From NCBI RefSeq assembly GCF_000384335.2, contig NZ_KQ031382.1, positions 868,001-932,000 on the forward strand: a stretch of 64,000 nt of DNA, given 5' to 3'. The notes beneath the pieces are model-generated. The model was not told where the DNA came from. It was given only the letters and a program-made list of their open reading frames with translations, and ran no database searches. Below, piece by piece: positions 1-64,000 of the stretch. The position numbers were made by a program, and so were the translations under genes. Within the stretch, counting starts at the first letter, position 1. Every line of letters begins with the position of its first letter. Source of the stretch: Hyphomicrobium sp. 99 (GTDB lineage: Bacteria > Pseudomonadota > Alphaproteobacteria > Rhizobiales > Hyphomicrobiaceae).

Positions 1-453
1 CATGTGAAGCGCCACATCTGCTTCCGCCTCTTGCGCCGGATCTTCGAGCTTATGGGCTTTGCACATGCCATCGAGACAAGCGCGAATGGCCGCTCTTTCA
101 ACGTTCGTTGCGCGAAGCGCAGCGTCTCGCGCAGCTCGCGCTTCTACGCATTGGCGAAATTCGAAATAGTCCGCAAATGCTTGCTGATTGCCACGATAGA
201 GGTTCGCCAGCGGCGCCATGACAGGCGACAGGAACTGCGCAACGTATGTTCCGCTCTTTGAAGACGTGAGCAGGCCGCGCGCGACGAGCTTATCGATGCC
301 ATCTCTGAGCGAGGGCCGCGATACGTCGAGCTTTTGCGCGAGATCACGCTCCGGTGCGAGCTTCTCGCCCGGCCGAAGCGCACCCTCGAGAATGAGCTTC
401 TCGATTTGCGCCGCGATTGCGTCGGCGATCTTTGGCGTTCGTACGGTAAGCAT
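1..453 (-). CDS. GntR-family (FadR/FCD) transcriptional regulator, 3' part outside window
   Basis: The leftward frame is open from an ATG at 453 to the window edge (151 codons), so the C-terminus is missing. Residues 1-72 form a GntR winged helix: a Lys-Ile-Ala-Asp-Ala-Ile opening helix, the PGEKLAPERDLAQKLDVSR core, then GLLTSSKSGTYVA. From about residue 85 an FCD-type helical ligand-binding domain begins (FADYFEFRQCVEARAA). FCD regulators such as LldR, GlcC and PdhR sense small carboxylates. The gene diverges from a lactate/glycolate permease across a 179-bp gap that contains a TGGTA/TACCA inverted repeat, so it is probably the local repressor of that permease. The effector (lactate, glycolate or pyruvate) cannot be told from the sequence. 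Confidence 0.88.
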   Translation of the reverse strand, partial: MLTVRTPKIADAIAAQIEKLILEGALRPGEKLAPERDLAQKLDVSRPSLRDGIDKLVARGLLTSSKSGTYVAQFLSPVMAPLANLYRGNQQAFADYFEFRQCVEARAARDAALRATNVERAAIRACLDGMCKAHKLEDPAQEAEADVALHM

Positions 454-564
454 GCCGCTCAACCCTGAAGAATTGCGCCTGTCTTCTATTCCTGCGGGAT
501 GACCAATGCCATCGGCTATTTCCATTCGACTATATAGCCACTGAATTTGACCATTCCCGACGTC

Positions 565-583
565 TGGTATAAAAATTTTACCA
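565..583. promoter_or_regulatory. Inverted repeat, likely operator of the GntR regulator
   Basis: TGGTATAAAAATTTTACCA has 5-bp arms TGGTA and TACCA around an AT-rich centre, and two further pairs match inside. FadR-subfamily regulators bind TGGT-N-ACCA type palindromes, though usually with shorter spacing. It lies 50 bp upstream of the permease start and between the two divergent genes. Confidence 0.55.
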
Positions 584-632
584 AAAAGCCGCCGCACTTT
601 AGCAGCCGCGATGTCGGGGGGAAACGGGTCGC

Positions 633-2276
633 ATGTGGTCCCAGGTTTATGACCCGTTTGGCAACATGCTGGTCTCGGCATCCGTGGCCGTCATTCCAGT
701 CGTCGTCTTGCTTGCGAGTATCGGCCTTTTCGAAGTGCGCGCGCACATCGCCGCTCTTCTCGGATTGACTGCCGCGCTTCTGGTCGCAATTTTTGCCTAC
801 GGAATGCCGGTGCAGATGGCTGGCATGGCCGCCGTCTACGGCGCGGCTTTCGGCTTTCTTCCCATTGGCTGGATCATTCTCAACGTCATTTTCCTCTATC
901 GCCTCGCGAACGAAAAAGGCGAATTCGACGTCCTGCAGAAATCGATTGGCGCGATCAGCAATGACCGGCGCCTGCAACTTCTCTTCGTTGCCTTTTCATT
1001 CGGCGCATTCTTCGAAGGCGCAGCCGGTTTCGGAACGCCCGTCGCGGTGACGGCTGCCATGCTGATCGGCCTGGGCTTTCCGCCGCTCGCAGCGTCAGGT
1101 CTGTCGCTCATCGCTAACACGGCGCCGGTCGCGTTCGGCGCGCTCGGAACCCCACTCGTCGCGTTGGCTGCCGTCACAGGTCTCGATCTCTACGAGTTGA
1201 GTGCCACCGTCGGCCGTCAGCTCGCGCCGTTTGCGATCATCGTGCCGTTCTGGCTGCTCTGGGCCTTCGTCGGCTTTCGCAAAATGATCGAAGTCTGGCC
1301 GCCGGTGCTCGTCGCCGGAGTATCCTTTGCGATCCCCCAGTATCTCGTTTCGAATTTTCATGGCCCCTGGCTCGTCAACGTGGTTGCGTCTGTCGTCTCT
1401 ATGGCGGCGCTCGCGCTCTTTTTGAGAGTCTGGAGCCCGGCCGTTCCGATGACCGAAGTCCCGAACGCGTCAGTTTCGGATATGCCCACCAAGTCGCCCG
1501 CCACCTCGCATTCGAGCGCCGTAGTGCTGCGAGCCTGGACGCCCTGGATCATCCTCGCGGTCTTCGTCTTTCTTTGGGGAACACCGCAAGTCCGCGCCGC
1601 GCTCGACGGACTTTGGATTCAGAAAATTCCGGTCGGGGGCCTGCACGAGCTCGTTCAGAAGATGCCGCCGGTCGTCGCGTCGCCTCGCGCCGAGGCCGCG
1701 ATCTTCAACGTCAACCTGCTGTCTGCCACCGGAACAGGTATTCTTCTTTCGGGCATCATCTCGGGTCTGTTTCTTGGCTACAGTGTTCCAGAACTGCTGC
1801 GGATGTACGCGAAGACGATCTACGTCGTTCGCTACTCGCTGCTGACGATCTCATGCATGATGGCGATCGGTTTCATCACGCGTTACTCCGGAAGCGACGC
1901 GACGCTTGGGCTGATGCTTGCGCAAACAGGATGGGCCTATCCGTTCTTCGGAACGTTGATCGGCTGGTTGGGTGTGGCGCTCACGGGATCGGATACCTCG
2001 TCGAACGTGCTGTTCGGCGGCTTGCAGCGGATCACGGCAGAGCAGCTCGGCATCAACCCGGTTCTCATGGCAGCGGCAAATAGCGCAGGCGGCGTCATGG
2101 GAAAAATGATCGACGCGCAGTCCATTGTCGTCGCATCAACGGCGACCAAATGGTACGGCCACGAAGGTCAAATATTGCGTTTCGTGTTTTTCCATTCGCT
2201 CGCGCTCGCGACACTCGTTGGATTGCTTGTCATGGGCCAGGCTTATCTCTGGCCGTTCAAGCTTCTCGCGCCCTGA
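633..2276 (+). CDS. lldP: L-lactate/glycolate permease (LctP family)
   Basis: 547 residues with about 12-14 hydrophobic helices, the normal length for the LctP family of proton-coupled lactate or glycolate permeases of the inner membrane. Family signatures are visible: the EGAAGFGTPVAVTAAMLIGLGFPPL block near residues 130-155, the GALGTPLVALAAVTGLD stretch, and the C-terminal GSDTSSNVLFGGLQ and GGVMGKMIDAQSIVVA motifs. The ATG at 633 follows a GGGGGAAA ribosome-binding site. It is divergent from the FCD regulator and precedes the molybdenum hydroxylase genes by 95 bp. The sequence does not distinguish lactate (LldP) from glycolate (GlcA) transport. Confidence 0.88.
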   Translation: MWSQVYDPFGNMLVSASVAVIPVVVLLASIGLFEVRAHIAALLGLTAALLVAIFAYGMPVQMAGMAAVYGAAFGFLPIGWIILNVIFLYRLANEKGEFDVLQKSIGAISNDRRLQLLFVAFSFGAFFEGAAGFGTPVAVTAAMLIGLGFPPLAASGLSLIANTAPVAFGALGTPLVALAAVTGLDLYELSATVGRQLAPFAIIVPFWLLWAFVGFRKMIEVWPPVLVAGVSFAIPQYLVSNFHGPWLVNVVASVVSMAALALFLRVWSPAVPMTEVPNASVSDMPTKSPATSHSSAVVLRAWTPWIILAVFVFLWGTPQVRAALDGLWIQKIPVGGLHELVQKMPPVVASPRAEAAIFNVNLLSATGTGILLSGIISGLFLGYSVPELLRMYAKTIYVVRYSLLTISCMMAIGFITRYSGSDATLGLMLAQTGWAYPFFGTLIGWLGVALTGSDTSSNVLFGGLQRITAEQLGINPVLMAAANSAGGVMGKMIDAQSIVVASTATKWYGHEGQILRFVFFHSLALATLVGLLVMGQAYLWPFKLLAP

Positions 2277-2371
2277 TGAGACATTGAAGCCAAGACAAAG
2301 ATCGCACTCGCGATCGCGCATTCATTGAAGTCTGAAATTCGAAACACCGTTCTAAGAAGGAGAGCGTGGAT

Positions 2372-2824
2372 ATGTCATCCATTACGATCAACGGCGAAGC
2401 TCGCGAGTTCAGCGGCGATCCGAACATGCCTCTGCTCTGGTACGTCCGGGACATGCTCAATCTCACTGGGACGAAATTCGGCTGTGGCGCAGGCGTATGC
2501 GGCGCATGCACGGTTCATCTCGATGGCGTTGCTGTCCGCTCGTGCCAGACGACCCTCGGCGAAGCGGCCGGAAAATCCGTCACGACGATCGAGGGGCTGA
2601 GCCCAGATGGCGAGCATGCAGTCCAGAAGGCTTGGCGCAAGATCAGCGTTCCGCAGTGCGGCTTCTGTCAGGCCGGCCAGATCATGCAGGCGGCTTCGCT
2701 GCTCGCCAAAAACCGCGCGCCGTCCGACGCAGAGATCGTCGAAGCCATGACAGGAAATATCTGCCGGTGTGGATGCTATCAGCGCATTCACGAAGCCATT
2801 CGTCTCGCTGCGGGAGGTGTTTGA
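2372..2824 (+). CDS. (2Fe-2S) subunit of IorAB-type molybdenum hydroxylase
   Basis: 150 residues, the usual size of the small iron-sulfur subunit of xanthine-dehydrogenase-family enzymes of the isoquinoline 1-oxidoreductase (IorA) type. An N-terminal plant-ferredoxin domain carries Cys38, Cys43, Cys46 and Cys58. The C-terminal helical domain carries Cys96, Cys99, Cys131 and Cys133 for the second cluster (QCGFC and CRCGC). The ATG at 2372 is preferred over a GTG at 2366 because AAGGAG sits 9 nt upstream of the ATG and only 3 nt from the GTG. It passes electrons from the Mo subunit encoded two bases downstream. No separate FAD subunit is present, as is typical of IorAB-like pairs. Confidence 0.88.
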   Translation: MSSITINGEAREFSGDPNMPLLWYVRDMLNLTGTKFGCGAGVCGACTVHLDGVAVRSCQTTLGEAAGKSVTTIEGLSPDGEHAVQKAWRKISVPQCGFCQAGQIMQAASLLAKNRAPSDAEIVEAMTGNICRCGCYQRIHEAIRLAAGGV

Positions 2825-2826
2825 TC

Positions 2827-5187
2827 ATGCTGCATTACCTCAAGAACGAAATTGCGGCTGGCGGCGAGCAGAGCTTCAATGCCGAGATCTCGAACGTCAG
2901 CCGCCGCGGCGTGTTGGGTGGCTTGTTGACTGCAACCGGACTCGTGCTGGCTGCGCGCTTCACGCCCGCGAACGCGAGCGAACATTTGAAGGCCTATCCC
3001 ACCGGCGGCCTCAATATGCCGAGCGGCGTCGTCTCCGATCCGCACGTCTTCATCGCCATTGCGCCCGATGGCGCGCTGACGATCGTGACGCATAGAAGCG
3101 AGATGGGCACCGGCATCAGAACGAGCCTCCCGATGGTCGTCGCTGACGAGATGGGAGCCGACTGGTCGCGCGTAAAGCTTCTGCAGGCGCCGGGCGACGA
3201 GCCGAAATACGGCAACCAGGATACCGACGGTTCCCGCAGCATGCGCCATTTCGTTCAGCCCATGCGTCAATGCGGGGCCGCGATGCGCCAGATGCTGGAG
3301 ACGGCGGCCGCTGCCAAATGGAACGTCGACCGCTCGCTCTGCCACGCACGCAATCACGAAGTGGCGCTGCTCGACACGAATAAGAAGGAGACCGGTAAGG
3401 TTCTGTCCTTCGGCGAACTTGCCGAGGCTGCGATGGCGGTGCCAGTGCCGGCTCCGGAAACGATCCTCTACAAGTCGCCCAATGAATTCACGTTGATGGG
3501 GAAGGGCGAAGTCCAGATCGCCGATCTCCATAACATCACGACGGGCAAAGCCGGCTACGGAGCCGACACGCGCTTGCCCGGCATGAAGTACGCGGTTATC
3601 GCGCGTCCAGCAGTCCTCGGCAGTAAGTTGAAATCGTACGACGCCTCGGCAACGCTCAAGGTGCCGGGCGTTGAATCCGTGCACGAGATCGAAGGCGTGT
3701 TCACTGTCCCGCGCAAGTTCGGTCAGCTCGGCGGCATTGCTGTCGTCGCGAACACGACGTACGCCGCGATGCAGGGTCGCGACGCACTGACGATCGAATG
3801 GGAGGACGGCCCCAACGTCAGTTACGATAGCGATGCTTACGCGGCTGAAATGTCGGCGACGGCGGCAAAGCCCGGCAAGGTTCTGCGCAACCAAGGTGAT
3901 CCGGACGCCGCGTTCGCCAACGCCAAGGATATTGTCACGGCCGAATACCATGGCCGCCACCTCGCGCAGGCGCCGATGGAGCCGTTGGTTGCCATCGCGC
4001 GCATCGTCGACGGCAAGGCCGAGGTCTGGTCGTCCGTGCAGAGCCCGTATGGCGCACGGAAAGACATAGCCGAAGCTTTGAAAATGCCGATCGAGAACGT
4101 GACGGTTCACGTCTCGCTGCTCGGCGGCGGCTTCGGAAGAAAGTCGAAATGGGACTTCATGCTTGAAGCCGCTCTTCTCTCGCAGAAGATGGGAGGACAG
4201 CCCGTTTTGCTGCAATGGACGCGTGAAGACGACATTCAGCACGCGTTTTACCATACGACGTCGGTCGAGCGTATCGAGGTCGCGTTGGATGACGCAGGCA
4301 AGGTCTCGGGCTGGCGCCATCGCACGGTCGCGCCATCGATCGTCTCGAACTTCAAGCAGGATGACGGCTACCAGTTCCCGATCGAATACGGCATGGGTTT
4401 CATCGATATGCCGTTCGATATCCCGAACATTCGCTGCGAGAATGGGCGAGCGATGGCGCACACGCGCATCGGCTGGTTCCGGTCGGTCTCGAACATCCAG
4501 CGCGCCTTTGCCGTGCAATCCGCCGTCAGCGAAGTCGCTCACAAGCTTGGCCGCGATCCGAAGGATTTCCTTCTCGAGATCATCGGGCCGGACCGCGAGA
4601 TCGATCCCAAGAAGGCGGGCTTCCCCGACGACTTCTGGAACTATGGCGAACCCTACGAGCAGTTCCCGATCAACACGGCGCGTTTGAAAAACGTCATTCG
4701 CGTCGCGGCGGACAATGCGGGTTGGGGCAAGAAATTGCCTGACCGTCAGGGTCTCGGCATCGCTGCCCATCGCTCGTTCGCGAGTTACGTCGCGACGGTC
4801 GTCCACGTCGCCATCGACGACGATGGAACGATCCGCGTGCCGCACGTCACGTCGGCGATCGATTGCGGCTTCCACGTCAATCCGGAACGCATCCGCTCGC
4901 AGATGGAAGGCGCCGCCGTGATGGGCATGTCGAACGCGATCTATAGCGGTATCACCTTCAAGAAGGGCGCTGTCGAGCAGTCGAACTTCACCGACTACGA
5001 GGTGACACGGATGAGCAATTATCCGCAGAAGGTGTCAGTGCACATCATCGATGCCGACTGGAGCGTCCACGCCGGTGGTGTGGGTGAACCGGGTGTGCCG
5101 CCGTTTGCTCCGGCGCTCGCCAATGCCATCTTCGCGGCAACCGGCAAGCGGCTGCGCAATCTGCCCATGGGCGAGAAAGTCATTTGA
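2827..5187 (+). CDS. Molybdopterin-binding (large) subunit of IorAB-type oxidoreductase
   Basis: 786 residues from the ATG at 2827, which follows GGGAGGTG and starts just after the small-subunit stop. The open frame extends further upstream, but that part overlaps the small subunit. Residues 25-50 are a Tat signal (SRRGVLGGLL, RR at 26-27, then a hydrophobic stretch), so the folded heterodimer is probably exported with the cofactor-loaded small subunit. The aldehyde oxidase/xanthine dehydrogenase fold is shown by the LLGGGFGRKSKWDF loop, the FRSVSNIQRAFAVQS block and the C-terminal GGVGEPGVPPFAPA with the likely catalytic Glu. The substrate (aldehyde or N-heterocycle) is unknown. Other IorB-like proteins act on isoquinoline, nicotinate or aldehydes. 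Confidence 0.87.
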   Translation: MLHYLKNEIAAGGEQSFNAEISNVSRRGVLGGLLTATGLVLAARFTPANASEHLKAYPTGGLNMPSGVVSDPHVFIAIAPDGALTIVTHRSEMGTGIRTSLPMVVADEMGADWSRVKLLQAPGDEPKYGNQDTDGSRSMRHFVQPMRQCGAAMRQMLETAAAAKWNVDRSLCHARNHEVALLDTNKKETGKVLSFGELAEAAMAVPVPAPETILYKSPNEFTLMGKGEVQIADLHNITTGKAGYGADTRLPGMKYAVIARPAVLGSKLKSYDASATLKVPGVESVHEIEGVFTVPRKFGQLGGIAVVANTTYAAMQGRDALTIEWEDGPNVSYDSDAYAAEMSATAAKPGKVLRNQGDPDAAFANAKDIVTAEYHGRHLAQAPMEPLVAIARIVDGKAEVWSSVQSPYGARKDIAEALKMPIENVTVHVSLLGGGFGRKSKWDFMLEAALLSQKMGGQPVLLQWTREDDIQHAFYHTTSVERIEVALDDAGKVSGWRHRTVAPSIVSNFKQDDGYQFPIEYGMGFIDMPFDIPNIRCENGRAMAHTRIGWFRSVSNIQRAFAVQSAVSEVAHKLGRDPKDFLLEIIGPDREIDPKKAGFPDDFWNYGEPYEQFPINTARLKNVIRVAADNAGWGKKLPDRQGLGIAAHRSFASYVATVVHVAIDDDGTIRVPHVTSAIDCGFHVNPERIRSQMEGAAVMGMSNAIYSGITFKKGAVEQSNFTDYEVTRMSNYPQKVSVHIIDADWSVHAGGVGEPGVPPFAPALANAIFAATGKRLRNLPMGEKVI

Positions 5188-5195
5188 TAGAATGC

Positions 5196-5226
5196 GAGGC
5201 TCGGCGGTGAGAAGCCGCCGGGCCTC
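5196..5226 (+). terminator. Stem-loop after the molybdenum hydroxylase genes
   Basis: GAGGC-T-CGGCGG pairs with CCGCCG-G-GCCTC around the loop TGAGAAG, a stable GC-rich hairpin 9 nt after the stop codon. There is no T-run, so it may act as a weak or Rho-aided terminator or as a 3' stabiliser. Confidence 0.5.
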
Positions 5227-5244
5227 TACAATTCGAATTGTAGA
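5225..5244. promoter_or_regulatory. Perfect 20-bp palindrome, candidate operator
   Basis: TCTACAATTCGAATTGTAGA is fully self-complementary with no spacer. It overlaps the end of the preceding hairpin by two bases and lies 290 bp upstream of the HdeD-like gene. Such symmetry is typical of binding sites for homodimeric repressors, but no regulator gene is adjacent. Confidence 0.45.
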
Positions 5245-5534
5245 ACTTCTGGGCGGCGGTCTCGGACGAGATGAAAGTTAGCGAGCGCAGCGGAAGCGCT
5301 GCCTGATCGCAATCCTTGGGCCGACGCGACCAACAGCGCAGATTGCAAGCGCAACTAGTTGGGCGCCTCAGCAACTCTTCGTCCCGAGCGTCCCCCGACC
5401 AATGCTGAGCAACGGAATTTCCCAACGCTAGTCATAAGTTGTTCACGACGTGACGGCTCTTCTTAAGGCGCTTGACCGGGTTTTGTCGTATTGTCAGCAG
5501 TGATTTCTCGTTCCAACTCACGGGAGTTTGACAA

Positions 5535-6143
5535 ATGACGTTCGATCAATCGGGTGCCCGCAGCTTCAGACTGGAGCTGGCGTCGTCACTCCACGCCCAT
5601 TGGAAGCTCTATCTATTCGAAGGCATCGTCCTGATCGTTCTCGGCATGGCTGCGATCATCATTCCGCAGATCGCGACGCTGACGGTCGAGCTTTTCATCG
5701 GCTGGCTTTTGCTGTTCAGTGGCATTGCGGGCCTATTCACGACTTTCACCGTCCGCCCGATGCCAGGCTTTTGGTGGTCGCTCATCTCGGCGTTGATCGC
5801 CATTGGAGCCGGTTTGGTGCTGCTCTTCTGGCCGATATCGGGCGTAGTAACTCTGACGCTCATCTTGATCGCCTTCTTCATCATAGAAGGCATCGCGTCG
5901 ATCATGTTTGCTCTCGAGCATAAGAACGAGCTGCCGGGAGGCTGGTGGGCAATGCTGTTCAGCGGCATCGTCGATCTGGTTCTTGCGGGCTTGATCTTTT
6001 TTGGTCTGCCGTCCTCGGCGGCTTGGGCAATCGGCCTCCTCTTCGGCATCAATCTGATATTCGGCGGATTTGCATTGACTGCGATGGCGCTGCAGGCTCG
6101 CAATATCGACTCTTCCGGCGCACCGTCTTCTGCGTCTCGTTGA
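5535..6143 (+). CDS. HdeD-family membrane protein
   Basis: 202 residues with six predicted transmembrane helices in three paired DUF308 repeats (WKLYLFEGIVLIVLGMAAIIIP, LFIGWLLLFSGIAGLF, WWSLISALIAIGAGLVLLFWP and so on). This is the layout of HdeD, an inner-membrane protein linked to acid resistance in enterics. In alphaproteobacteria the family is common but its role is not defined. The ATG at 5535 follows GGGAG by 8 nt. It stands alone between the Mo hydroxylase genes and a convergent alcohol dehydrogenase. Confidence 0.8.
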   Translation: MTFDQSGARSFRLELASSLHAHWKLYLFEGIVLIVLGMAAIIIPQIATLTVELFIGWLLLFSGIAGLFTTFTVRPMPGFWWSLISALIAIGAGLVLLFWPISGVVTLTLILIAFFIIEGIASIMFALEHKNELPGGWWAMLFSGIVDLVLAGLIFFGLPSSAAWAIGLLFGINLIFGGFALTAMALQARNIDSSGAPSSASR

Positions 6144-6200
6144 ATGATTTGAGTTTGCTTTTCAGATGAGCAGTCATCGGGGCGGCACGGCCAACGGGCT

Positions 6201-7184
6201 CTAGGGAACGAGCACGGCCGCCCCTGTAAAGCTTCCCGCCCGTAGATCCGCCAATGCTTCATTCGCGGCCGTCAAAGGATAGACAGTCGTCGTTGTCTTG
6301 ACCCCGGCCTTGGGAGCAATGGCGACAAACTCCTTGCCGTCTTGCCGGGTCAAATTGGCAACCGATCGAATTTCCCGCTCTTCCCAAAGTATGTAGTAGG
6401 GGAACGTCGGAATGTCGCTCATGTGGATTCCTCCGCAGACGACGCGACCGCCCTTGCGAACGGCCTTGAGTGCGGCGGGAACAAGCGATCCGACAGGGGC
6501 AAAGATGATTGCAGCATCCAGAGCGTCCGGCGGCGTTGCATCCGCTGGACCACTCCAGCGCGCTCCAAGGGAGAGAGCGAAGCGCTGTGCGGCTTCGTCG
6601 CCAGGTCGGGTGAACGCGTAGACCTCGCGCCCCTGCCAATTGCACACCTGAGTGATGATGTGCGCCGCTGCACCAAAACCGTAGAGACCGATCCGCTCTC
6701 CCTCGCCCGCTAAACGCAATGACCGCCAGCCGATGAGGCCGGCGCACATCAAAGGTGCGGCCGCGACGGGATCGTCGAAATTCCCCATCGGAAATGCGAA
6801 ATCGGCATCCGCGATAACATGCGTCGCGAACCCACCGTCACGCGTGTAGCCCGTGAAGAGCGGGAAGTCGCAGAGGTTCTCTTTTCCGCTGGCGCAATAG
6901 TGACAGTGTCCGCAGACGTGCCCGAGCCATGGCACTCCGACACGATCGCCGACACGATGATCCACCGTATCTGGACCGACGGCGTCCACGATGCCGATGA
7001 TCTGATGACCCGGAATGAGCGGAAGCTTCGGAAACGGCAATTCACCGTCGATAATGTGGAGGTCCGTCCGGCAGACGGCGCACGCTTCGACTCGAATCCG
7101 GATCTGGCCGCTTTCCGGAGTGGGATCAGGCCGCTCTTCGAGTTCGAGCGGTTGACCGACGGCGCGGAAGACCATGGCTTTCAT
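6201..7184 (-). CDS. Zinc-dependent alcohol dehydrogenase (AdhA-like)
   Basis: 327 residues of the medium-chain dehydrogenase superfamily, cytoplasmic. Catalytic zinc ligands are seen at Cys38 (AVCRTD) and His60 (PGHQIIG). The structural zinc site is Cys91, Cys94, Cys97 and Cys105 (CGHCHYCASGKENLC). The GHQ variant, in place of GHE, is typical of the AdhA-like 'zinc-binding alcohol dehydrogenase family protein' group. The coenzyme-binding turn GLYGFGAAAH lies near residue 190. It converts primary alcohols and aldehydes with NAD(P); the real substrate is not evident. The gene is monocistronic and convergent with the HdeD-like gene 57 bp away. Confidence 0.88.
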   Translation of the reverse strand: MKAMVFRAVGQPLELEERPDPTPESGQIRIRVEACAVCRTDLHIIDGELPFPKLPLIPGHQIIGIVDAVGPDTVDHRVGDRVGVPWLGHVCGHCHYCASGKENLCDFPLFTGYTRDGGFATHVIADADFAFPMGNFDDPVAAAPLMCAGLIGWRSLRLAGEGERIGLYGFGAAAHIITQVCNWQGREVYAFTRPGDEAAQRFALSLGARWSGPADATPPDALDAAIIFAPVGSLVPAALKAVRKGGRVVCGGIHMSDIPTFPYYILWEEREIRSVANLTRQDGKEFVAIAPKAGVKTTTTVYPLTAANEALADLRAGSFTGAAVLVP

Positions 7185-7665
7185 CGGTCAATCTTTCGGA
7201 GCAAAAAGTTGACGTTGCTCGGCGTTCAAGCCTCGAGCCAATTGACCCTACAAAACGCGCGCGCGCCATTGGCTTTTCGAGCAAATACCCCTGACGATTT
7301 CGACAGTTGATTGGATCCGCATATATGGGATCATGGGACGGGCCAGCGAAGCCTCCGTCCGCGCGCTGGCCGGTATATAGCGGGCGTCTCGATGCTCTCC
7401 CAAACCGAGGCGCCCGCCCGCGAAAGCTCTCGCGAGGTTCTCTGGGCGGACATTAGTAACCGGAAAATTCGGCCAAGTGCATAGGCTCGCGCTTATGACC
7501 GCTCTCTTTATCAACTTGTCTGCCGATCTATTTCTAATTTGAGCAGAATTTTCGCTCCGCCACTGTCGTTCCGATCAGGTTCTCGAACGATCCTTCTTCG
7601 GCATTGTCTGGACCACGTCAAAACGTCCCAAGCAACATCGCCCTGCTTTCGATGGGAGAGGCAAA
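7185..7665. other. Intergenic region, no gene seen
   Basis: 481 bp between the divergent alcohol dehydrogenase and a short rightward ORF. It holds the promoters for both directions but no recognisable operator, RNA gene or convincing coding frame. Confidence 0.5.
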
Positions 7666-7920
7666 ATGAATGATCAGACAGCGTCGCGCTCTCGAAGAGT
7701 TGCCCGTCGCCTCCACTGCCATCTTGCCCATCGCCTGCGCCGGAACATTATCAGCCAGCGTATGGCACGGTCCCGGCGCCGCGTGAGATCGCTCCATCTA
7801 TATGAGATGGGGGCCGCCCTGCAGCCTTTGCCGACCCACCATTTGACGGCATCGAACATCGATCTCGATCAACTGACCAGCACGCTCAATCTCTTCGATT
7901 CCGGCCATGCCAAAGGCTGA
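7666..7920 (+). CDS. Hypothetical Arg/His-rich small protein
   Basis: 84 residues, not recognised. The first half is strongly basic (RSRRVARRLHCHLAHRLRR) and the second half is polar. A GAGAGGC sequence precedes the ATG, and the 3' end overlaps the next gene by 14 bp, suggesting translational coupling. The composition is unusual and chance coding cannot be excluded. Its only support is the ribosome-binding site and its placement. Confidence 0.4.
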   Translation: MNDQTASRSRRVARRLHCHLAHRLRRNIISQRMARSRRRVRSLHLYEMGAALQPLPTHHLTASNIDLDQLTSTLNLFDSGHAKG

Positions 7921-8893
7921 GCAAAATGCGCGGCCGGAAGAGTATCCCGGCGCAACTGGATCCATTATTCCGCATCCGGCACTAAGGCGGCTTGCAAACA
8001 TTCGATGCGAGTTCGAGCGGTCCTTCGCGACGGAACTCTCCGGTGAAGCATGGACTGCACAGCTGAAGCAAAATATCGAAGCGCTAGCGCTTTGGAGGTC
8101 GACGGCGAAAGGAACGCTCATCCGCGTCGCGATATTCTCAATTTTCGCCAACCTTTCAATGCTGGCGCTACCGGTCTTCCTATTTCAAATATCCGATAAG
8201 GTTGCGCTCGGTCACGGACTTGTGCCGCCTTTCGGCTTGCCGCTCCTAACGCTGATCCTGCTCACGACGATGTCGATGCTCGATATTCAGCGGAGCAGGA
8301 TTTTATACGGCCTTGCGTCTGCGATGGAGACGATCCTCGGCGGCGCTCTTATGTCGGCCATGTTGAGATCGCAGTCAGCACCAGAGCGAGGTTATGCGCA
8401 AGACCTGCGCAGCTTGCATAAAGTGCGCGGCTTCCTCGGAAGTCCAACCATGTTGCTCCTGTTTGATGCACCGATGCTCCCGTTCTTCTTCGGAGCGATC
8501 ATCCTCATAAATACCAGTCTCGGCGCTATCGTGTTGATCTCGGCGCTCGCTTTGAGAATCTGGGCTCTGAAGTCAGCGAGTGTCTTGTTCGTCGCGCGTG
8601 CGATCACGTCAGTCGCGATACTTGCCTGGAATATGCATCTTGCTCTCGCCGGTACCATAACCATTGGAATGTCGATCGCAGCGTCCGTCATCGCTGGCCG
8701 AGCGCTTCACGCGTTCGAGGGTATGATCAAGGTCCAGCAATCGTCGATGCAAGCATGGGCCGAGTATATCCGCGTATGTAGAGCGCTTGACGAGGAGAAC
8801 GCGCGTTGGCCGTCCGCGCCGCCCACGACCACAAATGTGGTCGCGATTGAAAATTCAGAGCAGAAAAGCCGTCATATCGCGATCAGTTGTTGA
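7907..8893 (+). CDS. Shortened type I secretion ABC permease domain lacking ATPase
   Basis: 328 residues. The central part matches the membrane domain of PrtD/HlyB-like type I secretion exporters: FSIFANLSMLALPVFLFQISDKV (first helix pair), the LRSLHKVRGFLGSP motif, LLLFDAPMLPFFFGAIIL, and a final block with SIAASVIAGRALHAFEGMI. Two parts of the usual protein are absent: roughly 75 residues between the third and last helices, including the NAEVxxAMGM-like coupling helix, and the entire nucleotide-binding domain. Only a 35-residue tail follows the membrane domain before the stop. No adaptor or outer-membrane partner is nearby. It is probably a degraded exporter, or a repurposed membrane protein if expressed. 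Confidence 0.68.
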   Translation: MPKAEQNARPEEYPGATGSIIPHPALRRLANIRCEFERSFATELSGEAWTAQLKQNIEALALWRSTAKGTLIRVAIFSIFANLSMLALPVFLFQISDKVALGHGLVPPFGLPLLTLILLTTMSMLDIQRSRILYGLASAMETILGGALMSAMLRSQSAPERGYAQDLRSLHKVRGFLGSPTMLLLFDAPMLPFFFGAIILINTSLGAIVLISALALRIWALKSASVLFVARAITSVAILAWNMHLALAGTITIGMSIAASVIAGRALHAFEGMIKVQQSSMQAWAEYIRVCRALDEENARWPSAPPTTTNVVAIENSEQKSRHIAISC

Positions 8894-9636
8894 GCAACGA
8901 CCTTGGCGACGGCTTGTGTCGTCGTTGTGCAGTTCAGCTTTTCCCGCGCGGAATTCAGGTGGAAGCGCACCGTGCGTTCGCTGATCCCGAGGATGACGCT
9001 TGCTTCCCATGCCGATTTGCCGGCTGCCACCCATCGCAAGCAATCAAGTTCTCTCGCCGATATCACGAGCGCATCGGACGTATCGATCCCGTTCCGGCGG
9101 AGCATATGGCTATGGAAATAGTCGCCGAGGGTTTTGAGTTCGGTACAAGAGGGCGGGCCTTCGGCATCTGCGTCACCCATCGGAGGTAAGCTGCGAGAGT
9201 AGCCCAGGATCGCGATCTCGCGGCCGCGCGCAGTTAGCTCGATAGCTGACTCCGCGGCCTCGCCGCTGCTGCAGCCTTTCAATTGTTGCGTCAGCTTGAT
9301 GATTTTCAAGCCTGCCAATTGCGCAGCGGAAATCGGATAAGGCGTAATCGCCTGACTCGCGAAATCACTGCTGAACGCACAATGCACAAACGCGCGGCTC
9401 GAATGCCGCGGAATGTTCACGCATAAATAGAAAAGATCATTGAGATGATAAATCGAACGCGTGGCGGAAAGAAAAGCGACGCCCTTGTCTCGCTCGACGA
9501 TCGCCGCCCGATCCGGCACGATCTGCGCTAATACGCCCTTCAGCACTGTGAAAAATCCAGGAAACAAATACGCTGCAAAATATTCTTGATTGTAACTCAG
9601 GGCGCGTGGAGTTTGCGTAAAGCTGCGCCACATCAT
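8872..9636 (-). CDS. LuxR-family transcriptional regulator
   Basis: 254 residues. The C-terminal 65 residues form a LuxR/GerE helix-turn-helix (VISARELDCLRWVAAGKSAWEASVILGISERTVRFHLNSAREKL). The N-terminal 170 residues resemble an autoinducer-binding type domain but are too diverged to name the ligand. No LuxI synthase is present in the window, so it would be a solo regulator. Its 3' end overlaps the convergent ABC-permease remnant by 22 bp. A second regulator of similar layout lies at 60413-61165. Confidence 0.82.
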   Translation of the reverse strand: MMWRSFTQTPRALSYNQEYFAAYLFPGFFTVLKGVLAQIVPDRAAIVERDKGVAFLSATRSIYHLNDLFYLCVNIPRHSSRAFVHCAFSSDFASQAITPYPISAAQLAGLKIIKLTQQLKGCSSGEAAESAIELTARGREIAILGYSRSLPPMGDADAEGPPSCTELKTLGDYFHSHMLRRNGIDTSDALVISARELDCLRWVAAGKSAWEASVILGISERTVRFHLNSAREKLNCTTTTQAVAKVVAQQLIAI

Positions 9637-9933
9637 TTTAAATGAAAAGGTGTGTACGGAGTAATGTTCCGAAGGTGTCGAGCGCTATCCTGTAGGACAT
9701 CCCAGCGTGGAGGTTGAGCAACGCCGCTCCGCAATGCGAGAGAGAATGCAGCTCCCGGCTCGACGTTGTGCGTCGAATCACATCCCCTGTCAGCGAAGCT
9801 CACGCTCTCTTTCTTTTATTTGCGGTTCCGTATTTCTGACTTTGAGTTTTTCGTTTTCGAATTGCCAGAGTTCCGATTTTCCAGATGTCGACGTCGGAAT
9901 TTTCAAATAAGTTTTCAGATAGGTTCTCATATT
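9637..9933. other. Intergenic region upstream of porin gene
   Basis: 297 bp between the divergent LuxR regulator and the outer-membrane protein gene. It is AT-rich toward the right end (leader of the porin mRNA). An in-frame extension of the porin frame to 9766 exists but has no signal peptide, so it was not used. Confidence 0.5.
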
Positions 9934-10701
9934 ATGAAAACGGTTCGGCTGTTTACAGCGCTCCTCTTGTGCCTTCTCGGAGCATCGGCAGCGCACGCCG
10001 ACGGCCCAAATCTCCTCTGGGGCGGACCGCCAGGCACACCATGCGGCGGCATTTATTCAGGTCTATACGTGGGCGGCGAACTCGGCGGTGGCAGTATGAG
10101 AACGAGGGCTACCGGCGATGCCGGCTCAATCGCCGCGAACGATAAAGGATTTACCATCGGTGAGTACAGCGGCTACAACTACCAATGCGGTGATGCGCTC
10201 ATCGGCGTTGAATCGGAATTCAGCTACTTCGGCGCCGAAACCCGGTCCGGATGCGACGGATGCGGTGAGGCTTTCCACTCATCGATGAACTGGTTCAGCT
10301 CGCTTCGCGGTAGAGTGGGTGTCGTAGCGGATGACAACATTCTGTTGTTCGCCACCGGCGGACTCGCATATTCCACTGTCGAGCACGAATTCAGCGATCC
10401 ATTTGCGCCGGGCGGACCGTTTAGTCGGTCGGATAGCGATACGAAATTGGGCTGGACAGTCGGCGGCGGCTTCGAAATGTTTCTGAGGGACAACTGGGCA
10501 CTCCGCGCCGACGCTCTGTTTGTCGATTTGGGGAGTGACGGCCAAAACTTTTCGTTCGGTTCCTGCGACGGCGGACCTTGCAACGTGCACGTAACCTGGG
10601 ATGATAGCTTCTGGGTAACCCGTATTGGTCTGACCTATCTTTTCAACGCCGGGTCGGCGCCGCCTATCCCGGAATATGCTCCCGAGTACAGCGTGAAGTG
10701 A
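9934..10701 (+). CDS. Outer-membrane beta-barrel protein (Omp25/RopB-like)
   Basis: 255 residues from the ATG at 9934, chosen because it begins a clear Sec signal peptide (MKTVRLFTALLLCLLGASAAHA). The mature part has alternating aromatic and polar strands typical of an 8-stranded OmpA/Omp25-type barrel: GIYSGLYVGGELGGG, WFSSLRGRVGVVADDNILLFATGGLAYS, DNWALRADALFVDLG and a late VTRIGLTYLF strand. Mature cysteines occur in small clusters (RSGCDGCGEA, GSCDGGPC), which is less common for the family. It is a surface structural protein, monocistronic, and ends just before a bidirectional terminator. Confidence 0.82.
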   Translation: MKTVRLFTALLLCLLGASAAHADGPNLLWGGPPGTPCGGIYSGLYVGGELGGGSMRTRATGDAGSIAANDKGFTIGEYSGYNYQCGDALIGVESEFSYFGAETRSGCDGCGEAFHSSMNWFSSLRGRVGVVADDNILLFATGGLAYSTVEHEFSDPFAPGGPFSRSDSDTKLGWTVGGGFEMFLRDNWALRADALFVDLGSDGQNFSFGSCDGGPCNVHVTWDDSFWVTRIGLTYLFNAGSAPPIPEYAPEYSVK

Positions 10702-10754
10702 AGCCGGTCGGCAAATTGCCTGTTTTATAAGTCGAATAAAACTCCGGACACAAA

Positions 10755-10782
10755 AAGAGCGGACGATGCTGCGTCCGCTCTT
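10755..10782 (-). terminator. Bidirectional Rho-independent terminator
   Basis: The 11-bp stem AAGAGCGGACG / CGTCCGCTCTT has a 6-nt loop and sits between the convergent porin gene and a small leftward gene. Read leftward, the stem runs directly into TTTTT, a strong intrinsic terminator for the leftward transcript. Confidence 0.82.
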
Positions 10783-10811
10783 CCCTTGCGACCTCTGGAC
10801 GAGCGGTTCTG

Positions 10812-11024
10812 TTACGCCGCGGAGACTTCCTCGACTTCGGGCTGCCACAAGCTGGATGCCTGAGCTGCGGACGTTAGGCCGACGAGATACATCGTCGATA
10901 TTTCGCCGGACTGGAACATGGCGTCGACCCGAGCGGCCTCCGCCATCATGTCCGCGATTTCGTCGTCGGAAAGCCGCTCGGTATAAGTCTCGGAAAGCTC
11001 GATCTTTGAATTGCATTCAATCAT
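10812..11024 (-). CDS. Hypothetical small acidic protein
   Basis: 70 residues from the ATG at 11024 (an in-frame TTG exists at 11036). Not recognised. It is acidic and largely helical (SDDEIADMMAEAARVDAMFQSGEISTMYLVGL), with a C-terminal EVEEVSAA. There is no signal peptide. Coding is supported by its own strong terminator at 10755-10782 and by a composition unlike chance frames in GC-rich DNA. The ribosome-binding site (GAGTGG) is weak. Confidence 0.55.
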   Translation of the reverse strand: MIECNSKIELSETYTERLSDDEIADMMAEAARVDAMFQSGEISTMYLVGLTSAAQASSLWQPEVEEVSAA

Positions 11025-11257
11025 GACGCCACTCAATCCCGTTGAATTTTTTCGCGCTTGTCCGGCGATCTCAGTCTTCGAGATGATCGGCGCGCATATG
11101 ATCGATATCCACGATATTCCCTAAGATCCTCAAAGCTTTCGCCCGCCGCATGAGGAGTTGCTTAAAATCCGGTTAGCGCTGCTTCTTATTGGATCGAAAT
11201 AAGCTGAGCGGCTTTCGTGAAGTGATATGCTAGGCACTTTCGGCCGCACGCCTGCCT

Positions 11258-11722
11258 TCACCCAGACTGCCGCAACAGTGCAAGACGGTTCAAAAATTCG
11301 GCCTGGCTCTTTAGGATTTTTGCGTGCGCTGTAGCCAGATCAAACCACTGGGCACGGTCGATCTCAGGAAAATCTTGCATCCGGCCGGAACGGGGAGGCC
11401 ATTCTATGCTGAACGTATTGCTAACGAGTGTCTCGGGATTCCAATCATCTTCGATCGCCCATACATGAACGCATTTCCCACCCGCTTGCCGAACGGACCC
11501 GAGCGGCACAGCCGAACCCTTCGGATGAAATCCTATCTCTTCGACAAACTCACGCAACGCAGCTTTATATAAGTCCTCGCCGCCGATAACTTCACCTTTC
11601 GGCACGGTCCAAGAGCCGTCATCCTTCTTACGCCAGTATGGTCCGCCGGGGTGACCGAGCATGACTTCAAGCCCGTTCCGGTCGCGATACAACAAAAGTC
11701 CGGCGCTCGTCGCGGTTTTCAC
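11258..11722 (-). CDS. NUDIX hydrolase
   Basis: 154 residues from a GTG at 11722. The frame stays open much further upstream but would then run through the divergent gene. A canonical Nudix box GEVIGGEDLYKAALREFVEEIGF contains the REFVEEIG catalytic core. The preceding LLLYRDRNGLEVMLGHPGGPYWRKKDDGSWTVPKG is typical of the DR1025/AP4A-like group that hydrolyses dinucleotide polyphosphates or related nucleotides. Its start lies only 24 bp from the start of another NUDIX gene on the opposite strand. Confidence 0.82.
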   Translation of the reverse strand: MKTATSAGLLLYRDRNGLEVMLGHPGGPYWRKKDDGSWTVPKGEVIGGEDLYKAALREFVEEIGFHPKGSAVPLGSVRQAGGKCVHVWAIEDDWNPETLVSNTFSIEWPPRSGRMQDFPEIDRAQWFDLATAHAKILKSQAEFLNRLALLRQSG

Positions 11723-11746
11723 GTTCGCGCTTTCGACGTAAACAGG

Positions 11747-12166
11747 ATGGTCATGTCGCTCCCTCAAACGCCCGCTCTCACTGCCGACTGCGTCGTCCTC
11801 GACCCGAACCGCGGCGTGCTGATGGTCCGGCGAAAAAATCCGCCCTACAAGGGTTATTTGGCGCTTCCGGGTGGATTTGTCGAAATGGGCGAAGCGGTCG
11901 AAGACGCAGCGCGGCGCGAGCTCAAGGAGGAAACGGGACTTGAGGCAATGAACCTCGCGCTCGTCGGCGTCTATTCGCGGCCCGATCGAGATCCCCGCGG
12001 CCACGTCTGCTCGGTTGCGTTCCTGACGAACGACGCCCAAGGCGACGCGAGAGCCGGCGACGATGCGGATGCCATCGCGTGGGTAAAGATAAATGATGTC
12101 AATGGAGTTGAAATTGCCTTCGATCACCGGGAAATTATCACTGATGCGCTGAACCTGATCCGATGA
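11747..12166 (+). CDS. NUDIX hydrolase (ADP-ribose pyrophosphatase type)
   Basis: 139 residues from ATG 11747 (a second ATG at 11753 is equally possible, with a weak AGG site). The Nudix box GGFVEMGEAVEDAARRELKEETGLE matches the family signature including RELKEETG. The N-terminal TADCVVLDPNRGVLMVRRKNPPYKGYLALPGG is typical of ADP-ribose or 8-oxo-nucleotide sanitising enzymes. It is followed 11 bp later by cbpA. The 24-bp gap to the divergent NUDIX gene means promoter elements must lie inside one or both coding regions. Confidence 0.85.
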   Translation: MVMSLPQTPALTADCVVLDPNRGVLMVRRKNPPYKGYLALPGGFVEMGEAVEDAARRELKEETGLEAMNLALVGVYSRPDRDPRGHVCSVAFLTNDAQGDARAGDDADAIAWVKINDVNGVEIAFDHREIITDALNLIR

Positions 12167-12177
12167 TGTGAGCCCCA

Positions 12178-13113
12178 ATGGAATTCAAGGACTACTATAA
12201 AATCCTGGGTGTTGAGCGAAACGCAACCGAGGATGACATCAAGCGTGCCTATCGCAAGCTCGCGCGCAAATACCATCCCGACATCAACAAAGAGGACGGC
12301 GCCGAGGCGAAGTTCAAAGAGATTGGCGAAGCCAACGACGTTCTCAGCAATCCCGAAAAGCGCGCGGCTTACGATCAGCTCGGCAAAGATTACAAAGCCG
12401 GACAGGACTTCCGGCCGCCGCCGAACTGGGACGCTGGATTTGAATTTTCGGGCCGCCCCAGTGAGGGTGACTACAGCGATTTTTTCGACGCTATGTTCGG
12501 CGCCGCCCGCGCCCAGCGGTCTGGCCGCACGCACACGACGTTCCGGATGCGCGGTGAAGATCATCACGCCAAGATCGTCATCGATTTGCAAGACGCACTC
12601 GATGGCGCCACGCGCACCATCACGCTTCGCGTGCCCGAGGTCGATGACGGCGGTCACGTCCTGGTCCGCGATAAAAATCTGACCGTACAAATTCCCAAAG
12701 GCGTCACTGAGGGGCAGAGCATCCGCCTTCAGGGGCAAGGCTCACCCGGAGTAGGCGGTGGCCCTGCAGGCGATCTCTATCTAGAAATCCGTTTCAAGCC
12801 CGGTTCCACCTACCGCGTTGTCGGCAAGGACCTTTACCTCGATCTGCCGATTGCCCCTTGGGAAGCCGCATTGGGCGCAAGTGTAAAGATGCCGACCCCG
12901 GCAGGGGCCATCATGCTCAAAATACCGCCGGGCTCCGCGCATGGCCGGGAGTTGCGCGTGAAGGGACGCGGAATTCCAGCGGGTCCATCTGGCGATCTCT
13001 ACGCGGTTCTGAAAATTGTCTGGCCGCCCGCGAACAACGAAAAGGCCAAGCACATATATGAGGAAATGGCGAAGGAACTCGCGTTCGATCCGCGCGCCGG
13101 ACTGAATGTTTGA
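12178..13113 (+). CDS. cbpA: CbpA-type DnaJ co-chaperone / curved-DNA-binding protein
   Basis: 311 residues. The J domain at 1-70 contains the HPD motif ([23 protein letters not shown]). A Gly-rich/linker part follows, then the two C-terminal substrate-binding barrels ([62 protein letters not shown]). There is no CxxCxGxG zinc finger, which separates CbpA (class II) from DnaJ. It stimulates the ATPase of DnaK and may bind DNA. The pairing with cbpM immediately downstream confirms the assignment. Confidence 0.93.
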
Positions 13114-13130
13114 GATTGGGAGTTTGAGAT

Positions 13131-13487
13131 ATGGCAAATGGAGAGCGCGAGCCGATGCACGCTGAAGCGATTGGTCCGGCAGCTGTTTATTCACTCGAAG
13201 AACTCAGCCAAAGTTGCCAAGTCGAAGTGTCTTGGATCTCGGAGCTTGTGGCTGAGGGCATCATCGAGCCACAGGGAAGCAACCCGTCCGAATGGAGGTT
13301 CTCAAGCCTCAGCATCGTTCGTACAGCGAAAGCCAAGCGCTTTGATCGAGATCTGGGATTGAACCCCGCCGGTATCGCGCTGGTTTTCCAGCTGCTGAAC
13401 CAGATCGAGCAGCTGCATGCCCGCTTGAACGTCGTCGCGAGCACGAAAAGCTCTCTTGCTGACAGGGCGGACGAGCACCTACCCTGA
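13131..13487 (+). CDS. cbpM: Chaperone modulator CbpM
   Basis: 118 residues, with a MerR-like helical N-terminal part (YSLEELSQSCQVEVSWISELVAEGIIEPQG) and a C-terminal helix (DLGLNPAGIALVFQLLNQIEQLHARL). This is the CbpM pattern: a small protein that binds the J domain of CbpA and inhibits its co-chaperone and DNA-binding activity. It starts 17 bp after cbpA behind GGGAG, in the usual cbpAM order. Confidence 0.88.
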   Translation: MANGEREPMHAEAIGPAAVYSLEELSQSCQVEVSWISELVAEGIIEPQGSNPSEWRFSSLSIVRTAKAKRFDRDLGLNPAGIALVFQLLNQIEQLHARLNVVASTKSSLADRADEHLP

Positions 13488-13513
13488 AATCGGCTTTCGC
13501 CGCGAAAGGCTTC

Positions 13514-14437
13514 ATGCCGGGAAAACACATCATTGCAGTCGGTCATGCCGCGCTCGATTACGTTTATCGGATCGGAACTTTTCCCTCGTCGCCGACCAAA
13601 ATTCGCGCGCTCGAACACGTCGCGAGCGGCGGCGGCATGGCGGCGAACGCTGCAGCCGCTATCGCTCGGCTCGGAGGCGACGTCGCGCTGTGGGCGCGCA
13701 TCGGTGACGATCCGTCCGGCGGAATAATTCTGCAGCAATTGAAAGCTGTGGGCGTCGGCACTGCCCATGTTCGCGCCTACGCCGGCGTTTCCTCGGCGAC
13801 AGCTGCGGTGATCGTGGATCGCAACGGTGAACGTCTCGTCATCAGCGAAGACGATCACGAATTTCCTCTACCGGCGGACTGGCTTCCGATAGCCGATGTC
13901 AAATATGCGAAAGCTGTCTTGAGCGACCTGACATGGCTGGAAGGAACGATCGCCGCATTCAGCGCGGCTCGTGCGCTCGATATCCCGACCGTCCTCGACA
14001 TTGACCTAAATAGCGGACAGCTGCTTTCGAAAGTCCTCGCGCTGGCCGATTACGCAATTTTCTCCGCGCCCGCTTTCAGGCAGTTCGTAAAAGGCGGGAG
14101 CGACGAGGAGCGTCTTGAAAAGCTCATTCAATCAGGCACTCGCCACGCTGGCATAACGCGCGGCGCGCAGGGATATCTTTGGATGAACCGAGAGGGAGAG
14201 CGAGGTCTCCAGCCCGCGTTCCCGGTGGACGTCGTCGACACGACCGGCGCCGGCGATGCCTTCCACGGCGCCTTCGCATGGGCGATCACCGAAGGGTTGA
14301 AGGATGCGGACTGCGCGCGCATTGCATCTGCCGTCGCGGCCATGAGCTGTCGGGGACTTGGCGCGCGATCTGCTCTTCCGACTCGAAACGAAGTTCACCA
14401 TTTTCTGGCGGCGCATCAGGCCCAATCGCAGGCTTAA
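13514..14437 (+). CDS. PfkB-family sugar kinase
   Basis: 307 residues of the ribokinase fold. The N-terminal GHAALDYVYRIGTFP and SGGGMAANAAAAIARLGGDVALWARIGDD match the substrate-binding GG motif region. The C-terminal VVDTTGAGDAFHGAFAWAI is the second PfkB signature with the catalytic Asp. Cytoplasmic, it phosphorylates a sugar or nucleoside with ATP; the substrate is unresolved. It starts 26 bp after cbpM and is probably co-transcribed. Best matches of this sequence type are often annotated as sulfofructose or fructose kinases, but that is not supported here. Confidence 0.85.
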   Translation: MPGKHIIAVGHAALDYVYRIGTFPSSPTKIRALEHVASGGGMAANAAAAIARLGGDVALWARIGDDPSGGIILQQLKAVGVGTAHVRAYAGVSSATAAVIVDRNGERLVISEDDHEFPLPADWLPIADVKYAKAVLSDLTWLEGTIAAFSAARALDIPTVLDIDLNSGQLLSKVLALADYAIFSAPAFRQFVKGGSDEERLEKLIQSGTRHAGITRGAQGYLWMNREGERGLQPAFPVDVVDTTGAGDAFHGAFAWAITEGLKDADCARIASAVAAMSCRGLGARSALPTRNEVHHFLAAHQAQSQA

Positions 14438-14691
14438 GCGCCCGAGCGCCCTCTTTTTCTGTTGCGTCGCGGGATGGCGACACATCGCTGCCGCGCCATT
14501 TTCGTAAAGCATGCGGACACAAGCGAATGTGAATGTTCGCTAAATTCGTACTTGGCAATTTCGGGTTTATTTGCATCGCGTTTGTGCGGTGCGGGGCAAA
14601 TCAAAAAAAAAATGGCCATTGCTGCAGTCATCGATAGCTTTTTGCGAAGGATCAGCGTTTCATCCTCATACAAAAACAACGGGGAAGTGAA

Positions 14692-14829
14692 ATGCCCGAT
14701 TCAGCCTATACGATGATCTTCGCAGTCCAGGCTCTTCTTGTGTTTGGCGCCGTAGGGACGGGCTTAGTGGTCTTCCTCACCAATCGCAATCAGCGCGCTG
14801 ATCGAAAAGTCGTAGCGCGCAGCGAGTAG
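14692..14829 (+). CDS. Small single-pass membrane protein
   Basis: 45 residues: a polar start (MPDSAYT), one hydrophobic helix (MIFAVQALLVFGAVGTGLVVFL) and a short basic tail (TNRNQRADRKVVARSE). A GGGGAAG ribosome-binding site precedes the ATG by about 5 nt. Not recognised. The positive-inside tail suggests an N-out, C-in inner-membrane protein. It lies alone between the PfkB gene and the micro-ORF/terminator region. Confidence 0.6.
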   Translation: MPDSAYTMIFAVQALLVFGAVGTGLVVFLTNRNQRADRKVVARSE

Positions 14830-15220
14830 CTGCATTCAGTTCAAGACTGACGATCTGCTGTATGCGGGTCCGGCGGGGCTACGTCCGCGAGATGCTTGCG
14901 CGGGCATGCGGAAGCGTCCGCCAATAGTGATACATTTTCAGAGCCTATGAGATATCGCTTGTGACAAGCCGGCAGGCGTCCAGCGATTGGTGTAAATTTT
15001 TTTTGAGGACGAAACACGACTTCCCCCCATTGAGCCGACAGAAATAGCGCTGAAGCCGCTATTATATTTTTCCGATGACTTTCCCGCGACATCATTAGCG
15101 AGTCTTCGCAGACGCTTTGAAGTGCAGTCGAGTTTGGCTCTGTCTATGACTTATCGTTAGGCCGGATTGGGAAGCGAATTGGCCTCTATTAATGACGTCG
15201 AATAGGAGGTACACTGCCAA
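14830..15220. other. Intergenic region upstream of micro-ORF
   Basis: 391 bp, relatively AT-rich for this window. No convincing gene over 30 codons. It should contain the promoter for the short transcription unit that ends at the terminator near 15325. Confidence 0.45.
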
Positions 15221-15262
15221 ATGTATATTGCAGGAATAATTTTTTCTTACGTATTGATTTAA
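15221..15262 (+). CDS. Candidate 13-residue hydrophobic micropeptide
   Basis: The ATG at 15221 follows a perfect AGGAGGT ribosome-binding site by 10 nt and encodes MYIAGIIFSYVLI before a TAA. A strong hairpin with T-run starts 16 bp after the stop. The order ribosome-binding site, short hydrophobic ORF, terminator is that of an independent small transcript: leader peptide, membrane micropeptide or dual-function sRNA. There is no downstream gene on this strand for it to attenuate. Confidence 0.4.
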   Translation: MYIAGIIFSYVLI

Positions 15263-15277
15263 TCAATCTTCGAACTT

Positions 15278-15325
15278 GACCCCGTCGACACGGCAATATT
15301 GCCGTTAAAGCCGTCGGGGTCTTTT
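15278..15325 (+). terminator. Rho-independent terminator with nested palindrome
   Basis: GACCCCG and CGGGGTC pair, followed by TTTT. Inside the loop lies a second perfect palindrome, CGGCAATATTGCCG (15291-15304). The T-run is on the rightward strand, so it ends the small transcript at 15221-15262 rather than the convergent leftward gene. Confidence 0.75.
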
Positions 15326-15382
15326 CTATGTCAGAGCGAAAAATTCCCAACGTCCTGCATTCGAAAAATGGAAATGCATCGG

Positions 15383-17359
15383 CTATTCGCCGCGCGCTGG
15401 ACGGCGGCGATCATGAAACCAAGCGCGATACTCCGCCATCTTTGCTCGCTGTGCTGAAGGGGCGCGACGCTTGCACGTTTGAGCCTCACTGCTCTTATCC
15501 GGTGCACCCCAACGGAGCTCGACGCAGTCGTTGACGTTGTAGGCCATCTCGAGATCCGCCGCCCGATCAACGACGTCCTTCATTGCCAACGTCCATGTCG
15601 AACCATCGCTGCGTGGATAGGAAAACTTTCGCGCAGCGAGCTCGGCAGCGAGCGTGCTTTCTAATTCAGCTTTGACCTCTGCCGGGGATTTATCCTTGGG
15701 CATTGCATACCGGTCAGCGCGCCGTGCGACCCGATCCGGAAAGCCACGCACGACGTCGATCGCGATCAGCAGGCGCAGATCTCGCGAGGGCGTCGAATAG
15801 TCTTCCCACGCCCCTGTCGTCTCGAAGATCGACGAGCCCGCCGGTATCGCGACCTCCGCGCCACCGCCATTTTGATACTTCCTGCCGTTCTCGACGGACG
15901 TGACGCGTGTCTTGATTTGCTCCTCAAGCGCTGTGATTGTTTCTTTCATCGCTCGCATTGGATCGAGCGCATCCGGCGACATCACATCGTCCATGCGATC
16001 ATAAAAGTCTTCAATCCCGAGCTTGGATTGCTCTAACGAGAAATCGCCGTATTCCGCATCTTTCGAAATCTCGGCGTTGGCGAGCCGCCGCAAGCCGCCA
16101 TTCGCATCAGCCACGATCGGTCGGAAGCGCTTGAAACCGGGACTTCCGAGCGACGGGTTCTGCGCAAAGAGAAAGTTGCCGCGCCAAAAACGCTTTCGCG
16201 CGACGGTGCCATCAGGCTGCCCATCGACGGCTAAAAAGACTCCGGCCGACTCGCTCGTCTGGGCAATGCGCTTCACCAGCACCAGAACATGCCCGTAGGG
16301 ATCGGCGTAGATCGTTCCTGGGCGAAGTGTTTCAGCTTTGAGCGGAACGGGATAGTAATCGGTATTGTCGTCATTGGCGGCCGTGCGGCCTGAACCTGAA
16401 TGGACGGCATTTGCGACTGTCGTGCGCACGTAATAGCCAAAGCCTGGCACGAGGCCCTGTGGCCGCGAAGACGTTTTCGCCGGGGTGGTTTGAGGAGCCG
16501 TTGCTCCAAAAACAGCAAGGATGGAACCCGCTCCGGCTTGCGCATCCTTCTCTTCGGATGACGGCGTCGAAGACTCCTCGCGCTGAATATTGAACCACTG
16601 CGGACACCTGGGCGCCTTGCCGCCCCCGCCGCGCGAGCACTTCGAATATCCGAATGGCAGTCCGACCTTAAAAGCAAAATAGGCGCGAAGAAAATACGGA
16701 AGGTCGGCGCAATCCGGCTGCATAATTAACTTTTTGTCGTCTTCGCCGAGTCCGAGATGGTTGAAGAGAAAATTGCGTGACTTGTCGCGCAGTACCTCAT
16801 GCAGCGCCGGCCACGAGAGCTCTTGGTCAATTGGCGCATCGAAAAGTTTTTCAATCCATGCGGAATAAAGATTTTCAGTGGAGCGATTCCACTGAGCGCG
16901 CACGGGCCAAACGCTTTTGCTTGTTGCGCGGATCGGCGCCGACGCAGCACGCCCGACGCTAATCTCCTTAGTGATTGTCGCGCAGTCCCCATCGGCGCCT
17001 TCGCGCGTCAGCTTCGCGTGCCACGTCCCTGCAGCCGGTGCTGTGACCTCGGCGAACCAGAAGTAGGGTGGCCCGCCGTGACGCTCGCGTGAGGTGACCG
17101 CGACCGCACCGTCGGGGCCCGAGAGGGAAAGTTCCGCGGTGATCGGTTGCTCGGACGAGAAGACGACTCGCAACGGGGCGCCTTTCCACGGCGCAACGGG
17201 CGAGGCAAGCATTGAGAGCCCGATTGCGCCTTCACAACCGCCTGCACCGTCCTTTGCCTGCGCATCGGTTGCCCGACTGACGAGAGCAAGACCAATGGCC
17301 ACGATCGGCAAAAGTGCCGCCGCGACGCCCGAAAAACGTCGATGGGGAAACAAGTCCAC
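15383..17359 (-). CDS. Large secreted protein of unknown function
   Basis: 658 residues from a GTG at 17359 behind AAAGGGG. An N-terminal signal (AAALLPIVAIGLALVSRATDAQA) predicts export. Residues 45-130 look like an immunoglobulin-like beta domain (PLRVVFSSEQPITAELSLSGPDGAVAV, then YFWFAEVTAPAAGTWHAKL). The middle holds a Cys in DCADLPYFLRAYFAFKVGLPF and, well downstream, a His in TIYADPYGHVLVLVKR. This Cys...His order recalls transglutaminase or NlpC/P60-like folds, but the family could not be named. The C-terminal third is charged and helical. It is last in the leftward glp cluster but 181 bp away, so probably separately expressed. Confidence 0.72.
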   Translation of the reverse strand: MDLFPHRRFSGVAAALLPIVAIGLALVSRATDAQAKDGAGGCEGAIGLSMLASPVAPWKGAPLRVVFSSEQPITAELSLSGPDGAVAVTSRERHGGPPYFWFAEVTAPAAGTWHAKLTREGADGDCATITKEISVGRAASAPIRATSKSVWPVRAQWNRSTENLYSAWIEKLFDAPIDQELSWPALHEVLRDKSRNFLFNHLGLGEDDKKLIMQPDCADLPYFLRAYFAFKVGLPFGYSKCSRGGGGKAPRCPQWFNIQREESSTPSSEEKDAQAGAGSILAVFGATAPQTTPAKTSSRPQGLVPGFGYYVRTTVANAVHSGSGRTAANDDNTDYYPVPLKAETLRPGTIYADPYGHVLVLVKRIAQTSESAGVFLAVDGQPDGTVARKRFWRGNFLFAQNPSLGSPGFKRFRPIVADANGGLRRLANAEISKDAEYGDFSLEQSKLGIEDFYDRMDDVMSPDALDPMRAMKETITALEEQIKTRVTSVENGRKYQNGGGAEVAIPAGSSIFETTGAWEDYSTPSRDLRLLIAIDVVRGFPDRVARRADRYAMPKDKSPAEVKAELESTLAAELAARKFSYPRSDGSTWTLAMKDVVDRAADLEMAYNVNDCVELRWGAPDKSSEAQTCKRRAPSAQRAKMAEYRAWFHDRRRPARGE

Positions 17360-17540
17360 CCCCTTTGAAATGCCCGCGATCAGACCCCGACACTAGCGCG
17401 AGTGCTTCGCCGAAACGATGGAAGAATTATCGGTAGATGCTGCGCTGCGAAGAGCGATGCGCTACCGGCCGTTTTAAAGCCCAAAGATGTCATCATCTGC
17501 GGACGTGAACCGATTGAACCAGCGCCCGAGCGAGGTTGCG

Positions 17541-18212
17541 TCAATCGTCGGAATAGCGTTGTTCCAACCACGGATCAGCGCGGTTGTGATAGCCGTTGAC
17601 TTCCCAGAACCCCGGCGCGTCACGGGTCGTGAATTCTATTCTTTTCAGCCACTTCGCACTTTTCCAAAAGTAGAGATGCGGCACGACGAGGCGAACGGGC
17701 CCGCCGTGTTCTCGCGCCAGCGGCTTCTCCTCCCACGAGTGCGCCACGATGGCATCTTCGGCCGCGAAATCCTCGAGCGTGATATTCGTCGTGTAACGAT
17801 CGTAGCTGTGCAGAATAACGAAGCGGGCTTCCGGTTTCGGCATGACGAGATCGAGCAGATCCCGCGCCGCAACGCCCGTCCAGCGGTTGTCGTATCGCGA
17901 CCAGCTCGTGACGCAATGAATGTCCGAGGTTTTGACGGTTTGTGGTTCGCCCTGAAACGCCGCCCAATCCAACGTCACCGGATTTTCGACCGCGCCATCG
18001 ATCTGAAGTTTCCAGTCGGTGAGAGTAATCTCGGGCTGCTCGCCGAGATCGAGCACGGGCCAGTCGCGGGAGAGATGCTGTCCTGGCGGCAGCCGCTCGG
18101 CTTCGGGACGCGCAGTTCTTCCGGTCAGAAAGCGGCCTTCACGAGCCCAGCGTCGCTTGCTTCGCGTAAGCTTGCTGGCTTCCGGCGGCGTCTCGTTTTC
18201 CTCGTTGCTCAT
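17541..18212 (-). CDS. Sulfite-oxidase-like molybdopterin oxidoreductase (YuiH-type)
   Basis: 223 residues from the ATG at 18212, which has GGAGG 7 nt upstream; the ATG overlaps the stop of the preceding gene (ATGA). A single oxidoreductase molybdopterin-binding domain is present, with the Mo-ligating Cys in [19 protein letters not shown] and the conserved [20 protein letters not shown] block. There is no signal peptide, so it is cytoplasmic, as YuiH-type proteins are. The physiological substrate of this group is unknown. It is co-translated with the LLM flavoenzyme. Confidence 0.87.
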
Positions 18213-19228
18213 TGGCAAGCCTCCGTCGTCATGTTCGCGCGCGAGCCGGCCTTGTTTACGGCTGCGATAAGCTCGAACGAGCGCAAGCGCGCGCCGTGAT
18301 CATAAACGTCGGAGACGACCATAAGCTCGTCTGCGCGGGTTTCGTCAACGAGCGCATCGATGCCGGCGCGGATCGTCTCCGGCGAGCCAACGATGGAGCG
18401 CTGAAGCATCTGCATGGCCTGAGCTTTCTCCCGCGGCGACCAATAGGCCTCGATGTCGTCGATCGGCGGCTGGCTGAGCCCGCGCGCGCCGCGAAACAGG
18501 TTCGTGAACGACATCTGCTGCGTCGTCCACAAGCGGCGCGCTTCCGCGTCGGTTTCGGCGGCGATGATATTCACGCCGACCATCGCGTGCGGACGATCGA
18601 GCTGTTTCGATGGTTTGAAGCGACTGCGGTAAATCTCGAGAGCGGGCAGCAGCTGCTCCGGCGCGAAATGCGAAGCGAAGGCATAAGGAAGCCCGAGTTC
18701 CGCCGCGAGATGCGCGCCGAACGTGCTCGATCCGAGGATCCACAGCGGCACATTCGTTCCAGCTGCCGGTACGGCCTGCACACGCTGACCCGGAGACGCC
18801 GGTTCGAAATACGCCTGCAACTCGAGCACATCCCGCGGGAACGTATCGGCCGCCGAGGGCGATCGCCTGAGAGCCTGCAGGGTCAGCTGGTCGGTTCCGG
18901 GTGCCCGGCCGAGGCCGAGATCGATGCGACCCGGAAAAAGCCGCGCCAACGTTCCAAACTGCTCAGCGATGATGAGCGGCGAATGATTGGGAAGCATGAT
19001 GCCGCCCGCGCCGACGCGAATTGTCGTCGTGCCGGCAGCGATGTGCGCAATGACGAGGGAGGTCGCCGCGCTGGCGATACCCGGCATGTTGTGATGCTCG
19101 GCAACCCAGAAGCGCCGGTAGCCCCAGCGTTCGGCATGGGCGGCGAGATCGCGCGCATTATCGAGCGCACCGCGCGCGTCGGTGTCTTCGGTGACGCGAA
19201 CGAGATCAAGTATCGATAGTGGAACCAT
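18209..19228 (-). CDS. LLM-class flavin-dependent oxidoreductase
   Basis: 339 residues of the bacterial luciferase-like (F420/FMN) monooxygenase fold. Motifs: [95 protein letters not shown], and the [23 protein letters not shown] block. This is the 'alkanal monooxygenase-like' subgroup with the EHHN motif. The start was set at the Met with GGAGG upstream, although the frame stays open to 19294. Its 3' end overlaps the next gene by 4 bp. The substrate is unknown. Confidence 0.88.
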
Positions 19229-19345
19229 GGGACCTCCAACGTGCCCCATGATGTAGGCGTTCGCGAGCGCAATGCCAGCTTGCTCGTGGTCCACGACGCG
19301 AACGTCTCAGCTACATTCTCGGAACTCACCTTGAAATAGAGCGCA

Positions 19346-20782
19346 CTAGCCCGCGCGTGGTTCGCCGAGATCTCGCCAGCCCTTCGAGCGCGAAACAGCC
19401 TCGCTGAAGCGGGCCCGGATCGCGACACTATCGCAGACGCGCGGTGTGAACGTGCGCGAAACGGTGTCCGGCTCCGGCAGCACGACGCCTGACCCAAGTG
19501 CGGCGAACGCGGCCGTGCCGAAAGCGGTACGCTCGTCAAAGCTCGTCGCGATAACGTTGCGTCCGATCATGTCCGCCAGAAACTGCGCGAAATATCGGCT
19601 GCGGGCGAGGCCGCCGTCGATGGCAATTGAACGGCCGATCGGAACATGCGCCTCCATCGCTCCGACGACATCGGCAGCGCTGAGTGCGATGCCTTCGAGC
19701 AATGCCTGACACAGATCGGCACGCGTCGTCGCCGCCGACATTCCCAGGAACAGCGAGGCGGCCGTCCGATCCCAGTGCGGGCAGGCGAGCCCCGAAAGCG
19801 CCGGCACGAAGACAACGCCGCGGTCGATAGCTGGCGGAGCGTCGAACCAATCGAGATCGGCGGTAAGATCGGACACGAGCCCGATGCGGCGCGCCCATTC
19901 GATCGCCGAACCGGCATCATAGACCCCGCCGTCAACCGCGTACGTCATGCGTCCCTCGATCGACCAGGCAACCGTGGGCAGCAAACCTTTTTCCGGCGCG
20001 CGTGCAATTTCCTCGCCCGTTACCGCCAACGCGAATGCGCCGGTTCCGAAGGTGATCTTGGCGTCGCCCGGCTTCCGGCATCCATGACCGAAGAGGGCCG
20101 CCTGCTGATCGACCACGGCCGCCGTGATCGGCACGCCGTTGAAATGTCCGTAATCCGCGACCGTCGGCAAAATCTTCGGCAGGCACGACATCGGAACGCC
20201 GAAGAGGAGGCACAGCTCCTCGTCCCACTGCCCCGTTTCGAGGTTCATCAGCGACGTTCGCGACGCCGTCGTAACGTCGGTTGCGAAAGTGCCGGTCAAA
20301 CGATCGAGAAAAAACGCGTCGGTCGTGCCGAGCCGCAAATTCCCGGCTTCCAGCGCGGCCTTCGCCGCGGGGATATTGTCGATGATCCAGGCAAGTTTCG
20401 ACGCCGAGAAATAGGCATCAAGCGGCAACCCGGCTCGCGCTAGCGTCGTTGCCTCCGCACCGGCTGCCTTCAATCGCTCGACTGCATCGGCAGTTCGATT
20501 GTCCTGCCAGACGATGACAGGGGAGAGCGCCGCGCCGGTTCGCGCATCCCAAGCGAGACAGCTCTCGCCCTGATTGTCGATCCCGATCGCGTCTACGGCA
20601 CCCGTCGCATCGAGACATCGCTGGATGTTAGCCAGCAGCTCCTCGGGGTCATGCTCCACCCATCCCGGGTGCGGATGGCTTTGCTGATGCGTAATCGCGC
20701 AGGCGATCTCCGCCTTGCCTGCAGTGTCGACAACGAGTACGCGTGTAGAAGTCGTGCCTTGATCGATCGCCGCTACACGCAT
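19346..20782 (-). CDS. glpK: Glycerol kinase (FGGY family)
   Basis: 478 residues. The ATP-binding DQGTTSTRVLVVD at the N-terminus, the VIVWQDNRTAD substrate segment, VDQQAALFGHGCRKPGDAKITFGTGAF and the FGGY-like DGGLARSRYFAQFLADMIG near the C-terminus define an FGGY carbohydrate kinase closest to glycerol kinase (glycerol + ATP to sn-glycerol 3-phosphate). It is about 20 residues shorter than the E. coli enzyme. The first 10 bp overlap the end of the FAD oxidoreductase gene. The flanking dehydrogenase and DeoR/GlpR genes support glycerol as the substrate. Confidence 0.83.
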   Translation of the reverse strand: MRVAAIDQGTTSTRVLVVDTAGKAEIACAITHQQSHPHPGWVEHDPEELLANIQRCLDATGAVDAIGIDNQGESCLAWDARTGAALSPVIVWQDNRTADAVERLKAAGAEATTLARAGLPLDAYFSASKLAWIIDNIPAAKAALEAGNLRLGTTDAFFLDRLTGTFATDVTTASRTSLMNLETGQWDEELCLLFGVPMSCLPKILPTVADYGHFNGVPITAAVVDQQAALFGHGCRKPGDAKITFGTGAFALAVTGEEIARAPEKGLLPTVAWSIEGRMTYAVDGGVYDAGSAIEWARRIGLVSDLTADLDWFDAPPAIDRGVVFVPALSGLACPHWDRTAASLFLGMSAATTRADLCQALLEGIALSAADVVGAMEAHVPIGRSIAIDGGLARSRYFAQFLADMIGRNVIATSFDERTAFGTAAFAALGSGVVLPEPDTVSRTFTPRVCDSVAIRARFSEAVSRSKGWRDLGEPRAG

Positions 20783-22053
20783 TTAGCGTCGCTCCCCAAT
20801 TCTGTTGATCGCCCACTGTCGAAACTGAAGGTTATGTCGGTTTGCGCCCGACGAAATGCGGAGCGTGGAGCTAGGATTCGTCGCTCCGGCGCCGATGTCA
20901 TCACTTGCGTTCTGATTTTCTCGACCCCGCAGCGCGCAACCAATGCTCCCGAAACATCATCGCTCGCACGCAGTTGGATATGGGGTAATCCGCCGTCGCC
21001 GCGCACGAGACGTTGCGGGACGACATATTGCACGCCTTTTCCAGCAGAGAGGCTGATCGCATTCTCCGTTGAGGGCAGCCAACCGGCGAGATCGGCAGCG
21101 AGGAAGTCCGCGATGCGCTTGCCCTCTTGCCACGACCAGCCGGCAGTCTCGACCGGATGCAGAACATTGCCCGCTGCAAAGATGCGAGGATCGCTGGTGC
21201 GTCCAAACTGATCGATTGTCGGTCCGCCGGTCCCGCTATCGACGTTGAGCCCCGCGGCGCGAACAAGCGGCGCTTCCGGCGTGAAGCGACCGGTGAAGAG
21301 CACGCCATCGCATTCGACGTCTTCCAAAACGCCGTTGGCGCGCGCCAGCGTCACGGCTTCCACGCGGCGGCTTCCCTTGATGTCGGCGATCTCTGTTCCA
21401 TAGCGCACCGGCACACCGAGCAGGCGCGGCAAAGCCATGAACAACCGGCGCGTCGTCGGCCTATCGCGCTTCTCGATCATGGCGACGGGCCGCGCGCCGA
21501 TCTTGCGGCACGTCAGCAAGCTCGATAGGGCCACCAGCTCGGTCCCGACGATGATCGGCCTGCGAAACGGCACCAGATGCTGCAGATACGCGTAGGCCTG
21601 CAGCGCACCGGTATTCAGAATGCCGAGGGGCCGGTCGCCGGACACAAGCCGCGCCGAGCGCGGCGTTTCCCGCACGCCCGTTGCAAGGATAATGCGCTTG
21701 GCTGAAATACGAACCGTGCCTTGGCTGCTCGCACATGTCGCGACCAGCGGCTCGCCACGGTCAATCGAGACGACGCTATGACCGAGCATCAGCTCGACAC
21801 CCGCGATGTTCGCAGCATCCACCAGACGCCTTGCGTAAGCCGGTCCAGTCAGCACGCGTCCGAATTCCCGCATGCCGAACGGCGGATGTCCGCAGTGCCG
21901 GGGAACGCCGCCCGCTTCAAGTTCGCGATCGACAACCACGACGCGCATCACACCCAGTCGCTTCAGCCGCGTCGCCGCAGCAAGACCGGCAGGGCCGGCG
22001 CCGATGACGAGTGCGTCAGTGATCTTGGCAATTTCGGAAGCTGCTGCCATCAC
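20773..22053 (-). CDS. NAD(P)/FAD-dependent oxidoreductase, partner of GlpA-like dehydrogenase
   Basis: 426 residues. It has an N-terminal Rossmann FAD motif (ALVIGAGPAGLAAATRLKRLG), a second nucleotide-binding region near residue 165 (RPIIVGTELVALSSLLTCRKIGARPVAMIEKR), and a C-terminal FAD motif (PRIFAAGNVLHPVETAGWSWQEG). Proteins of this type stand next to GlpA-like dehydrogenases in many bacteria and resemble HcnB. They probably pass electrons between the dehydrogenase and NAD(P) or another carrier. The 5' end overlaps the dehydrogenase gene by 4 bp and the 3' end overlaps glpK by 10 bp, so the three are translationally coupled. Confidence 0.83.
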   Translation of the reverse strand: MMAAASEIAKITDALVIGAGPAGLAAATRLKRLGVMRVVVVDRELEAGGVPRHCGHPPFGMREFGRVLTGPAYARRLVDAANIAGVELMLGHSVVSIDRGEPLVATCASSQGTVRISAKRIILATGVRETPRSARLVSGDRPLGILNTGALQAYAYLQHLVPFRRPIIVGTELVALSSLLTCRKIGARPVAMIEKRDRPTTRRLFMALPRLLGVPVRYGTEIADIKGSRRVEAVTLARANGVLEDVECDGVLFTGRFTPEAPLVRAAGLNVDSGTGGPTIDQFGRTSDPRIFAAGNVLHPVETAGWSWQEGKRIADFLAADLAGWLPSTENAISLSAGKGVQYVVPQRLVRGDGGLPHIQLRASDDVSGALVARCGVEKIRTQVMTSAPERRILAPRSAFRRAQTDITFSFDSGRSTELGSDAKCV

Positions 22054-23429
22054 GCGGCGTCTCCGACCGCTAACGGCGCCTCGAAATGTCCGGCGGTAAG
22101 TTCAGCCAGCCGCGCAGTGCAATAAAAGCCCTGGCATCGGCCCATGCCGCACCGCGTGCGACGGCGAAGGCCGCCAAAATTACCCGGCGGCAACGGACCG
22201 GAAAGAGCCTGCTGAATTTCGCGCAACGTCACCATCTCACAATGACACACGATCTCGCCGTAACCGGGCGATTGCCAATCCCTCGGGCGGTGCTCGGCGA
22301 GATTGGGCATCTGCGGCGAAACCGGATCTGCAACGGGCGCGTGCCGATGACCCATCTCTTCATAGAGTTTGTAGATATGTTGCGCGATCCCGAGCGACGC
22401 GGTCATGCCCGTCGAACGGATGCCGCCGACCGTGATCCAGTTCCGGTCGCCATGCACGGAGATGCGATAGTGCTTCTCTTCCGTCGCTGGCCTCAATCCC
22501 GCGTAAACCGCTGTCACGTCCACAGTCGACAATGCCGGTATCATTTCCACGGCCCGCGCGATCAAAGCGCGCAGCGTCTCGTCTTCGACGGTCGCGCGTT
22601 CGCGATCCTGTTGCTCTTCAGCGGTCGGTCCGACGAGGACATTGCCGAAGGCGGTGCGCGTGAGAACGACGCCTTTGGTGCGCTCCGATGGAACCGGCAA
22701 AATAATGGTTCTGAGAAGCTCCGCCGCCGCCTTGTCGAAGACGACGAACTGACCCTTGCGCGGCCGGACCTGAAACGATGCCGTTCCGAGCAGACGTGCG
22801 TCAAGCCGGTCGCCGTAGAGCCCGGCACAGTTGATGACCGTGCGCGCCCGCCGTTCGCCCGTGCCCGTCTGAAGGGTCCAGACGTCGCCGTCGAAGCGGC
22901 CAGCAATGACTTCGGATCCGAACAAAATCTCCGCGCCGTGCGCCTTGGCTTGCAGGAGATAAGCAAGGAACGGCGACCACGGATCGATGACATGCTCGCC
23001 CGGAACCAGCAGCGCCTCGAGCGCGCGAGGCGAAAGATGCGGCTCGCGCTTTCGAATGTCCGCCGACGTCAGACGCCGCACATCGTGGATGCCGTTTGCG
23101 CGCGCCTGAGCCTCGATGCCGTCGACCGAAGCTTTCTCGGCGTCCGTCCACGCGACGACCATCGCGCCCGTCTCGAGCAACGGAAGATTGAGGCTTTCGC
23201 GGATCGCTTGATACTCGGCATACCCAGCTTGCATGCAATTGAGTTCGACGCTGCCGGGAGGCGCGTCGAAGCCCGTATGCAAGATCGCGCTGTTGGCCTT
23301 GCTGGCGCCCGAGAGCAGGTCTGCGCCACGTTCGAGAAGAACGACTTTGGCGCCTTGGAGTGTGAAACGTCTCGCTATCGCGCAGCCGACAACGCCTGCG
23401 CCAACGATCGCGACATCAGCGACCGACAT
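22050..23429 (-). CDS. GlpA-like FAD-dependent glycerol-3-phosphate dehydrogenase with BFD [2Fe-2S] domain
   Basis: 459 residues from the ATG at 23429 behind AAGGAAAAG. The DAO-type FAD domain starts with VADVAIVGAGVVGCAIARRFTLQGAKVVLLERG and continues to GGIRSTGMTASLGIA near residue 360. The C-terminal 75 residues are a BFD-like [2Fe-2S] domain with Cys in VCHCEMV and TRCGMGRCQGFYC. This matches the catalytic subunit of anaerobic-type or type II glycerol-3-phosphate dehydrogenases, which yield dihydroxyacetone phosphate. No GlpC membrane subunit is present. The downstream FAD/NAD(P) protein is the likely electron partner. Confidence 0.84.
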   Translation of the reverse strand: MSVADVAIVGAGVVGCAIARRFTLQGAKVVLLERGADLLSGASKANSAILHTGFDAPPGSVELNCMQAGYAEYQAIRESLNLPLLETGAMVVAWTDAEKASVDGIEAQARANGIHDVRRLTSADIRKREPHLSPRALEALLVPGEHVIDPWSPFLAYLLQAKAHGAEILFGSEVIAGRFDGDVWTLQTGTGERRARTVINCAGLYGDRLDARLLGTASFQVRPRKGQFVVFDKAAAELLRTIILPVPSERTKGVVLTRTAFGNVLVGPTAEEQQDRERATVEDETLRALIARAVEMIPALSTVDVTAVYAGLRPATEEKHYRISVHGDRNWITVGGIRSTGMTASLGIAQHIYKLYEEMGHRHAPVADPVSPQMPNLAEHRPRDWQSPGYGEIVCHCEMVTLREIQQALSGPLPPGNFGGLRRRTRCGMGRCQGFYCTARLAELTAGHFEAPLAVGDAA

Positions 23430-23486
23430 TTGCTTTTCCTTCAGCCATTCGGCGCATGTCGATACCAGCGCCGGAACGGAAAACAA

Positions 23487-23519
23487 GAAGGCCGCGAGCC
23501 AATCCGGCGCGCGGCCTTC
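23487..23519 (-). terminator. Hairpin between permease and GlpA-like gene
   Basis: The 10-bp stem GAAGGCCGCG / CGCGGCCTTC is followed, leftward, by TTGTTTTCC. It lies in the 102-bp gap after the permease stop and may partially separate permease and catabolic gene expression. Confidence 0.6.
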
Positions 23520-23531
23520 GTGACGATAATC

Positions 23532-25118
23532 TTAAGCGGATTCGCCGACGGCGCGTTCGGCTGCAGCGATCTCAGCCTGACGCCGCGCAATCTCAGCTCC
23601 GAGCGGAGGACCCTTGAAGCGGCGAGATTCGATGCCGAACCACAGCACAACGAGCAGAACGACAAGACCGATCGCGTAGTTGATCAGGATGTCGAACGGC
23701 GGCTGAATGCCCGCGTACATCAATACCAAGACGCCGAGTACGGTCAGCAGCGCCAACGGCTTCGACCAGATGCCGAGGCGGAACGGCCCGAACTCGGTCC
23801 AGGTCTTGCCTTCAGCGAGGAGGCCAGCCGCGATCGGCATCGCATACGATACGTAGAGGAACAACGCGCAGCCGGCAGCAAGAGCGGCAAAGGCCGGCGA
23901 GTAGAGCGTTGCGGCAACCGAAAGCACCGCTCCGAGCCAGATCGCCGGAACCGGCGTTCTCCACGTCGGGCTGACCCTCTTCCACAGGCTCGATCCGGGC
24001 AGGCCGCCGTCGCGGGCGAATGCGAAGATCATGCGCGAGGTCGAGGTGAGGCCGGCAAGGGCGCAGATGAAGTTCGCGACCACGATCGAGACCGCAATCA
24101 CGTCCTTCAGCAGCTGCGGCGCAGGCAGGTTGTTGAAGAGGTTGAACCACGCATTCGCGCCGTCCTTGGCCGTCGCCGCCGGATCGGAGCTGGCAAGCAC
24201 GAACGAGAGCGCCATTACGAAACCGAAAACGAGCGACCAGAACACCGAGTGGATCATGCCGCGCGGCACGGCATTGCGGGCATCGCGGGTTTCTTCAGAC
24301 GTATGCGCCGACGCGTCGAAGCCAGTGATCGTATAAAGCGGATAGAGCAGGCCGATGAGGAACGCGATGAGCGCCGTACGTGGCTCCGGTACATATCCAC
24401 CGCCGGCCTCGCCCGTGTTGTTGACGAAGGTCGTGATACGCGAAAAGTCCCAGGTCGCTCCCCAGACCAGGAACATCGCGGTCAAGACCACCGCAACGAC
24501 CAGAATGAGGTAGCCGGAGAAATCCGTGAGTGCAGTGGTGAGCTTGATGCCGAAGTGGTTGCAAAGCGCCTGACAAAAAGTAATGAGACTGACCGCTATG
24601 ACCTGAACCAGATACGCATGGTTATTGTTGACCTCCACTTGCGCGGCCGTCATGCCGGCCGGCAGCGGATCGGTCGGCAGCGTGGTCCACGTTGTGACGT
24701 CCATGTGGAAAACACCGGCGAGAACGAGGTCTCGAAATAATAGCCATACGCCGACGTTGACCGACGCGACGACGAAGATCAGGCCGAGAAGATTGATCCA
24801 AGCCGTTGCCCAGCCCCAGCCGCGACCGCCAAGAATGGACGACCAATGATAGAGGCCACCGGCCGTCGGGTAGGCAGATGCGATCTGCCCGAGCGACGTG
24901 GCAACGACGAGGGCGAAGACGCCGCCCACGATCCAGCCGATGGTTGCTTGGAAACCGCCGCCCGTAGCCATTGCCAGCGGATATGACGTGATGCCGCCAG
25001 CGAGGATGCAGATGATGGAAAATGAAATTGCGAAATTCGAGAATGCACCCATGCGCCGGGACAATTCCTGCGCGTAGCCCATGGAGTGCAACACCTTGGT
25101 ATCTTCGTCCTGACCCAT
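23532..25118 (-). CDS. Amino acid/choline-type APC permease
   Basis: 528 residues with 12 hydrophobic helices. The N-terminal signature KVLHSMGYAQELSRRMGAFSNFAISFSIICILAGGITSY is characteristic of the amino acid-choline transporter branch of the APC superfamily (GABA, choline and polyamine permeases). The start was put at the ATG 25118 (MGQDED...) rather than the upstream in-frame TTG. It is an inner-membrane importer divergent from a DeoR/GlpR regulator. The context with glycerol genes suggests import of an amine or glycerol-containing compound, but the substrate cannot be read from the sequence. Confidence 0.83.
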   Translation of the reverse strand: MGQDEDTKVLHSMGYAQELSRRMGAFSNFAISFSIICILAGGITSYPLAMATGGGFQATIGWIVGGVFALVVATSLGQIASAYPTAGGLYHWSSILGGRGWGWATAWINLLGLIFVVASVNVGVWLLFRDLVLAGVFHMDVTTWTTLPTDPLPAGMTAAQVEVNNNHAYLVQVIAVSLITFCQALCNHFGIKLTTALTDFSGYLILVVAVVLTAMFLVWGATWDFSRITTFVNNTGEAGGGYVPEPRTALIAFLIGLLYPLYTITGFDASAHTSEETRDARNAVPRGMIHSVFWSLVFGFVMALSFVLASSDPAATAKDGANAWFNLFNNLPAPQLLKDVIAVSIVVANFICALAGLTSTSRMIFAFARDGGLPGSSLWKRVSPTWRTPVPAIWLGAVLSVAATLYSPAFAALAAGCALFLYVSYAMPIAAGLLAEGKTWTEFGPFRLGIWSKPLALLTVLGVLVLMYAGIQPPFDILINYAIGLVVLLVVLWFGIESRRFKGPPLGAEIARRQAEIAAAERAVGESA

Positions 25119-25159
25119 TCCCAACCCCCAGTTGTTAAATCGGATCCACGCCAAGAATT

Positions 25160-25173
25160 TGCCCGTATGGGCA
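25160..25173. promoter_or_regulatory. Inverted repeat between permease and GlpR-like gene
   Basis: TGCCC-GTAT-GGGCA forms 5-bp arms 42 bp upstream of the permease start. A further CGGGCA half-site lies just before the regulator start. It is a candidate operator for the divergent DeoR-family repressor. Confidence 0.45.
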
Positions 25174-25242
25174 CAATATTCGTATCATGCTCCAATAGAT
25201 TGGCTGAACAGTCAAATAAAATGACCGAACGGGCAGGAACTT

Positions 25243-26016
25243 ATGCGGCCTAACATAAGGCGTGAACGGATCGAGAAGATGGTGCGCGAGCGAGAGCGCG
25301 TCACAGTCGATGCGTTGGCGGAACTCCTTGGAACTTCACGGGAAACCATTCGCCGGGACCTCACGGATCTCGCCGAGCGCGGCCGTGTTCGCAAATTTCA
25401 TGGAGGAGCGACCGTCGCCGAGCCCCGGCTGCCTGAGGTGGATATCGAAGGACCGTTTCAAGGTCGGCTGCTGGCGAATGCGGAAGCCAAACGCGCTATC
25501 GCAAAACGCGCCATACAACTCTTCGAGCCGGGCGATACTCTGTTTGTCGACACCGGAACGACGACATTGCACTTCGCTGAAGAACTGGCGCTGGCAAGCG
25601 GTCTGACGGTCATCACCAATTCAGCGGCCATCGCGGCCCTTGCGGCGCGCGGCGCGTCCAACACGACATTCCTGATCGGCGGCGAGTATCGCGCCGAAAG
25701 CACCGAAAATCTCGGGCCGCTCGCGATCGAGCAGATTAGCCAGTTCCACGCCGTCCATGCCGTGCTGGCCGTAGGCTCCGTCGAGACGGTCGGCATCCTC
25801 GACTATGATTTGAGAGAGGCCGACGTCGCCCGGGCAATGATCGCGCAATCGCGGTCGGTTACCGTGCTTGCCGATGGTTCGAAGTTTGGACGTGGCGGAT
25901 TGATCAAGATCGCACCGTTGGACGCGATCCAGCGCGTCGTCACCGAAGCCGAACCGCCTGAGGAAATAGCTTATGCGCTCAAAAACGCAGGCGTTACGGT
26001 GGTTATGGCTTCTTAG
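25243..26016 (+). CDS. glpR: DeoR/GlpR-family transcriptional repressor
   Basis: 257 residues. The DeoR helix-turn-helix is at 5-57 (RRERIEKMVRERERVTVDALAELLGTSRETIRRDLTDLAERGRVRKFHGGA). A DeoR-type sugar-phosphate sensor domain follows (LFVDTGTTTLHFAEELALASGLTVITNSAAIAALAA, then FLIGGEYRAESTENLGPLA and VLADGSKFG). Divergent placement from a glycerol operon points to a GlpR that responds to glycerol 3-phosphate. The ATG is preceded by CAGGAAC. Confidence 0.83.
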   Translation: MRPNIRRERIEKMVRERERVTVDALAELLGTSRETIRRDLTDLAERGRVRKFHGGATVAEPRLPEVDIEGPFQGRLLANAEAKRAIAKRAIQLFEPGDTLFVDTGTTTLHFAEELALASGLTVITNSAAIAALAARGASNTTFLIGGEYRAESTENLGPLAIEQISQFHAVHAVLAVGSVETVGILDYDLREADVARAMIAQSRSVTVLADGSKFGRGGLIKIAPLDAIQRVVTEAEPPEEIAYALKNAGVTVVMAS

Positions 26017-26039
26017 AGCGAAGCGCGGTTGAGCGCCGC

Positions 26040-26582
26040 CTACGGGTGCTTGGCCTTCCAGCTTTCGACTGCAGCCATCGTGTTTTTGACATGCTCCGAA
26101 GGATCGAGCGACGTGTATTCGTATGAAATCCGCCCGTCGGGCGTGACGACGTACGACGTGCGGTTCGCATACGGCAGGAAGCCCATCATCACGGAGTCGT
26201 AAGCGGTCATGATCCGCTGATCCTTATCGGCCGCGACCGGAAACTTGCTTCGGCATTCCGACGTCGAAAACTTATTGAGCGTTGCGATGTCGTCGTTGCT
26301 GATGCCGATGACCGACGCGCCGAGGGCGTTGAATTTCGCCATGGCCTCCGCGAATTCGTGCGCTTCTACCGTGCAGCCGGACGTGAAGGCCTGCGGATAG
26401 AAATAGACGACGACCGGTCCTTTTTTCAGCGCCTCGGCGAGCGAGAACGTGAACTCTTTGCCGCCCATCGAAGCGCGCGCCTTGAACATCGGAGCCTTAT
26501 CACCGGCCTTGAGCGCCGCGAAGGCCGGGTTCGACGCGAGACAGAAGAGCGCGACCGCGCCGGTGATAAATCGAACGAGCAT
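26040..26582 (-). CDS. Secreted Bcp-like peroxiredoxin
   Basis: 180 residues from the ATG at 26582 behind AAGGGGAAAC. A signal peptide at 1-22 (FITGAVALFCLASNPAFA) directs it to the periplasm. The thioredoxin fold of the AhpC/TSA Bcp-PrxQ subfamily is present: peroxidatic Cys70 in FYPQAFTSGCTVEAHEF, where the usual P-x-x-x-T-x-x-C holds as P-Q-A-F-T-S-G-C, and a candidate resolving Cys110 in KFSTSECRSKF. It would reduce peroxides in the periplasm. Bcp proteins are usually cytoplasmic, so the export signal is a variation. It converges on the glpR gene. Confidence 0.87.
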   Translation of the reverse strand: MLVRFITGAVALFCLASNPAFAALKAGDKAPMFKARASMGGKEFTFSLAEALKKGPVVVYFYPQAFTSGCTVEAHEFAEAMAKFNALGASVIGISNDDIATLNKFSTSECRSKFPVAADKDQRIMTAYDSVMMGFLPYANRTSYVVTPDGRISYEYTSLDPSEHVKNTMAAVESWKAKHP

Positions 26583-26690
26583 ATTGTTTCCCCTTGGAAC
26601 GGCCACACCCAGAGCGCCTAAAGCCTAACATCGTATCACTATACGGAGATGACGCGTGGTCGGATCTTCAACGCCGAAATTGCGACGCCG

Positions 26691-27182
26691 TCACGTCCGA
26701 CGATACGCGTCGAAGGACAAGGGGCCTGCTCCGCCGATGACGAGCGACGCCAAGCAGGCGAGATAGAGCAGATCTGTCTCATAACCCGGCTGCCCAAATT
26801 GCGCCCCGGCCGGTGTTATGGCTTGCAACTTGATCGAGCTGAATCCGTATTGCCAATGCACGCTGAACATCGCAACGAGGAGAACGATCGCCATCGGGAT
26901 GCTCGCCAATGCGACGAACGCTCCAGCCAAGATCATCGCGCCGCCAAGAATTTCGATAGCGATCGTCGCAACCGACATGAGGTAGGGAAATGGCACGCCG
27001 AGCGCATTCAGGATGTTCGCGAAGTGATCAGGTCCTCGTCCCAGTTTCGCCAAGCCATGCGCAATGAAGCCATAACCGGTGATCAGGCGTAGAAGCATCG
27101 GCGCCCACTCGGCCAAAGTCTGCCGGGATTTATTTATCAAAGCGCCCCCCGCGAACTGCTCAGATCCCTGCGTACCAGTCAT
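26691..27182 (-). CDS. DoxX-family membrane protein
   Basis: 163 residues, four helices, DoxX/DUF417-like: APMLLRLITGYGFIAHGLAKLGRGPDHFANILNALGVPFPYLMSVATIAIEILGGAMILAGAFVALASIPMAIVLLVAMFSVHW in outline. DoxX proteins form part of membrane quinol or thiosulfate oxidoreductases and redox-stress complexes. The start at 27182 lies within the last 23 bp of the molybdoprotein gene, so translation is coupled. This suggests a functional unit with the upstream molybdoprotein and cytochrome b. Confidence 0.82.
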   Translation of the reverse strand: MTGTQGSEQFAGGALINKSRQTLAEWAPMLLRLITGYGFIAHGLAKLGRGPDHFANILNALGVPFPYLMSVATIAIEILGGAMILAGAFVALASIPMAIVLLVAMFSVHWQYGFSSIKLQAITPAGAQFGQPGYETDLLYLACLASLVIGGAGPLSFDAYRRT

Positions 27183-27945
27183 AACCGCGGTCTTCCCAAT
27201 ATCCGCTCTTGCCCAGACCGAAACGGCTGAAGCTATCGACGAGCTCGATTGTGTGAACATATTTGGGCTGCTTGTAGCCGAGGGCCCGCTCGATGCGGAC
27301 ACGGATCGGCGCCCCGTTGGCAACGGGCAAGCTTTGGCCGTTGAGCCCATGTGCCAATATGGTCTGCGGATGACGAGCGTCGATCAAATCGCAGCTCTCG
27401 TAATAAGCCGCCGGGTCGCTTTCATCGTAAATATCGTAGCAATGAAAGACGACGAAGCGCGCGTTGGGTTTCACGCCGGTTTCGTCGAGAATCCGGGAGA
27501 GTTGCGGGCCGGTCCATTTGGCAATGCAGCTCCACCCCTCGACACAATCGTGTCGCGTGATCTGCGTTCGGGCCGGCATATTGCGAAGCTCCGCCAACGA
27601 ATAGCTGCGCGGCTGCTCGACGAGCCCGGTGATCGCGAGACGATAGTCGGCAAACGAATTGCCTTTGAGTGATAGATATTCGGCCGTTTGCGGATCGGTC
27701 GATCCGTTGGGCCGCTGCCCCTGGCGAATTTCTGTCTCGGAATACTCCGGCGCGAGAGCGCCATTGCGGATCAGCAGCCGCTGAGCGTGGTAGGTGAGAT
27801 CGTTCGCCTTCTCGAGGACTGCACGCGTCTTGCTATCGCCCTCGCCCAGAAAATCGAACGTATCGCAGCCGGCAAGCATAAGGGATGATGCACCGACAGC
27901 ACCCGCGGATAAGAAACTGCGGCGGCTAAGCATGATCTTGCTCAT
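27160..27945 (-). CDS. Tat-exported sulfite-oxidase-fold molybdoprotein
   Basis: 261 residues. The Tat signal is SRRSFLSAG (RR at 8-9), followed by a lipobox-like LAGC with Cys27, so it is probably a periplasmic lipoprotein. A single molybdopterin-binding domain shows the Mo-ligand Cys in RHDCVEGWSCIAKWTGPQLSRILDE and ALGYKQPKYVHTIELVDSF. The Cys-containing TxxDCVEGWS motif is typical of periplasmic sulfite-oxidase-like enzymes related to MsrP/YedY. It overlaps the cytochrome b gene by 4 bp and DoxX by 23 bp. The substrate is unknown; sulfite or methionine sulfoxide type compounds are possibilities. Confidence 0.87.
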   Translation of the reverse strand: MSKIMLSRRSFLSAGAVGASSLMLAGCDTFDFLGEGDSKTRAVLEKANDLTYHAQRLLIRNGALAPEYSETEIRQGQRPNGSTDPQTAEYLSLKGNSFADYRLAITGLVEQPRSYSLAELRNMPARTQITRHDCVEGWSCIAKWTGPQLSRILDETGVKPNARFVVFHCYDIYDESDPAAYYESCDLIDARHPQTILAHGLNGQSLPVANGAPIRVRIERALGYKQPKYVHTIELVDSFSRFGLGKSGYWEDRGYDWYAGI

Positions 27946-28805
27946 CGCTTGTCTCCTTCAGTATCCGGCGTGCCGGGGCTGGCGCGATACCATCCTGTGA
28001 TCATCGAGCGCAGTTCGTTGAAGGGACCGGCGGCTACCACCATCAAAACGTGAATGACGAAAAATAGGACGAGCAGGAACATCGCGAGGAAGTGCAACGT
28101 GCGCGCCGTCTGCCGTCCGCCGAACAGCTCGAGTAGCCACGGAAATCCCGCGTCCATGCCCGGGCTCATCGTCAAACCGGTCGCAATGATCAGCGGAAAC
28201 AGAATGAAGAAGACGCCGCAATAGGCAAGTTTCTGCAGGACGTTGTAGCTATGCCCATGATGAAACCGGAAGCGCACGTGATCGGCGACGTCCCTGGGAA
28301 AATTCTCCAAGTCTTTGCGCGTCGGCGCGAGGTCGCGGCGCAGGTGACCATTGAGAACGCTTGCCGCCAGCCAAACGAGAAGCGTTGCAACCAGCAACCA
28401 CGCGAAGAAGAAATGAACGACTCGGCCCGTGCCGAGATCCCGATATGAGGGAATGGTGAGCGCCGATGGAATACCGCGAACCTTGAGATCATCCGCTGGC
28501 CCGCTCAAACCGAAAACACCCGTCGTATTGAATTCGTGTCCGAGGATATTCGTCCGGCCCTCCGGTCCTTGCGGAGTATCGACCGCGCGCATGCTCAACA
28601 CAGCATTGTCGTATCCAAAGCCGCTTTCGTTGCCGATATAGAGAGTAGGACGCGCATTGAAAATCTGCAGCCCGGACAGCAGTAGGAAGAACAAGCAAAC
28701 TGCCCATATCCAGTGCGTGATCCGCGTCACGACGCTCTGTCGGTAGATGAGCGGTCCTTGCGCCGGCGCATCCACAGACTGCGCATTCTCACGTGTTATG
28801 GACAT
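27942..28805 (-). CDS. Cytochrome b561-type membrane subunit
   Basis: 287 residues from the ATG at 28805 (MSITREN). Four or five helices carry histidines suited to bind two b hemes: VVTRITHWIWAVCLFFLLLSGLQIF, GRVVHFFFAWLLVATLLVWL, LAYCGVFFILFPLIIATGLTM and TARTLHFLAMFLLVLFFVIHVLMVV. It matches the Ni,Fe-hydrogenase/formate-dehydrogenase-type cytochrome b family. It would link the periplasmic molybdoprotein encoded downstream to the quinone pool, much as YedZ does for YedY. Confidence 0.87.
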   Translation of the reverse strand: MSITRENAQSVDAPAQGPLIYRQSVVTRITHWIWAVCLFFLLLSGLQIFNARPTLYIGNESGFGYDNAVLSMRAVDTPQGPEGRTNILGHEFNTTGVFGLSGPADDLKVRGIPSALTIPSYRDLGTGRVVHFFFAWLLVATLLVWLAASVLNGHLRRDLAPTRKDLENFPRDVADHVRFRFHHGHSYNVLQKLAYCGVFFILFPLIIATGLTMSPGMDAGFPWLLELFGGRQTARTLHFLAMFLLVLFFVIHVLMVVAAGPFNELRSMITGWYRASPGTPDTEGDKR

Positions 28806-28838
28806 TGGCTCTTTCCGTTCGCGAAAGTGCAAAGAGGC

Positions 28839-28871
28839 AAGTTCCGCGCTTCGCGCTGAAGCGCGGAACTT
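28839..28871 (-). terminator. Long stem-loop after the MXKDX gene
   Basis: The 14-bp perfect stem AAGTTCCGCGCTTC / GAAGCGCGGAACTT encloses a 5-nt loop, 14 bp downstream of the MXKDX stop. The T-run is poor, but the stem is one of the strongest in the window. Confidence 0.6.
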
Positions 28872-28885
28872 TGAATTCCAGAGTC

Positions 28886-29164
28886 TTACTTCTTTTCCGG
28901 AGCCATCGTGTCATGCGACTTGGCCATGGAGTCGGATCCCATGCTGTCCTTCTTCATCGTGGCATCTTTCCCCATGCTGTCTTTGTGCATGGCGTCCGAT
29001 CCCATAGTATCCTTTTTCATCGAGTCCGAACTCTTAGCCATGCTGTCGCTATGCATGGCATCGCCCGTTTTGCTCATGGAATCCTCGGCAAAAGCTCCGC
29101 CGGAGGCACTCCCGGCGACGGCAAGCGCGACTACAAAAGCGATCTTATGGATTGAACAGGCCAT
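28886..29164 (-). CDS. Pentapeptide MXKDX repeat protein
   Basis: 92 residues from the ATG at 29164 with GGAG upstream. A signal peptide (IHKIAFVVALAVAGSASGGAFA) is followed by tandem units of the M-x-[KS]-D-[ST] type: DSMKKDTMGSDAMHKDSMGKDATMKK in part. This is the known MXKDX-repeat family of short exported Met/Lys/Asp-rich proteins, whose role is unknown; metal binding by the Met, His and Asp side chains is plausible. It is transcribed on its own. Confidence 0.85.
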   Translation of the reverse strand: MACSIHKIAFVVALAVAGSASGGAFAEDSMSKTGDAMHSDSMAKSSDSMKKDTMGSDAMHKDSMGKDATMKKDSMGSDSMAKSHDTMAPEKK

Positions 29165-29364
29165 GAACAGTCTCCGGGACCGAAGCGTGACCACCCGGGC
29201 CCTATGGCCGGCGCGCACGCTACCTCCCCGTAGTTCGAACCCGGCCGGTCGAAGGTTACACTAGGTCCTCAAAAAAAATCCGGACCGTCTGCAGCCTTAC
29301 GAAAACCAGCGACGAGCGAGCGTTGCCACTCTTGGGCCTTAAGCGAAGCTGCGTCTTCGCACTC

Positions 29365-29892
29365 TCAGTTCGGCCTATGATCGCGTTTCGCCTGGGCCCT
29401 GGCATTCGCCTTCAGGATGCTGCCAACTTTCGAGCCGGGAGTGCGAACGCGCTTCGGCGCACCGCTTTTAGCTTTTTGTCCTGGGCTTGCACTGGGTCCT
29501 GCCTCCGGATGGTGCACGAATTGGCTCGCACGGTGCAGAGCCAAAGCGCGGTGCGCAGCTTCCACGTTTGCAGACCGTGCTTCGAGATTGTAGAGGCGAG
29601 CCCGCTCCTTCTTTACACGCTTCAGAGCTTGGGCGAAAACTTGCTTTCGTTTTGCAGGCTGTTCGGCAGTGCCCGGGAAGCTCTTGCCGCGCGCCTCTGA
29701 TTTCCCCTTCGCCTCGCGCCGTTTCTGGCGTGCGAGGGTTTTCGCCTTGCCGCGATAGCTCTCGAGCCGCAACGCCAGATTTCGCAGCCCATCCTTGTCC
29801 AGATCATAGATCGCCGGATGATGGGCCGATTTGACGGCTTCGTATTCCTCGTGATTGAGAAGTTTTTGTTCGTCCTTGTTCGAATAAGACAT
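29365..29892 (-). CDS. Hypothetical basic protein
   Basis: 175 residues from the ATG at 29892 behind GAGGTG. Very rich in Lys, Arg and Ala, mostly helical or disordered. It has an ordered N-terminus (MSYSNKDEQKLLNHEEYEAVKSAHHPAIYDLDKDGLRNLALRLESYRGKAKTLARQK in outline) and a low-complexity tail (SGAPKRVRTPGSK). It is not recognised; similar proteins occur as uncharacterised genes in Hyphomicrobiales. Nucleic-acid binding is possible from composition only. Confidence 0.68.
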   Translation of the reverse strand: MSYSNKDEQKLLNHEEYEAVKSAHHPAIYDLDKDGLRNLALRLESYRGKAKTLARQKRREAKGKSEARGKSFPGTAEQPAKRKQVFAQALKRVKKERARLYNLEARSANVEAAHRALALHRASQFVHHPEAGPSASPGQKAKSGAPKRVRTPGSKVGSILKANARAQAKRDHRPN

Positions 29893-30057
29893 GGCGCACC
29901 TCATCGAAAGCGACGTTCGGCGCAAAATCCTACTTTAAGATCACCGAACAGCCCTCTTACGCGAGGCTACTTCGTTAACGAGGAATGTATTGGCGTCCTC
30001 TGTCAGGCTGAAAATATCGCCAGACCGCATGACCAACTTCTGCGAGCGGTGTTCGGC

Positions 30058-31683
30058 TTAAGGTCTCTGTAGGCCCGGCGCCTCATAGCCGGTACGTTCG
30101 ACGTATTCCGTGTATCCGCCGCCGTACTGATGAATACCGTCCGGCGTGAGTTCCAGAACCCGGTTGGATAGCGCCGCGAGAAAGTGGCGATCATGCGAAA
30201 CGAAAAGCATCGCGCCCTCATATTGAGAAAGCGCGGTGATGAGCATCTCCTTCGTCATGACGTCGAGATGGTTGGTCGGCTCGTCGAGAACAAGGAAGTT
30301 TGGCGGGTCGAACAGCAACTTCGCCATGACCAGCCGGGCTTTCTCGCCGCCCGATAGAACACGGCACCTCTTCTCGACGTCGTCGCCGGAAAAGCCGAAG
30401 CAGCCGGCGAGTGAACGCAGCGAACCTTGTCCCGCTTGCGGAAACGAGTATTCGAGCGACTGAAATACGGTCTGCTCGCCGTCGAGCAGATCCATCGCGT
30501 GCTGAGCGAAATAGCCCATCTTCACGCTTGCGCCGATTGCGACCGTTCCTTCGTCAGGTTTGGTCGACCCGGCGATCAGCTTCAACAACGTGGACTTGCC
30601 CGCGCCGTTGACGCCCATCACACACCAGCGCTCTCTACGGCGCACCTGGAACGTCAGCCCCTCGTAGATACTTCGCGAACCGTAACTCTTGTGCACGTCC
30701 CTGAGCGTCGCCACGTCCTCACCGGATCGCGGCGCCGGGGGAAATTCGAACACCACGCTTTGCCGGCGCTTCGGCGGTTCGACGCGTTCGATCTTTTCGA
30801 GTGTCTTTACCCGGCTTTGCACCTGTGCAGCGTGCGATGCGCGCGCCTTGAACCGCTCGATGAATTTCAACTCTTTGGCCAGCATGGCCTGTTGGCGGTC
30901 GAATTGCGCCTGCTGCTGCTTCTCGGCGAGAGCGCGCTGCTGCACGTAGAACTCATAGTCGCCGGAGTACGTCGTCAGCGTTCCGCCATCGATTTCGACG
31001 ATTTTTGTGACGATGCGATCCATGAACTCGCGATCATGCGAGGTCATCATCAACGCGCCTTCGTAGCCCTTGAGGAAGTCCTCAAGCCAGATCAGGCTCT
31101 CGAGATCCAGATGGTTGCTCGGCTCGTCGAGCAGCATCACATCGGGGCGCATGAGTAGAATACGCGCCAAAGCAACGCGCATCTTCCAGCCGCCAGACAG
31201 CGCGCCGACGTCACCGTCCATCATGTCCGGCTCGAAGCTTAATCCAGCCAGCACTTCGCGGGCTCGGCCCTCCAATGCATAGCCGCCAAGCTCTTCGAAG
31301 CGCCCTTGGACTTCGCCGTAGCGCTCGATGATCTCATCCATCTCGTCCGCGCGGTCGGGATCGGCCATGGCGGCTTCGAGTTCGACAAGCTCGGCGGCGA
31401 TTGTGCTGACCGGCCCGGCGCCGTCCATGACTTCGGCCACGGCGCTGCGGCCTCGCATGTCCCCCACGTTCTGGCTGAAATAGCCAATCGTGATGCCGCG
31501 ATCGACGGAGACTTGCCCCTCGTCCGGTTGCTCTTGTCCCGTGATCAGTCGAAAGAGTGTGGTCTTACCCGCTCCGTTGGGACCGACGAGGCCGATCTTC
31601 TCACCCTTATTGAGGACCGCAGAGGCTTCAATAAAGACGATCTGGTGACCATTCTGCTTGCTGATGCTGTCGAGACGAATCAT
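30058..31683 (-). CDS. ABC-F family ATPase (YbiT-like)
   Basis: 541 residues with two ABC nucleotide-binding domains and no membrane segments. Walker A motifs GPNGAGKTT (about 34-42) and GVNGAGKST, ABC signatures LSGGWK and LSGGEK, and Walker B LLLDEPSNHLD and LVLDEPTNHLD are all present. The linker (ALAEKQQQAQFDRQQAMLAKELKFIERFKARASHAAQVQSR) matches the P-site tRNA interaction motif region of ABC-F translation factors. ABC-F proteins act on stalled or starting ribosomes. It is a monocistronic leftward gene. Confidence 0.9.
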   Translation of the reverse strand: MIRLDSISKQNGHQIVFIEASAVLNKGEKIGLVGPNGAGKTTLFRLITGQEQPDEGQVSVDRGITIGYFSQNVGDMRGRSAVAEVMDGAGPVSTIAAELVELEAAMADPDRADEMDEIIERYGEVQGRFEELGGYALEGRAREVLAGLSFEPDMMDGDVGALSGGWKMRVALARILLMRPDVMLLDEPSNHLDLESLIWLEDFLKGYEGALMMTSHDREFMDRIVTKIVEIDGGTLTTYSGDYEFYVQQRALAEKQQQAQFDRQQAMLAKELKFIERFKARASHAAQVQSRVKTLEKIERVEPPKRRQSVVFEFPPAPRSGEDVATLRDVHKSYGSRSIYEGLTFQVRRRERWCVMGVNGAGKSTLLKLIAGSTKPDEGTVAIGASVKMGYFAQHAMDLLDGEQTVFQSLEYSFPQAGQGSLRSLAGCFGFSGDDVEKRCRVLSGGEKARLVMAKLLFDPPNFLVLDEPTNHLDVMTKEMLITALSQYEGAMLFVSHDRHFLAALSNRVLELTPDGIHQYGGGYTEYVERTGYEAPGLQRP

Positions 31684-31891
31684 CTGGGGCCGCGCCTTGG
31701 AAGAGTTTTGGCGCTCTTAGGCCAGATGCCTCTGTCGCGGAAGTCCAATGTCGCTGAGTGTGCTTTTTTGCGCGACGACGTCGGCCGGCGCAGATGGCTG
31801 CACCGGCCTAAGACGATGATGAGATCTCCTGCCAAACTGCGGCTTGAGACTGAAATCGATTTATGAAAGACGAGTCCCGCAGGTTACCACG

Positions 31892-32491
31892 TCATGGATC
31901 GTCCTTGGGTGGCAATGTCGGCGGGGGCAAAGGCGCGAATTCGAGCGAAGGTGCGCCACCGCCGAGAAACTTCGTATCGAGAAGTCCGCCACCCGACGGA
32001 TCTCCCCCAATACCGCCCCCTATGCGAACGGCCGCGCCACCAGGATTATCTTCTCCGCCTCCAGAGCCGAAATCTTTCGGCTTCCCCCACAGGTGGTGAC
32101 CGAGCATCAACTCGCTTTTGGCCGCTTCGACCTTTTGCGCGAGTGCGGCCGAATAGGGGAGTACGAAAGCACGCGGCACGAGGCTCGGCCGATTTTTTTC
32201 GTCCAGCTCTTCAACCCACAGATGGATAGCGCCCGGTTCGTTGTTGACGATATTACTTTCGACGACGCGCGCCCATAGAAGTTCAAATTTCGGCGGCATG
32301 GCTTCGTAAGCCGACCAACCAAGAAGCCCCTGCAGCCTGAAGAAGACAACAACGTAGAGGACGCTGGTCGCGATGATCGCACCCGTCTTGGCTCTCACTC
32401 CGAGATTGGTTCGCGTGAGCGCAATCAAGAGAAGGACGCCGAGTGCCGCATAAGCGAGCGCAAGACCTAGAATTTCGCTTTGCAGGCTCAT
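31892..32491 (-). CDS. Hypothetical membrane protein of TolQ-like cassette (third gene)
   Basis: 199 residues from the ATG at 32491, which overlaps the previous stop (ATGA). There are two or three N-terminal hydrophobic helices (ILGLALAYAALGVLLLIALTRT, AKTGAIIATSVLYVVVFFRLQGLLGW), then a soluble part (PPKFELLWARVVESNIVNNEPGAIHLWVEELDE) and a Gly/Pro-rich tail (GSGGGEDNPGGAAVRIGGGIGGDPSGGG). The family is not recognised. Tight coupling to a TolQ/ExbB-like gene and an ExbD-like gene suggests a membrane complex. Confidence 0.75.
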   Translation of the reverse strand: MSLQSEILGLALAYAALGVLLLIALTRTNLGVRAKTGAIIATSVLYVVVFFRLQGLLGWSAYEAMPPKFELLWARVVESNIVNNEPGAIHLWVEELDEKNRPSLVPRAFVLPYSAALAQKVEAAKSELMLGHHLWGKPKDFGSGGGEDNPGGAAVRIGGGIGGDPSGGGLLDTKFLGGGAPSLEFAPLPPPTLPPKDDP

Positions 32492-33153
32492 TTGCCGTCG
32501 CCTTTGTCCATGCCCATGCCGGTCCACACCGTGCCGGTGAAAGACGCGAGCTGGCGTAACAACGACTTCTGCTCGCGATTGATTGCGGTGACTTGGCCTT
32601 CTTTATCCATCGTGAAGCGGACGGCCGTTTTCTCTTCGCCACTGGCGTCTAGCTCGATCGTATCGTAGTGCACGACCTGCACCGTGGGATTGAGCCTCTC
32701 GACCTTCACCGATACCGGCACAGGTTTTCCCGTAGTCGCCGTGAAATGATAGACATTGACCGTGTATTCGCCCGGAACAATGCCGCGAATGCTGACGATT
32801 TCTTGCCGGATCGGCGAATTGACCTTCGTGTCTCCGACCAGGATGAAGTCGTTCGCGCCGCCGCGATCGTCGCGGTCGAGCACCAGGAACCCAGCCTCAC
32901 GCCGGCGATAGAAAGCGATATGCCCGAGCGGGTCTTGCACGAAGAGATCGATATCGTCGGGATGGTTATCCGGCCACGATATAGTGATCAGAAACTCCGC
33001 CTTGGTATCGACTTTGCCGCTCTTTGCATCCGGCGCCACCATCAGCAGCGTGATGAAGAACAGAAAAGCGATGACCTGAAGCGCCTTGAACAACATGACG
33101 CCAAAGGGATCGAAGGGTTCGTCGCGATGGACGAGATCAAACTCGTCAATCAT
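32488..33153 (-). CDS. ExbD-like helix joined to DUF2135/YfaP-like domain (second gene)
   Basis: 221 residues. A short cytoplasmic N-terminus and one transmembrane helix (VMLFKALQVIAFLFFITLLMVAP, about 19-41) resemble the ExbD/TolR helix ending in xFMVxAP. The Asp that carries protons in ExbD/TolR is absent from this helix. The exported part contains DDIDLFVQDPLGHIAFYRRREAGFLVLDRDDRGG (67-99) and GIVPGEYTVNVYHF (124-137), a beta-sandwich pattern of DUF2135/YfaP-like domains with possible Asp-rich metal sites. It overlaps both neighbours by 4 bp. Function unknown. Confidence 0.75.
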   Translation of the reverse strand: MIDEFDLVHRDEPFDPFGVMLFKALQVIAFLFFITLLMVAPDAKSGKVDTKAEFLITISWPDNHPDDIDLFVQDPLGHIAFYRRREAGFLVLDRDDRGGANDFILVGDTKVNSPIRQEIVSIRGIVPGEYTVNVYHFTATTGKPVPVSVKVERLNPTVQVVHYDTIELDASGEEKTAVRFTMDKEGQVTAINREQKSLLRQLASFTGTVWTGMGMDKGDGK

Positions 33154-33953
33154 TTGCTTGCCGCCGATTGCCGTTCCAACGCCGAGACGACATGGACCTC
33201 GGTCACGCCGACCGCGAGGTTGAACAGCCTGCTCGTGGCGTCATCGAGCATGTAGTATTGAATTTTGATGAGGATCGAGCCGACGAGCCCGGCAAGCGTC
33301 GTGTACATGGCGACCGCCATGCCGTCGCTCATCAGCGTCATGGACGACTTGAGCGCACCGCGGTTTTCGGCATCGAGACCAGCGATGGGAGCCAGCATCA
33401 TGATGAAGCCGACGATCGTGCCGAGCAGGCCGAGCTTCATCAACGTGTCGCTCGCGAACGAGCCGAAGTGATTTGAGCCCCTGAGCTGTCCCGCCAAGCC
33501 TCTGAGCAGCAGCGTCTGATCGAGCCGAGCGGCGCCCTGGAGGCTCGCCTTCGTCGCCAGATTGCGGATGTGCGAAGTGATCAATCCCTTGGGGAGTTCG
33601 CCCGCAACATTCGGGCCGCCCTTGTCGAATGCGAGATGACGGCTATCTGCGGCCAGGAGTTCTCCCGCCAGCCGCGCCGCGTCTTCTTCCCGAGAAATGA
33701 TGATAGTCCGCCAGAGGCAATGCAGAGACGCCCCGATATAGAGAAGCGCGATCAACGACGAAATGTGCGTGCGGTCGCTGACGACCATCTGCTGGATGAG
33801 GCCGAAGTGCCATAGCAGAACCGCCGCGAAAGCCGTCACGCCAGTGAAAATCAGCCAATACAACAGCGGCGTGCGGCGAACCCACGTTGCCGTCTCATTC
33901 CGAGGGTCACCCCTGAGAATCTTCCGAAATTCCTCGCGATATTCCAAGTTCAC
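33150..33953 (-). CDS. MotA/TolQ/ExbB-family channel protein (first gene)
   Basis: 267 residues from a GTG at 33953. Two N-terminal helices (LLYWLIFTGVTAFAAVLLWHFGL and ISSLIALLYIGASLHCLWRTIII) are followed by a cytoplasmic region. The conserved pair then appears: DTLMKLGLLGTIVGFIMMLAPI and GMAVAMYTTLAGLVGSILIKIQYYML. The GLLGTVxGxI and ALxTTxxGL patterns are diagnostic of the ion-driven TolQ/ExbB/MotA superfamily. It heads a three-gene operon with 4-bp overlaps. The partners are not TolR, ExbD or MotB in the usual sense, so the energised process is unknown. Confidence 0.83.
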   Translation of the reverse strand: MNLEYREEFRKILRGDPRNETATWVRRTPLLYWLIFTGVTAFAAVLLWHFGLIQQMVVSDRTHISSLIALLYIGASLHCLWRTIIISREEDAARLAGELLAADSRHLAFDKGGPNVAGELPKGLITSHIRNLATKASLQGAARLDQTLLLRGLAGQLRGSNHFGSFASDTLMKLGLLGTIVGFIMMLAPIAGLDAENRGALKSSMTLMSDGMAVAMYTTLAGLVGSILIKIQYYMLDDATSRLFNLAVGVTEVHVVSALERQSAASK

Positions 33954-34129
33954 ATTCCCACGCCGGTTGAAGTCCCCAATCGAGGCCGAAACTGAGGACA
34001 GCCGGACAATTTAGAGAAGGGCACGGGACACGCGATGAGTTGGGCAATATGCCCGACGATGCGCTAGGGTCTTGCCAATAGCGCCCTTGTCGGTGCCAAT
34101 TCAGTCGACGCGAAATATGGAGCCGTGCC

Positions 34130-35536
34130 GTGCATTTGATGTTCCACCTCGTAGGGCGCCTTTTGGCCGTTGTGCTGCTGTGTCTCGCAGGCGCAATCGG
34201 CTGGGTCATGATCGATGCCCACCGCTCCATTGAGGCTGAAACGGCCGCGACGGCGGATCGCGTCAGCCAGCGCCTCGAAGGACTTTACTGGCAGAAGCTT
34301 CTGTGGCGCGACGGCATGAGCAAGGACACGCTGCTGCCGATGCCCGACTGGGAAACATTGGCGACGGCCAGCGTCGTTTCACCCGGAATTTGTGTGACGT
34401 TCGCGCCGCCCGGCGTCGATCCTCGCCAGCTCTGCAGTCAAATCGAAGCGCTCGGCGAGCCCGCGCCTGCTTGGTTCGGGGCAACCTATGATTTCCTCTT
34501 CGGTCTGCAGACCCCGCAAAAACGCTATCTGTCGATCCGCGATAAGGACGCGGGTTATGTCGTATCTGCCGCCCAGCGGGATGCCGCCTTGCGCCTCTCT
34601 TGGCAGCAGGTCTCGATCGTCGTCGGCGTCGCGATCGCCATGGCGGCAGCAATTACCATCCTCGCGACATTGATGATCGGGCACGCGCTGATCCCGGCGC
34701 GGACCATCATCGAGGGCTTGCGAAAGTTGGAGCAAGGCAATCTTGGCTGGAGGCTGCCGCGGTTTCGCACAGCGGAATTCAATCTCATCGCCCGCGCCGT
34801 CAACGATCTCTCGGAGGAGCTGGCCCGCACCAACGCCGCCCGGACCGCGCTGACGACACGGCTCTTCCAAGTACAGGAAGAGGAGCGCCGGGCACTCGCG
34901 CGGGATCTTCACGACGAGTTCGGCCAGTGCCTGACTGCAACGGCCGCTCTTGCGGCGAGCATCGAGGCTGGAGCCCCGCCCGATCGCCAGGACCTCGCAG
35001 ACGATGCGCGCGCAATCACTCGCGCCCAACAACGCATGATGGAAAACCTTCGGGGCGCGCTCGTGCGTCTACGATCGCAGAATATCGATGAGATCGGGCT
35101 CGAAGCCAGCCTTCACCAGCTCGTCTCCGATCACAACACGCAGGCGTCGCGCGCTGTCGTCCGTTTGAACGTCATCGGCAAACTGGCGGCTTTGCCGAAG
35201 CAGGTCGCGATCGACATTTATCGCGTCGCTCAGGAATGTCTGACCAATGCGATGAAGCATGGATCGCCAACCGAGGTGCGCCTCAGAGTTGAGCATATGG
35301 GCACGGAACGCGACACGATCAGCCTGACCGTGGAAGATGATGGCGGCGGCGATGCAACCCACATCAATCGCGGCAACGGTCACGGCCACGGAATTCTCGG
35401 AATGCGCGAACGCATATCCGCACTCGGTGGCAGTCTGTCCATTGGCAAGGCCGCAAAGGGCGTGCGCGTGGCTGCTATTATCCCCGTTCTCGGATCTCGT
35501 AATGGGCTAACGTTCGGCGGCGAGGCGACCGCATGA
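34130..35536 (+). CDS. Membrane sensor histidine kinase (NarX/LiaS type)
   Basis: 468 residues from a GTG. Transmembrane helices at 10-28 and about 160-183 flank a periplasmic sensor of 130 residues. A HAMP domain follows (LIPARTIIEGLRKLEQGNLGWRLP...EFNLIARAVNDLSEEL, about 185-235). The HisKA_3 box holds His261 in ALARDLHDEFGQCLTA. The ATPase domain has the N box QECLTNAMKH, EDDGGG, and GHGILGMRERISALGG. There are two Cys in the sensor (Cys88 and Cys102). It overlaps the response regulator by 4 bp. The stimulus is unknown; the TolQ-like operon is divergent 176 bp away and could be a target. Confidence 0.9.
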   Translation: MHLMFHLVGRLLAVVLLCLAGAIGWVMIDAHRSIEAETAATADRVSQRLEGLYWQKLLWRDGMSKDTLLPMPDWETLATASVVSPGICVTFAPPGVDPRQLCSQIEALGEPAPAWFGATYDFLFGLQTPQKRYLSIRDKDAGYVVSAAQRDAALRLSWQQVSIVVGVAIAMAAAITILATLMIGHALIPARTIIEGLRKLEQGNLGWRLPRFRTAEFNLIARAVNDLSEELARTNAARTALTTRLFQVQEEERRALARDLHDEFGQCLTATAALAASIEAGAPPDRQDLADDARAITRAQQRMMENLRGALVRLRSQNIDEIGLEASLHQLVSDHNTQASRAVVRLNVIGKLAALPKQVAIDIYRVAQECLTNAMKHGSPTEVRLRVEHMGTERDTISLTVEDDGGGDATHINRGNGHGHGILGMRERISALGGSLSIGKAAKGVRVAAIIPVLGSRNGLTFGGEATA

Positions 35537-36201
35537 GTGCGGTTACGATTCTTCTCGTAGACGATCACCCGATCGTTCGCGAAGGGTACCATCGACTTCT
35601 AGAGCGTCAGGCGGAATTTCATGTGTGCGCCGAAGCCGGCGACGCGCAGGAAGCTTATCGCGCCTACAAGGAACACCGGCCGAACGTCGTCGTCATGGAT
35701 CTCGCTCTCCCTGGCGCGAGCGGGATCGAAGGCGTGCGCCACATCCGCCAGTGGGACAAGGACGCTAAGATCCTGGTCTTTACGATGCACCTCGGCGTCG
35801 CATTCGCCCTCAAAGCTTTCGAAGCCGGAGCGTCCGGTTATGTAACGAAGAGTAGTGCACCGGGAGAACTCGTTCGCGCCGTGAAGGCTATAGCAGCCGG
35901 TGGCCGCTTCTTGAGTGAAGATATTTCGCGCGCCATCGCCGCTGATCGCCTCGCTGGACCGGACCGCGCGATCGATCAGCTCGGGCCCCGCGAAACCGAA
36001 ATTCTCCGGCTGCTGGCGTCGGGACTGACCAGCGAAACGATTGCTGAGATGCTCAACCTCAGCACGAAAACAGTTCGCAACCATCACTACGCGATCAAGG
36101 GCAAGATTGGCGCGCAAAACGATGCGCATCTCGTCTGGCTCGCGGTGAGTGCGGGGCTCATCAAGATCGACGATGCGATCTTCGACGGTCATTCGACTTA
36201 G
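35533..36201 (+). CDS. NarL/FixJ-type response regulator
   Basis: 222 residues. The receiver domain has the acidic pair Asp10/Asp11, phospho-acceptor Asp56 (VVVMDLALPG) and conserved Lys106 (SGYVTKSSAP). The C-terminal LuxR-type HTH is LGPRETEILRLLASGLTSETIAEMLNLSTKTVRNHHYAIKGKIG. Start and stop overlap the kinase gene (ATGA), making a cognate pair. No target operon is certain; the divergent TolQ-like cassette is the closest candidate. Confidence 0.92.
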   Translation: MSAVTILLVDDHPIVREGYHRLLERQAEFHVCAEAGDAQEAYRAYKEHRPNVVVMDLALPGASGIEGVRHIRQWDKDAKILVFTMHLGVAFALKAFEAGASGYVTKSSAPGELVRAVKAIAAGGRFLSEDISRAIAADRLAGPDRAIDQLGPRETEILRLLASGLTSETIAEMLNLSTKTVRNHHYAIKGKIGAQNDAHLVWLAVSAGLIKIDDAIFDGHST

Positions 36202-36263
36202 ATTTCGTGTCTCGCCGCAGCTGCTGGCACGGGCTGATGAGCCGACCCTCGTCGTCCAGAACC

Positions 36264-37124
36264 TCAGTGGGTTCTGAGCTTGGACCAGCCTATGCCCATC
36301 CGTTCCGCGGTCCACCGCATCGGAGCGGTCAGACGCCACGAGATTGATTTTCGCATCGTTTTCAATCGCGCGCGCAACGCTCTGTGCTCTTCGACAAGGC
36401 CTGCATGCTGCGCGGTTAGCTGCGAGTGCCGGGCGCTGAGCTCCGCGTGCCTTGCCGTCAGTTCCGTGTGCTGAGCACAGAGCGACGCGACATGCCGGAA
36501 GCGGAACTGCTCCGCCGCATTGACGACCTCGTTGTCCGTCAATGGTGCCTCAACAGTCTGAATGGTCTGCCGACCTACTCCTTCGCCCACGCCGAACACT
36601 TCGAGCAGCGAGATGATATCCCTGAGGTCGGCCGAGACGCCGTCTGCGCGAATTCTGTCTGGCGCCCATGGCGAGTAACGTCTTTCCACCTTCTGACGTA
36701 TTTGCTCAGCGGCGGTGGTGCAACGGACAACGCGGCCGTCGATGACGCCGACTCCCGTTAGGCCGGCTGATGAAGAAACATAAACGTATTTTCGATCGGA
36801 TTTGTCTTCATCGATATGAATTGATGAGCCGTCCGGGTTGAACGTAACCGGATGGATGTCGACCTCGAGCCCCGCAGAATCCCGAAAAACGGCTCTGGTT
36901 GGCATATTTGTTTGGCGGTTATCCATTTGGAATCCCAGCGTGCCAAGAATGGCTTCGGCAGGACCCAAGCTATCTATCGGAACGATAAGATCCACATCCG
37001 AATGCTCCCTCGATTCTTTTCTGAGCAACGCATCGATCGCCCACCCTCCATCAAGCCAAACCGGCACCCCGCCATCTTCGAGAGCACGAAAAATCTTTGT
37101 GACGTCCTGTCCCGAAAATTTCAT
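36264..37124 (-). CDS. Nucleotidyltransferase fused to heptad coiled coil and glycosyltransferase-like tail
   Basis: 286 residues from the ATG at 37124; the frame stays open to 37310 and the exact start is uncertain. Residues 1-150 are a LinA/AadA-like nucleotidyltransferase: GGWAIDALLRKESREHSDVDLIV with Asp43 and Asp45, and EVDIHPVTF with Asp89. Residues 218-252 are five perfect 7-residue repeats of the [QR]H-x-x-L-x-A type, a predicted coiled coil. The C-terminus (MRKSISWRLTAPMRW) is the SxSWRLTAPLR tail commonly seen at the end of polysaccharide glycosyltransferases. Whether it modifies an antibiotic, sugar or protein is unknown. Confidence 0.72.
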   Translation of the reverse strand: MKFSGQDVTKIFRALEDGGVPVWLDGGWAIDALLRKESREHSDVDLIVPIDSLGPAEAILGTLGFQMDNRQTNMPTRAVFRDSAGLEVDIHPVTFNPDGSSIHIDEDKSDRKYVYVSSSAGLTGVGVIDGRVVRCTTAAEQIRQKVERRYSPWAPDRIRADGVSADLRDIISLLEVFGVGEGVGRQTIQTVEAPLTDNEVVNAAEQFRFRHVASLCAQHTELTARHAELSARHSQLTAQHAGLVEEHRALRARLKTMRKSISWRLTAPMRWTAERMGIGWSKLRTH

Positions 37125-37446
37125 TTGTCGAATCCCGTCAGCGACCGGCATGCGAGATAGCCATTGGCTTCTGCGCCAACTCCGCGCTGCGAGCCTAGTG
37201 AACATCGGCGCGAAGCATTCAAAGCGCAGTGGCCGTGCACGGCGGTAATAAACGCACTGGAATTTGCTCAAGTGCTCAAAATGAAATGAAGCAATCGTCG
37301 GATGTGACAAGCGAACGCTAACTCTCGGTCACGCGCAGGTCAACCACATCTCCTCGTCTCAAATCGGCGGCGAGCCAAAGGGCAGTTCATAGATTTGCAA
37401 AGCGAAGGACGACCAACTCCGAGTATAATTTCAGGAAGGCTACGCG
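37125..37446. other. Intergenic region, no gene seen
   Basis: About 320 bp between the nucleotidyltransferase start and the TetR stop. The nucleotidyltransferase frame continues without stop to 37310, so an N-terminal extension of up to 62 residues is possible; otherwise nothing is recognised. Confidence 0.45.
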
Positions 37447-38163
37447 CTATCCCGAATGCGCCCTCTCTCTTAAATTGCGCAACGCCGCTGGCGCGCCATC
37501 GAGAAAGCGGGCAACTGCGGACTGAATGACGGGCCGAAGGTCGTCAGGCGCGGGCATGTCATAAACCCACTTGCGGATAGCCAAATAAAAGAGTTCGCCA
37601 TGCAGGCTCCAGGCGATCTCCAACTCATTCGGCGAGAGAGGACGGTTTGCTTCTTCAGGGAACCCGGCCACGCGCCGCAATTCATAACCGAGAGGCTCGA
37701 TCACCTTCTTCTGAATGAAGTCGAGATAGCGCTTGGTGATGCCGACGTTCTTGAGCCCTGCATACACAAAAATTCGCACCCAATCATAGCGGTAGATCGC
37801 CGGAAAATACGCCTGATAGAAATCGATCAAACGCTGCTCTAGCGGCCGCAAGGGGTTTCTGAGAAGCGTTTCCCATTCGCGCTGCCAACGGTTGAGGTAG
37901 ACTTCCTTGTAGACGCGTTCGATCAACGCTTCCTTTGTCGCGAAGTAGCGGAAGAGATTTTGGTGCGTGATACCAAGGCGCTCGGCAAGATCGCGCAAGC
38001 CTCCATCGAAGCCGACCTCGGCAAAAAACGCGACGGCACCGTCGATGATCTCGCGTTCCCGATCTTCCGGATCAAGACGCCGCCGCTTCTGCGGCTCCGC
38101 TCGGCCGACAGGCTTCTGATCCCGGTCACCGGAGGCCTTCTTTGTCCGCGTGCGCTGTGCCAT
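37447..38163 (-). CDS. TetR/AcrR-family transcriptional regulator
   Basis: 238 residues. A basic 30-residue N-terminal extension precedes the TetR HTH at about 35-80 (EREIIDGAVAFFAEVGFDGGLRDLAERLGITHQNLFRYFATKEALIERVYKEVY). The C-terminal helical ligand domain is unassigned. A TGGCA-N7-TGCCA inverted repeat lies 49 bp upstream of its start and may be an autoregulatory operator. No efflux or catabolic gene is immediately adjacent. Confidence 0.87.
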   Translation of the reverse strand: MAQRTRTKKASGDRDQKPVGRAEPQKRRRLDPEDREREIIDGAVAFFAEVGFDGGLRDLAERLGITHQNLFRYFATKEALIERVYKEVYLNRWQREWETLLRNPLRPLEQRLIDFYQAYFPAIYRYDWVRIFVYAGLKNVGITKRYLDFIQKKVIEPLGYELRRVAGFPEEANRPLSPNELEIAWSLHGELFYLAIRKWVYDMPAPDDLRPVIQSAVARFLDGAPAALRNLRERAHSG

Positions 38164-38211
38164 CGGCCCTGTATCGATGCTCCGCTAACCGCATTATCGA
38201 TGGGGACAGGT

Positions 38212-38228
38212 TGGCATGTTAGTTGCCA
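38212..38228. promoter_or_regulatory. Inverted repeat upstream of TetR gene
   Basis: TGGCA-TGTTAGT-TGCCA lies in the region between the TetR gene and the SnoaL-like gene. Spacing and symmetry suit a TetR-type dimer, so autoregulation is a reasonable guess. Confidence 0.45.
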
Positions 38229-38393
38229 TTCGGCAATTACAGATCAAACCCCGATAGCGCGGAGTTTCAAACTTATCGCTGCTCGGTGGTATGACCCTTG
38301 CGGGCTCGAAGCCTGCCGCGGGTTCATTTAAGATCGGCACAGTGCGCGCCGCGCCGATCTTGATTGTCAAAGTTCGATTGTAAAAACGCGGCC

Positions 38394-38753
38394 TCAGTTC
38401 CAGGTGTGCAAGAGAGTGCGCCAACCGTCTCCAGTGCGCACGAGAACATTCACCCAGTTGCCGCCGTATTGCTTCGTCGCTCCATCTTCTGACGGACCGC
38501 TCAGTTGCCATTTGCCCGTTGCAACCTGGGTCTCCTCTTCGCCGAGCACTTTTTCGACCGTAATCTTGTGATCAGAGAAGCCCTTGGACTTGAGATCCGC
38601 GAAAAACTTGCCGATTTCCGAGCCGCTAACGGCAGTGCCGCCTGCGGGGATGACCAATGCTTGAGGGGCATAGAAGCCCTCGAGCCGCTTGATATCGCCG
38701 GAATTGAAGGCGTCATCCCACTTGGTCGCGTTCGCCGTGATTACTTCATTCAT
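38394..38753 (-). CDS. SnoaL-like / DUF4440 protein (SgcJ/EcaC family)
   Basis: 119 residues from the ATG at 38753 with GGAG 7 nt upstream. It is a cystatin-like alpha+beta fold of the NTF2 superfamily: ATKWDDAFNSGDIKRLEGFYAPQALVIPAGGTAVSGSEIGKFFADL then GKWQLSGPSEDGATKQYGGNWVNVLVRTGDGWRTLLHTWN in outline. Proteins of this type bind small molecules or act as isomerases, but most are uncharacterised. It is cytoplasmic. A TTACC-N4-GGTAA operator-like site lies about 190 bp upstream. Confidence 0.83.
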   Translation of the reverse strand: MNEVITANATKWDDAFNSGDIKRLEGFYAPQALVIPAGGTAVSGSEIGKFFADLKSKGFSDHKITVEKVLGEEETQVATGKWQLSGPSEDGATKQYGGNWVNVLVRTGDGWRTLLHTWN

Positions 38754-39087
38754 GTTCGGACTCCATTTCCTTTTACCAAAGTGAAAAGCTGTTCGGATCA
38801 ACGCGGGGGGGGGCATCCCGTTCGCGAGCTGCGGCACTCATTGATCAGCGAGGAGTGACGGTTTCCATATTGTCACCGCGTACGCGGGATGCGTGCTCAT
38901 GAAGGCACGCCGCCGTCTCCGAGCGGCCTGATATCTCATCTAATTACCACACGGTAACTATCTAGTGTCGAGAAGCGATTTGTCAACTCAAATGAGCGAT
39001 GGGTAATTAAGCCGGGGCAGGCGCGGTCTGGGTCCGTGCACGAACCCCTGGCTCAACCAGCTTTGGGCGTGCATTCTGTTCTGTGCA
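38754..39087. other. Intergenic region with operator-like palindrome
   Basis: 334 bp between two leftward genes, containing the promoter of the SnoaL-like gene and the inverted repeat at 38944-38957. An eight-G run lies near 38804. No coding frame is convincing. Confidence 0.5.
38944..38957. promoter_or_regulatory. Inverted repeat TTACC-N4-GGTAA
   Basis: The perfect 5-bp arms have the centre ACAC, and a related GGTAATTA half-site follows about 45 bp to the right. It resembles sites of HxlR- or TetR-type repressors and lies upstream of the SnoaL-like gene. Confidence 0.45.
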
Positions 39088-39468
39088 TCAGGAGCGATTG
39101 GCGGTCCAGACACCCGAGCACAGGCCCGAAGGCCCGCGACCCGCCCAGGTCCCGCTGCCGCTAATCTGATTGAACCGTCCGATGCCGCGGGCGATACGCG
39201 GGCCGGCCACAGCATTCATTCTGGCCTGCCCTGAGCCAGAAACACGGCCGCCCAACTGAATTGGATAAAAAGCGAAAGATCCACGCGTGGAATAAATGCG
39301 GCCTCGAACGATCTCGAGGCCAATCTCAATAAAACCGCAATGGCCTCGGGTCGTCTCAGCGACCATGCTCCAGTTGCCATCGAACCGCGCCGCATTTGCT
39401 AGCGGAGTCATACAGATCATTGCTAATGCGGCCGCTAAAGAGATTTTGCACATACGATTGCCGATCAT
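39088..39468 (-). CDS. Secreted small hypothetical protein
   Basis: 126 residues with a Sec signal (MCKISLAAALAMICMTPLANA). The mature part begins ARFDGNWSMVAETTRGHCGFIEIGLEIVRGRIYS and is rich in Gly and beta-forming residues, with Cys in RGHCGF and SGLCSGVW that could form a disulfide. It resembles short extracytoplasmic proteins found widely in Hyphomicrobiales without a defined role. The ATG at 39468 follows GAGGT. Confidence 0.75.
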   Translation of the reverse strand: MIGNRMCKISLAAALAMICMTPLANAARFDGNWSMVAETTRGHCGFIEIGLEIVRGRIYSTRGSFAFYPIQLGGRVSGSGQARMNAVAGPRIARGIGRFNQISGSGTWAGRGPSGLCSGVWTANRS

Positions 39469-39877
39469 GGGGAGACCTCATACGTGAATTTGCCGACATC
39501 AATGCGTGCCGTCCCGACGGTAACGATCCGTCGAGCCACCGAATTCCCATTACTGACTTCACCGTCTGTTCGGATGACCAGTTGCTTGCGCCGGCCTCGC
39601 AATCCAACTTCTACGTCAAACGCCGGTTCCGCGCCTTAACGACTTCGATAACGGAACAATGCACGGAGGCGCAGTCCCTCTCGGCAACGCATGGTCGGGT
39701 GTGAATGCATCGTGCGAAATGAGCGATAATCATTCGCTGGAATCAAAGTCGCATGATGTAAATAAGTTTGTAGTACGGCGGCGGACTCTTCAGCGGTGGA
39801 GTATCTGCATACACTCGAATGGTCATTCTGGGTGCCTGACTGCTCACATAAATGACCAGGCCGCTGGCGGCACCGAA
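39469..39877. other. Intergenic region, no convincing gene
   Basis: About 410 bp. Short frames on both strands lack ribosome-binding sites and recognisable features. It may hold promoters for the secreted protein gene. Confidence 0.45.
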
Positions 39878-40108
39878 CTAGCCTTCGATGTGTCCGCCTT
39901 CAACGTTTCGATTTTGCGTCGGCGACGTTCGCCGATAACGCTTCTGCATTTTCTGGCGCCACTCTTTTTGTTGCCTCCTGAGAGACTGCTGGCGACGATA
40001 TTTTATGATCTCGACCGCAACGACGAGCACCACGATGAGCACGAAGCCGAACTCGAAATATCGGATTGGCGCATCAGCCATTTGCCAAAATTCAGCGGCT
40101 TCGTGCAT
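39878..40108 (-). CDS. Small single-pass membrane protein
   Basis: 76 residues from the ATG at 40108 (an upstream in-frame TTG exists). One helix (YFEFGFVLIVVLVVAVEIIKY) is followed by a strongly basic tail (RRQQSLRRQQKEWRQKMQKRYRR). The hydrophobic-then-basic layout argues for a real N-out membrane protein, but the ribosome-binding site is weak and no family is recognised. An overlapping frame on the other strand is less protein-like. Confidence 0.48.
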   Translation of the reverse strand: MHEAAEFWQMADAPIRYFEFGFVLIVVLVVAVEIIKYRRQQSLRRQQKEWRQKMQKRYRRTSPTQNRNVEGGHIEG

Positions 40109-40377
40109 TGCACGATCCAAACATCGGATAACTCTTGTCGGCGCCTGAGCGCCGCATCATCCAATATGAACGATTAGCTATGCAGCATCCGTCGGGTGCG
40201 ATGCGGCTTTAATCGGCGAACGAGTGACTGAGAATGAGATCCAAGATCTAGCCGATTGATCTAGACCATTTGCACAACCAAACTTCGTCAGAAGCGACTG
40301 TTCCCAACGACTTGGAAACCAAGGGTTCGTGCGTTGATCGAGAGTCCAGCGGAGCTCGGCAGATCGTGCGCAGGTGA

Positions 40378-41691
40378 TTATGTGCGATTCTTCGTCGGCG
40401 GGCGCAACGCCGGCTCGCTAGCCGTTTTATCCGATGCATCGGAGCGCACCTCGACTTTACTTCCTTGGGCTAGGTCGACCGGCGGGTTGAGAACCAACAA
40501 ATCGCCCTTCTTGACGCCGTCGTGCACCTCGACGACGGTCCCGAAGTCGCGTGCCACAGAAACTTTTTGCAGATGAACAATTCCGTCCTCAACGACCGCC
40601 ACGTGCAGGCCGTTCCGATCAAATACGATGGCTTCCGCCGGTACTAACAGCGACGGCTCCTTTCGCGGGATATGAAGCTCGACGGTGCAGTAGACGCCGG
40701 CAGACATGGCTCCGTCCGGGTTGGGAACGTCAATCTCTGTCAACAGCGTCCGGGTAATGGGATTCAACGCATCGGCAATGCGTGTAACCTTCCCCGGGAA
40801 TGTGCGATCCGGAATTTCCGGAATCCGCACGACGGCTTCGACGCCGGGCTGTATCCCGAACGCCTGATCCTGAGGAACATAAACCTGGGTTCTGATGATG
40901 TCAGTCTGCTGGAGATTGAACATGAAGGTGCCGCTCGTCGCATCCGCTTGAACCAGACTTCCGACATCGATATTGCGTTGAGTGACGACCCCGTCGAACG
41001 GAGCGACGACGCTCTGATAATCCTTTTGCTGCTGAAGAACCTTGATCGTCGCTTCCTGCGCAGCGATGCTCTGTTCAGCGACGCCTACACCGGCGATCAG
41101 CGCCTTGAGATTTTGCTCATCGATTGAACCTTGCTGTTGCGTCACCCAACCTTTGGCGACCACGGGCTTGTCTCGATCCCACGTGATCTTGGCGAGGTCC
41201 CGGTTCGCCACGTTCTGGCGCAGCGTCGCTTTGTTCTGTTCGAGAGTGGCTTGCGCTTGCGCGATCTGATGATCGAGTTCGGGGGCGACGATTTCCGCCA
41301 GCAGCTGTCCTTGCTTGACGCGATCACCGATGTCGACGTTGCGTTTGCCGATATAACCGCTGGCGCGGGCAAAGATGTTCGCCGTTGTGAATGCCAACGT
41401 CGTCGCCGGCAACGACACGGTATTAAAGTCGCTGCTGGCTTTCACCGGGGCCACGCGAACTTTCGGCACGAAATTGGCGTGGCGCTCGGACGTGGCCAAA
41501 GTCTGTTGTCGCAGCGCTCGGGCATTGATGCCGCCAAGGACCAGCGCGCCGGTCAAAAGCAGGAGTACTCCTAGTCCGAGCCATAGACCGCCATGACCTT
41601 TCGGTGCCGGGGTCGCGACATCGGGCTTGCCTCTTTTCTCGCGTCTCTCATCCGGCGGCCGGACCGATAGCGTGTCGTTTGAATCGGCCAC
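40378..41691 (-). CDS. RND efflux periplasmic adaptor (membrane fusion protein)
   Basis: 437 residues from a GTG at 41691, one base after the pump stop codon. A cytoplasmic N-terminus and single membrane anchor (LWLGLGVLLLLTGALVLGGI) precede the HlyD/AcrA-type fold: lipoyl half (ANIFARASGYIGKRNVDIGDRVKQGQLLAEI), a long alpha-hairpin (LDHQIAQAQATLEQNKATLRQN...IAAQEATIKVLQQQKDYQ), second lipoyl half (SVVAPFDGVVTQRNIDVGSLV), beta-barrel and membrane-proximal domain. It links the inner-membrane pump to an outer-membrane channel not encoded here. Confidence 0.9.
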   Translation of the reverse strand: MADSNDTLSVRPPDERREKRGKPDVATPAPKGHGGLWLGLGVLLLLTGALVLGGINARALRQQTLATSERHANFVPKVRVAPVKASSDFNTVSLPATTLAFTTANIFARASGYIGKRNVDIGDRVKQGQLLAEIVAPELDHQIAQAQATLEQNKATLRQNVANRDLAKITWDRDKPVVAKGWVTQQQGSIDEQNLKALIAGVGVAEQSIAAQEATIKVLQQQKDYQSVVAPFDGVVTQRNIDVGSLVQADATSGTFMFNLQQTDIIRTQVYVPQDQAFGIQPGVEAVVRIPEIPDRTFPGKVTRIADALNPITRTLLTEIDVPNPDGAMSAGVYCTVELHIPRKEPSLLVPAEAIVFDRNGLHVAVVEDGIVHLQKVSVARDFGTVVEVHDGVKKGDLLVLNPPVDLAQGSKVEVRSDASDKTASEPALRPPTKNRT

Positions 41692-41692
41692 G

Positions 41693-44600
41693 TCAGACCT
41701 GCCTTTCAAACACGCCCTTGGCGGGCTTTCCGTCATTACGCTTGCGCAGCTTGGCAAACAGGTACGGAACAATGAGCAGAGTGGTGGGCGTCGCGAACAA
41801 CAGACCGCCGATCACGGCGCGAGCCAGCACGGCGTTCTGTTCGTCACCCGCACCGCCGATCGCCATCGGGATCATGCCGACGATCATTGCCGCCGCAGTC
41901 ATGAGCACTGGGCGAATACGGGTACGCCCGGCATCGACCGCAGCCTCGCTCGCGGGCTTTCCTGCAAGCTGCTGCTCGCGGGCGAACGTGACAAGCAGAA
42001 TTGAGTTCGCCGACGCCACGCCGACGGCCATGATTGCGCCCATCAGCGACGGAACGTTAAGCGTCGTCCCAGTAATGAACAGCATCGTAAGGATGCCGCA
42101 GAACGTCACCGGCAATGCCAGGATTACAACGAAGGGATCACCGAAGTTCTGATAATTGACGACCATTAAAAGATAAACAAACACGGCTGCAAACAGAAGG
42201 CCGATGCCGAGATTATGGAACGAGTCCTTCATGCTTTGGATTTGTCCAACCACTTGGATTGTATTCCCTGGTGACAGCTGACTCTGAAGGTCCGTAACGA
42301 TCTTATTGATATCGGCCGCGACACCACCGAGATCGCGGCCCTGTATACTGGCGTAAACCTCGTAAACGGGTTGGATGTTGGTCTGGTTGCTGTTGGTCGG
42401 CACCGTGTCGCGCTTGAATGTCGCCACGTTGCTAAGCAGCCCCGGTATCAGGGCGCCTGCAGCCGTTACCGCGGCGGAAACCGGCGTGTTGGCCAAGTCG
42501 TTCAACGACGCTATCCGCGGCTCAGGTGTCTGCACCGCGAGGTAGTATGGAATGCCGGATTTCGGATCAGTCCAGAAATTCGGTGTAACCTGTTCGGACG
42601 AACTCAAACTGATATTGACGTTGGTCGCGACCGTGTTCGCATTGAGGCCGAGCTGTTGAGCTCGAGCCCGATCGATAGTCGCGTAGAACGCCGGCCCATA
42701 GACCTCTTGCTGCAGATGCGCATCAACGACGCCGGGAATGGCCGCCATTCGCTTTCGCAATTCCTGCGCGACGTGAAGGTTCGTCGTGCGGTCGTAGCCG
42801 ACCGTCCGCACATCAATCTGCGCCGGAAGACCGAAATTGAGAATCTGAGTGACGATGTCGGCGGCCTGGAAATAGAACACGTCCTCGGGAAACGCGGTGG
42901 GCAGCGCCTCGCGAAGCTGGCGGACGTAGTTGGCGGTCGGCGCGTGGCCTTCTTTGAGGGCCACCAGGATGACCCCATCGTTGACGCCGATCGTCGAACC
43001 ATCTGCGAATGCGAGATTGTACGCACGCGCCGGCAGTCCGATATTGTCAACGATCAGTTCGCGCTCGCTTTCGGGGATGACTTCGCGAATCTTATTCTCG
43101 ACGGCCTGGAAAATTTTCTCAGTTGTCTCAATTCGTGTTCCTGCCGGCGCTCTGACATGCAGCTGAATTTGCCCGCCATCGATGACCGGAAAGAAATCAC
43201 GGCCCACCATGAAGAACATGGTGACGCCGAGACCGAGGATTAGAACAAACACAATAGGAACTATAAATTTTCTCTTCAGCAGCGTCGTCAGTAAAGCCAC
43301 ATAGCCGATGCGCATGCGCTCGAAACCGCTGTCGAAGGCGGCCTGAAATCGGCGCGGCCAACTTCTCCGGCCGTCGTCCGGTCCATGATGCTCGCTCTTC
43401 AGAAGAAGCCCGATCGTAATGGGAGTGAGCGTACGCGAGAGCCCGTACGAGGCCAGCATTGCGAAGACAACCGCAAGTCCGAGCGGGGTGAACAGATATT
43501 TCGCCGGGCCGTCAAGAAAGACGACGGACGTGAACACACAGCTGATGGCGAGTGTCGATACGAGTGTGGGTATGGCGATGCCGGCCGCACCGTGAAGTGT
43601 CGCCTCGGGGAGCGGCATGTGTTCTTCGGTCAACAGCCGATGCGTATTCTCGATCGTCACGGTGGAGTCGTCGACGAGAATGCCGACCGCAAGTGCCAGG
43701 CCGCCAAGGGTCATCGTATTGAGCGTCTCTCCGAGGAAATACAACACGACCAGCGATGAGAGGATCGCGAGTGGGATCGAGATCATCACCACCAGAGTCG
43801 ACCGCCAGGAGCCGAGAAAGAGCAGGATCATTAGAGCGGTGAGACCTGCCGCGATCGCACCTTCGCGAAGAACCCCCTGCACGGCCGAAGTGACGAATTT
43901 AGATTGATCAAACAACTCACTGAATTTCATGCCCGGCGGCGCCGAAAGGCGCATGGTCACCAATGCAGATTTAACCCGATTGACCACATCAAGCGTGGAG
44001 GCATTGCCATTCTTGATGATGCTGAGCAGCACTGAGCGTTTGCCGTCGCCCCGCACGATGTTCTGCTGGACCAACCATCCGTCGTGGACCTGAGCGACGT
44101 CCTTGATGAAGACGGTGGCGTTGTTCGTAAACCTGATCGGAATATTGTTGAGATCATCGATGCTCGGCGGCATCGCGTTCGTGCGGACTGTGTATTGCGT
44201 GTCACCAATCTTCGCTGTGCCGGAAGGCAACGTTAGGGCTTGCGTATTGACCGCGTTGACGACATCGAGCGGTGTCAGGCCGCGCGACTGCAACTTATCA
44301 GGATCGATATCGACCATGATCTGTCGGTACTTTCCACCGGCCGGAGTCGGCAGCGTGAGGCCTGGAATGGGCGCTAACTGCTGACGCACACGGTAGATGC
44401 CGTAATCATAAAGCTGTTGTTCGTTCAGCGTGTCCGAGCTGAGGCTGATTTGAAGAACAGGAACGCTCGAAGCATTGAACTGAACGACAATCGGCGGCTC
44501 AATTCCAACAGGGAGCAGCGCACGGATCGCGTTCGTCGCAGAGACGATCTGGGCGATCGCGAGGTCGAGGTTCACGTCCGACTGAAAATATAGCTTCTGC

Positions 44601-44872
44601 ACAGACAGCCCGTTCAGTGTCTGCGCCTCCATATTCTTGATGCCGTTGACGTTCGCGCTGATCGCGTACTGGCTGTAGGTCGTGACGCGCTGTTCCATTT
44701 CCGGCGTGCTGAGGCCGGTGAACTGCCAAATCACGGTGACGACCGGGATATTGATCTCCGGAAAGATGTCGGTCGGCATCGTGCGGATTGCGGTGACGCC
44801 AATGAAGACGATGAAGGCGGCGAGGACGTAAAAAGTATACGGAAACCTCAGCGCGAAGCGGACGATGCCCAA
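41693..44872 (-). CDS. RND-family efflux transporter permease
   Basis: 1059 residues, the standard length of AcrB/MdtB-type pumps, with 12 helices and two large periplasmic loops. Visible motifs: the N-terminal FPYTFYVLAAFIVFIGVTAIRTMPTDIFPEINIPVV, the helix 4 region GGLALAVGILVDDSTVTIENTHR (charged proton-relay Asp), and the C-terminal MGAIMAVGVASANSILLVTFAR and GRTRIRPVLMTAAAMIVGMIPMA. It is driven by proton motive force and probably exports organic compounds or hydrophobic toxins; the HAE-type relay excludes a clear heavy-metal assignment. The pump precedes the adaptor, the reverse of the common order. Confidence 0.92.
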   Translation of the reverse strand: MGIVRFALRFPYTFYVLAAFIVFIGVTAIRTMPTDIFPEINIPVVTVIWQFTGLSTPEMEQRVTTYSQYAISANVNGIKNMEAQTLNGLSVQKLYFQSDVNLDLAIAQIVSATNAIRALLPVGIEPPIVVQFNASSVPVLQISLSSDTLNEQQLYDYGIYRVRQQLAPIPGLTLPTPAGGKYRQIMVDIDPDKLQSRGLTPLDVVNAVNTQALTLPSGTAKIGDTQYTVRTNAMPPSIDDLNNIPIRFTNNATVFIKDVAQVHDGWLVQQNIVRGDGKRSVLLSIIKNGNASTLDVVNRVKSALVTMRLSAPPGMKFSELFDQSKFVTSAVQGVLREGAIAAGLTALMILLFLGSWRSTLVVMISIPLAILSSLVVLYFLGETLNTMTLGGLALAVGILVDDSTVTIENTHRLLTEEHMPLPEATLHGAAGIAIPTLVSTLAISCVFTSVVFLDGPAKYLFTPLGLAVVFAMLASYGLSRTLTPITIGLLLKSEHHGPDDGRRSWPRRFQAAFDSGFERMRIGYVALLTTLLKRKFIVPIVFVLILGLGVTMFFMVGRDFFPVIDGGQIQLHVRAPAGTRIETTEKIFQAVENKIREVIPESERELIVDNIGLPARAYNLAFADGSTIGVNDGVILVALKEGHAPTANYVRQLREALPTAFPEDVFYFQAADIVTQILNFGLPAQIDVRTVGYDRTTNLHVAQELRKRMAAIPGVVDAHLQQEVYGPAFYATIDRARAQQLGLNANTVATNVNISLSSSEQVTPNFWTDPKSGIPYYLAVQTPEPRIASLNDLANTPVSAAVTAAGALIPGLLSNVATFKRDTVPTNSNQTNIQPVYEVYASIQGRDLGGVAADINKIVTDLQSQLSPGNTIQVVGQIQSMKDSFHNLGIGLLFAAVFVYLLMVVNYQNFGDPFVVILALPVTFCGILTMLFITGTTLNVPSLMGAIMAVGVASANSILLVTFAREQQLAGKPASEAAVDAGRTRIRPVLMTAAAMIVGMIPMAIGGAGDEQNAVLARAVIGGLLFATPTTLLIVPYLFAKLRKRNDGKPAKGVFERQV

Positions 44873-45595
44873 CCTCTACCTCCCGGTCTCATAAGGGTCT
44901 TGGGACCCGAAAGCTCAGAACATGCGCTCTCGCAATAAAGCTGATAACGCGATGCGGTCAGGGTGCGTCGGCGACAGTCAAATTTTGAAGCGACTTTGCG
45001 GACAACGCCGAGCCCCGCCGCAACAGCAACGGCAGATAAAGGCGATCATAAATGCTCTTTTGAAATGACGTTTCTTTTGGGGGTTTCAAGGACCCACCTT
45101 ATCCTAGCGTAGCTTGGGTGCTTAACGGCGCGAGGACGAAACAATTACGCATACAATCCAAACGAACTGCTCACCGCAGCGCGTCTTGACCATTCACCCC
45201 GAGCGCATCCCATTTGAAGATCGGCCCTTGCTGATCGCATCAGCATTGAATGACCTTTGCCAATTCTGCTGACCAAATTTTATTTAAAAAGACGATGACG
45301 GGATTTTCAGAATGATCCGAACACCGTGCGCTCCTTGCTTATCAAATTGTTCCCTTTGCGCGCGTATTCAAAGTCGGCCGCGCGCTGACGAGCTTTTAGC
45401 GTTAACCCCGGGAGCAGTTGCGGCGAAAAAATGGGGCGCATAGCCTCACTCGTGCTGAAATTTCTGCAACTCGGCGCAACCGCGCTCATATCGAACAGCC
45501 TCTCGCTAACGACAACCTAAGCACGCCAAGCCACGATTTTCTGGCCGATACGCGTCTGCCGATCGGTGAAGTCTCCCAATTGCGAGGAATGCCAA
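44873..45595. other. Intergenic region between divergent RND and P450-like genes
   Basis: 723 bp with no convincing coding frame. It must carry two divergent promoters; no clear operator, RNA gene or repeat stands out. The right end holds the GAGGA ribosome-binding site of the P450-like gene. Confidence 0.5.
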
Positions 45596-47149
45596 ATGGA
45601 ACGAAGAGCATTTTTGGTCGGTACGGCAGCAGCAGCTACAGCGATAACCGCCAAACCCGCCGCCTCTCAACCTCAATCTCCCCCGGCCGCCGGACAGCCA
45701 CTTGCGCCTGGCGATATCGAAGCAGCGGTGGCGCGACTGCGCCAACAGTACCTCGCGGAATTTGACCCGTCGTACGTCGAGAACGTGATCGTTCCGCATT
45801 TTCTCGTGAGCACTTATGCAGGTGAGCGCCTTTTTCTTCCAATGATCGACGTCAAATTCACGAAGGAGAATGCGCTTCCCTACGATCTTTGGGGTTTGCT
45901 GAACGAAGGCTGGAAGCCCGCCCCGCAAGATGGCGTCACCGTCTTTCTGCAGGGGCTGGAAAGGCGAGGTCCGGACAATCGCCGGAAGCGCATCTACATG
46001 TCAGCATTGACGCCGGATTTATATCACCCGATGTACGGCGAGAAGGTCGGCGCTTTTTTCGATAAACTTCTAGACGAGAGCAATGCGAATAAGCCTCTGA
46101 TGCGTCCCTACCTGGAAACGTATTTCGATTTGTACTGGGATTTGCACCTAGGAGTTAAGGGAGATGCAGTCCCCGCGCGCGTCCGTCAAATCGGGGAGAG
46201 TTTCAACACGGTTCTTGCCTATCGCGATCCCACCCAGAAGATCGTCTACGATAACTACATGGAAGTGCGTAAGCACCTTCCCTACCTGAAAGAGTGGATC
46301 GCCCAGAGGATCGCGGATCTCAACAGCGGCGCGACGCCCAATCCAGAAAAGACCTTCACTTATTACTGGATCAAGAATGCGGCCGATGGCGAATATTTTG
46401 CTCACCAGGATGTGGTCTTCGAGGTCTTTCACAACTTCGTGGCGCTGAGCCAGTGGGGCAATACACTCTACAACATCATGCTGATGCTCGCGAGGGACAC
46501 TGGCGATCCGGATACGAAAGCGTGGTTCACGAAGACCATGGAAAGCGATTACGACAACGCTGGAGGCAATGCGTTTACCCCGCTCGAGCGATTTGTCATG
46601 GAACTGTTCCGTACGATCACGCCCAACGGCGGAAGCATCTCTGCGATGCACGAGACGAGAATGCCGCCATTTCAGCGCTTCGGTTACGTCGTCAGCCCGC
46701 ATTGGGACACGAGCTTCGATCCAGTGCAGTGGAAGGATCCCGATAAATTCGATCCCGATCGCTACAACAGCGTACCGACAAGCCATCAAATCGACGAAGC
46801 CAAAGCCGAGCAGATTGGGTTTGCCAAATGCCCGTTCGACAGGACGGCGTTCGATGTACGTGACGGCCGGAAGGCAACGATGCACAATAGCGGCTTTGGC
46901 ACGGTCTATGGCATCGTCGACGAGAAGCCGTTGCCGGTGTGCGACCATGCCGGCTTTGCGTCATTTGGCTTCGGATATCGGCGCTGTCCAGGCGAGCAAC
47001 TTACCATTCAAGTCTTCGAGGACTTCCTGCGGAAGGTATGGAAGAACAAGATCGATTTTCAAAAGCTCAACATCGCCAGCGCCGAGCCGCTGCCGATCGG
47101 TCCCACAACGGTTATCGCTGACAACGTCGGATTTACGCGGATGGTTTAG
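45596..47149 (+). CDS. Tat-exported cytochrome P450-like protein
   Basis: 517 residues from the ATG at 45596 (GAGGA upstream). The N-terminus (MERRAFLVGTAAAATAITAKPAAS) is a short Tat-type signal, unusual for a P450. The heme-binding loop FGFGYRRCPG gives Cys464 as thiolate ligand. The meander motif FDPDRY is present (385-390), and the K-helix region reads MHETRMPPFQRFG. In that region the expected ExxR is replaced by HETR (His352...Arg355). The I-helix candidate (FEVFHNFVALSQWGNT) lacks the acid-Thr pair of monooxygenases, as in peroxygenase or CYP74-like enzymes. No redox partner is adjacent. It probably acts in the periplasm by itself; the reaction is unknown. Confidence 0.74.
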   Translation: MERRAFLVGTAAAATAITAKPAASQPQSPPAAGQPLAPGDIEAAVARLRQQYLAEFDPSYVENVIVPHFLVSTYAGERLFLPMIDVKFTKENALPYDLWGLLNEGWKPAPQDGVTVFLQGLERRGPDNRRKRIYMSALTPDLYHPMYGEKVGAFFDKLLDESNANKPLMRPYLETYFDLYWDLHLGVKGDAVPARVRQIGESFNTVLAYRDPTQKIVYDNYMEVRKHLPYLKEWIAQRIADLNSGATPNPEKTFTYYWIKNAADGEYFAHQDVVFEVFHNFVALSQWGNTLYNIMLMLARDTGDPDTKAWFTKTMESDYDNAGGNAFTPLERFVMELFRTITPNGGSISAMHETRMPPFQRFGYVVSPHWDTSFDPVQWKDPDKFDPDRYNSVPTSHQIDEAKAEQIGFAKCPFDRTAFDVRDGRKATMHNSGFGTVYGIVDEKPLPVCDHAGFASFGFGYRRCPGEQLTIQVFEDFLRKVWKNKIDFQKLNIASAEPLPIGPTTVIADNVGFTRMV

Positions 47150-47158
47150 CTGTGGTCC

Positions 47159-47188
47159 AACCGCGCTTCGGAATTGAGGAGCGCGGTT
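47159..47188 (+). terminator. Stem-loop after the P450-like gene
   Basis: The 9-bp stem AACCGCGCT / AGCGCGGTT with a 12-nt loop starts 10 bp after the stop. There is no T-run; it is a possible Rho-aided end or stabiliser. Confidence 0.5.
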
Positions 47189-47275
47189 AGTCAATGGCTC
47201 AGATAATTCCAGCCTGAATTCCACGAGTTGATCTTCTGAGGCAACGCGAACCGGGGATCGCGGTAGCAGATGAGT

Positions 47276-48382
47276 CTACGATGGGTCGCCAACTCGACGT
47301 TCTGAAGTCCGCTGTTCGACTTGCCAATCCGCTCTTATTTTGCGCAGGACCGCGGCGGCTGCTTTGATGTCCGGTTCTGCCCAGCAGAGATTTTCGCCTT
47401 CGTAGGCGAAGGTTCGATCTTTATAGGGTGTGAGCTGGTAGGGAATAGGAAACGCGTGAGCATAGCGCCCCATATATTCCATATTGCCAGACCAGCCCGT
47501 TGCGATCGTCGGCACACCTATTTCCAGCATTTCATGAATGTTGAGGCCGTATCCCTCAGCGCGATGGAGAGATAAATAGACATCGGCCATTCGTTGAAAC
47601 CGCGAGATTTCCTGATCGTCAAAATTCTCTTGGACAAGAGTAATATTTTTAGCGCCGGCGATCTCGCGTTTGAGCGCGGTTAGGGCGAATTGCGTGGCTT
47701 TTTTGAAGCGCACCTTCATCAATAGGTGGACATCGGGATCGTCGGCAAATGCTTGAACCCAGGCGCGGACATGGCCGAGGGGGTTCTTGCGATCGGGACA
47801 AGCCGCAAGATCCATAATCGCAAGGCCGAGAAATTGCTCGTCACGCACTCCAAATCGCGAGCGCGGAAGCGGAGTGTCCTTCGGGACGACAACGGCGTGT
47901 GGTACCACTTTGATCGGAAGATCCGTTCCGCTACGCAGAGCATTGGCACTGAACTCTGACGGCGTCCAAATCTCGTGCACGATGTCGAGGGCGAATCGCC
48001 AGTCGGACGGAAATTGTTCAAGTTCCCAGACCCAAAGCCCAATGCGGTAGGCACGCTGAAACCATTCGGGTGGCTCCGCGAGAAGACGCGGATAGTCCCA
48101 CGGCTGCGCCAATATAAGTGCTTGCTCGGCAGTACGTTGGGGAGGATTGGCCCCATAAATAGCGGCCCAGCGATCCATTTCATAACGAAATGCGCGCGAC
48201 AGGCCGTTGGTAGACTGAAGGTCTCCGACAAACCTCAAAGGTGAATTGGGATCGAACTTGGCCGCTGGTTTAGTCAATACACTCGCAAGCTCGACACCCC
48301 TTCTGAGGCGTCGTCTGCGCCTACGATTCTGTTTGTGCCATTGCGGAAAAAGCCAAGGCGGAAAAAGATCAGAGGCAATCAC
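47276..48382 (-). CDS. Glycosyltransferase (GT4-like)
   Basis: 368 residues from a GTG. The C-terminal half has the GT-B donor-binding features ITLVQENFDDQEISRFQRMADVYLSLHRAEGYGLNIHEMLEIGVPTIATGWSGNMEYM, with the E(x7)E-like pattern EGYGLNIHEMLE typical of GT4 enzymes. The N-terminal half includes FVGDLQSTNGLSRAFRYEMDRW and IWTPSEFSANALRSG, as in cell-wall or capsule glycosyltransferases. It is cytosolic, acting at the membrane surface; sugar and acceptor unknown. It is not in an obvious polysaccharide operon. Confidence 0.82.
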   Translation of the reverse strand: MIASDLFPPWLFPQWHKQNRRRRRRLRRGVELASVLTKPAAKFDPNSPLRFVGDLQSTNGLSRAFRYEMDRWAAIYGANPPQRTAEQALILAQPWDYPRLLAEPPEWFQRAYRIGLWVWELEQFPSDWRFALDIVHEIWTPSEFSANALRSGTDLPIKVVPHAVVVPKDTPLPRSRFGVRDEQFLGLAIMDLAACPDRKNPLGHVRAWVQAFADDPDVHLLMKVRFKKATQFALTALKREIAGAKNITLVQENFDDQEISRFQRMADVYLSLHRAEGYGLNIHEMLEIGVPTIATGWSGNMEYMGRYAHAFPIPYQLTPYKDRTFAYEGENLCWAEPDIKAAAAVLRKIRADWQVEQRTSERRVGDPS

Positions 48383-49390
48383 AAAACACCAAAGTGCGAA
48401 TGTCCAAGCCTTATAATCGTCAAAGGTCTATCGCCGGTTCCCTGCCGAGGTGCAACACCACGTAGAGCGAGGAATCCGAAATAGGACGCAGACTGAGGTG
48501 GAGTCGCAACACTGCGTCTGGTGTCCAATAAATCTCGTCGTCGAAGGGTACTCCTCGTCACGGAGACCGACCGGGCGCACGATGTAGCCGGACTATCACG
48601 CCGAGGGAAATGGTTCATTGGCGCTCGCGGTTTCAAACAGCACCATCTCCCTTAGGGATGCCATTTGGCAAGAATCGGACCTCTTCCTAAACGACCACGA
48701 TTTTTGATCTGACGACCAGCGTCTATGAATGGCCCACAATGACGCGGGCTCGAATACTGCATTACGAAGAGATGGCCCCAATCCAATGATCAACTTTGGC
48801 CTCCGCGTCGCGCTCACCGTCTGAAGCGAAAGTCGGAACGCGCTTCCTTCCGCCGTGGGCATCGGGTTCGGTCCTCCACGAGCCGCCGCGGACGAAATGG
48901 CGGCCAGCCTGCGTGTTAGCCATGCCAATCCTTCCGTCGGCGCGCAAATCTTTCAGGGTCAAATGCGATCGTAAGCGTCGGGCATCGGGAAGAAGCTCAC
49001 GCCGGAGGGCGATAAGGATCGAAGAAATTCTTTCTTAGGAATTGTTGCTTCAGGCGCTACTCTCACGCGCTCAGTAACTACCGTCGTCGCCACGTGACTA
49101 TGCGAAACATCTCGCAAATCATCAGAACTCACCCACGAAATCTGCGGTGCCCGCCGGCCTCCTCAGCAGTGCTGCAGGCCTTAGCGGCCTCGGCGGCAGT
49201 AATGTCCCGGTACTGTTGCTGATCGAGTTTCGCGCGCAATCGCTACGGGAGAATTTGCTAACCAGGACGCAGAGCAGGCACTACAACTGAGACAAATGAA
49301 TTGCGGTTCGATCAGAGCGGAACGGCGTGCATCGGCTCGATTGTGGGCGCCCGACCATCACAGCTTGCTTAGAAAATGAGGATGACGATC
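48383..49390. other. Gene-poor 1-kb region
   Basis: No confident gene on either strand. Several short frames exist. One leftward frame around 48762-48962 contains FVRGGSWRTEP, reminiscent of the RGGSW motif of formylglycine-generating enzyme-like proteins, but the expected downstream residues are missing. The region may be a decayed gene remnant. Confidence 0.5.
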
Positions 49391-50230
49391 ATGCGCTTTT
49401 CTGCGCTCGTGCTTTTGAGCTTATCCTTAGCAACGCCATCGCTGGCGGCAGAAAAGTGGGAGATTTTACCTCCCACTCCCGCACCCATTGCCACGGATCG
49501 TAGTGGCGAAGTCCATGCCAACGGCATCAGCATCCACTATGCAGTCTACGGGCAAGGCTCGCCGGTGGTCTTCCTGCACGGCGGCCTTGCGAATACCGAT
49601 TATTGGGGCAATCAGGTTTCTGCTGTCGCCGCGCATCACACCGTCATTTTGATCGACAGTCGTGGTCATGGCCGCAGCACGCGTGACAGCCGTCCCTACG
49701 GCTACGACCTTATGGCAGATGATGTTGTGGCGGTGCTCGACGCTTTGAAAATTCCGAAGGCAGACATCGTCGGCTGGAGCGATGGCGGCATTCTCGGCAT
49801 CGACCTCGCTTTGCGGCACAAGGATCGCATCGGCAAAGTCTATGCTTTTGCGGCGAATACCCTGACCTCCGGCGTCAAGGAGGGCGTTGAAAAGAACCCG
49901 ACGTTCGCTGCTTATATCGAGCGAGCCGGCCACGAATACGAGGCTCATTCCACGACGCCAAAAGAATATAACGCATTTGTCGATCAGATAAGCAAGATGT
50001 GGGCTGAGCAGCCAAATTGGACGGAAGAGCAGCTCAAATCGATCGATACGCCGATCCTGGTCGTTGATGGCGATCACGACGAAGCGATCAAGCGTGACCA
50101 TACGGAGTATATCGCAGCCACGATCCCGCACGCGGGCCTATTGATCCTCCCGAACGTCAGCCATTTCGCTTTTCTGCAGGATCCGCCTCTCTTCAACGCC
50201 ACAGTGCTTCATTTCCTCGACGAGAAATGA
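49391..50230 (+). CDS. Secreted alpha/beta hydrolase
   Basis: 279 residues from the third in-frame ATG (49391), which is best placed after GAGG (9 nt); ATGs at 49376 and 49382 are alternatives. A Sec signal (RFSALVLLSLSLATPSLAA) is followed by an alpha/beta hydrolase fold: oxyanion HGGLANTDYW, then VILIDSRGHGRSTR, the nucleophile elbow VGWSDGGILG (Ser in GWSDGG), acid DGDHDEAI and catalytic His in VSHFAFLQ. The HGG...GWSDGG pattern fits esterase/haloperoxidase-like hydrolases. The substrate is unknown. Confidence 0.87.
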   Translation: MRFSALVLLSLSLATPSLAAEKWEILPPTPAPIATDRSGEVHANGISIHYAVYGQGSPVVFLHGGLANTDYWGNQVSAVAAHHTVILIDSRGHGRSTRDSRPYGYDLMADDVVAVLDALKIPKADIVGWSDGGILGIDLALRHKDRIGKVYAFAANTLTSGVKEGVEKNPTFAAYIERAGHEYEAHSTTPKEYNAFVDQISKMWAEQPNWTEEQLKSIDTPILVVDGDHDEAIKRDHTEYIAATIPHAGLLILPNVSHFAFLQDPPLFNATVLHFLDEK

Positions 50231-51023
50231 GCCGCGACTGGAGATGAAGGCGTCCCGGCGGAACTCCCTGAGCTGGCCTTGCATTCATCAGCTTTCGGCG
50301 CAGTCCGAGTTGAAAAGTGAGCTCAACAAGCTCGCCGAAAAGATAATTCGATGCGACGAGCCTCAAGGGATCGCTTTTCTGGATAGGGAGATCGCCGACC
50401 CTATAGACCTGGAAATTGTTGTCATGCTCGTATCGGACGATGAACACGATCATGGTCGGGTTTCGGAGCTTCGAACGCTCTTGCCACCTCAAAGCTGAGT
50501 CCCATGGACAGCAGCTGCAGAAACTTGAAGTGCAACAGCTTCGGATCGGCGCCGGATAGCGCGGCGCATCCGCTCTATAGGCATGTCGGTGAACTTGTCG
50601 AGTCGACCAGACCTCCGAATGGCCCTCCTGTTGACAGCGCTACGGCCGACTTAAACTCACGCCGAATGCAATTCAAGAAATGCTCAATGTCAGGAATTTT
50701 CCGGCAGCGGTGCGCTCAATAGCCATATGAAGATCTCTGCTCCGATCGGCGATTGGCTCATCGGCGTCTGCTCCACGGCACGCATTGTAGCGTTCGACTA
50801 ATTGGTCCGTTCTTTTATCCGTCTTCTAGATTTCACGTCGGCGTAGCGTCGTGGACCTCGAAGATGCAGGGCTAATTGTGCAAGATGGCGTTTGGGACCT
50901 GTGAGATGTTGAAGGAAATGCTGTCCTTGCTGGGATGTCCAATGGCAATCCTTGAGCGGGCGGCGCGACTTGTGACCCGTGGCGCTCCGTAGAGTGTCGC
51001 ATTTGGCGTCAACACTATTTTGG
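50231..51023. other. Gene-poor region
   Basis: About 790 bp between the hydrolase and the convergent apbE. Opposing short frames near 50193-50498 overlap each other on both strands and cannot be resolved. Nothing else is recognised. Confidence 0.45.
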
Positions 51024-52037
51024 TTAGGTCATCGCCGCCATGGCCGCCGACATGACCGGGCGCAATTGCGCGCCGTCCCGAATGACGAACAACGCCGCAA
51101 TCTCGTTGCGTTCCGCATACGAAATGCCGTCGGCAGGCCCGAGCACCATCAGGGCGGTGGCAAGCGCATCCGCCTTCATGCACGACTTCGCGACAACGCT
51201 GACTGAAGCCAGGCGATTGGCAAGTGGTAGCCCAGTGCGGGGATCGAACGTATGCGCAATGATCTTGCCGCCGATCTCAAACCATCGGCGGTAATCGCCG
51301 GATGTTGCCACCGAGAGGCCGTGCAAAGCGATAAGGAAGTCGCATGATTGTCGGAGCGACTGGCTTTCAATATCGGGCGATTCAATTGCGACCCACCACG
51401 GCTGGTCGCCCCCCTTGAAGCCTTCCCCTCTCAGTTCTCCGCCGATCTCGACGAGAAAATTACGGATGCCTTGACTCAATAAGTCTTCGGCAATTTTGTC
51501 GACCGCGAAGCCTTTCGCAATCGCTGAAAAATCCAGATAGGCGCCGCCCGGCTGATGCACGCGGCGGTTCACTACATCAAGTAGCACGCGTCCCCATCCG
51601 ATCGCAGAACGTGCTTCATTGACAATCTCCACCGGAGGAATCCGAAAGGGATTCGTAATCGGGCCGAACCCCCATGCGTTGGTCAGATGACCAACCGTCG
51701 GGTCAAACGCGCCGCCCGTGTCGGTCGCGATATCGATCGCGGTTTGAATGACGTGGAAGAAGTCATCGGGTAGGTCTTGCCAATGTCCCGCAGGAGCCCG
51801 GTTGAAAACGCTGATGTCCGACGTCGGCAACCAGGTACTCATTTGGGCATTCACCGAGTCTAGGTTCGACAGAATGCGGCGCTCGATATCTTCGGCATTC
51901 GCGCCATCGGGCAGGACGAGATTCGTAGTCCACGTCGCCCCCATGGTCTGGCCGTGAAGGATCGTGATGGCTCCGCTGTGCCGCCGCTCATCATGCGGCG
52001 GCACAGCGATTTGGTGAGGCACGAGAACCGTACGCAT
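51024..52037 (-). CDS. apbE: FAD:protein FMN transferase
   Basis: 337 residues from the ATG at 52037. ApbE fold: TMGATWTTNL at the N-terminus, LDFSAIAKGFAVDKIAEDL (flavin-binding), GGELRGEG, and HTFDPRTGLPLANRLASVSVVAKSCMKADALATALMVLG with the Mg/FAD-binding residues. ApbE attaches FMN covalently to a Ser/Thr in Dxx[ST]GA[ST] motifs of exported proteins. It is the last gene of the iron operon, and the DUF2271 protein two genes upstream carries exactly such a motif. A classical cleavable signal peptide is not obvious at the N-terminus. Confidence 0.9.
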   Translation of the reverse strand: MRTVLVPHQIAVPPHDERRHSGAITILHGQTMGATWTTNLVLPDGANAEDIERRILSNLDSVNAQMSTWLPTSDISVFNRAPAGHWQDLPDDFFHVIQTAIDIATDTGGAFDPTVGHLTNAWGFGPITNPFRIPPVEIVNEARSAIGWGRVLLDVVNRRVHQPGGAYLDFSAIAKGFAVDKIAEDLLSQGIRNFLVEIGGELRGEGFKGGDQPWWVAIESPDIESQSLRQSCDFLIALHGLSVATSGDYRRWFEIGGKIIAHTFDPRTGLPLANRLASVSVVAKSCMKADALATALMVLGPADGISYAERNEIAALFVIRDGAQLRPVMSAAMAAMT

Positions 52038-52060
52038 CACTTCTGACTTCAATTTGGTTG

Positions 52061-52870
52061 TTATTCGGGAAGCACCTCGAGCGTTACCGCGTAGGTAACG
52101 CGACGTTCTTTCGCTTCCTTGACCGTACTCTTATCGTCGGTGATTTCGGCCTCCATCCAATACATGCCGGGTTCTGGCCAAGTGACCGAGAATTTCCCAT
52201 CCTTGTCGGTGGTGGCCGACTGCTCGTCGGGTTTGGTGCGATAGCGTTCACCGCCGCGGGCGATGGCGACCTTCACGTCAGCCGCAGGTTTGCCATCGAT
52301 CTGGAGCACGAACGACGCCGTCGACTTGGCGAAGAGATCGTTGGGGTGCGTGACAGGGATAAGCTCAAGACCCTGGCCTGTTGGCTTCAGCACAACATCA
52401 TTCGGCTTACCTGCCGTCACGAACGTCTCAAGGCGTCGGAGGTTCTGCGTTACCTTCAAGTCTTCAGCGCCCGCCGGAATGTCCTTCGACAGGTTTTCGG
52501 GCTTCCCCCGCCAGCGCTTCCGTTCGCCATTTTCCTTGTAGCTCGCGGAGACCCCGTCGGACACAACTGCCAGCTTATAGGTTCCGGGCTTCGAGAGATG
52601 CACATCGAAAGTGCTGCGGTATTTGCCCGTGGAGGGGTTCTCCGGATTGAGCGCGCTCCCGTCCGGTGCCGTCACGACGAGATTATCGAGGCGGAGCGGC
52701 TGGTGCTCGAAATTGAAGAGACCGTTCGAGATCGCAGCATCGACCGAAATCCATTCATCATTACCGGACAACACCGTGGCAGACGGGAGGAGCCATGCGC
52801 GGTGGGCATCTGCCGAGATCGGCAACACGAGGGCGACGGCGAGTGTGGACCACTTGAGCAGCGGCTTCAT
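52061..52870 (-). CDS. DUF4198 periplasmic protein
   Basis: 269 residues with a Sec signal (LKWSTLAVALVLPISADA). The mature part starts HRAWLLPSATVLSGNDEWISVDAAISNGLFNFEHQPLRL, the HxxWL start that is diagnostic of DUF4198 proteins (linked to metal uptake). A second beta domain with AADVKVAIARGGERYRTKPDEQSATTDKDGKFSVTWPEPGMYWMEAEI is carboxypeptidase-regulatory-like. The N-terminal His after cleavage may bind metal. It lies between DUF2271 and apbE in the iron operon. Confidence 0.85.
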   Translation of the reverse strand: MKPLLKWSTLAVALVLPISADAHRAWLLPSATVLSGNDEWISVDAAISNGLFNFEHQPLRLDNLVVTAPDGSALNPENPSTGKYRSTFDVHLSKPGTYKLAVVSDGVSASYKENGERKRWRGKPENLSKDIPAGAEDLKVTQNLRRLETFVTAGKPNDVVLKPTGQGLELIPVTHPNDLFAKSTASFVLQIDGKPAADVKVAIARGGERYRTKPDEQSATTDKDGKFSVTWPEPGMYWMEAEITDDKSTVKEAKERRVTYAVTLEVLPE

Positions 52871-52900
52871 GGGTTTTCTCCGTAAGGTTGATTGATGAGA

Positions 52901-53413
52901 TTAGTGTTTGATCTCAAGCGATAGCGCGCCGATCTCGCTTTGGCCTTTCGCCTCGAGCTTGGTGGGATTTTCCAACGGCCATTGAAACGGGATGCGAAGA
53001 ACCTCCCGGCCGCCAACCTCGCGTGCCGCTTCCACCACGAGTTCATACTGAACAGGGCTCAAGTCTTTGAGTAGCGGACCGTCACTCGCGAATTCGAGAG
53101 TATGTGTGCCGACCGGGCGAGTTGCACCCGTGACGCCATCAATGGGAACCTTCAGATCGCGACCGGCCCGTCTCCACCATTGACGCAGATCTGCGAGCCA
53201 CTTCTCGCCTTCTTTCTTTTTGTTGGCGACATCATACCAAACGGCAAGATTTGCGGCGACCGAGTGATCCGGACGCTCCACCCATACCGCGATATAGGGT
53301 CGATGATATTCAGCCACATCGAGTTTCGGAATCTCGAGCTGAACTTGCAGATCAGCGCCAAATGCTGGGCTGGCGAGAAGTCCGGTCGCACCCAATGTAA
53401 CCCAAATTCGCAT
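52901..53413 (-). CDS. DUF2271 periplasmic protein with FMN-attachment motif
   Basis: 170 residues from the ATG at 53413 behind GAGGAA. The signal peptide (MRIWVTLGATGLLASPAFG) gives a periplasmic protein. The DUF2271 core includes YIAVWVERPDHSVAANLAVWYDVANKKKEGEKWLADLRQWWRR in outline. Residues 92-98 read DGVTGAT, matching the ApbE flavinylation motif Dxx[ST]GA[ST], so Thr98 is the predicted FMN attachment site. ApbE is encoded in the same operon. Its role is inferred as a flavin electron carrier in periplasmic iron reduction. Confidence 0.85.
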   Translation of the reverse strand: MRIWVTLGATGLLASPAFGADLQVQLEIPKLDVAEYHRPYIAVWVERPDHSVAANLAVWYDVANKKKEGEKWLADLRQWWRRAGRDLKVPIDGVTGATRPVGTHTLEFASDGPLLKDLSPVQYELVVEAAREVGGREVLRIPFQWPLENPTKLEAKGQSEIGALSLEIKH

Positions 53414-53424
53414 GGCGTTCCTCT

Positions 53425-54078
53425 TCAGTGGATCAAAAAGATTGCAATTGCCAATGGCACCCCGATGCCGAAACCAACTAACGGCCATGTCGATGGACGG
53501 CTCTTTGCGAAGAGCTGCAATAAGACGAGGCCCGTGATCGAGAACACCACGCAGGAAACCGCGAATACGTCGATGAACAAGCTCCATGCCGCTCCCGCAT
53601 TGCGACCTTTATGGAGATCATTCAGATACGAGATCCAACCGCGATCAGTCAGTTCCGAACTTGCGGCACCGCTTTTGCGATCAATACTCAACCAGCCATC
53701 GCCGCCGGGGCGTGGCAGCGAAACGTAAACTTCATCGTCGGACCACTCGGCCAACTGATCAGCGACTGCGATGCCCATATGCGCCTTTGCCCAACTGTTC
53801 ACTTCCGCTGGCAACGGTGCTTTCTTTGCTGCCGGATCGGCTTTTAGAAATTCAAGTATCTTTGGTGGAACTATCGCCTCGTTACGGGTGACCACCGCTT
53901 TGGATGATATTGCTGCAGCGTGATTGAGAGTAATGCCCGTCACCGCAAACAACAGCATTCCGATCAGGCTGATGGCGCCGCTAATCCAATGCCATTGCTT
54001 GATCTGCCGCATCCATTCGGCGCGTCTGTTTGAGCGCGCCATGCGCTGGGCCGGTGTTAGCTTGTCGAGCGCGGCCAT
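53425..54078 (-). CDS. PepSY-associated membrane protein
   Basis: 217 residues. Two or three transmembrane helices flank a periplasmic PepSY-like domain: IKQWHWISGAISLIGMLLFAVTGITLNHAA (His near both ends of the helix), then DEVYVSLPRPGGDGWLSIDRKSG, and DLHKGRNAGAAWSLFIDVFAVSCVVFSITGLVLLQL. The helix histidines could bind heme for transmembrane electron transfer, as in siderophore-reductase type PepSY proteins. The start overlaps the previous gene by one base (TAATG). Confidence 0.85.
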   Translation of the reverse strand: MAALDKLTPAQRMARSNRRAEWMRQIKQWHWISGAISLIGMLLFAVTGITLNHAAAISSKAVVTRNEAIVPPKILEFLKADPAAKKAPLPAEVNSWAKAHMGIAVADQLAEWSDDEVYVSLPRPGGDGWLSIDRKSGAASSELTDRGWISYLNDLHKGRNAGAAWSLFIDVFAVSCVVFSITGLVLLQLFAKSRPSTWPLVGFGIGVPLAIAIFLIH

Positions 54079-54872
54079 TACGTTCCGCCTCCTTCGATAG
54101 CGAGCACCACTTGGCGGATCTCAGCAATCGTTGACGTGCGAAGCACAGCCACCACTTCCCGAACAAAATCATCCGGCGCCGTAGCGAGAGATTTGGTCAG
54201 CCATTCGACGGCTTCATCGATACGACCGGCGCGACAAAGATAACGGCTCAAATGAAACTGCCCGCGAAAGCATCCGCGTTCGGCAGCTCGACGATACCAG
54301 CGCATCGCAGAAGAGGGCTTCGCTTGAACATCCCATCCTTCTTCACGGAACCGGCCCAGCATATTCATCGCTTTTGCATTGTCGCGCCGCGCCGATCTGA
54401 GCAACAAGGCGAGCGCGGCGCGATAGTCGCGTGCAACACCAACTCCCTTGACGAGCAAGTTTGCGAGATTGAACTGCGCCCAGTGATCTTGTTTATCGGC
54501 AGCGAGACGGTAGCTGCGCGCGGCTTCAGCGAAATCGACTGGGACGCCCCAGCCTCGCTCGTAGCATCGGCCGAGCATGTTGAGCGCCGCCGGGTCGCCT
54601 TCTCTTGCAGCGATTTCAAACCAACGGAATGCTGCATCGGGATCGCGCTCTGTGCCGTGTCCATTGAGCAGCATGTGAGCCCAAGCGCATTGACTTGCGA
54701 TCGAGCCTTTGAGGGCTCCATCACGCGCCAGCCGCGCTGCTTCGACTGGGTTTTTCAGCTTTTGCTGGACGAAATATTCGAAGCTGACGTGTACGGGAAC
54801 AGTATGCGATATCCGCCAACTGTCGGGCGACTGCGCGAAGTCGTCTTCGTCCAGAGATTCGTCAAAAGTCAA
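54078..54872 (-). CDS. Sel1-repeat (TPR-like) protein of iron operon
   Basis: 264 residues made largely of Sel1-like repeats of about 36 residues: GTERDPDAAFRWFEIAAREGDPAALNMLGRCYERGWGVPVDFAEAARSYRLAADKQDHWAQFNLANLLVKGVGV and so on. There is no signal peptide, so probably cytoplasmic, with a scaffold role. It overlaps piuC by 4 bp and the PepSY gene by 1 bp. Sel1 proteins recur in PiuC/TonB-receptor operons, with an undefined function. Confidence 0.85.
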   Translation of the reverse strand: MTFDESLDEDDFAQSPDSWRISHTVPVHVSFEYFVQQKLKNPVEAARLARDGALKGSIASQCAWAHMLLNGHGTERDPDAAFRWFEIAAREGDPAALNMLGRCYERGWGVPVDFAEAARSYRLAADKQDHWAQFNLANLLVKGVGVARDYRAALALLLRSARRDNAKAMNMLGRFREEGWDVQAKPSSAMRWYRRAAERGCFRGQFHLSRYLCRAGRIDEAVEWLTKSLATAPDDFVREVVAVLRTSTIAEIRQVVLAIEGGGT

Positions 54873-55552
54873 AGTTCGCCCCAGCGTCGCAGAAGATTGT
54901 GATAATGGCTGGTGAGGGCGACGACGGCGCGATTGTCGTCCGGCAGCAACTGCCGAACTTCCATGATGGCTTTGTCGAGCTCATAAAGCATCGTCCGCTG
55001 GCCGTCGTCTTTGACCATGGATTGGGTCCAGAAGAACGACGCCCAGCGGCTGCCGCGCGTGATCTTGCTAACGCTGTGAAGGCTGGTCGATGGATAGACG
55101 ACCATGTCTCCAGCGGGCAATTTGATTGAATGACGGCCATAGGTGTCGTCGATCAGCAGTTCGCCGCCGTCATAGTCTTCGGGTTCCGACAGAAATAATG
55201 TCGATGAGACGTCGGCACGCATCCTCGCACCGGTCCCAGGAATACCGCGGATAGCGCCATCGACGTGTGCGTCGAAGGACATGCCCGTGTCGTAGCGATT
55301 GAACATCGGCGGCAAAACGCGAAACGGCAAGGCGACGGCTGTGAAGGTAGGGTTCCTGCCGAGTGCGCGGAGCACGATATCGCCGACTTCACGTGCAGCG
55401 GCCGAATCTTCGGGAATCTGAAGATTGTGCTTGGCTTTTCCCGCTTGTTCCCCCGCGGTTACTTTGCCGTCAACCCAACTGGCCTCTTCAAGAATTTTCC
55501 GGCATCGAGAAATCTCTTCGGGAGAGAGCACTCCCGAGATGCGAACGAGCAT
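54869..55552 (-). CDS. piuC: PiuC-type Fe(II)/2-oxoglutarate-dependent hydroxylase
   Basis: 227 residues, the normal length. The 2-His-1-Asp triad is seen as FDAHVDGA (His and Asp) and STSLHSVSKITRGSRWASFFW with the distal His and the 2-oxoglutarate-binding Arg. PiuC/PKHD-type hydroxylases are co-encoded with TonB-dependent siderophore receptors and are thought to modify siderophores or assist iron release. It lies 74 bp after the receptor gene and is coupled to the Sel1 gene. Confidence 0.92.
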   Translation of the reverse strand: MLVRISGVLSPEEISRCRKILEEASWVDGKVTAGEQAGKAKHNLQIPEDSAAAREVGDIVLRALGRNPTFTAVALPFRVLPPMFNRYDTGMSFDAHVDGAIRGIPGTGARMRADVSSTLFLSEPEDYDGGELLIDDTYGRHSIKLPAGDMVVYPSTSLHSVSKITRGSRWASFFWTQSMVKDDGQRTMLYELDKAIMEVRQLLPDDNRAVVALTSHYHNLLRRWGEL

Positions 55553-55625
55553 TCCTTCTTAACTCCACAACGAATAATGGGGAGCGCGGGGTGCGCTCTC
55601 CATGCAATTGGCTCGTAGATGACGA

Positions 55626-58076
55626 TCAGAACTTCACGCCTGCGGTGAACGTAACCGAGCGGCCGGCACCCGGCGTGGCGCGAGACGAGAACGCGTTCTC
55701 GCCCTGGAAATAGCCGTCGTAGTACAGCTCATCCGTCAGATTGTAGCCGTTGAGCGCGAAGCGATAACGGTCGATCTCGTAGGAAACCATGCCGTTGAAC
55801 ACCAACGTTTGCGGCAACTTATTAGTCTCGTCATTGCGGATAAACATATCCTGGGCGTAGGTCACGCCGCCGCCAACCAAGAGCTTGCCCGGTACGTTGA
55901 TCAGCGAAGCAACGTCATACGTCGTCCAGAACGTTGCGGCATTCTCCGGAACGCCGGGGACGTGATTGCCGATGAGAGTTGAGTCATTCGCGAACCTGAT
56001 CTCGGAGTCCATGTGGGTGTAGGCGACAGCGACCATCCACTTGTCGGTGACCATGCCATTCACGCCGATCTCGACGCCTTCAACGCGCTGCTCCTCGCCC
56101 GATTGGACGATGCTTCCATCGGGTTGAGTGTAATAGGCATTCGACTTGTCGACGCGGAACGCCGCGGCCGAGATGCCTATTCTGCCGTCGAGAAGCGACC
56201 ACTTGGCCCCGATCTCGTAGGACTCGTTTTCTTCAGGACTGAGGGTATCCTGACCGGCCGTGGTACCGATCGGATTCACGCCCTGAGTAATAAACTGCCC
56301 AGCCGGTGAAGAGGAAGTCGCCCAAGACACATAATAGGTCTGCTGCTTGGTCGGCTCCCAGATTGCGCTGAGCTTCGGGCTCCAGAAGGGGGTATAGGAA
56401 CCGACTTCCGGATTCCAAACGCCCGTCGTCGTATTGGTCCATGAATAGTTGGCCTGATAGGCGTCCCAACGAATACCGCCGAGCAAAGAGAACTCCGGCG
56501 TGAGCCACATACGATCGCTCGCGAAGAGGGCATAGTCGGTCGCATTTGCCGCCTTCTTGTTGAGCGGATTGGGAACAACGACGTAGTTGTCGCTCGAGTA
56601 GTTGGGGTTCTGCAGCGTGCCGGGGATCTTCGTCGCAGCCCCGCCCGTGGTGGGGTTCACGTAACGCCCCGCGATGCGATCGTCTTCCTGGTGGAAGACG
56701 TCAAATCCCGCGACGGCCTCATGACGGAACCCGCCCACGTTGAGCTTCGCGATTGCTGTTGTGATATTCTGGAAGCCCCAGCTCTCCTGTTCGTATGAGC
56801 TGCCGCCACCGGCGCCAAAATAGTAGGGTGAATCGCCCGCCGGTCCGAAGAACGCTGCGCTACAGCCGTCAGTGGCGACGTTATTGACCGTCAGCGCACA
56901 GTTCGCCGCTGTCGTGCTGATATCGCGATCGAAGAATTCCAAGCGCGTGTCGTTGTTGATCGTCAGCCACGGATTGACTTTCTTCGTCAAGCGAGCGGTC
57001 AGCATGTCGACGGTCGTCTGGTCCCGGTCCGTGTCCTTGCCGAAATAATTGGATCTCGGAACTCCGAATTCCGTCGACGGCAAGCCAACCGTTGTGCCCG
57101 GCGCGCGCAGGAACGGCACGCCATAGTCCGGTACACGATCGTTCTCCTGATGGAGATAGTTGACCGTCAGCTCGGTATCGGTCCCTAAACCGAAGCCGAT
57201 GGAGCCCAGGAAGCCCCAGCGATCGGAATAGACGTGATCGCGGTCGGCAATGTCCTGATTGTGATACATACCGACGGCGCGCGCGGCTGTCGTCGCGTTG
57301 ATCTGCTTGTTGACGTCGATGATGGAGCGGACGAACGAATCCGAGCCGACCGTGATTTCCGCGCTGTTTGCATCACCCAAATGGGCGTTCTTCTGGCGAA
57401 GATTGATAGCGCCACCGGTGGTGCCCATGCCGAAGCTTTCGGAAGACGGGCCTTTCAGCACATCGACCTGCTCGAACGCGAAGCTATCGCGCACGTACAC
57501 CCCGAAGTCGCGCAGGCCGTCGACATAGAGGTCGCCCTTGGCATCGAAGCCGCGGATGCGGAACTGGTCGCCGTTGAAGCCGCCGTTACCCTCTCCGACC
57601 GTCACCGTAACGCCAGGTACCGTGCGCAGCGCCTGATCGATGGTCGTCAGGTTCTGCTCCTGGAGCTGCTGCTGTGACACGACATTCACGATCTGCGGCG
57701 TGTCCTGATACGTGCCCGGCAGACGGCTAAGGCCAGTACCGGACTGCAGCGTATTGCCGCTCGCCGGCGTCACGCCGGAACCCGATCCCTCGGAGCTGGC
57801 TGCCGGAAGCGGAGCCACGGGGTTTGCGGTGCCCTCCGTCCCAGACGGAGGAGCTTTCTTCTGAGCGACCTTCTTCTTCTGCTTCTGCGATTTCGATACA
57901 ACTTCGACTGGAGGCAGCGACGTTTCAGGCGTCTGCGCCATCTGTGCGCTCGCGCCACCGGCGAGGAACGCGGATGCTACACCAAGCGACAATGCGCCCA
58001 GGCCAGCTTGCTCTGATTTTCCGGAGTTTGATTTTCCGACGGCGCTCCAGCCCCGCGCCGATTCGTGTCCGAGCAT
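55626..58076 (-). CDS. TonB-dependent siderophore receptor (Fiu/catecholate type)
   Basis: 816 residues: a long signal region ending ASAFLAGGASAQ, a Lys/Pro-rich linker, and a likely TonB box region (SLPPVEVVSK). The plug domain contains LPGTYQDTPQIVNVVSQQQLQEQNLTTIDQALRTVPGVTVTVGEGNGGFNGDQFRIRGFDAKGDLYVDGLRDFG in outline, followed by a 22-stranded barrel. The final strand (RSVTFTAGVKF) ends in Phe, as required for BAM insertion. It resembles Fiu-like receptors for monomeric catecholates. It is the first gene of the iron operon. Confidence 0.92.
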   Translation of the reverse strand: MLGHESARGWSAVGKSNSGKSEQAGLGALSLGVASAFLAGGASAQMAQTPETSLPPVEVVSKSQKQKKKVAQKKAPPSGTEGTANPVAPLPAASSEGSGSGVTPASGNTLQSGTGLSRLPGTYQDTPQIVNVVSQQQLQEQNLTTIDQALRTVPGVTVTVGEGNGGFNGDQFRIRGFDAKGDLYVDGLRDFGVYVRDSFAFEQVDVLKGPSSESFGMGTTGGAINLRQKNAHLGDANSAEITVGSDSFVRSIIDVNKQINATTAARAVGMYHNQDIADRDHVYSDRWGFLGSIGFGLGTDTELTVNYLHQENDRVPDYGVPFLRAPGTTVGLPSTEFGVPRSNYFGKDTDRDQTTVDMLTARLTKKVNPWLTINNDTRLEFFDRDISTTAANCALTVNNVATDGCSAAFFGPAGDSPYYFGAGGGSSYEQESWGFQNITTAIAKLNVGGFRHEAVAGFDVFHQEDDRIAGRYVNPTTGGAATKIPGTLQNPNYSSDNYVVVPNPLNKKAANATDYALFASDRMWLTPEFSLLGGIRWDAYQANYSWTNTTTGVWNPEVGSYTPFWSPKLSAIWEPTKQQTYYVSWATSSSPAGQFITQGVNPIGTTAGQDTLSPEENESYEIGAKWSLLDGRIGISAAAFRVDKSNAYYTQPDGSIVQSGEEQRVEGVEIGVNGMVTDKWMVAVAYTHMDSEIRFANDSTLIGNHVPGVPENAATFWTTYDVASLINVPGKLLVGGGVTYAQDMFIRNDETNKLPQTLVFNGMVSYEIDRYRFALNGYNLTDELYYDGYFQGENAFSSRATPGAGRSVTFTAGVKF

Positions 58077-58380
58077 TCTAGAAAGGCCCCCAAATCTGTT
58101 TTGATCCCCTGGGATCGCACAGAAATTCTTGGCTGGCGTGAAGCTGGCAACTTGAAATGCTCATGCGATCTTAGAGCTACGACTAGAAAAGCGTACTATT
58201 TGAGTCAACTTCTAAATCACAAAAAATTTGCGACCAATCACGACCAAAAGATCAATCATCCGCGGCTCCAATCGACGACAAGGCATCGAAAATTGCGCGT
58301 GCTCGTGCGCGTAGTTTGCGTCAGTTCTCGACGGCATAAAACCGATACGGATTTTTCTTCTGCGGCTTTTGGCGCGACGT
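58077..58380. other. Promoter region of the iron operon
   Basis: 304 bp upstream of the receptor gene. It contains an iron-box-like sequence (listed separately) and AT-rich stretches suited to a promoter. No gene is seen. Confidence 0.5.
58200..58217. promoter_or_regulatory. Possible Irr/RirA-type iron-responsive box
   Basis: TTTGAGTCAACTTCTAAA keeps one perfect arm (TTCTAAA) of the alphaproteobacterial ICE motif TTTAGAA-N3-TTCTAAA, but the other arm matches only in part. Position upstream of an iron-uptake operon supports it; the sequence match alone is weak. Confidence 0.3.
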
Positions 58381-58744
58381 ATGGCAGGCCCGCGATCGGG
58401 GACCATCGATAACTACGTTGTCGAAGACTTCGTCATCACCACCGGCGGCAAGGAGATAAAATCGCGCGAGAGATTCAAGATTGGGTGGTGGACTTTCAGT
58501 CGCGCGTCGAAAATTTGCGCATCGAGGATCTCGAGACTTTTGCGAGCGCCGATGGAACCCGCACCGTCTCTCGCCTTCGGCTCACGGGAACCAACAATGG
58601 CATGATGGGGCTTCCTGCAGATGGACGGCCGTTCACGCTCACGGCGAACTCAATCCTCGCTTGTCGCGAGGACGGCAAGATCCTCCAAAATTGGGTCGAG
58701 CGAAACATTGAGAGGTCTACGGCGCACTCTCCAACAAGCCGTGA
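58381..58744 (+). pseudogene. Frameshifted SnoaL-like polyketide-cyclase remnant
   Basis: Three reading frames together spell a SnoaL-family protein. Frame 1 gives IDNYVVEDFVITTGGKEIKSRERF up to about 58478. The next frame continues with DWVVDFQSRVENLRIEDLETFASADG through LTANSILACREDGKILQNWVERN up to about 58706. A third frame gives EVYGALSNKP and a stop at 58744. Two frameshifts, plus a TGA where the family usually has Trp before EVY, show decay. The N-terminal 30 or so residues of the family are also missing. No functional product is expected. Confidence 0.72.
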
Positions 58745-58883
58745 CGTTGGCCCCAAATACGGCCGAGAGGGCCGCGTCATGACAGCAGGGTAGACAATTG
58801 GAAGCTGCAATCGTGATCGCGAGTGCCCGATTCTGAGCACATTATGATGTTGAACGTCGGGGAAACCACGGGGGATTTCTCTA

Positions 58884-59396
58884 GTGAAACATCGATTTGT
58901 GCTGATTTTCATGGCGGCAGCCATCGCGACTGTCTGTGTGCACCGTGCCGAGGCGGAACCTATCAAAATTGGAGGCCAGTCGATGAGCTGCGGCTCAACG
59001 CCTGTGTTCTCGAATTCCAGTATGCCGATGGAAGGTCGGTTCGTGCCGGGCAAGGGAATTTATATTAACCATGCGCTGATGCAGCAACAGCCGGCGACGG
59101 TCCAAATGTTCGTGTTCAAGCACGAATGTGCACACAAGTCCGTCGGCGGAAATGAACTCGCCGCAGACTGTGGCGCTGCCCAATCGGGTGCGCGCGAGAA
59201 ATGGCTGACGCCGGCGGGCATCGACACGGTGTGCAAAGCATTAGCTGGCGAACCTGCGGGCGGGGGATATCCGTCCGGAGTCGCACGATGCGCCAACATA
59301 CGAAAGTGCTACGCCAATTCGTCAGCAAAAATTGCGTACCAGAAAGCTAATATACAGAAATCGGCCGGCAGCGGCCGACTTCGGTCCGGATATTGA
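58884..59396 (+). CDS. Small exported HExxH putative metallopeptidase
   Basis: 170 residues from a GTG. A Sec signal (RFVLIFMAAAIATVCVHRAEA) precedes a mature domain with FKHECAHKSVGGNELAADCGAAQ. His80, Glu81 and His84 form an HExxH zinc motif, and Glu91 in ELAAD is placed like the third ligand of M48- or ImmA-like peptidases. The six Cys suggest disulfides. The protein is shorter than most known peptidases, so it may be a minimal protease or an inactive relative. The family is not otherwise recognised. Confidence 0.7.
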   Translation: MKHRFVLIFMAAAIATVCVHRAEAEPIKIGGQSMSCGSTPVFSNSSMPMEGRFVPGKGIYINHALMQQQPATVQMFVFKHECAHKSVGGNELAADCGAAQSGAREKWLTPAGIDTVCKALAGEPAGGGYPSGVARCANIRKCYANSSAKIAYQKANIQKSAGSGRLRSGY

Positions 59397-59415
59397 AATC
59401 CGCATATTGAAAAAA

Positions 59416-59444
59416 GTGGCTGACGGAATTTTTTCGTCAGCCAC
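59416..59444 (-). terminator. Rho-independent terminator between convergent genes
   Basis: The 10-bp stem GTGGCTGACG / CGTCAGCCAC has a 9-nt loop. Leftward it is followed by TTTTTT, ending the WGWR-repeat gene. It also lies just after the rightward metallopeptidase-like gene. Confidence 0.83.
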
Positions 59445-59456
59445 ATCGATATTGCT

Positions 59457-59888
59457 TTAGCGGCGGAAGCCACCCCTCCAGCCTGCACCGCGCCAACCCC
59501 AGCCACGTCTGAACCCAACGCCTCGCCAACCATATCCGGCGCCCCTCCAGCCTGCGCCGCGCCAGCCGTAGCCGGCTGCTCTCCAACCCCATGGTCTCCG
59601 CCAGCCCCAGCCGGCTGCCGGGTAGCCTGCCCTCCAACCCCAACCTCTGCGCCAGCCCCAGCCAGCGCCTACTACTGGATAGGCTGCCCTCCAACCCCAA
59701 CCCCCGTCGCGCCAGCCCCAGCCGCTGCGCCAGCCGTAGCCCGCAGCGACCGGATATGTTGAATCGCGAAAGCCATATCCTGCACGCCAGCCGCATGCTT
59801 CTGCCGATGTCGCGAGGGTGCCGCTACCAAGCGCCAGCACCATTGCACATATAGCCAATTTGTTTTTCGAAGCATTTCCGATAGCCAT
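59457..59888 (-). CDS. Secreted WGWR-repeat protein
   Basis: 143 residues from the ATG at 59888 behind AAGGAGA. A signal peptide (KLAICAMVLALGSGTLATSAEA) is followed by about 100 residues of imperfect Gly-Trp-Arg repeats (GYGWRSGWGWRDGGWGWR, RGWGWRAGYPAAGWGWRR, GAGWRGAGYGWRG). The mature protein has a single Cys near its start. Related low-complexity GW/GY-rich exported proteins occur in Hyphomicrobiales with no known role; envelope or aromatic-rich assembly functions are guesses. Confidence 0.75.
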   Translation of the reverse strand: MAIGNASKNKLAICAMVLALGSGTLATSAEACGWRAGYGFRDSTYPVAAGYGWRSGWGWRDGGWGWRAAYPVVGAGWGWRRGWGWRAGYPAAGWGWRRPWGWRAAGYGWRGAGWRGAGYGWRGVGFRRGWGWRGAGWRGGFRR

Positions 59889-60412
59889 TTATTGTCTCCT
59901 TAAGCTACCCGAGCGCTTTTGCCGCTCACCGCCCCAACTAGAGCTTTGCTTCGCAGTTCCCTCGTTCGCTTCTGTATGCTTAAGCAATTGATTCGCAGCG
60001 TCGCGTATGGCCATCGCTTTTATTTGAGACAGCAGATATGCGGAGAACCAAGCGCGGTGTGCGCCTCCTACGTTTCGGGATGCTGAACTAAAAAAGCGGC
60101 GGACAGCATTCAAAAAAACTCCGTCTACAGCCCGGTTTGATTGCTTGCGATGCGCTTGAAAGATCGCGCGCAGTGTTCTCAGATGCACTCTTGGCCCGAT
60201 AACGCCGACCGCGCCGGAGACGCATTCAACAACGGCTTATGACTCAAGCGATATCCCAGATTTTACGCTCACTTTACTATTCGGAGTCGTCGTCAGTGCG
60301 CTGATCGAACAATAAAGCCGATAAAGAAAAAATTCGGCAAACGCCAAAACGGAACATCGGCAGGACGGGTCTGAATTCGACACTAGGCCATTAAAGCTGA
60401 GCGCCGGCACCC
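59889..60412. other. Intergenic region
   Basis: 524 bp upstream of the WGWR gene and the LuxR gene. One leftward frame (59889-60188) overlaps the WGWR ribosome-binding site and has no strong start; it is not counted as a gene. Confidence 0.45.
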
Positions 60413-61165
60413 ATGCATTCCAAGGTTCTAAAGCTTGGTTCAGAAATGCTGCGATTTATTAGCAGCATCGATAAGCTCGAAACGCCAGACGCGCTCCTGG
60501 ATGGCTTGCACAAAGCCACGCATTCAAACGCTTCAGTCAACGTGCTTGGCGCCGCGCTTTTTCCTGTGCGGTGGGGTGATTGGAACGGTTTTGAAAAACG
60601 CAAAACCATCTTCCTCCACAAGTGCGTGTCGGACGCTTGGTGGGAGGAATATACCGAACTGACTAGAAAGCATCCTGGGCCCAGCGTCATGTTCGCTCAA
60701 CTTTCTCTCGCTCCATTCACGTTGTCAGAAATCATGCGAACACTCGAGCCACTGGGCATTGACCGATGGCCGATTGATCTCGCGCAGAAATATGGAATGC
60801 GCGACAGTTTCAATTGCCCCGTGGGTGGCAGGTGGGTGGTTACATTTTGGTCGCCGAAGGTATTAGGACTGTCCGAGGAAATTCGCGCCGTCCTATTCAT
60901 GGGCGCGACATTCACCGCTATCCGCTTACAAAAGCTCGTTGGACCCCAAGTCGGGCGGATCGGTAAAGGTTACGCGCTGACGCCACGTGAACTCTCTGTG
61001 CTGCGGCTAATCTCAATCGGGCATTCAATGAAAGAGGCCGCTTCCACTCTTGAGCTTGGCGAGGAGACCGTCCGCAGTCATCTCAAAAAAGCCCAAGCCA
61101 AACTTGCCGTTCACGACCGAAGTCACGCAGTAGCTCAAGCGCTACGACTGAATTTGATCCCCTAG
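60413..61165 (+). CDS. LuxR-family transcriptional regulator
   Basis: 250 residues. The C-terminal GerE HTH is ALTPRELSVLRLISIGHSMKEAASTLELGEETVRSHLKKAQAKLAVHDRSHAVAQALR. The N-terminal 170 residues have the length and aromatic content of an autoinducer-binding domain (WGDWNGF, WWEEYTEL, RWPIDLAQKYGMRDSF), but no ligand is assignable. No luxI-type synthase is seen, so it would be a LuxR solo. Its domain layout matches the regulator at 8872-9636. Confidence 0.84.
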   Translation: MHSKVLKLGSEMLRFISSIDKLETPDALLDGLHKATHSNASVNVLGAALFPVRWGDWNGFEKRKTIFLHKCVSDAWWEEYTELTRKHPGPSVMFAQLSLAPFTLSEIMRTLEPLGIDRWPIDLAQKYGMRDSFNCPVGGRWVVTFWSPKVLGLSEEIRAVLFMGATFTAIRLQKLVGPQVGRIGKGYALTPRELSVLRLISIGHSMKEAASTLELGEETVRSHLKKAQAKLAVHDRSHAVAQALRLNLIP

Positions 61166-61324
61166 ACTAAGTCTCCCCCAAATCGGGGATGACACTGCCG
61201 CTAAACTTTGGCCAATGTCACAGCGTTGCGATGCTGAGGGACGGAGGAAGAGCAAAAGCAGTGTTTTCTCTTTTGCTCCGCCGAGTGGGGCCGGAGCGCC
61301 AAGTCGGGGCGGGTTGGCCTCTGC

Positions 61325-61379
61325 AATCCCGGGAGCCGCGTTCAACGGAGCCGTTTGCGGCTTCGCGGCTTCCGGGATT
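61325..61379. repeat. Long imperfect inverted repeat
   Basis: AATCCCGGGAGCCGCG pairs over 16 bp with CGCGGCTTCCGGGATT (one G-T pair). The loop itself contains GGAGCC/GGCTT complementary segments, and outer TGCAGAG-type arms flank it. It could be a REP-like element or a structured RNA end of the LuxR transcript. Confidence 0.6.
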
Positions 61380-61412
61380 GACTGATTTTGCAGAGGTGGT
61401 TTCGGATGAGTA

Positions 61413-61595
61413 TTGAAAGTGAGCAATATCTATCCGGCCGAGCGCGTCGCACTCTTCATTGATGGTGCAAACTTCTACGCAACCGCGAAGTCGCTCGGGA
61501 TAGATATTGATTTTAGACGGCTGCTTGGATTTTTCCGTCAAAACCGTGCTTCACGCCCGAAGTTGGTGCAGCGCGCATCCTTGATACGGATATGA
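61413..61595 (+). pseudogene. 5' remnant of an NYN-domain (LabA/DUF88-like) gene
   Basis: 60 codons. The first 40 match the start of NYN-domain RNases: YPAERVALFIDGANFYATAKSLGIDIDFRRLLGFFR, with the conserved Asp of FIDGAN. The rest of the domain (about 130 residues, with further catalytic Asp residues) is absent. After about 61535 the DNA changes to another gene's sequence and the frame soon stops. It is therefore a truncated, probably inactive gene. Confidence 0.68.
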
Positions 61596-61978
61596 TCGCT
61601 CTATTTGTTGAAGGCACGTTGAACGTGCTCAAACATTATGGAGTGGTCAGCGGGCCCATAGGCCGAACCGCCGCGGATGCAAACGTGCTCATCGGCAACG
61701 CAGCGTTTCCGATCATCGCGACGCACGGCGGCTTGGTTGAATTTCACGCAAAGCTCAACGATGAAGTCAAAGCCGGCGAGATGATTGCCGTGCAGCGAAA
61801 TATGTTTGGCGAGGTGGTCGCGGAATATACGTCCGCGGTGAACGGCAAATTGGCAGCCTATCGCACTGACGCTTCGTCGGATCCCGCCAACGTGTTGGCC
61901 TTCATCCTATTCAGTCAACCAAGTTCGCTCCCGCAGAGTGGGGCGCAGCACTACAGCGAAAATTCTTACCCCGAGTAG
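61541..61978 (+). pseudogene. 3' remnant of an AstE/AspA-type (M14) desuccinylase gene
   Basis: 145 codons in a different frame from the NYN remnant. They read like the C-terminal half of succinylglutamate desuccinylase/aspartoacylase proteins: KPCFTPEVGAARILDTD, then ALFVEGTLNVLKHYGVV, GLVEFHAKLNDEVKAGEMIA and a late ANVLAFILF. The N-terminal half, including the HxxE zinc motif, is absent. The junction at about 61535-61541 places it directly against the NYN fragment, as if by deletion between two genes. Confidence 0.65.
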
Positions 61979-62112
61979 TGGCTTTGTCGGTGCGCGGCTC
62001 GTCGCCGAAGTTCGTTAACCGAGGCCATCGTCCCGCCAGCGCACAGCGAAGATGATCTGCACGCCAACAGCTCAATGAAAGCACTGATGTTTGAATCCAA
62101 GTCGGACCAGGG

Positions 62113-63696
62113 CTATTCGGCTGCGATTGCTGGCTCAAGTAGCCTTGCAGAGTAGTGCGAAGCATTGCGCCGTCCTGCGACTGCCTCGCGAGAAAACATG
62201 ATGAGATGATGCGCCACGAGCGGGACCGCGATAAGATTCTCTATGTCCCCGCGTCGCAGCAGTGGTCGCGCAAACTTCCAGAATTCCTTGCGATAATTGC
62301 TGCGGACGCCGACCTCCCAGATAATCCGACACAGCATGTAGACGGCCCGGCGAATGTTGCGAAATGACAGCCGTTGCGGGCTGTTTGGCAGCTTGATGCG
62401 ATGCGGATAGGTTTCGCGGATCTGATAGGCAAAGCGTGCGAACACCGCTTCGGGTCGATAGGCGCGGTCCATACAATCTCTCCAGGTGGCAAGCACCTCC
62501 TCGTATGGGAGTTTGAAATCCACATTGGACTCGCGTGAGTCGTCGTGAATCAGCCGCCCTTCGCGCGCGAGCCGGTCCCATAGCGGGGTTCGCGGCAGCG
62601 CCTGAAGCAGGTTGATGGTCAGCATCGGAATATTGGAACGTTCGATGAATTCGACCAACGCCTCGCCGGAATTCGCCTTGTCTGTGTCGAGACCAAGGAT
62701 GATGCCTGAGACCACTTCTAATCCGTAACTGTTGAGGGTTCGGATCGCCTCAACGATCGGCACCATCAAGTTATGCTCTTTCGACATGGCCCGCAGCGCG
62801 TCTGGGTCCGGCGTTTCGATACCGCAGAACACCGTTCCGAATGAGGCCTCCCGCATCAGCTCAAGTATCTCGGGCCGCTTCGCGATGTTGAGAGTGGCTT
62901 CGCAGGCAAAATAGAACGGATAGCCATTGCGTTTCTGCCATTTCACGAGATGGGGTAAGAGCTCTCGAACTGCCCGGCGGTGCGCAATAAAATTATCATC
63001 GACGAAATAGACCGCTCCATTGGTGCCGCGCGCCAGCAGGATATCCAGTTCGGCGATGATCTGTTCCGGCGTTTTGAGCCGCGGAGTTCGGCCGTAGAGG
63101 CCAGGTATGTCACAGAATTCACACTGATACGGGCAACCACTGGAGAATTGGATGCTGCCGATGAAATACCGTTCGAGCGGCACGAGCCCATATGCCGGAA
63201 TCGGAAAGTCGCCAAGCTCTCGCCGTGCGCGAGTCGTCAGGACAATCTGCCGAGTAGGGCGGGACGGATCGCGCGCCAGCCGCGAGATCACTTCGTCGGT
63301 AGCGTCTCCGAGTTCGCCCACGTGTAGGTAATCGAACTCAGGATATTGTTCAGGACAAGCCGAAACGGAGGGCCCTCCGAGTACGGTCGTCTTGCCATAC
63401 GCGTGAGCACGGCGGCAGATATCATTTATTTGGGGACGCTGGATGTGCATGCCGCTGACGAACACGGCATCGGCCCATGCGAAATCCTCGGCTGTCGCTG
63501 GTTCAAGGTTCTCGTCGCAAAAACGGACGTCCCAAGTCGCCGGAAGCGCGGCCGCCACAACGAGAAGGCCCTGCGGTGGCATGAAGGCACTCACGCCATC
63601 TAATAACGGAAACGAGTACTCGAAGGTCCCGAAAGATGGCGAATAACGGGGAAACACGCAGAGGATTTGGCGACGCTCGGTCGGCAAGCTTGTCAT
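62113..63696 (-). CDS. hpnP: B12-binding radical SAM protein, hopanoid C-2 methylase-like
   Basis: 527 residues from the ATG at 63696 with GGAG 7 nt upstream. The N-terminal cobalamin-binding Rossmann domain (RQILCVFPRYSPSFGTFEYSFPLLDGVSAFMPPQGLLVVAAAL, then DAVFVSGMHIQRPQI and TVLGGPSVS) precedes the radical SAM domain. Its CxxxCxxC motif is GCPYQCEFC. A DUF4070-type C-terminal region follows. The PSFGTF...AFMPPQGLL and SGMHIQ patterns match HpnP, which methylates hopanoids at C-2. It is not linked to other hopanoid genes here, so assignment over other B12-radical SAM methylases is tentative. Confidence 0.68.
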   Translation of the reverse strand: MTSLPTERRQILCVFPRYSPSFGTFEYSFPLLDGVSAFMPPQGLLVVAAALPATWDVRFCDENLEPATAEDFAWADAVFVSGMHIQRPQINDICRRAHAYGKTTVLGGPSVSACPEQYPEFDYLHVGELGDATDEVISRLARDPSRPTRQIVLTTRARRELGDFPIPAYGLVPLERYFIGSIQFSSGCPYQCEFCDIPGLYGRTPRLKTPEQIIAELDILLARGTNGAVYFVDDNFIAHRRAVRELLPHLVKWQKRNGYPFYFACEATLNIAKRPEILELMREASFGTVFCGIETPDPDALRAMSKEHNLMVPIVEAIRTLNSYGLEVVSGIILGLDTDKANSGEALVEFIERSNIPMLTINLLQALPRTPLWDRLAREGRLIHDDSRESNVDFKLPYEEVLATWRDCMDRAYRPEAVFARFAYQIRETYPHRIKLPNSPQRLSFRNIRRAVYMLCRIIWEVGVRSNYRKEFWKFARPLLRRGDIENLIAVPLVAHHLIMFSREAVAGRRNASHYSARLLEPAIAAE

Positions 63697-63829
63697 GCGA
63701 TGCTCCAGGCGTTCGTGGACCGTGGGCAGGGGACGCTCGTAGGGCGATTCGGGTTTGCGGTGCAACTTGCTGCAAAGAAGAAGTGGTGGAAATCGCGCGA
63801 TATGACGGTGCGGCCGTAGAGGAGATTGG

Positions 63830-64000
63830 ATGAAGCCGACCACTACGGCGCCAGGAAAGGCAAAATCCTTCCTCGATCGTGAGCGCGGCTCTGGTTCAGA
63901 TGTGGACCTTCACGTGAAATCGCTCAGGCGTCCGAAGAGTGAGACGCCGGTCATCGCATGTCTTCTAGGAGAGACGTGGTGCGGTGGAAGGGGACTGATG
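63830..64000 (+). CDS. Partial ORF at window edge, unknown
   Basis: 57 codons from an ATG behind GAGGAG, still open at the right edge. It encodes a polar basic segment (MKPTTTAPGKAKSFLDRERGSGSDV...). Not recognised. It is divergent from the HpnP-like gene across 133 bp, which makes a genuine start plausible. Confidence 0.45.
   Translation, partial: MKPTTTAPGKAKSFLDRERGSGSDVDLHVKSLRRPKSETPVIACLLGETWCGGRGLM

Follow-up and report, generated by a model that had tools for sequence, protein, structure and literature searches.

A P450-type protein with a conserved twin-arginine signal and without the I-helix acid-threonine pair in Hyphomicrobium sp. 99

To our knowledge, the bacterial P450s characterized so far are cytoplasmic. 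In CYP74, the Cys loop is altered and longer. We know of no export signal in CYP120A1 (2ve3), a cyanobacterial P450 with weak sequence similarity (E = 0.063) to the protein described here. The vast majority of P450s need NAD(P)H-driven partners, according to excerpts of PMC5818669. The CYP152 enzymes (P450 BSbeta, CYP152K6, and OleT) have the P450 fold and a Cys-ligated heme and lack the I-helix acid-Thr pair, features shared by our protein; the same excerpts describe an Arg-Pro at that site, which binds the fatty-acid carboxylate, and an altered Cys loop (PMC5818669). Excerpts of PMC13049297 report an Asn in the I-helix of PGIS, plant AOS, LDS, and EAS, and call PGIS and the fungal CYPs self-sufficient. 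They also note that this Asn can be done without and that its position is taken by Thr or a nonpolar residue in other self-sufficient CYPs. Fungal DOX-CYPs are fused to a heme dioxygenase, whereas the protein described here is 517 aa long and has PF00067 as its sole Pfam domain. Finally, bacterial unspecific peroxygenases (BUPO) are heme-thiolate, peroxide-driven enzymes, many with signal peptides, that are structurally unrelated to P450s, as described in part of PMC13394420. The heme-thiolate character and the signal peptide of BUPO are shared by our protein, which alone of the two has the P450 fold.

The gene lies in a 64,000-nucleotide stretch of the Hyphomicrobium sp. 99 genome (4.1 Mb, G000; RefSeq assembly GCF_000384335.2, contig NZ_KQ031382.1, here C3, positions 868,001–932,000 of the forward strand), which is called the window below. 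Its features, in window coordinates, are as follows.

45584–45588, + strand: Shine-Dalgarno-like GAGGA, read from the sequence, 7 nt 5' of the ATG at 45596.
45596–47149, + strand: coding sequence for the P450-type protein (open frame, 517 codons plus stop).
45596–45670, + strand: Tat-type signal region, residues 1–25 (MERRAFLVGTAAAATAITAKPAASQ), from alignment A1, Tat pattern tests, and the tree.
46403–46486, + strand: I-helix candidate, residues 270–297, broken at 285 (DSSP on the AlphaFold model).
46430–46462, + strand: I-helix motif HNFVALSQWGN, H279–N289, substituting for the acid-Thr pair (conservation, profile alignment).
46580–46618, + strand: K-helix, residues 329–341 (DSSP on the AlphaFold model).
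46601–46612, + strand: ExxR, E336-L-F-R339 (conservation, AlphaFold model, profile alignment).
46649–46660, + strand: HETR, residues 352–355, past the K-helix; a stretch misread as the ExxR site.
46748–46765, + strand: meander FDPDRY, residues 385–390 (sequence reading, conservation).
46772–46951, + strand: family-specific stretch from the meander to the Cys loop, residues about 393–452 (gap pattern of the profile alignment).
46964–46996, + strand: heme Cys loop FGFGYRRCPGE, residues 457–467, with Cys464 at 46985–46987 (conservation, profile alignment).

The open reading frame proposed in an earlier sequence-only reading of the window was borne out. The gene is apparently solitary: the upstream neighbor, an AcrB-type pump gene, is on the opposite strand and points away, and the downstream neighbor, a glycosyltransferase-like gene, is convergent. 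The nearest named relatives are from Hyphomicrobium. A Pfam search of the host genome found four other P450s and missed the window protein. Elsewhere in the window, a run on the − strand (51024–58076), about 4 kb from the P450-type gene, contains ApbE, DUF4198, DUF2271, and PepSY_TM genes, followed by Sel1-repeat, PKHD-type hydroxylase, and TonB-receptor genes, and resembles an extracytoplasmic flavin/iron redox set.

A search with the window protein gave 1,390 proteins at E ≤ 1e-3 among the 8,000 candidates scored. Conservation was assessed in 287 distinct sequences, comprising 240 search matches (the best 120 of each of two protein searches), 46 loci, and the window protein. By fold and motifs, the window protein is a P450. 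The AlphaFold model, built from 47 sequences and heme-free, has a P450 fold with a mean pLDDT of 86.5 and a pTM of 0.88. The FGFGYRRCPG heme loop and the FDPDRY meander recognized in the sequence-only reading are both present. Cys464 occurs in all 287 sequences, as do G458, Y461, and R462, and the FxxGxRxCxG loop is further conserved at R463 (286), G460 (283), F457 (277), and G466 (271). The claim of that reading that HETR stands in place of ExxR did not hold. Alignment revealed a normal ExxR elsewhere in the K-helix, the very outcome that the reading had named as counting against it: ELFR at residues 336–339 lies in the predicted K-helix, and E336, R339, and C464 are jointly present in 287/287 sequences. 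In profile alignments with 25 ordinary P450s, ELFR coincided with their ExxR whichever of three templates and two modes was used (best E = 2e-12); it also did so against the four other P450s of the host genome, and it aligned with the K-helix region in CYP120 and CYP1A2. A P450 without ExxR was therefore rejected on conservation, model, and profile alignment. At the HETR site, H352 is His in only 4 of the 287 sequences, E353 is Glu in 155, and R355 is Arg in 200; this Arg is common, yet HETR follows the K-helix and is thus not the ExxR.

The PF00067 score of the window protein (21.2 bits, E = 1.4e-4) is below the gathering score of 22.8, and all 47 members of alignment A2 match this model at E ≤ 1 (best 2.8e-8); we consider this near miss outweighed by the P450-type fold and motifs. 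The stretch at residues of about 393–452 exceeds its counterpart in the aligned ordinary P450s by approximately 45–50 residues, and D423, G424, and R425 within it are found in 287/287 sequences. DUSP10 and other non-P450 chains, which appeared in the PDB sequence searches at E ≥ 0.014, were taken as chance matches.

The sequence-only reading had also noted that the I-helix candidate lacks the acid-Thr pair, and both the profile alignments and the 287-sequence conservation agree. A283-[LF]-S-Q286-W-G-N289 stands where A-G-x-D/E-T-T is usual; H279, A283, and Q286 are found in all 287 sequences, G288 in 286, S285 and W287 in 285 each, and N289 in 266. The register hangs on a one-residue gap, and the model is heme-free: with the gap, which both profile alignments chose, Q286 takes the place of the conserved Thr, and in the ungapped register Q286 is at the acid place and W287 at the Thr place. 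In either register, no acid-alcohol pair is left. PGIS (CYP8A1), plant AOS (CYP74A), and fungal LDS/EAS likewise have one or more I-helix amides, according to excerpts of PMC13049297, and the register of the Gln/Asn may differ. Because the same excerpts describe self-sufficient CYPs in which the Asn is dispensable or absent, the amide is no proof of mechanism. A further likeness to the hydroperoxide/endoperoxide CYPs is a lipoxygenase gene beside one relative, considered below; unlike them, the window protein is bacterial and has a Tat signal and an ordinary FxxGxRxCxG loop. Membership of CYP74 was rejected, as the FGFGYRRCPG loop is ordinary and has no insertion within it.

The Tat-like signal RRAFLVG seen in the earlier reading was confirmed at residues 3–9, where a twin-arginine motif and a hydrophobic stretch are present, and every one of the 29 sequences in alignment A1 has both R3 and R4. 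Residues 1–35 of the AlphaFold model have pLDDT values under 50. A strict Tat pattern was found in 95 of the 120 best matches of the first search, compared with 16 of 6,000 shuffled N-termini; it was found in 21 of the 46 aligned loci and in 1 of the 120 best matches of the divergent search. The 25 first-search sequences that missed the pattern were mostly short or differently started records, and P0069, P0105, P0114, and P0121 failed solely on the ban on charged residues. A looser test labeled 27 of the 47 A2 rows. These automatic labels are rough: L035 was truncated by the chosen start, upstream of which RRHFLAGG can be read, and L022 and L028 escaped the lipobox pattern. In a midpoint-rooted tree of the 47 rows, built from the core without the signal region, the Tat rows formed a single group of 28 rows (support 100/99), with one outsider, L077 (Falsiroseomonas). 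Within the group, only L035, with its cut start, and L061, which is apparently signal-less, were labeled as lacking Tat. L077 is a long branch of unsure placement, and with the midpoint root its Tat motif could reflect either a second acquisition of the signal or losses. In the mycobacterial members (L022, L027, L028, L030, L046, L081, and others), a Cys read by eye follows the hydrophobic stretch, an arrangement that appears to be that of Tat lipoproteins.

These data also bear on the explanation that the Tat signal is inactive and the enzyme cytoplasmic, or that the protein binds heme as a sensor or store and has no catalytic role. Export of the window protein is predicted from its sequence signal, and the cyanobacterial, Chloroflexi, and Myxococcota relatives have the same core and no Tat signal, so the chemistry itself appears independent of the periplasm. 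The twin arginines, however, are kept despite diverse N-termini, as the comparison of the best first-search matches with the shuffles shows, and the signal recurs in L077, outside the main clade. Moreover, two relatives on plasmids are annotated as “twin-arginine translocation signal domain-containing protein,” and 82 positions are invariant across the 47 sequences of A2. We therefore regard a cytoplasmic or non-catalytic protein as quite unlikely.

The family is widely and patchily distributed. Relatives were found in Alpha-, Beta-, and Gammaproteobacteria, Mycobacterium and other actinobacteria, Cyanobacteria, Ktedonobacter (Chloroflexi), Nannocystis (Myxococcota), and others. In the phylum sample, 1 of 398 genomes had a relative, namely that of the window itself; in the taxonomic family sample, the number was 5 of 103, all of the same genus and including the host; and among 292 cyanobacterial genomes, only the seed itself carried one. 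Three of 72,556 plasmid records carry a relative. In two of these plasmids (L186, Paraburkholderia ginsengisoli, and L187, Serratia fonticola), the relative lies amid IS/transposase genes with a “transporter” gene directly 3', a pair that is like a small mobile module; P. ginsengisoli is also the species of locus L047. In L018 (9956–11545) and L074 (9875–11508), the relative is split into two overlapping or adjacent frames, by decay or sequencing error. The contig of L072 was assigned to a Nitrososphaeraceae archaeon, yet its relative groups with Ktedonobacter proteins; the contig may be mis-binned.

We analyzed the neighbors of the relatives at 85 loci (L005–L089), each with a relative and flanks of up to 10 kb; near-duplicates are among them, and in 25 loci one or both flanks are shorter than 3 kb. 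The contig scan had found 100 relatives, of which 80 loci were kept. The first neighbor clustering used a crude longest-ORF caller, prone to spurious ORFs where GC content is high. No conserved operon from which a substrate could be read was found; the neighbors vary from genus to genus. In the mycobacterial loci L028, L030, L046, and L081, a homologous membrane/kinase-like protein of 750–770 aa is encoded next to the relative or a few kb away; that of L030 had no Pfam match at E ≤ 0.01, and in L028 and L030 it is followed, as read by eye, by a response-regulator-like gene.

The most frequent partner identified was a homolog of the outer-membrane barrel PF13557, a family named for phenol degradation, which adjoins the gene in 9 of the 85 loci (L016, L032, L036, L039, L041, L042, L047, L048, and L082). 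This barrel might admit an external hydrophobic compound to a CYP152-like peroxygenase in the periplasm, for which the oxidant would be H2O2, as opposed to a lipid hydroperoxide that undergoes rearrangement in the reaction. CYP152 peroxygenases are indeed among the best fold and PDB profile matches of the window protein, with 21 of 50 Foldseek rows and a weak CypC match; the TM-scores of the Foldseek fold matches are about 0.5–0.6, and the top row by VIA Z is CYP109B4, which is no peroxygenase. The window protein differs from CYP152, however, in its canonical Cys loop, Tat signal, and long stretch ahead of the Cys loop, and in having S285-Q286-W287-G288 in place of the carboxylate-binding Arg-Pro described in excerpts of PMC5818669. 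At columns 283–289, neither Arg nor Pro occurs in any of the 287 sequences, save one R at 287. The NCBIfam CypC model gave a score of 19 bits, where its cut-off is 600; membership of CYP152 was rejected on the missing Arg-Pro and on this score. In addition, no barrel homolog was found in the host genome at E ≤ 1e-20. A CYP152-like, H2O2-driven enzyme is therefore an unlikely explanation.

Two loci have dioxygenase-type neighbors. In L066, a lipoxygenase gene (PF00305, E = 2.9e-52) lies 108 bp downstream of the relative, and in L074, a RoxA-like gene lies upstream; each is the sole such case among the 85 loci, which counts against the explanation that we prefer. The RoxA group takes in the periplasmic pair PA2077/PA2078, an oleate 10S-dioxygenase and a diol synthase, according to excerpts of PMC4496055. 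In L066 (9851–15723) and in L126 (Oscillatoria sp. SIO1A7), there is an apparent run of P450 relative, lipoxygenase, and TPP-enzyme-like protein, which in L126 also includes an FAD amine-oxidase-like protein, the latter two proteins being identified by eye; in the other lipoxygenase regions examined, no P450 relative was found beside the lipoxygenase. Co-occurrence was examined in 55 relative-bearing genomes (50 contig loci and five Hyphomicrobium). Lipoxygenase was found in 10, RoxA-like protein in 6, and animal-type heme peroxidase in 13, counts that do not support a dioxygenase partner throughout the family; the barrel was found in 7, six at ≥ 59% identity and one at 31%. None of these three enzyme types was found in the five Hyphomicrobium genomes; the window's own genome (G000) yielded no lipoxygenase, no animal-type heme peroxidase, and, at E ≤ 1e-20, no RoxA-like homolog. 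In cyanobacteria, 6 of 10 relative-bearing genomes had a lipoxygenase compared with 45 of 291 background genomes (Fisher one-sided p = 0.0022, a test that ignores genome size and kinship), with loci L040 and L062 left out of the former and G536 removed from the latter. This co-occurrence is no more than a hint.

A different source of oxidizing power was considered in view of a ferric-reductase-like gene that encodes NAD and FAD domains and lies within 2 kb of the relative in L022 and L032; the two proteins are 43% identical, and their hosts belong to distant phyla. Such a gene would suit an electron-driven enzyme, i.e., an ordinary O2-dependent monooxygenase that receives its electrons in the periplasm, for example from a ferric-reductase-like membrane protein or from some other donor outside the cytoplasm. 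The canonical Cys loop with its nearly invariant R462 and R463 fits this explanation, as does the PepSY/DUF2271/ApbE set 4–7 kb downstream in the window. Nevertheless, a close ferric-reductase homolog occurs at only 2 of the 85 loci, with L027 adding a weak and incomplete match at its edge; the 85 loci yielded no homologs of the PepSY, DUF2271, DUF4198, and ApbE proteins of the window (E ≤ 1e-4, flanks ≤ 10 kb); and the acid-Thr pair that activates O2 is missing across the family. The electron-fed monooxygenase is less likely, and we give it only a small chance.

Based on these results, the first interpretation, a periplasmic and partner-independent enzyme acting on peroxides, is partly supported: its premise of a missing ExxR was wrong, and the conserved, tree-clustered Tat signal and the absence of the acid-Thr pair stand. 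As a hypothesis, the remainder also draws on the invariant I-helix amide, on the many fatty-acid peroxygenases among the fold matches, and on the lipoxygenase gene beside one of the 85 relatives. We give about an even chance to an exported, self-sufficient heme-thiolate enzyme that uses hydroperoxides or H2O2 and needs no NAD(P)H-driven partner. Points against it are the rarity of dioxygenase genes both beside the relatives and in their genomes, the negative searches of the host genome for such genes and for the barrel, the low Foldseek TM-scores, CYP109B4 as the top VIA Z row, a canonical Cys loop unlike that of CYP152, the dispensable Asn of PMC13049297, and the ferric-reductase-like neighbors. 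Outside the cytoplasm, the helper proteins on which P450s usually depend are not to be expected, so such an enzyme may run on peroxides, and partner-free peroxide chemistry outside the cytoplasm is the most economical mechanism; the Cys loop, being of the ordinary P450 type, gives no argument for partner independence. The protein would fold with its heme in the cytoplasm, be exported by the Tat route, and act in the periplasm without redox partners. There, the ferric heme on Cys464 would meet the O–O bond of an organic or fatty-acid hydroperoxide or of H2O2, and Gln286, with Asn289 nearby, may position or polarize the peroxide instead of an acid-Thr relay. The reaction would yield either an oxylipin formed by rearrangement or a hydrophobic molecule that has gained oxygen. 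Our best guess at the oxidant is a lipid hydroperoxide, in view of the amide in the I-helix and of the lipoxygenase and RoxA-like neighbors; as no hydroperoxide source was found in the host genome among the families searched, H2O2 with a foreign substrate is still a reading of the data.

A bolder version, which we put forward tentatively and hold to be doubtful as a whole, is a bacterial counterpart of CYP74/DOX-CYP: an exported, partner-free P450 clade with an invariant Gln for the relay Thr, which would isomerize or cleave periplasmic lipid hydroperoxides and would pass between proteobacteria and mycobacteria, in part coupled to an outer-membrane channel as a mobile pair. Among the matches listed in our keyword search of the open-access literature, with subscription journals mostly outside its range, we recognized no description of an exported bacterial P450. 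Judged from sequence, the window protein belongs to a little-noticed P450-type group with a predicted export signal. If this is true, P450 chemistry would extend beyond the cytoplasm in the proteobacteria and mycobacteria of the Tat-signal clade, which would offer partner-free catalysts for testing.
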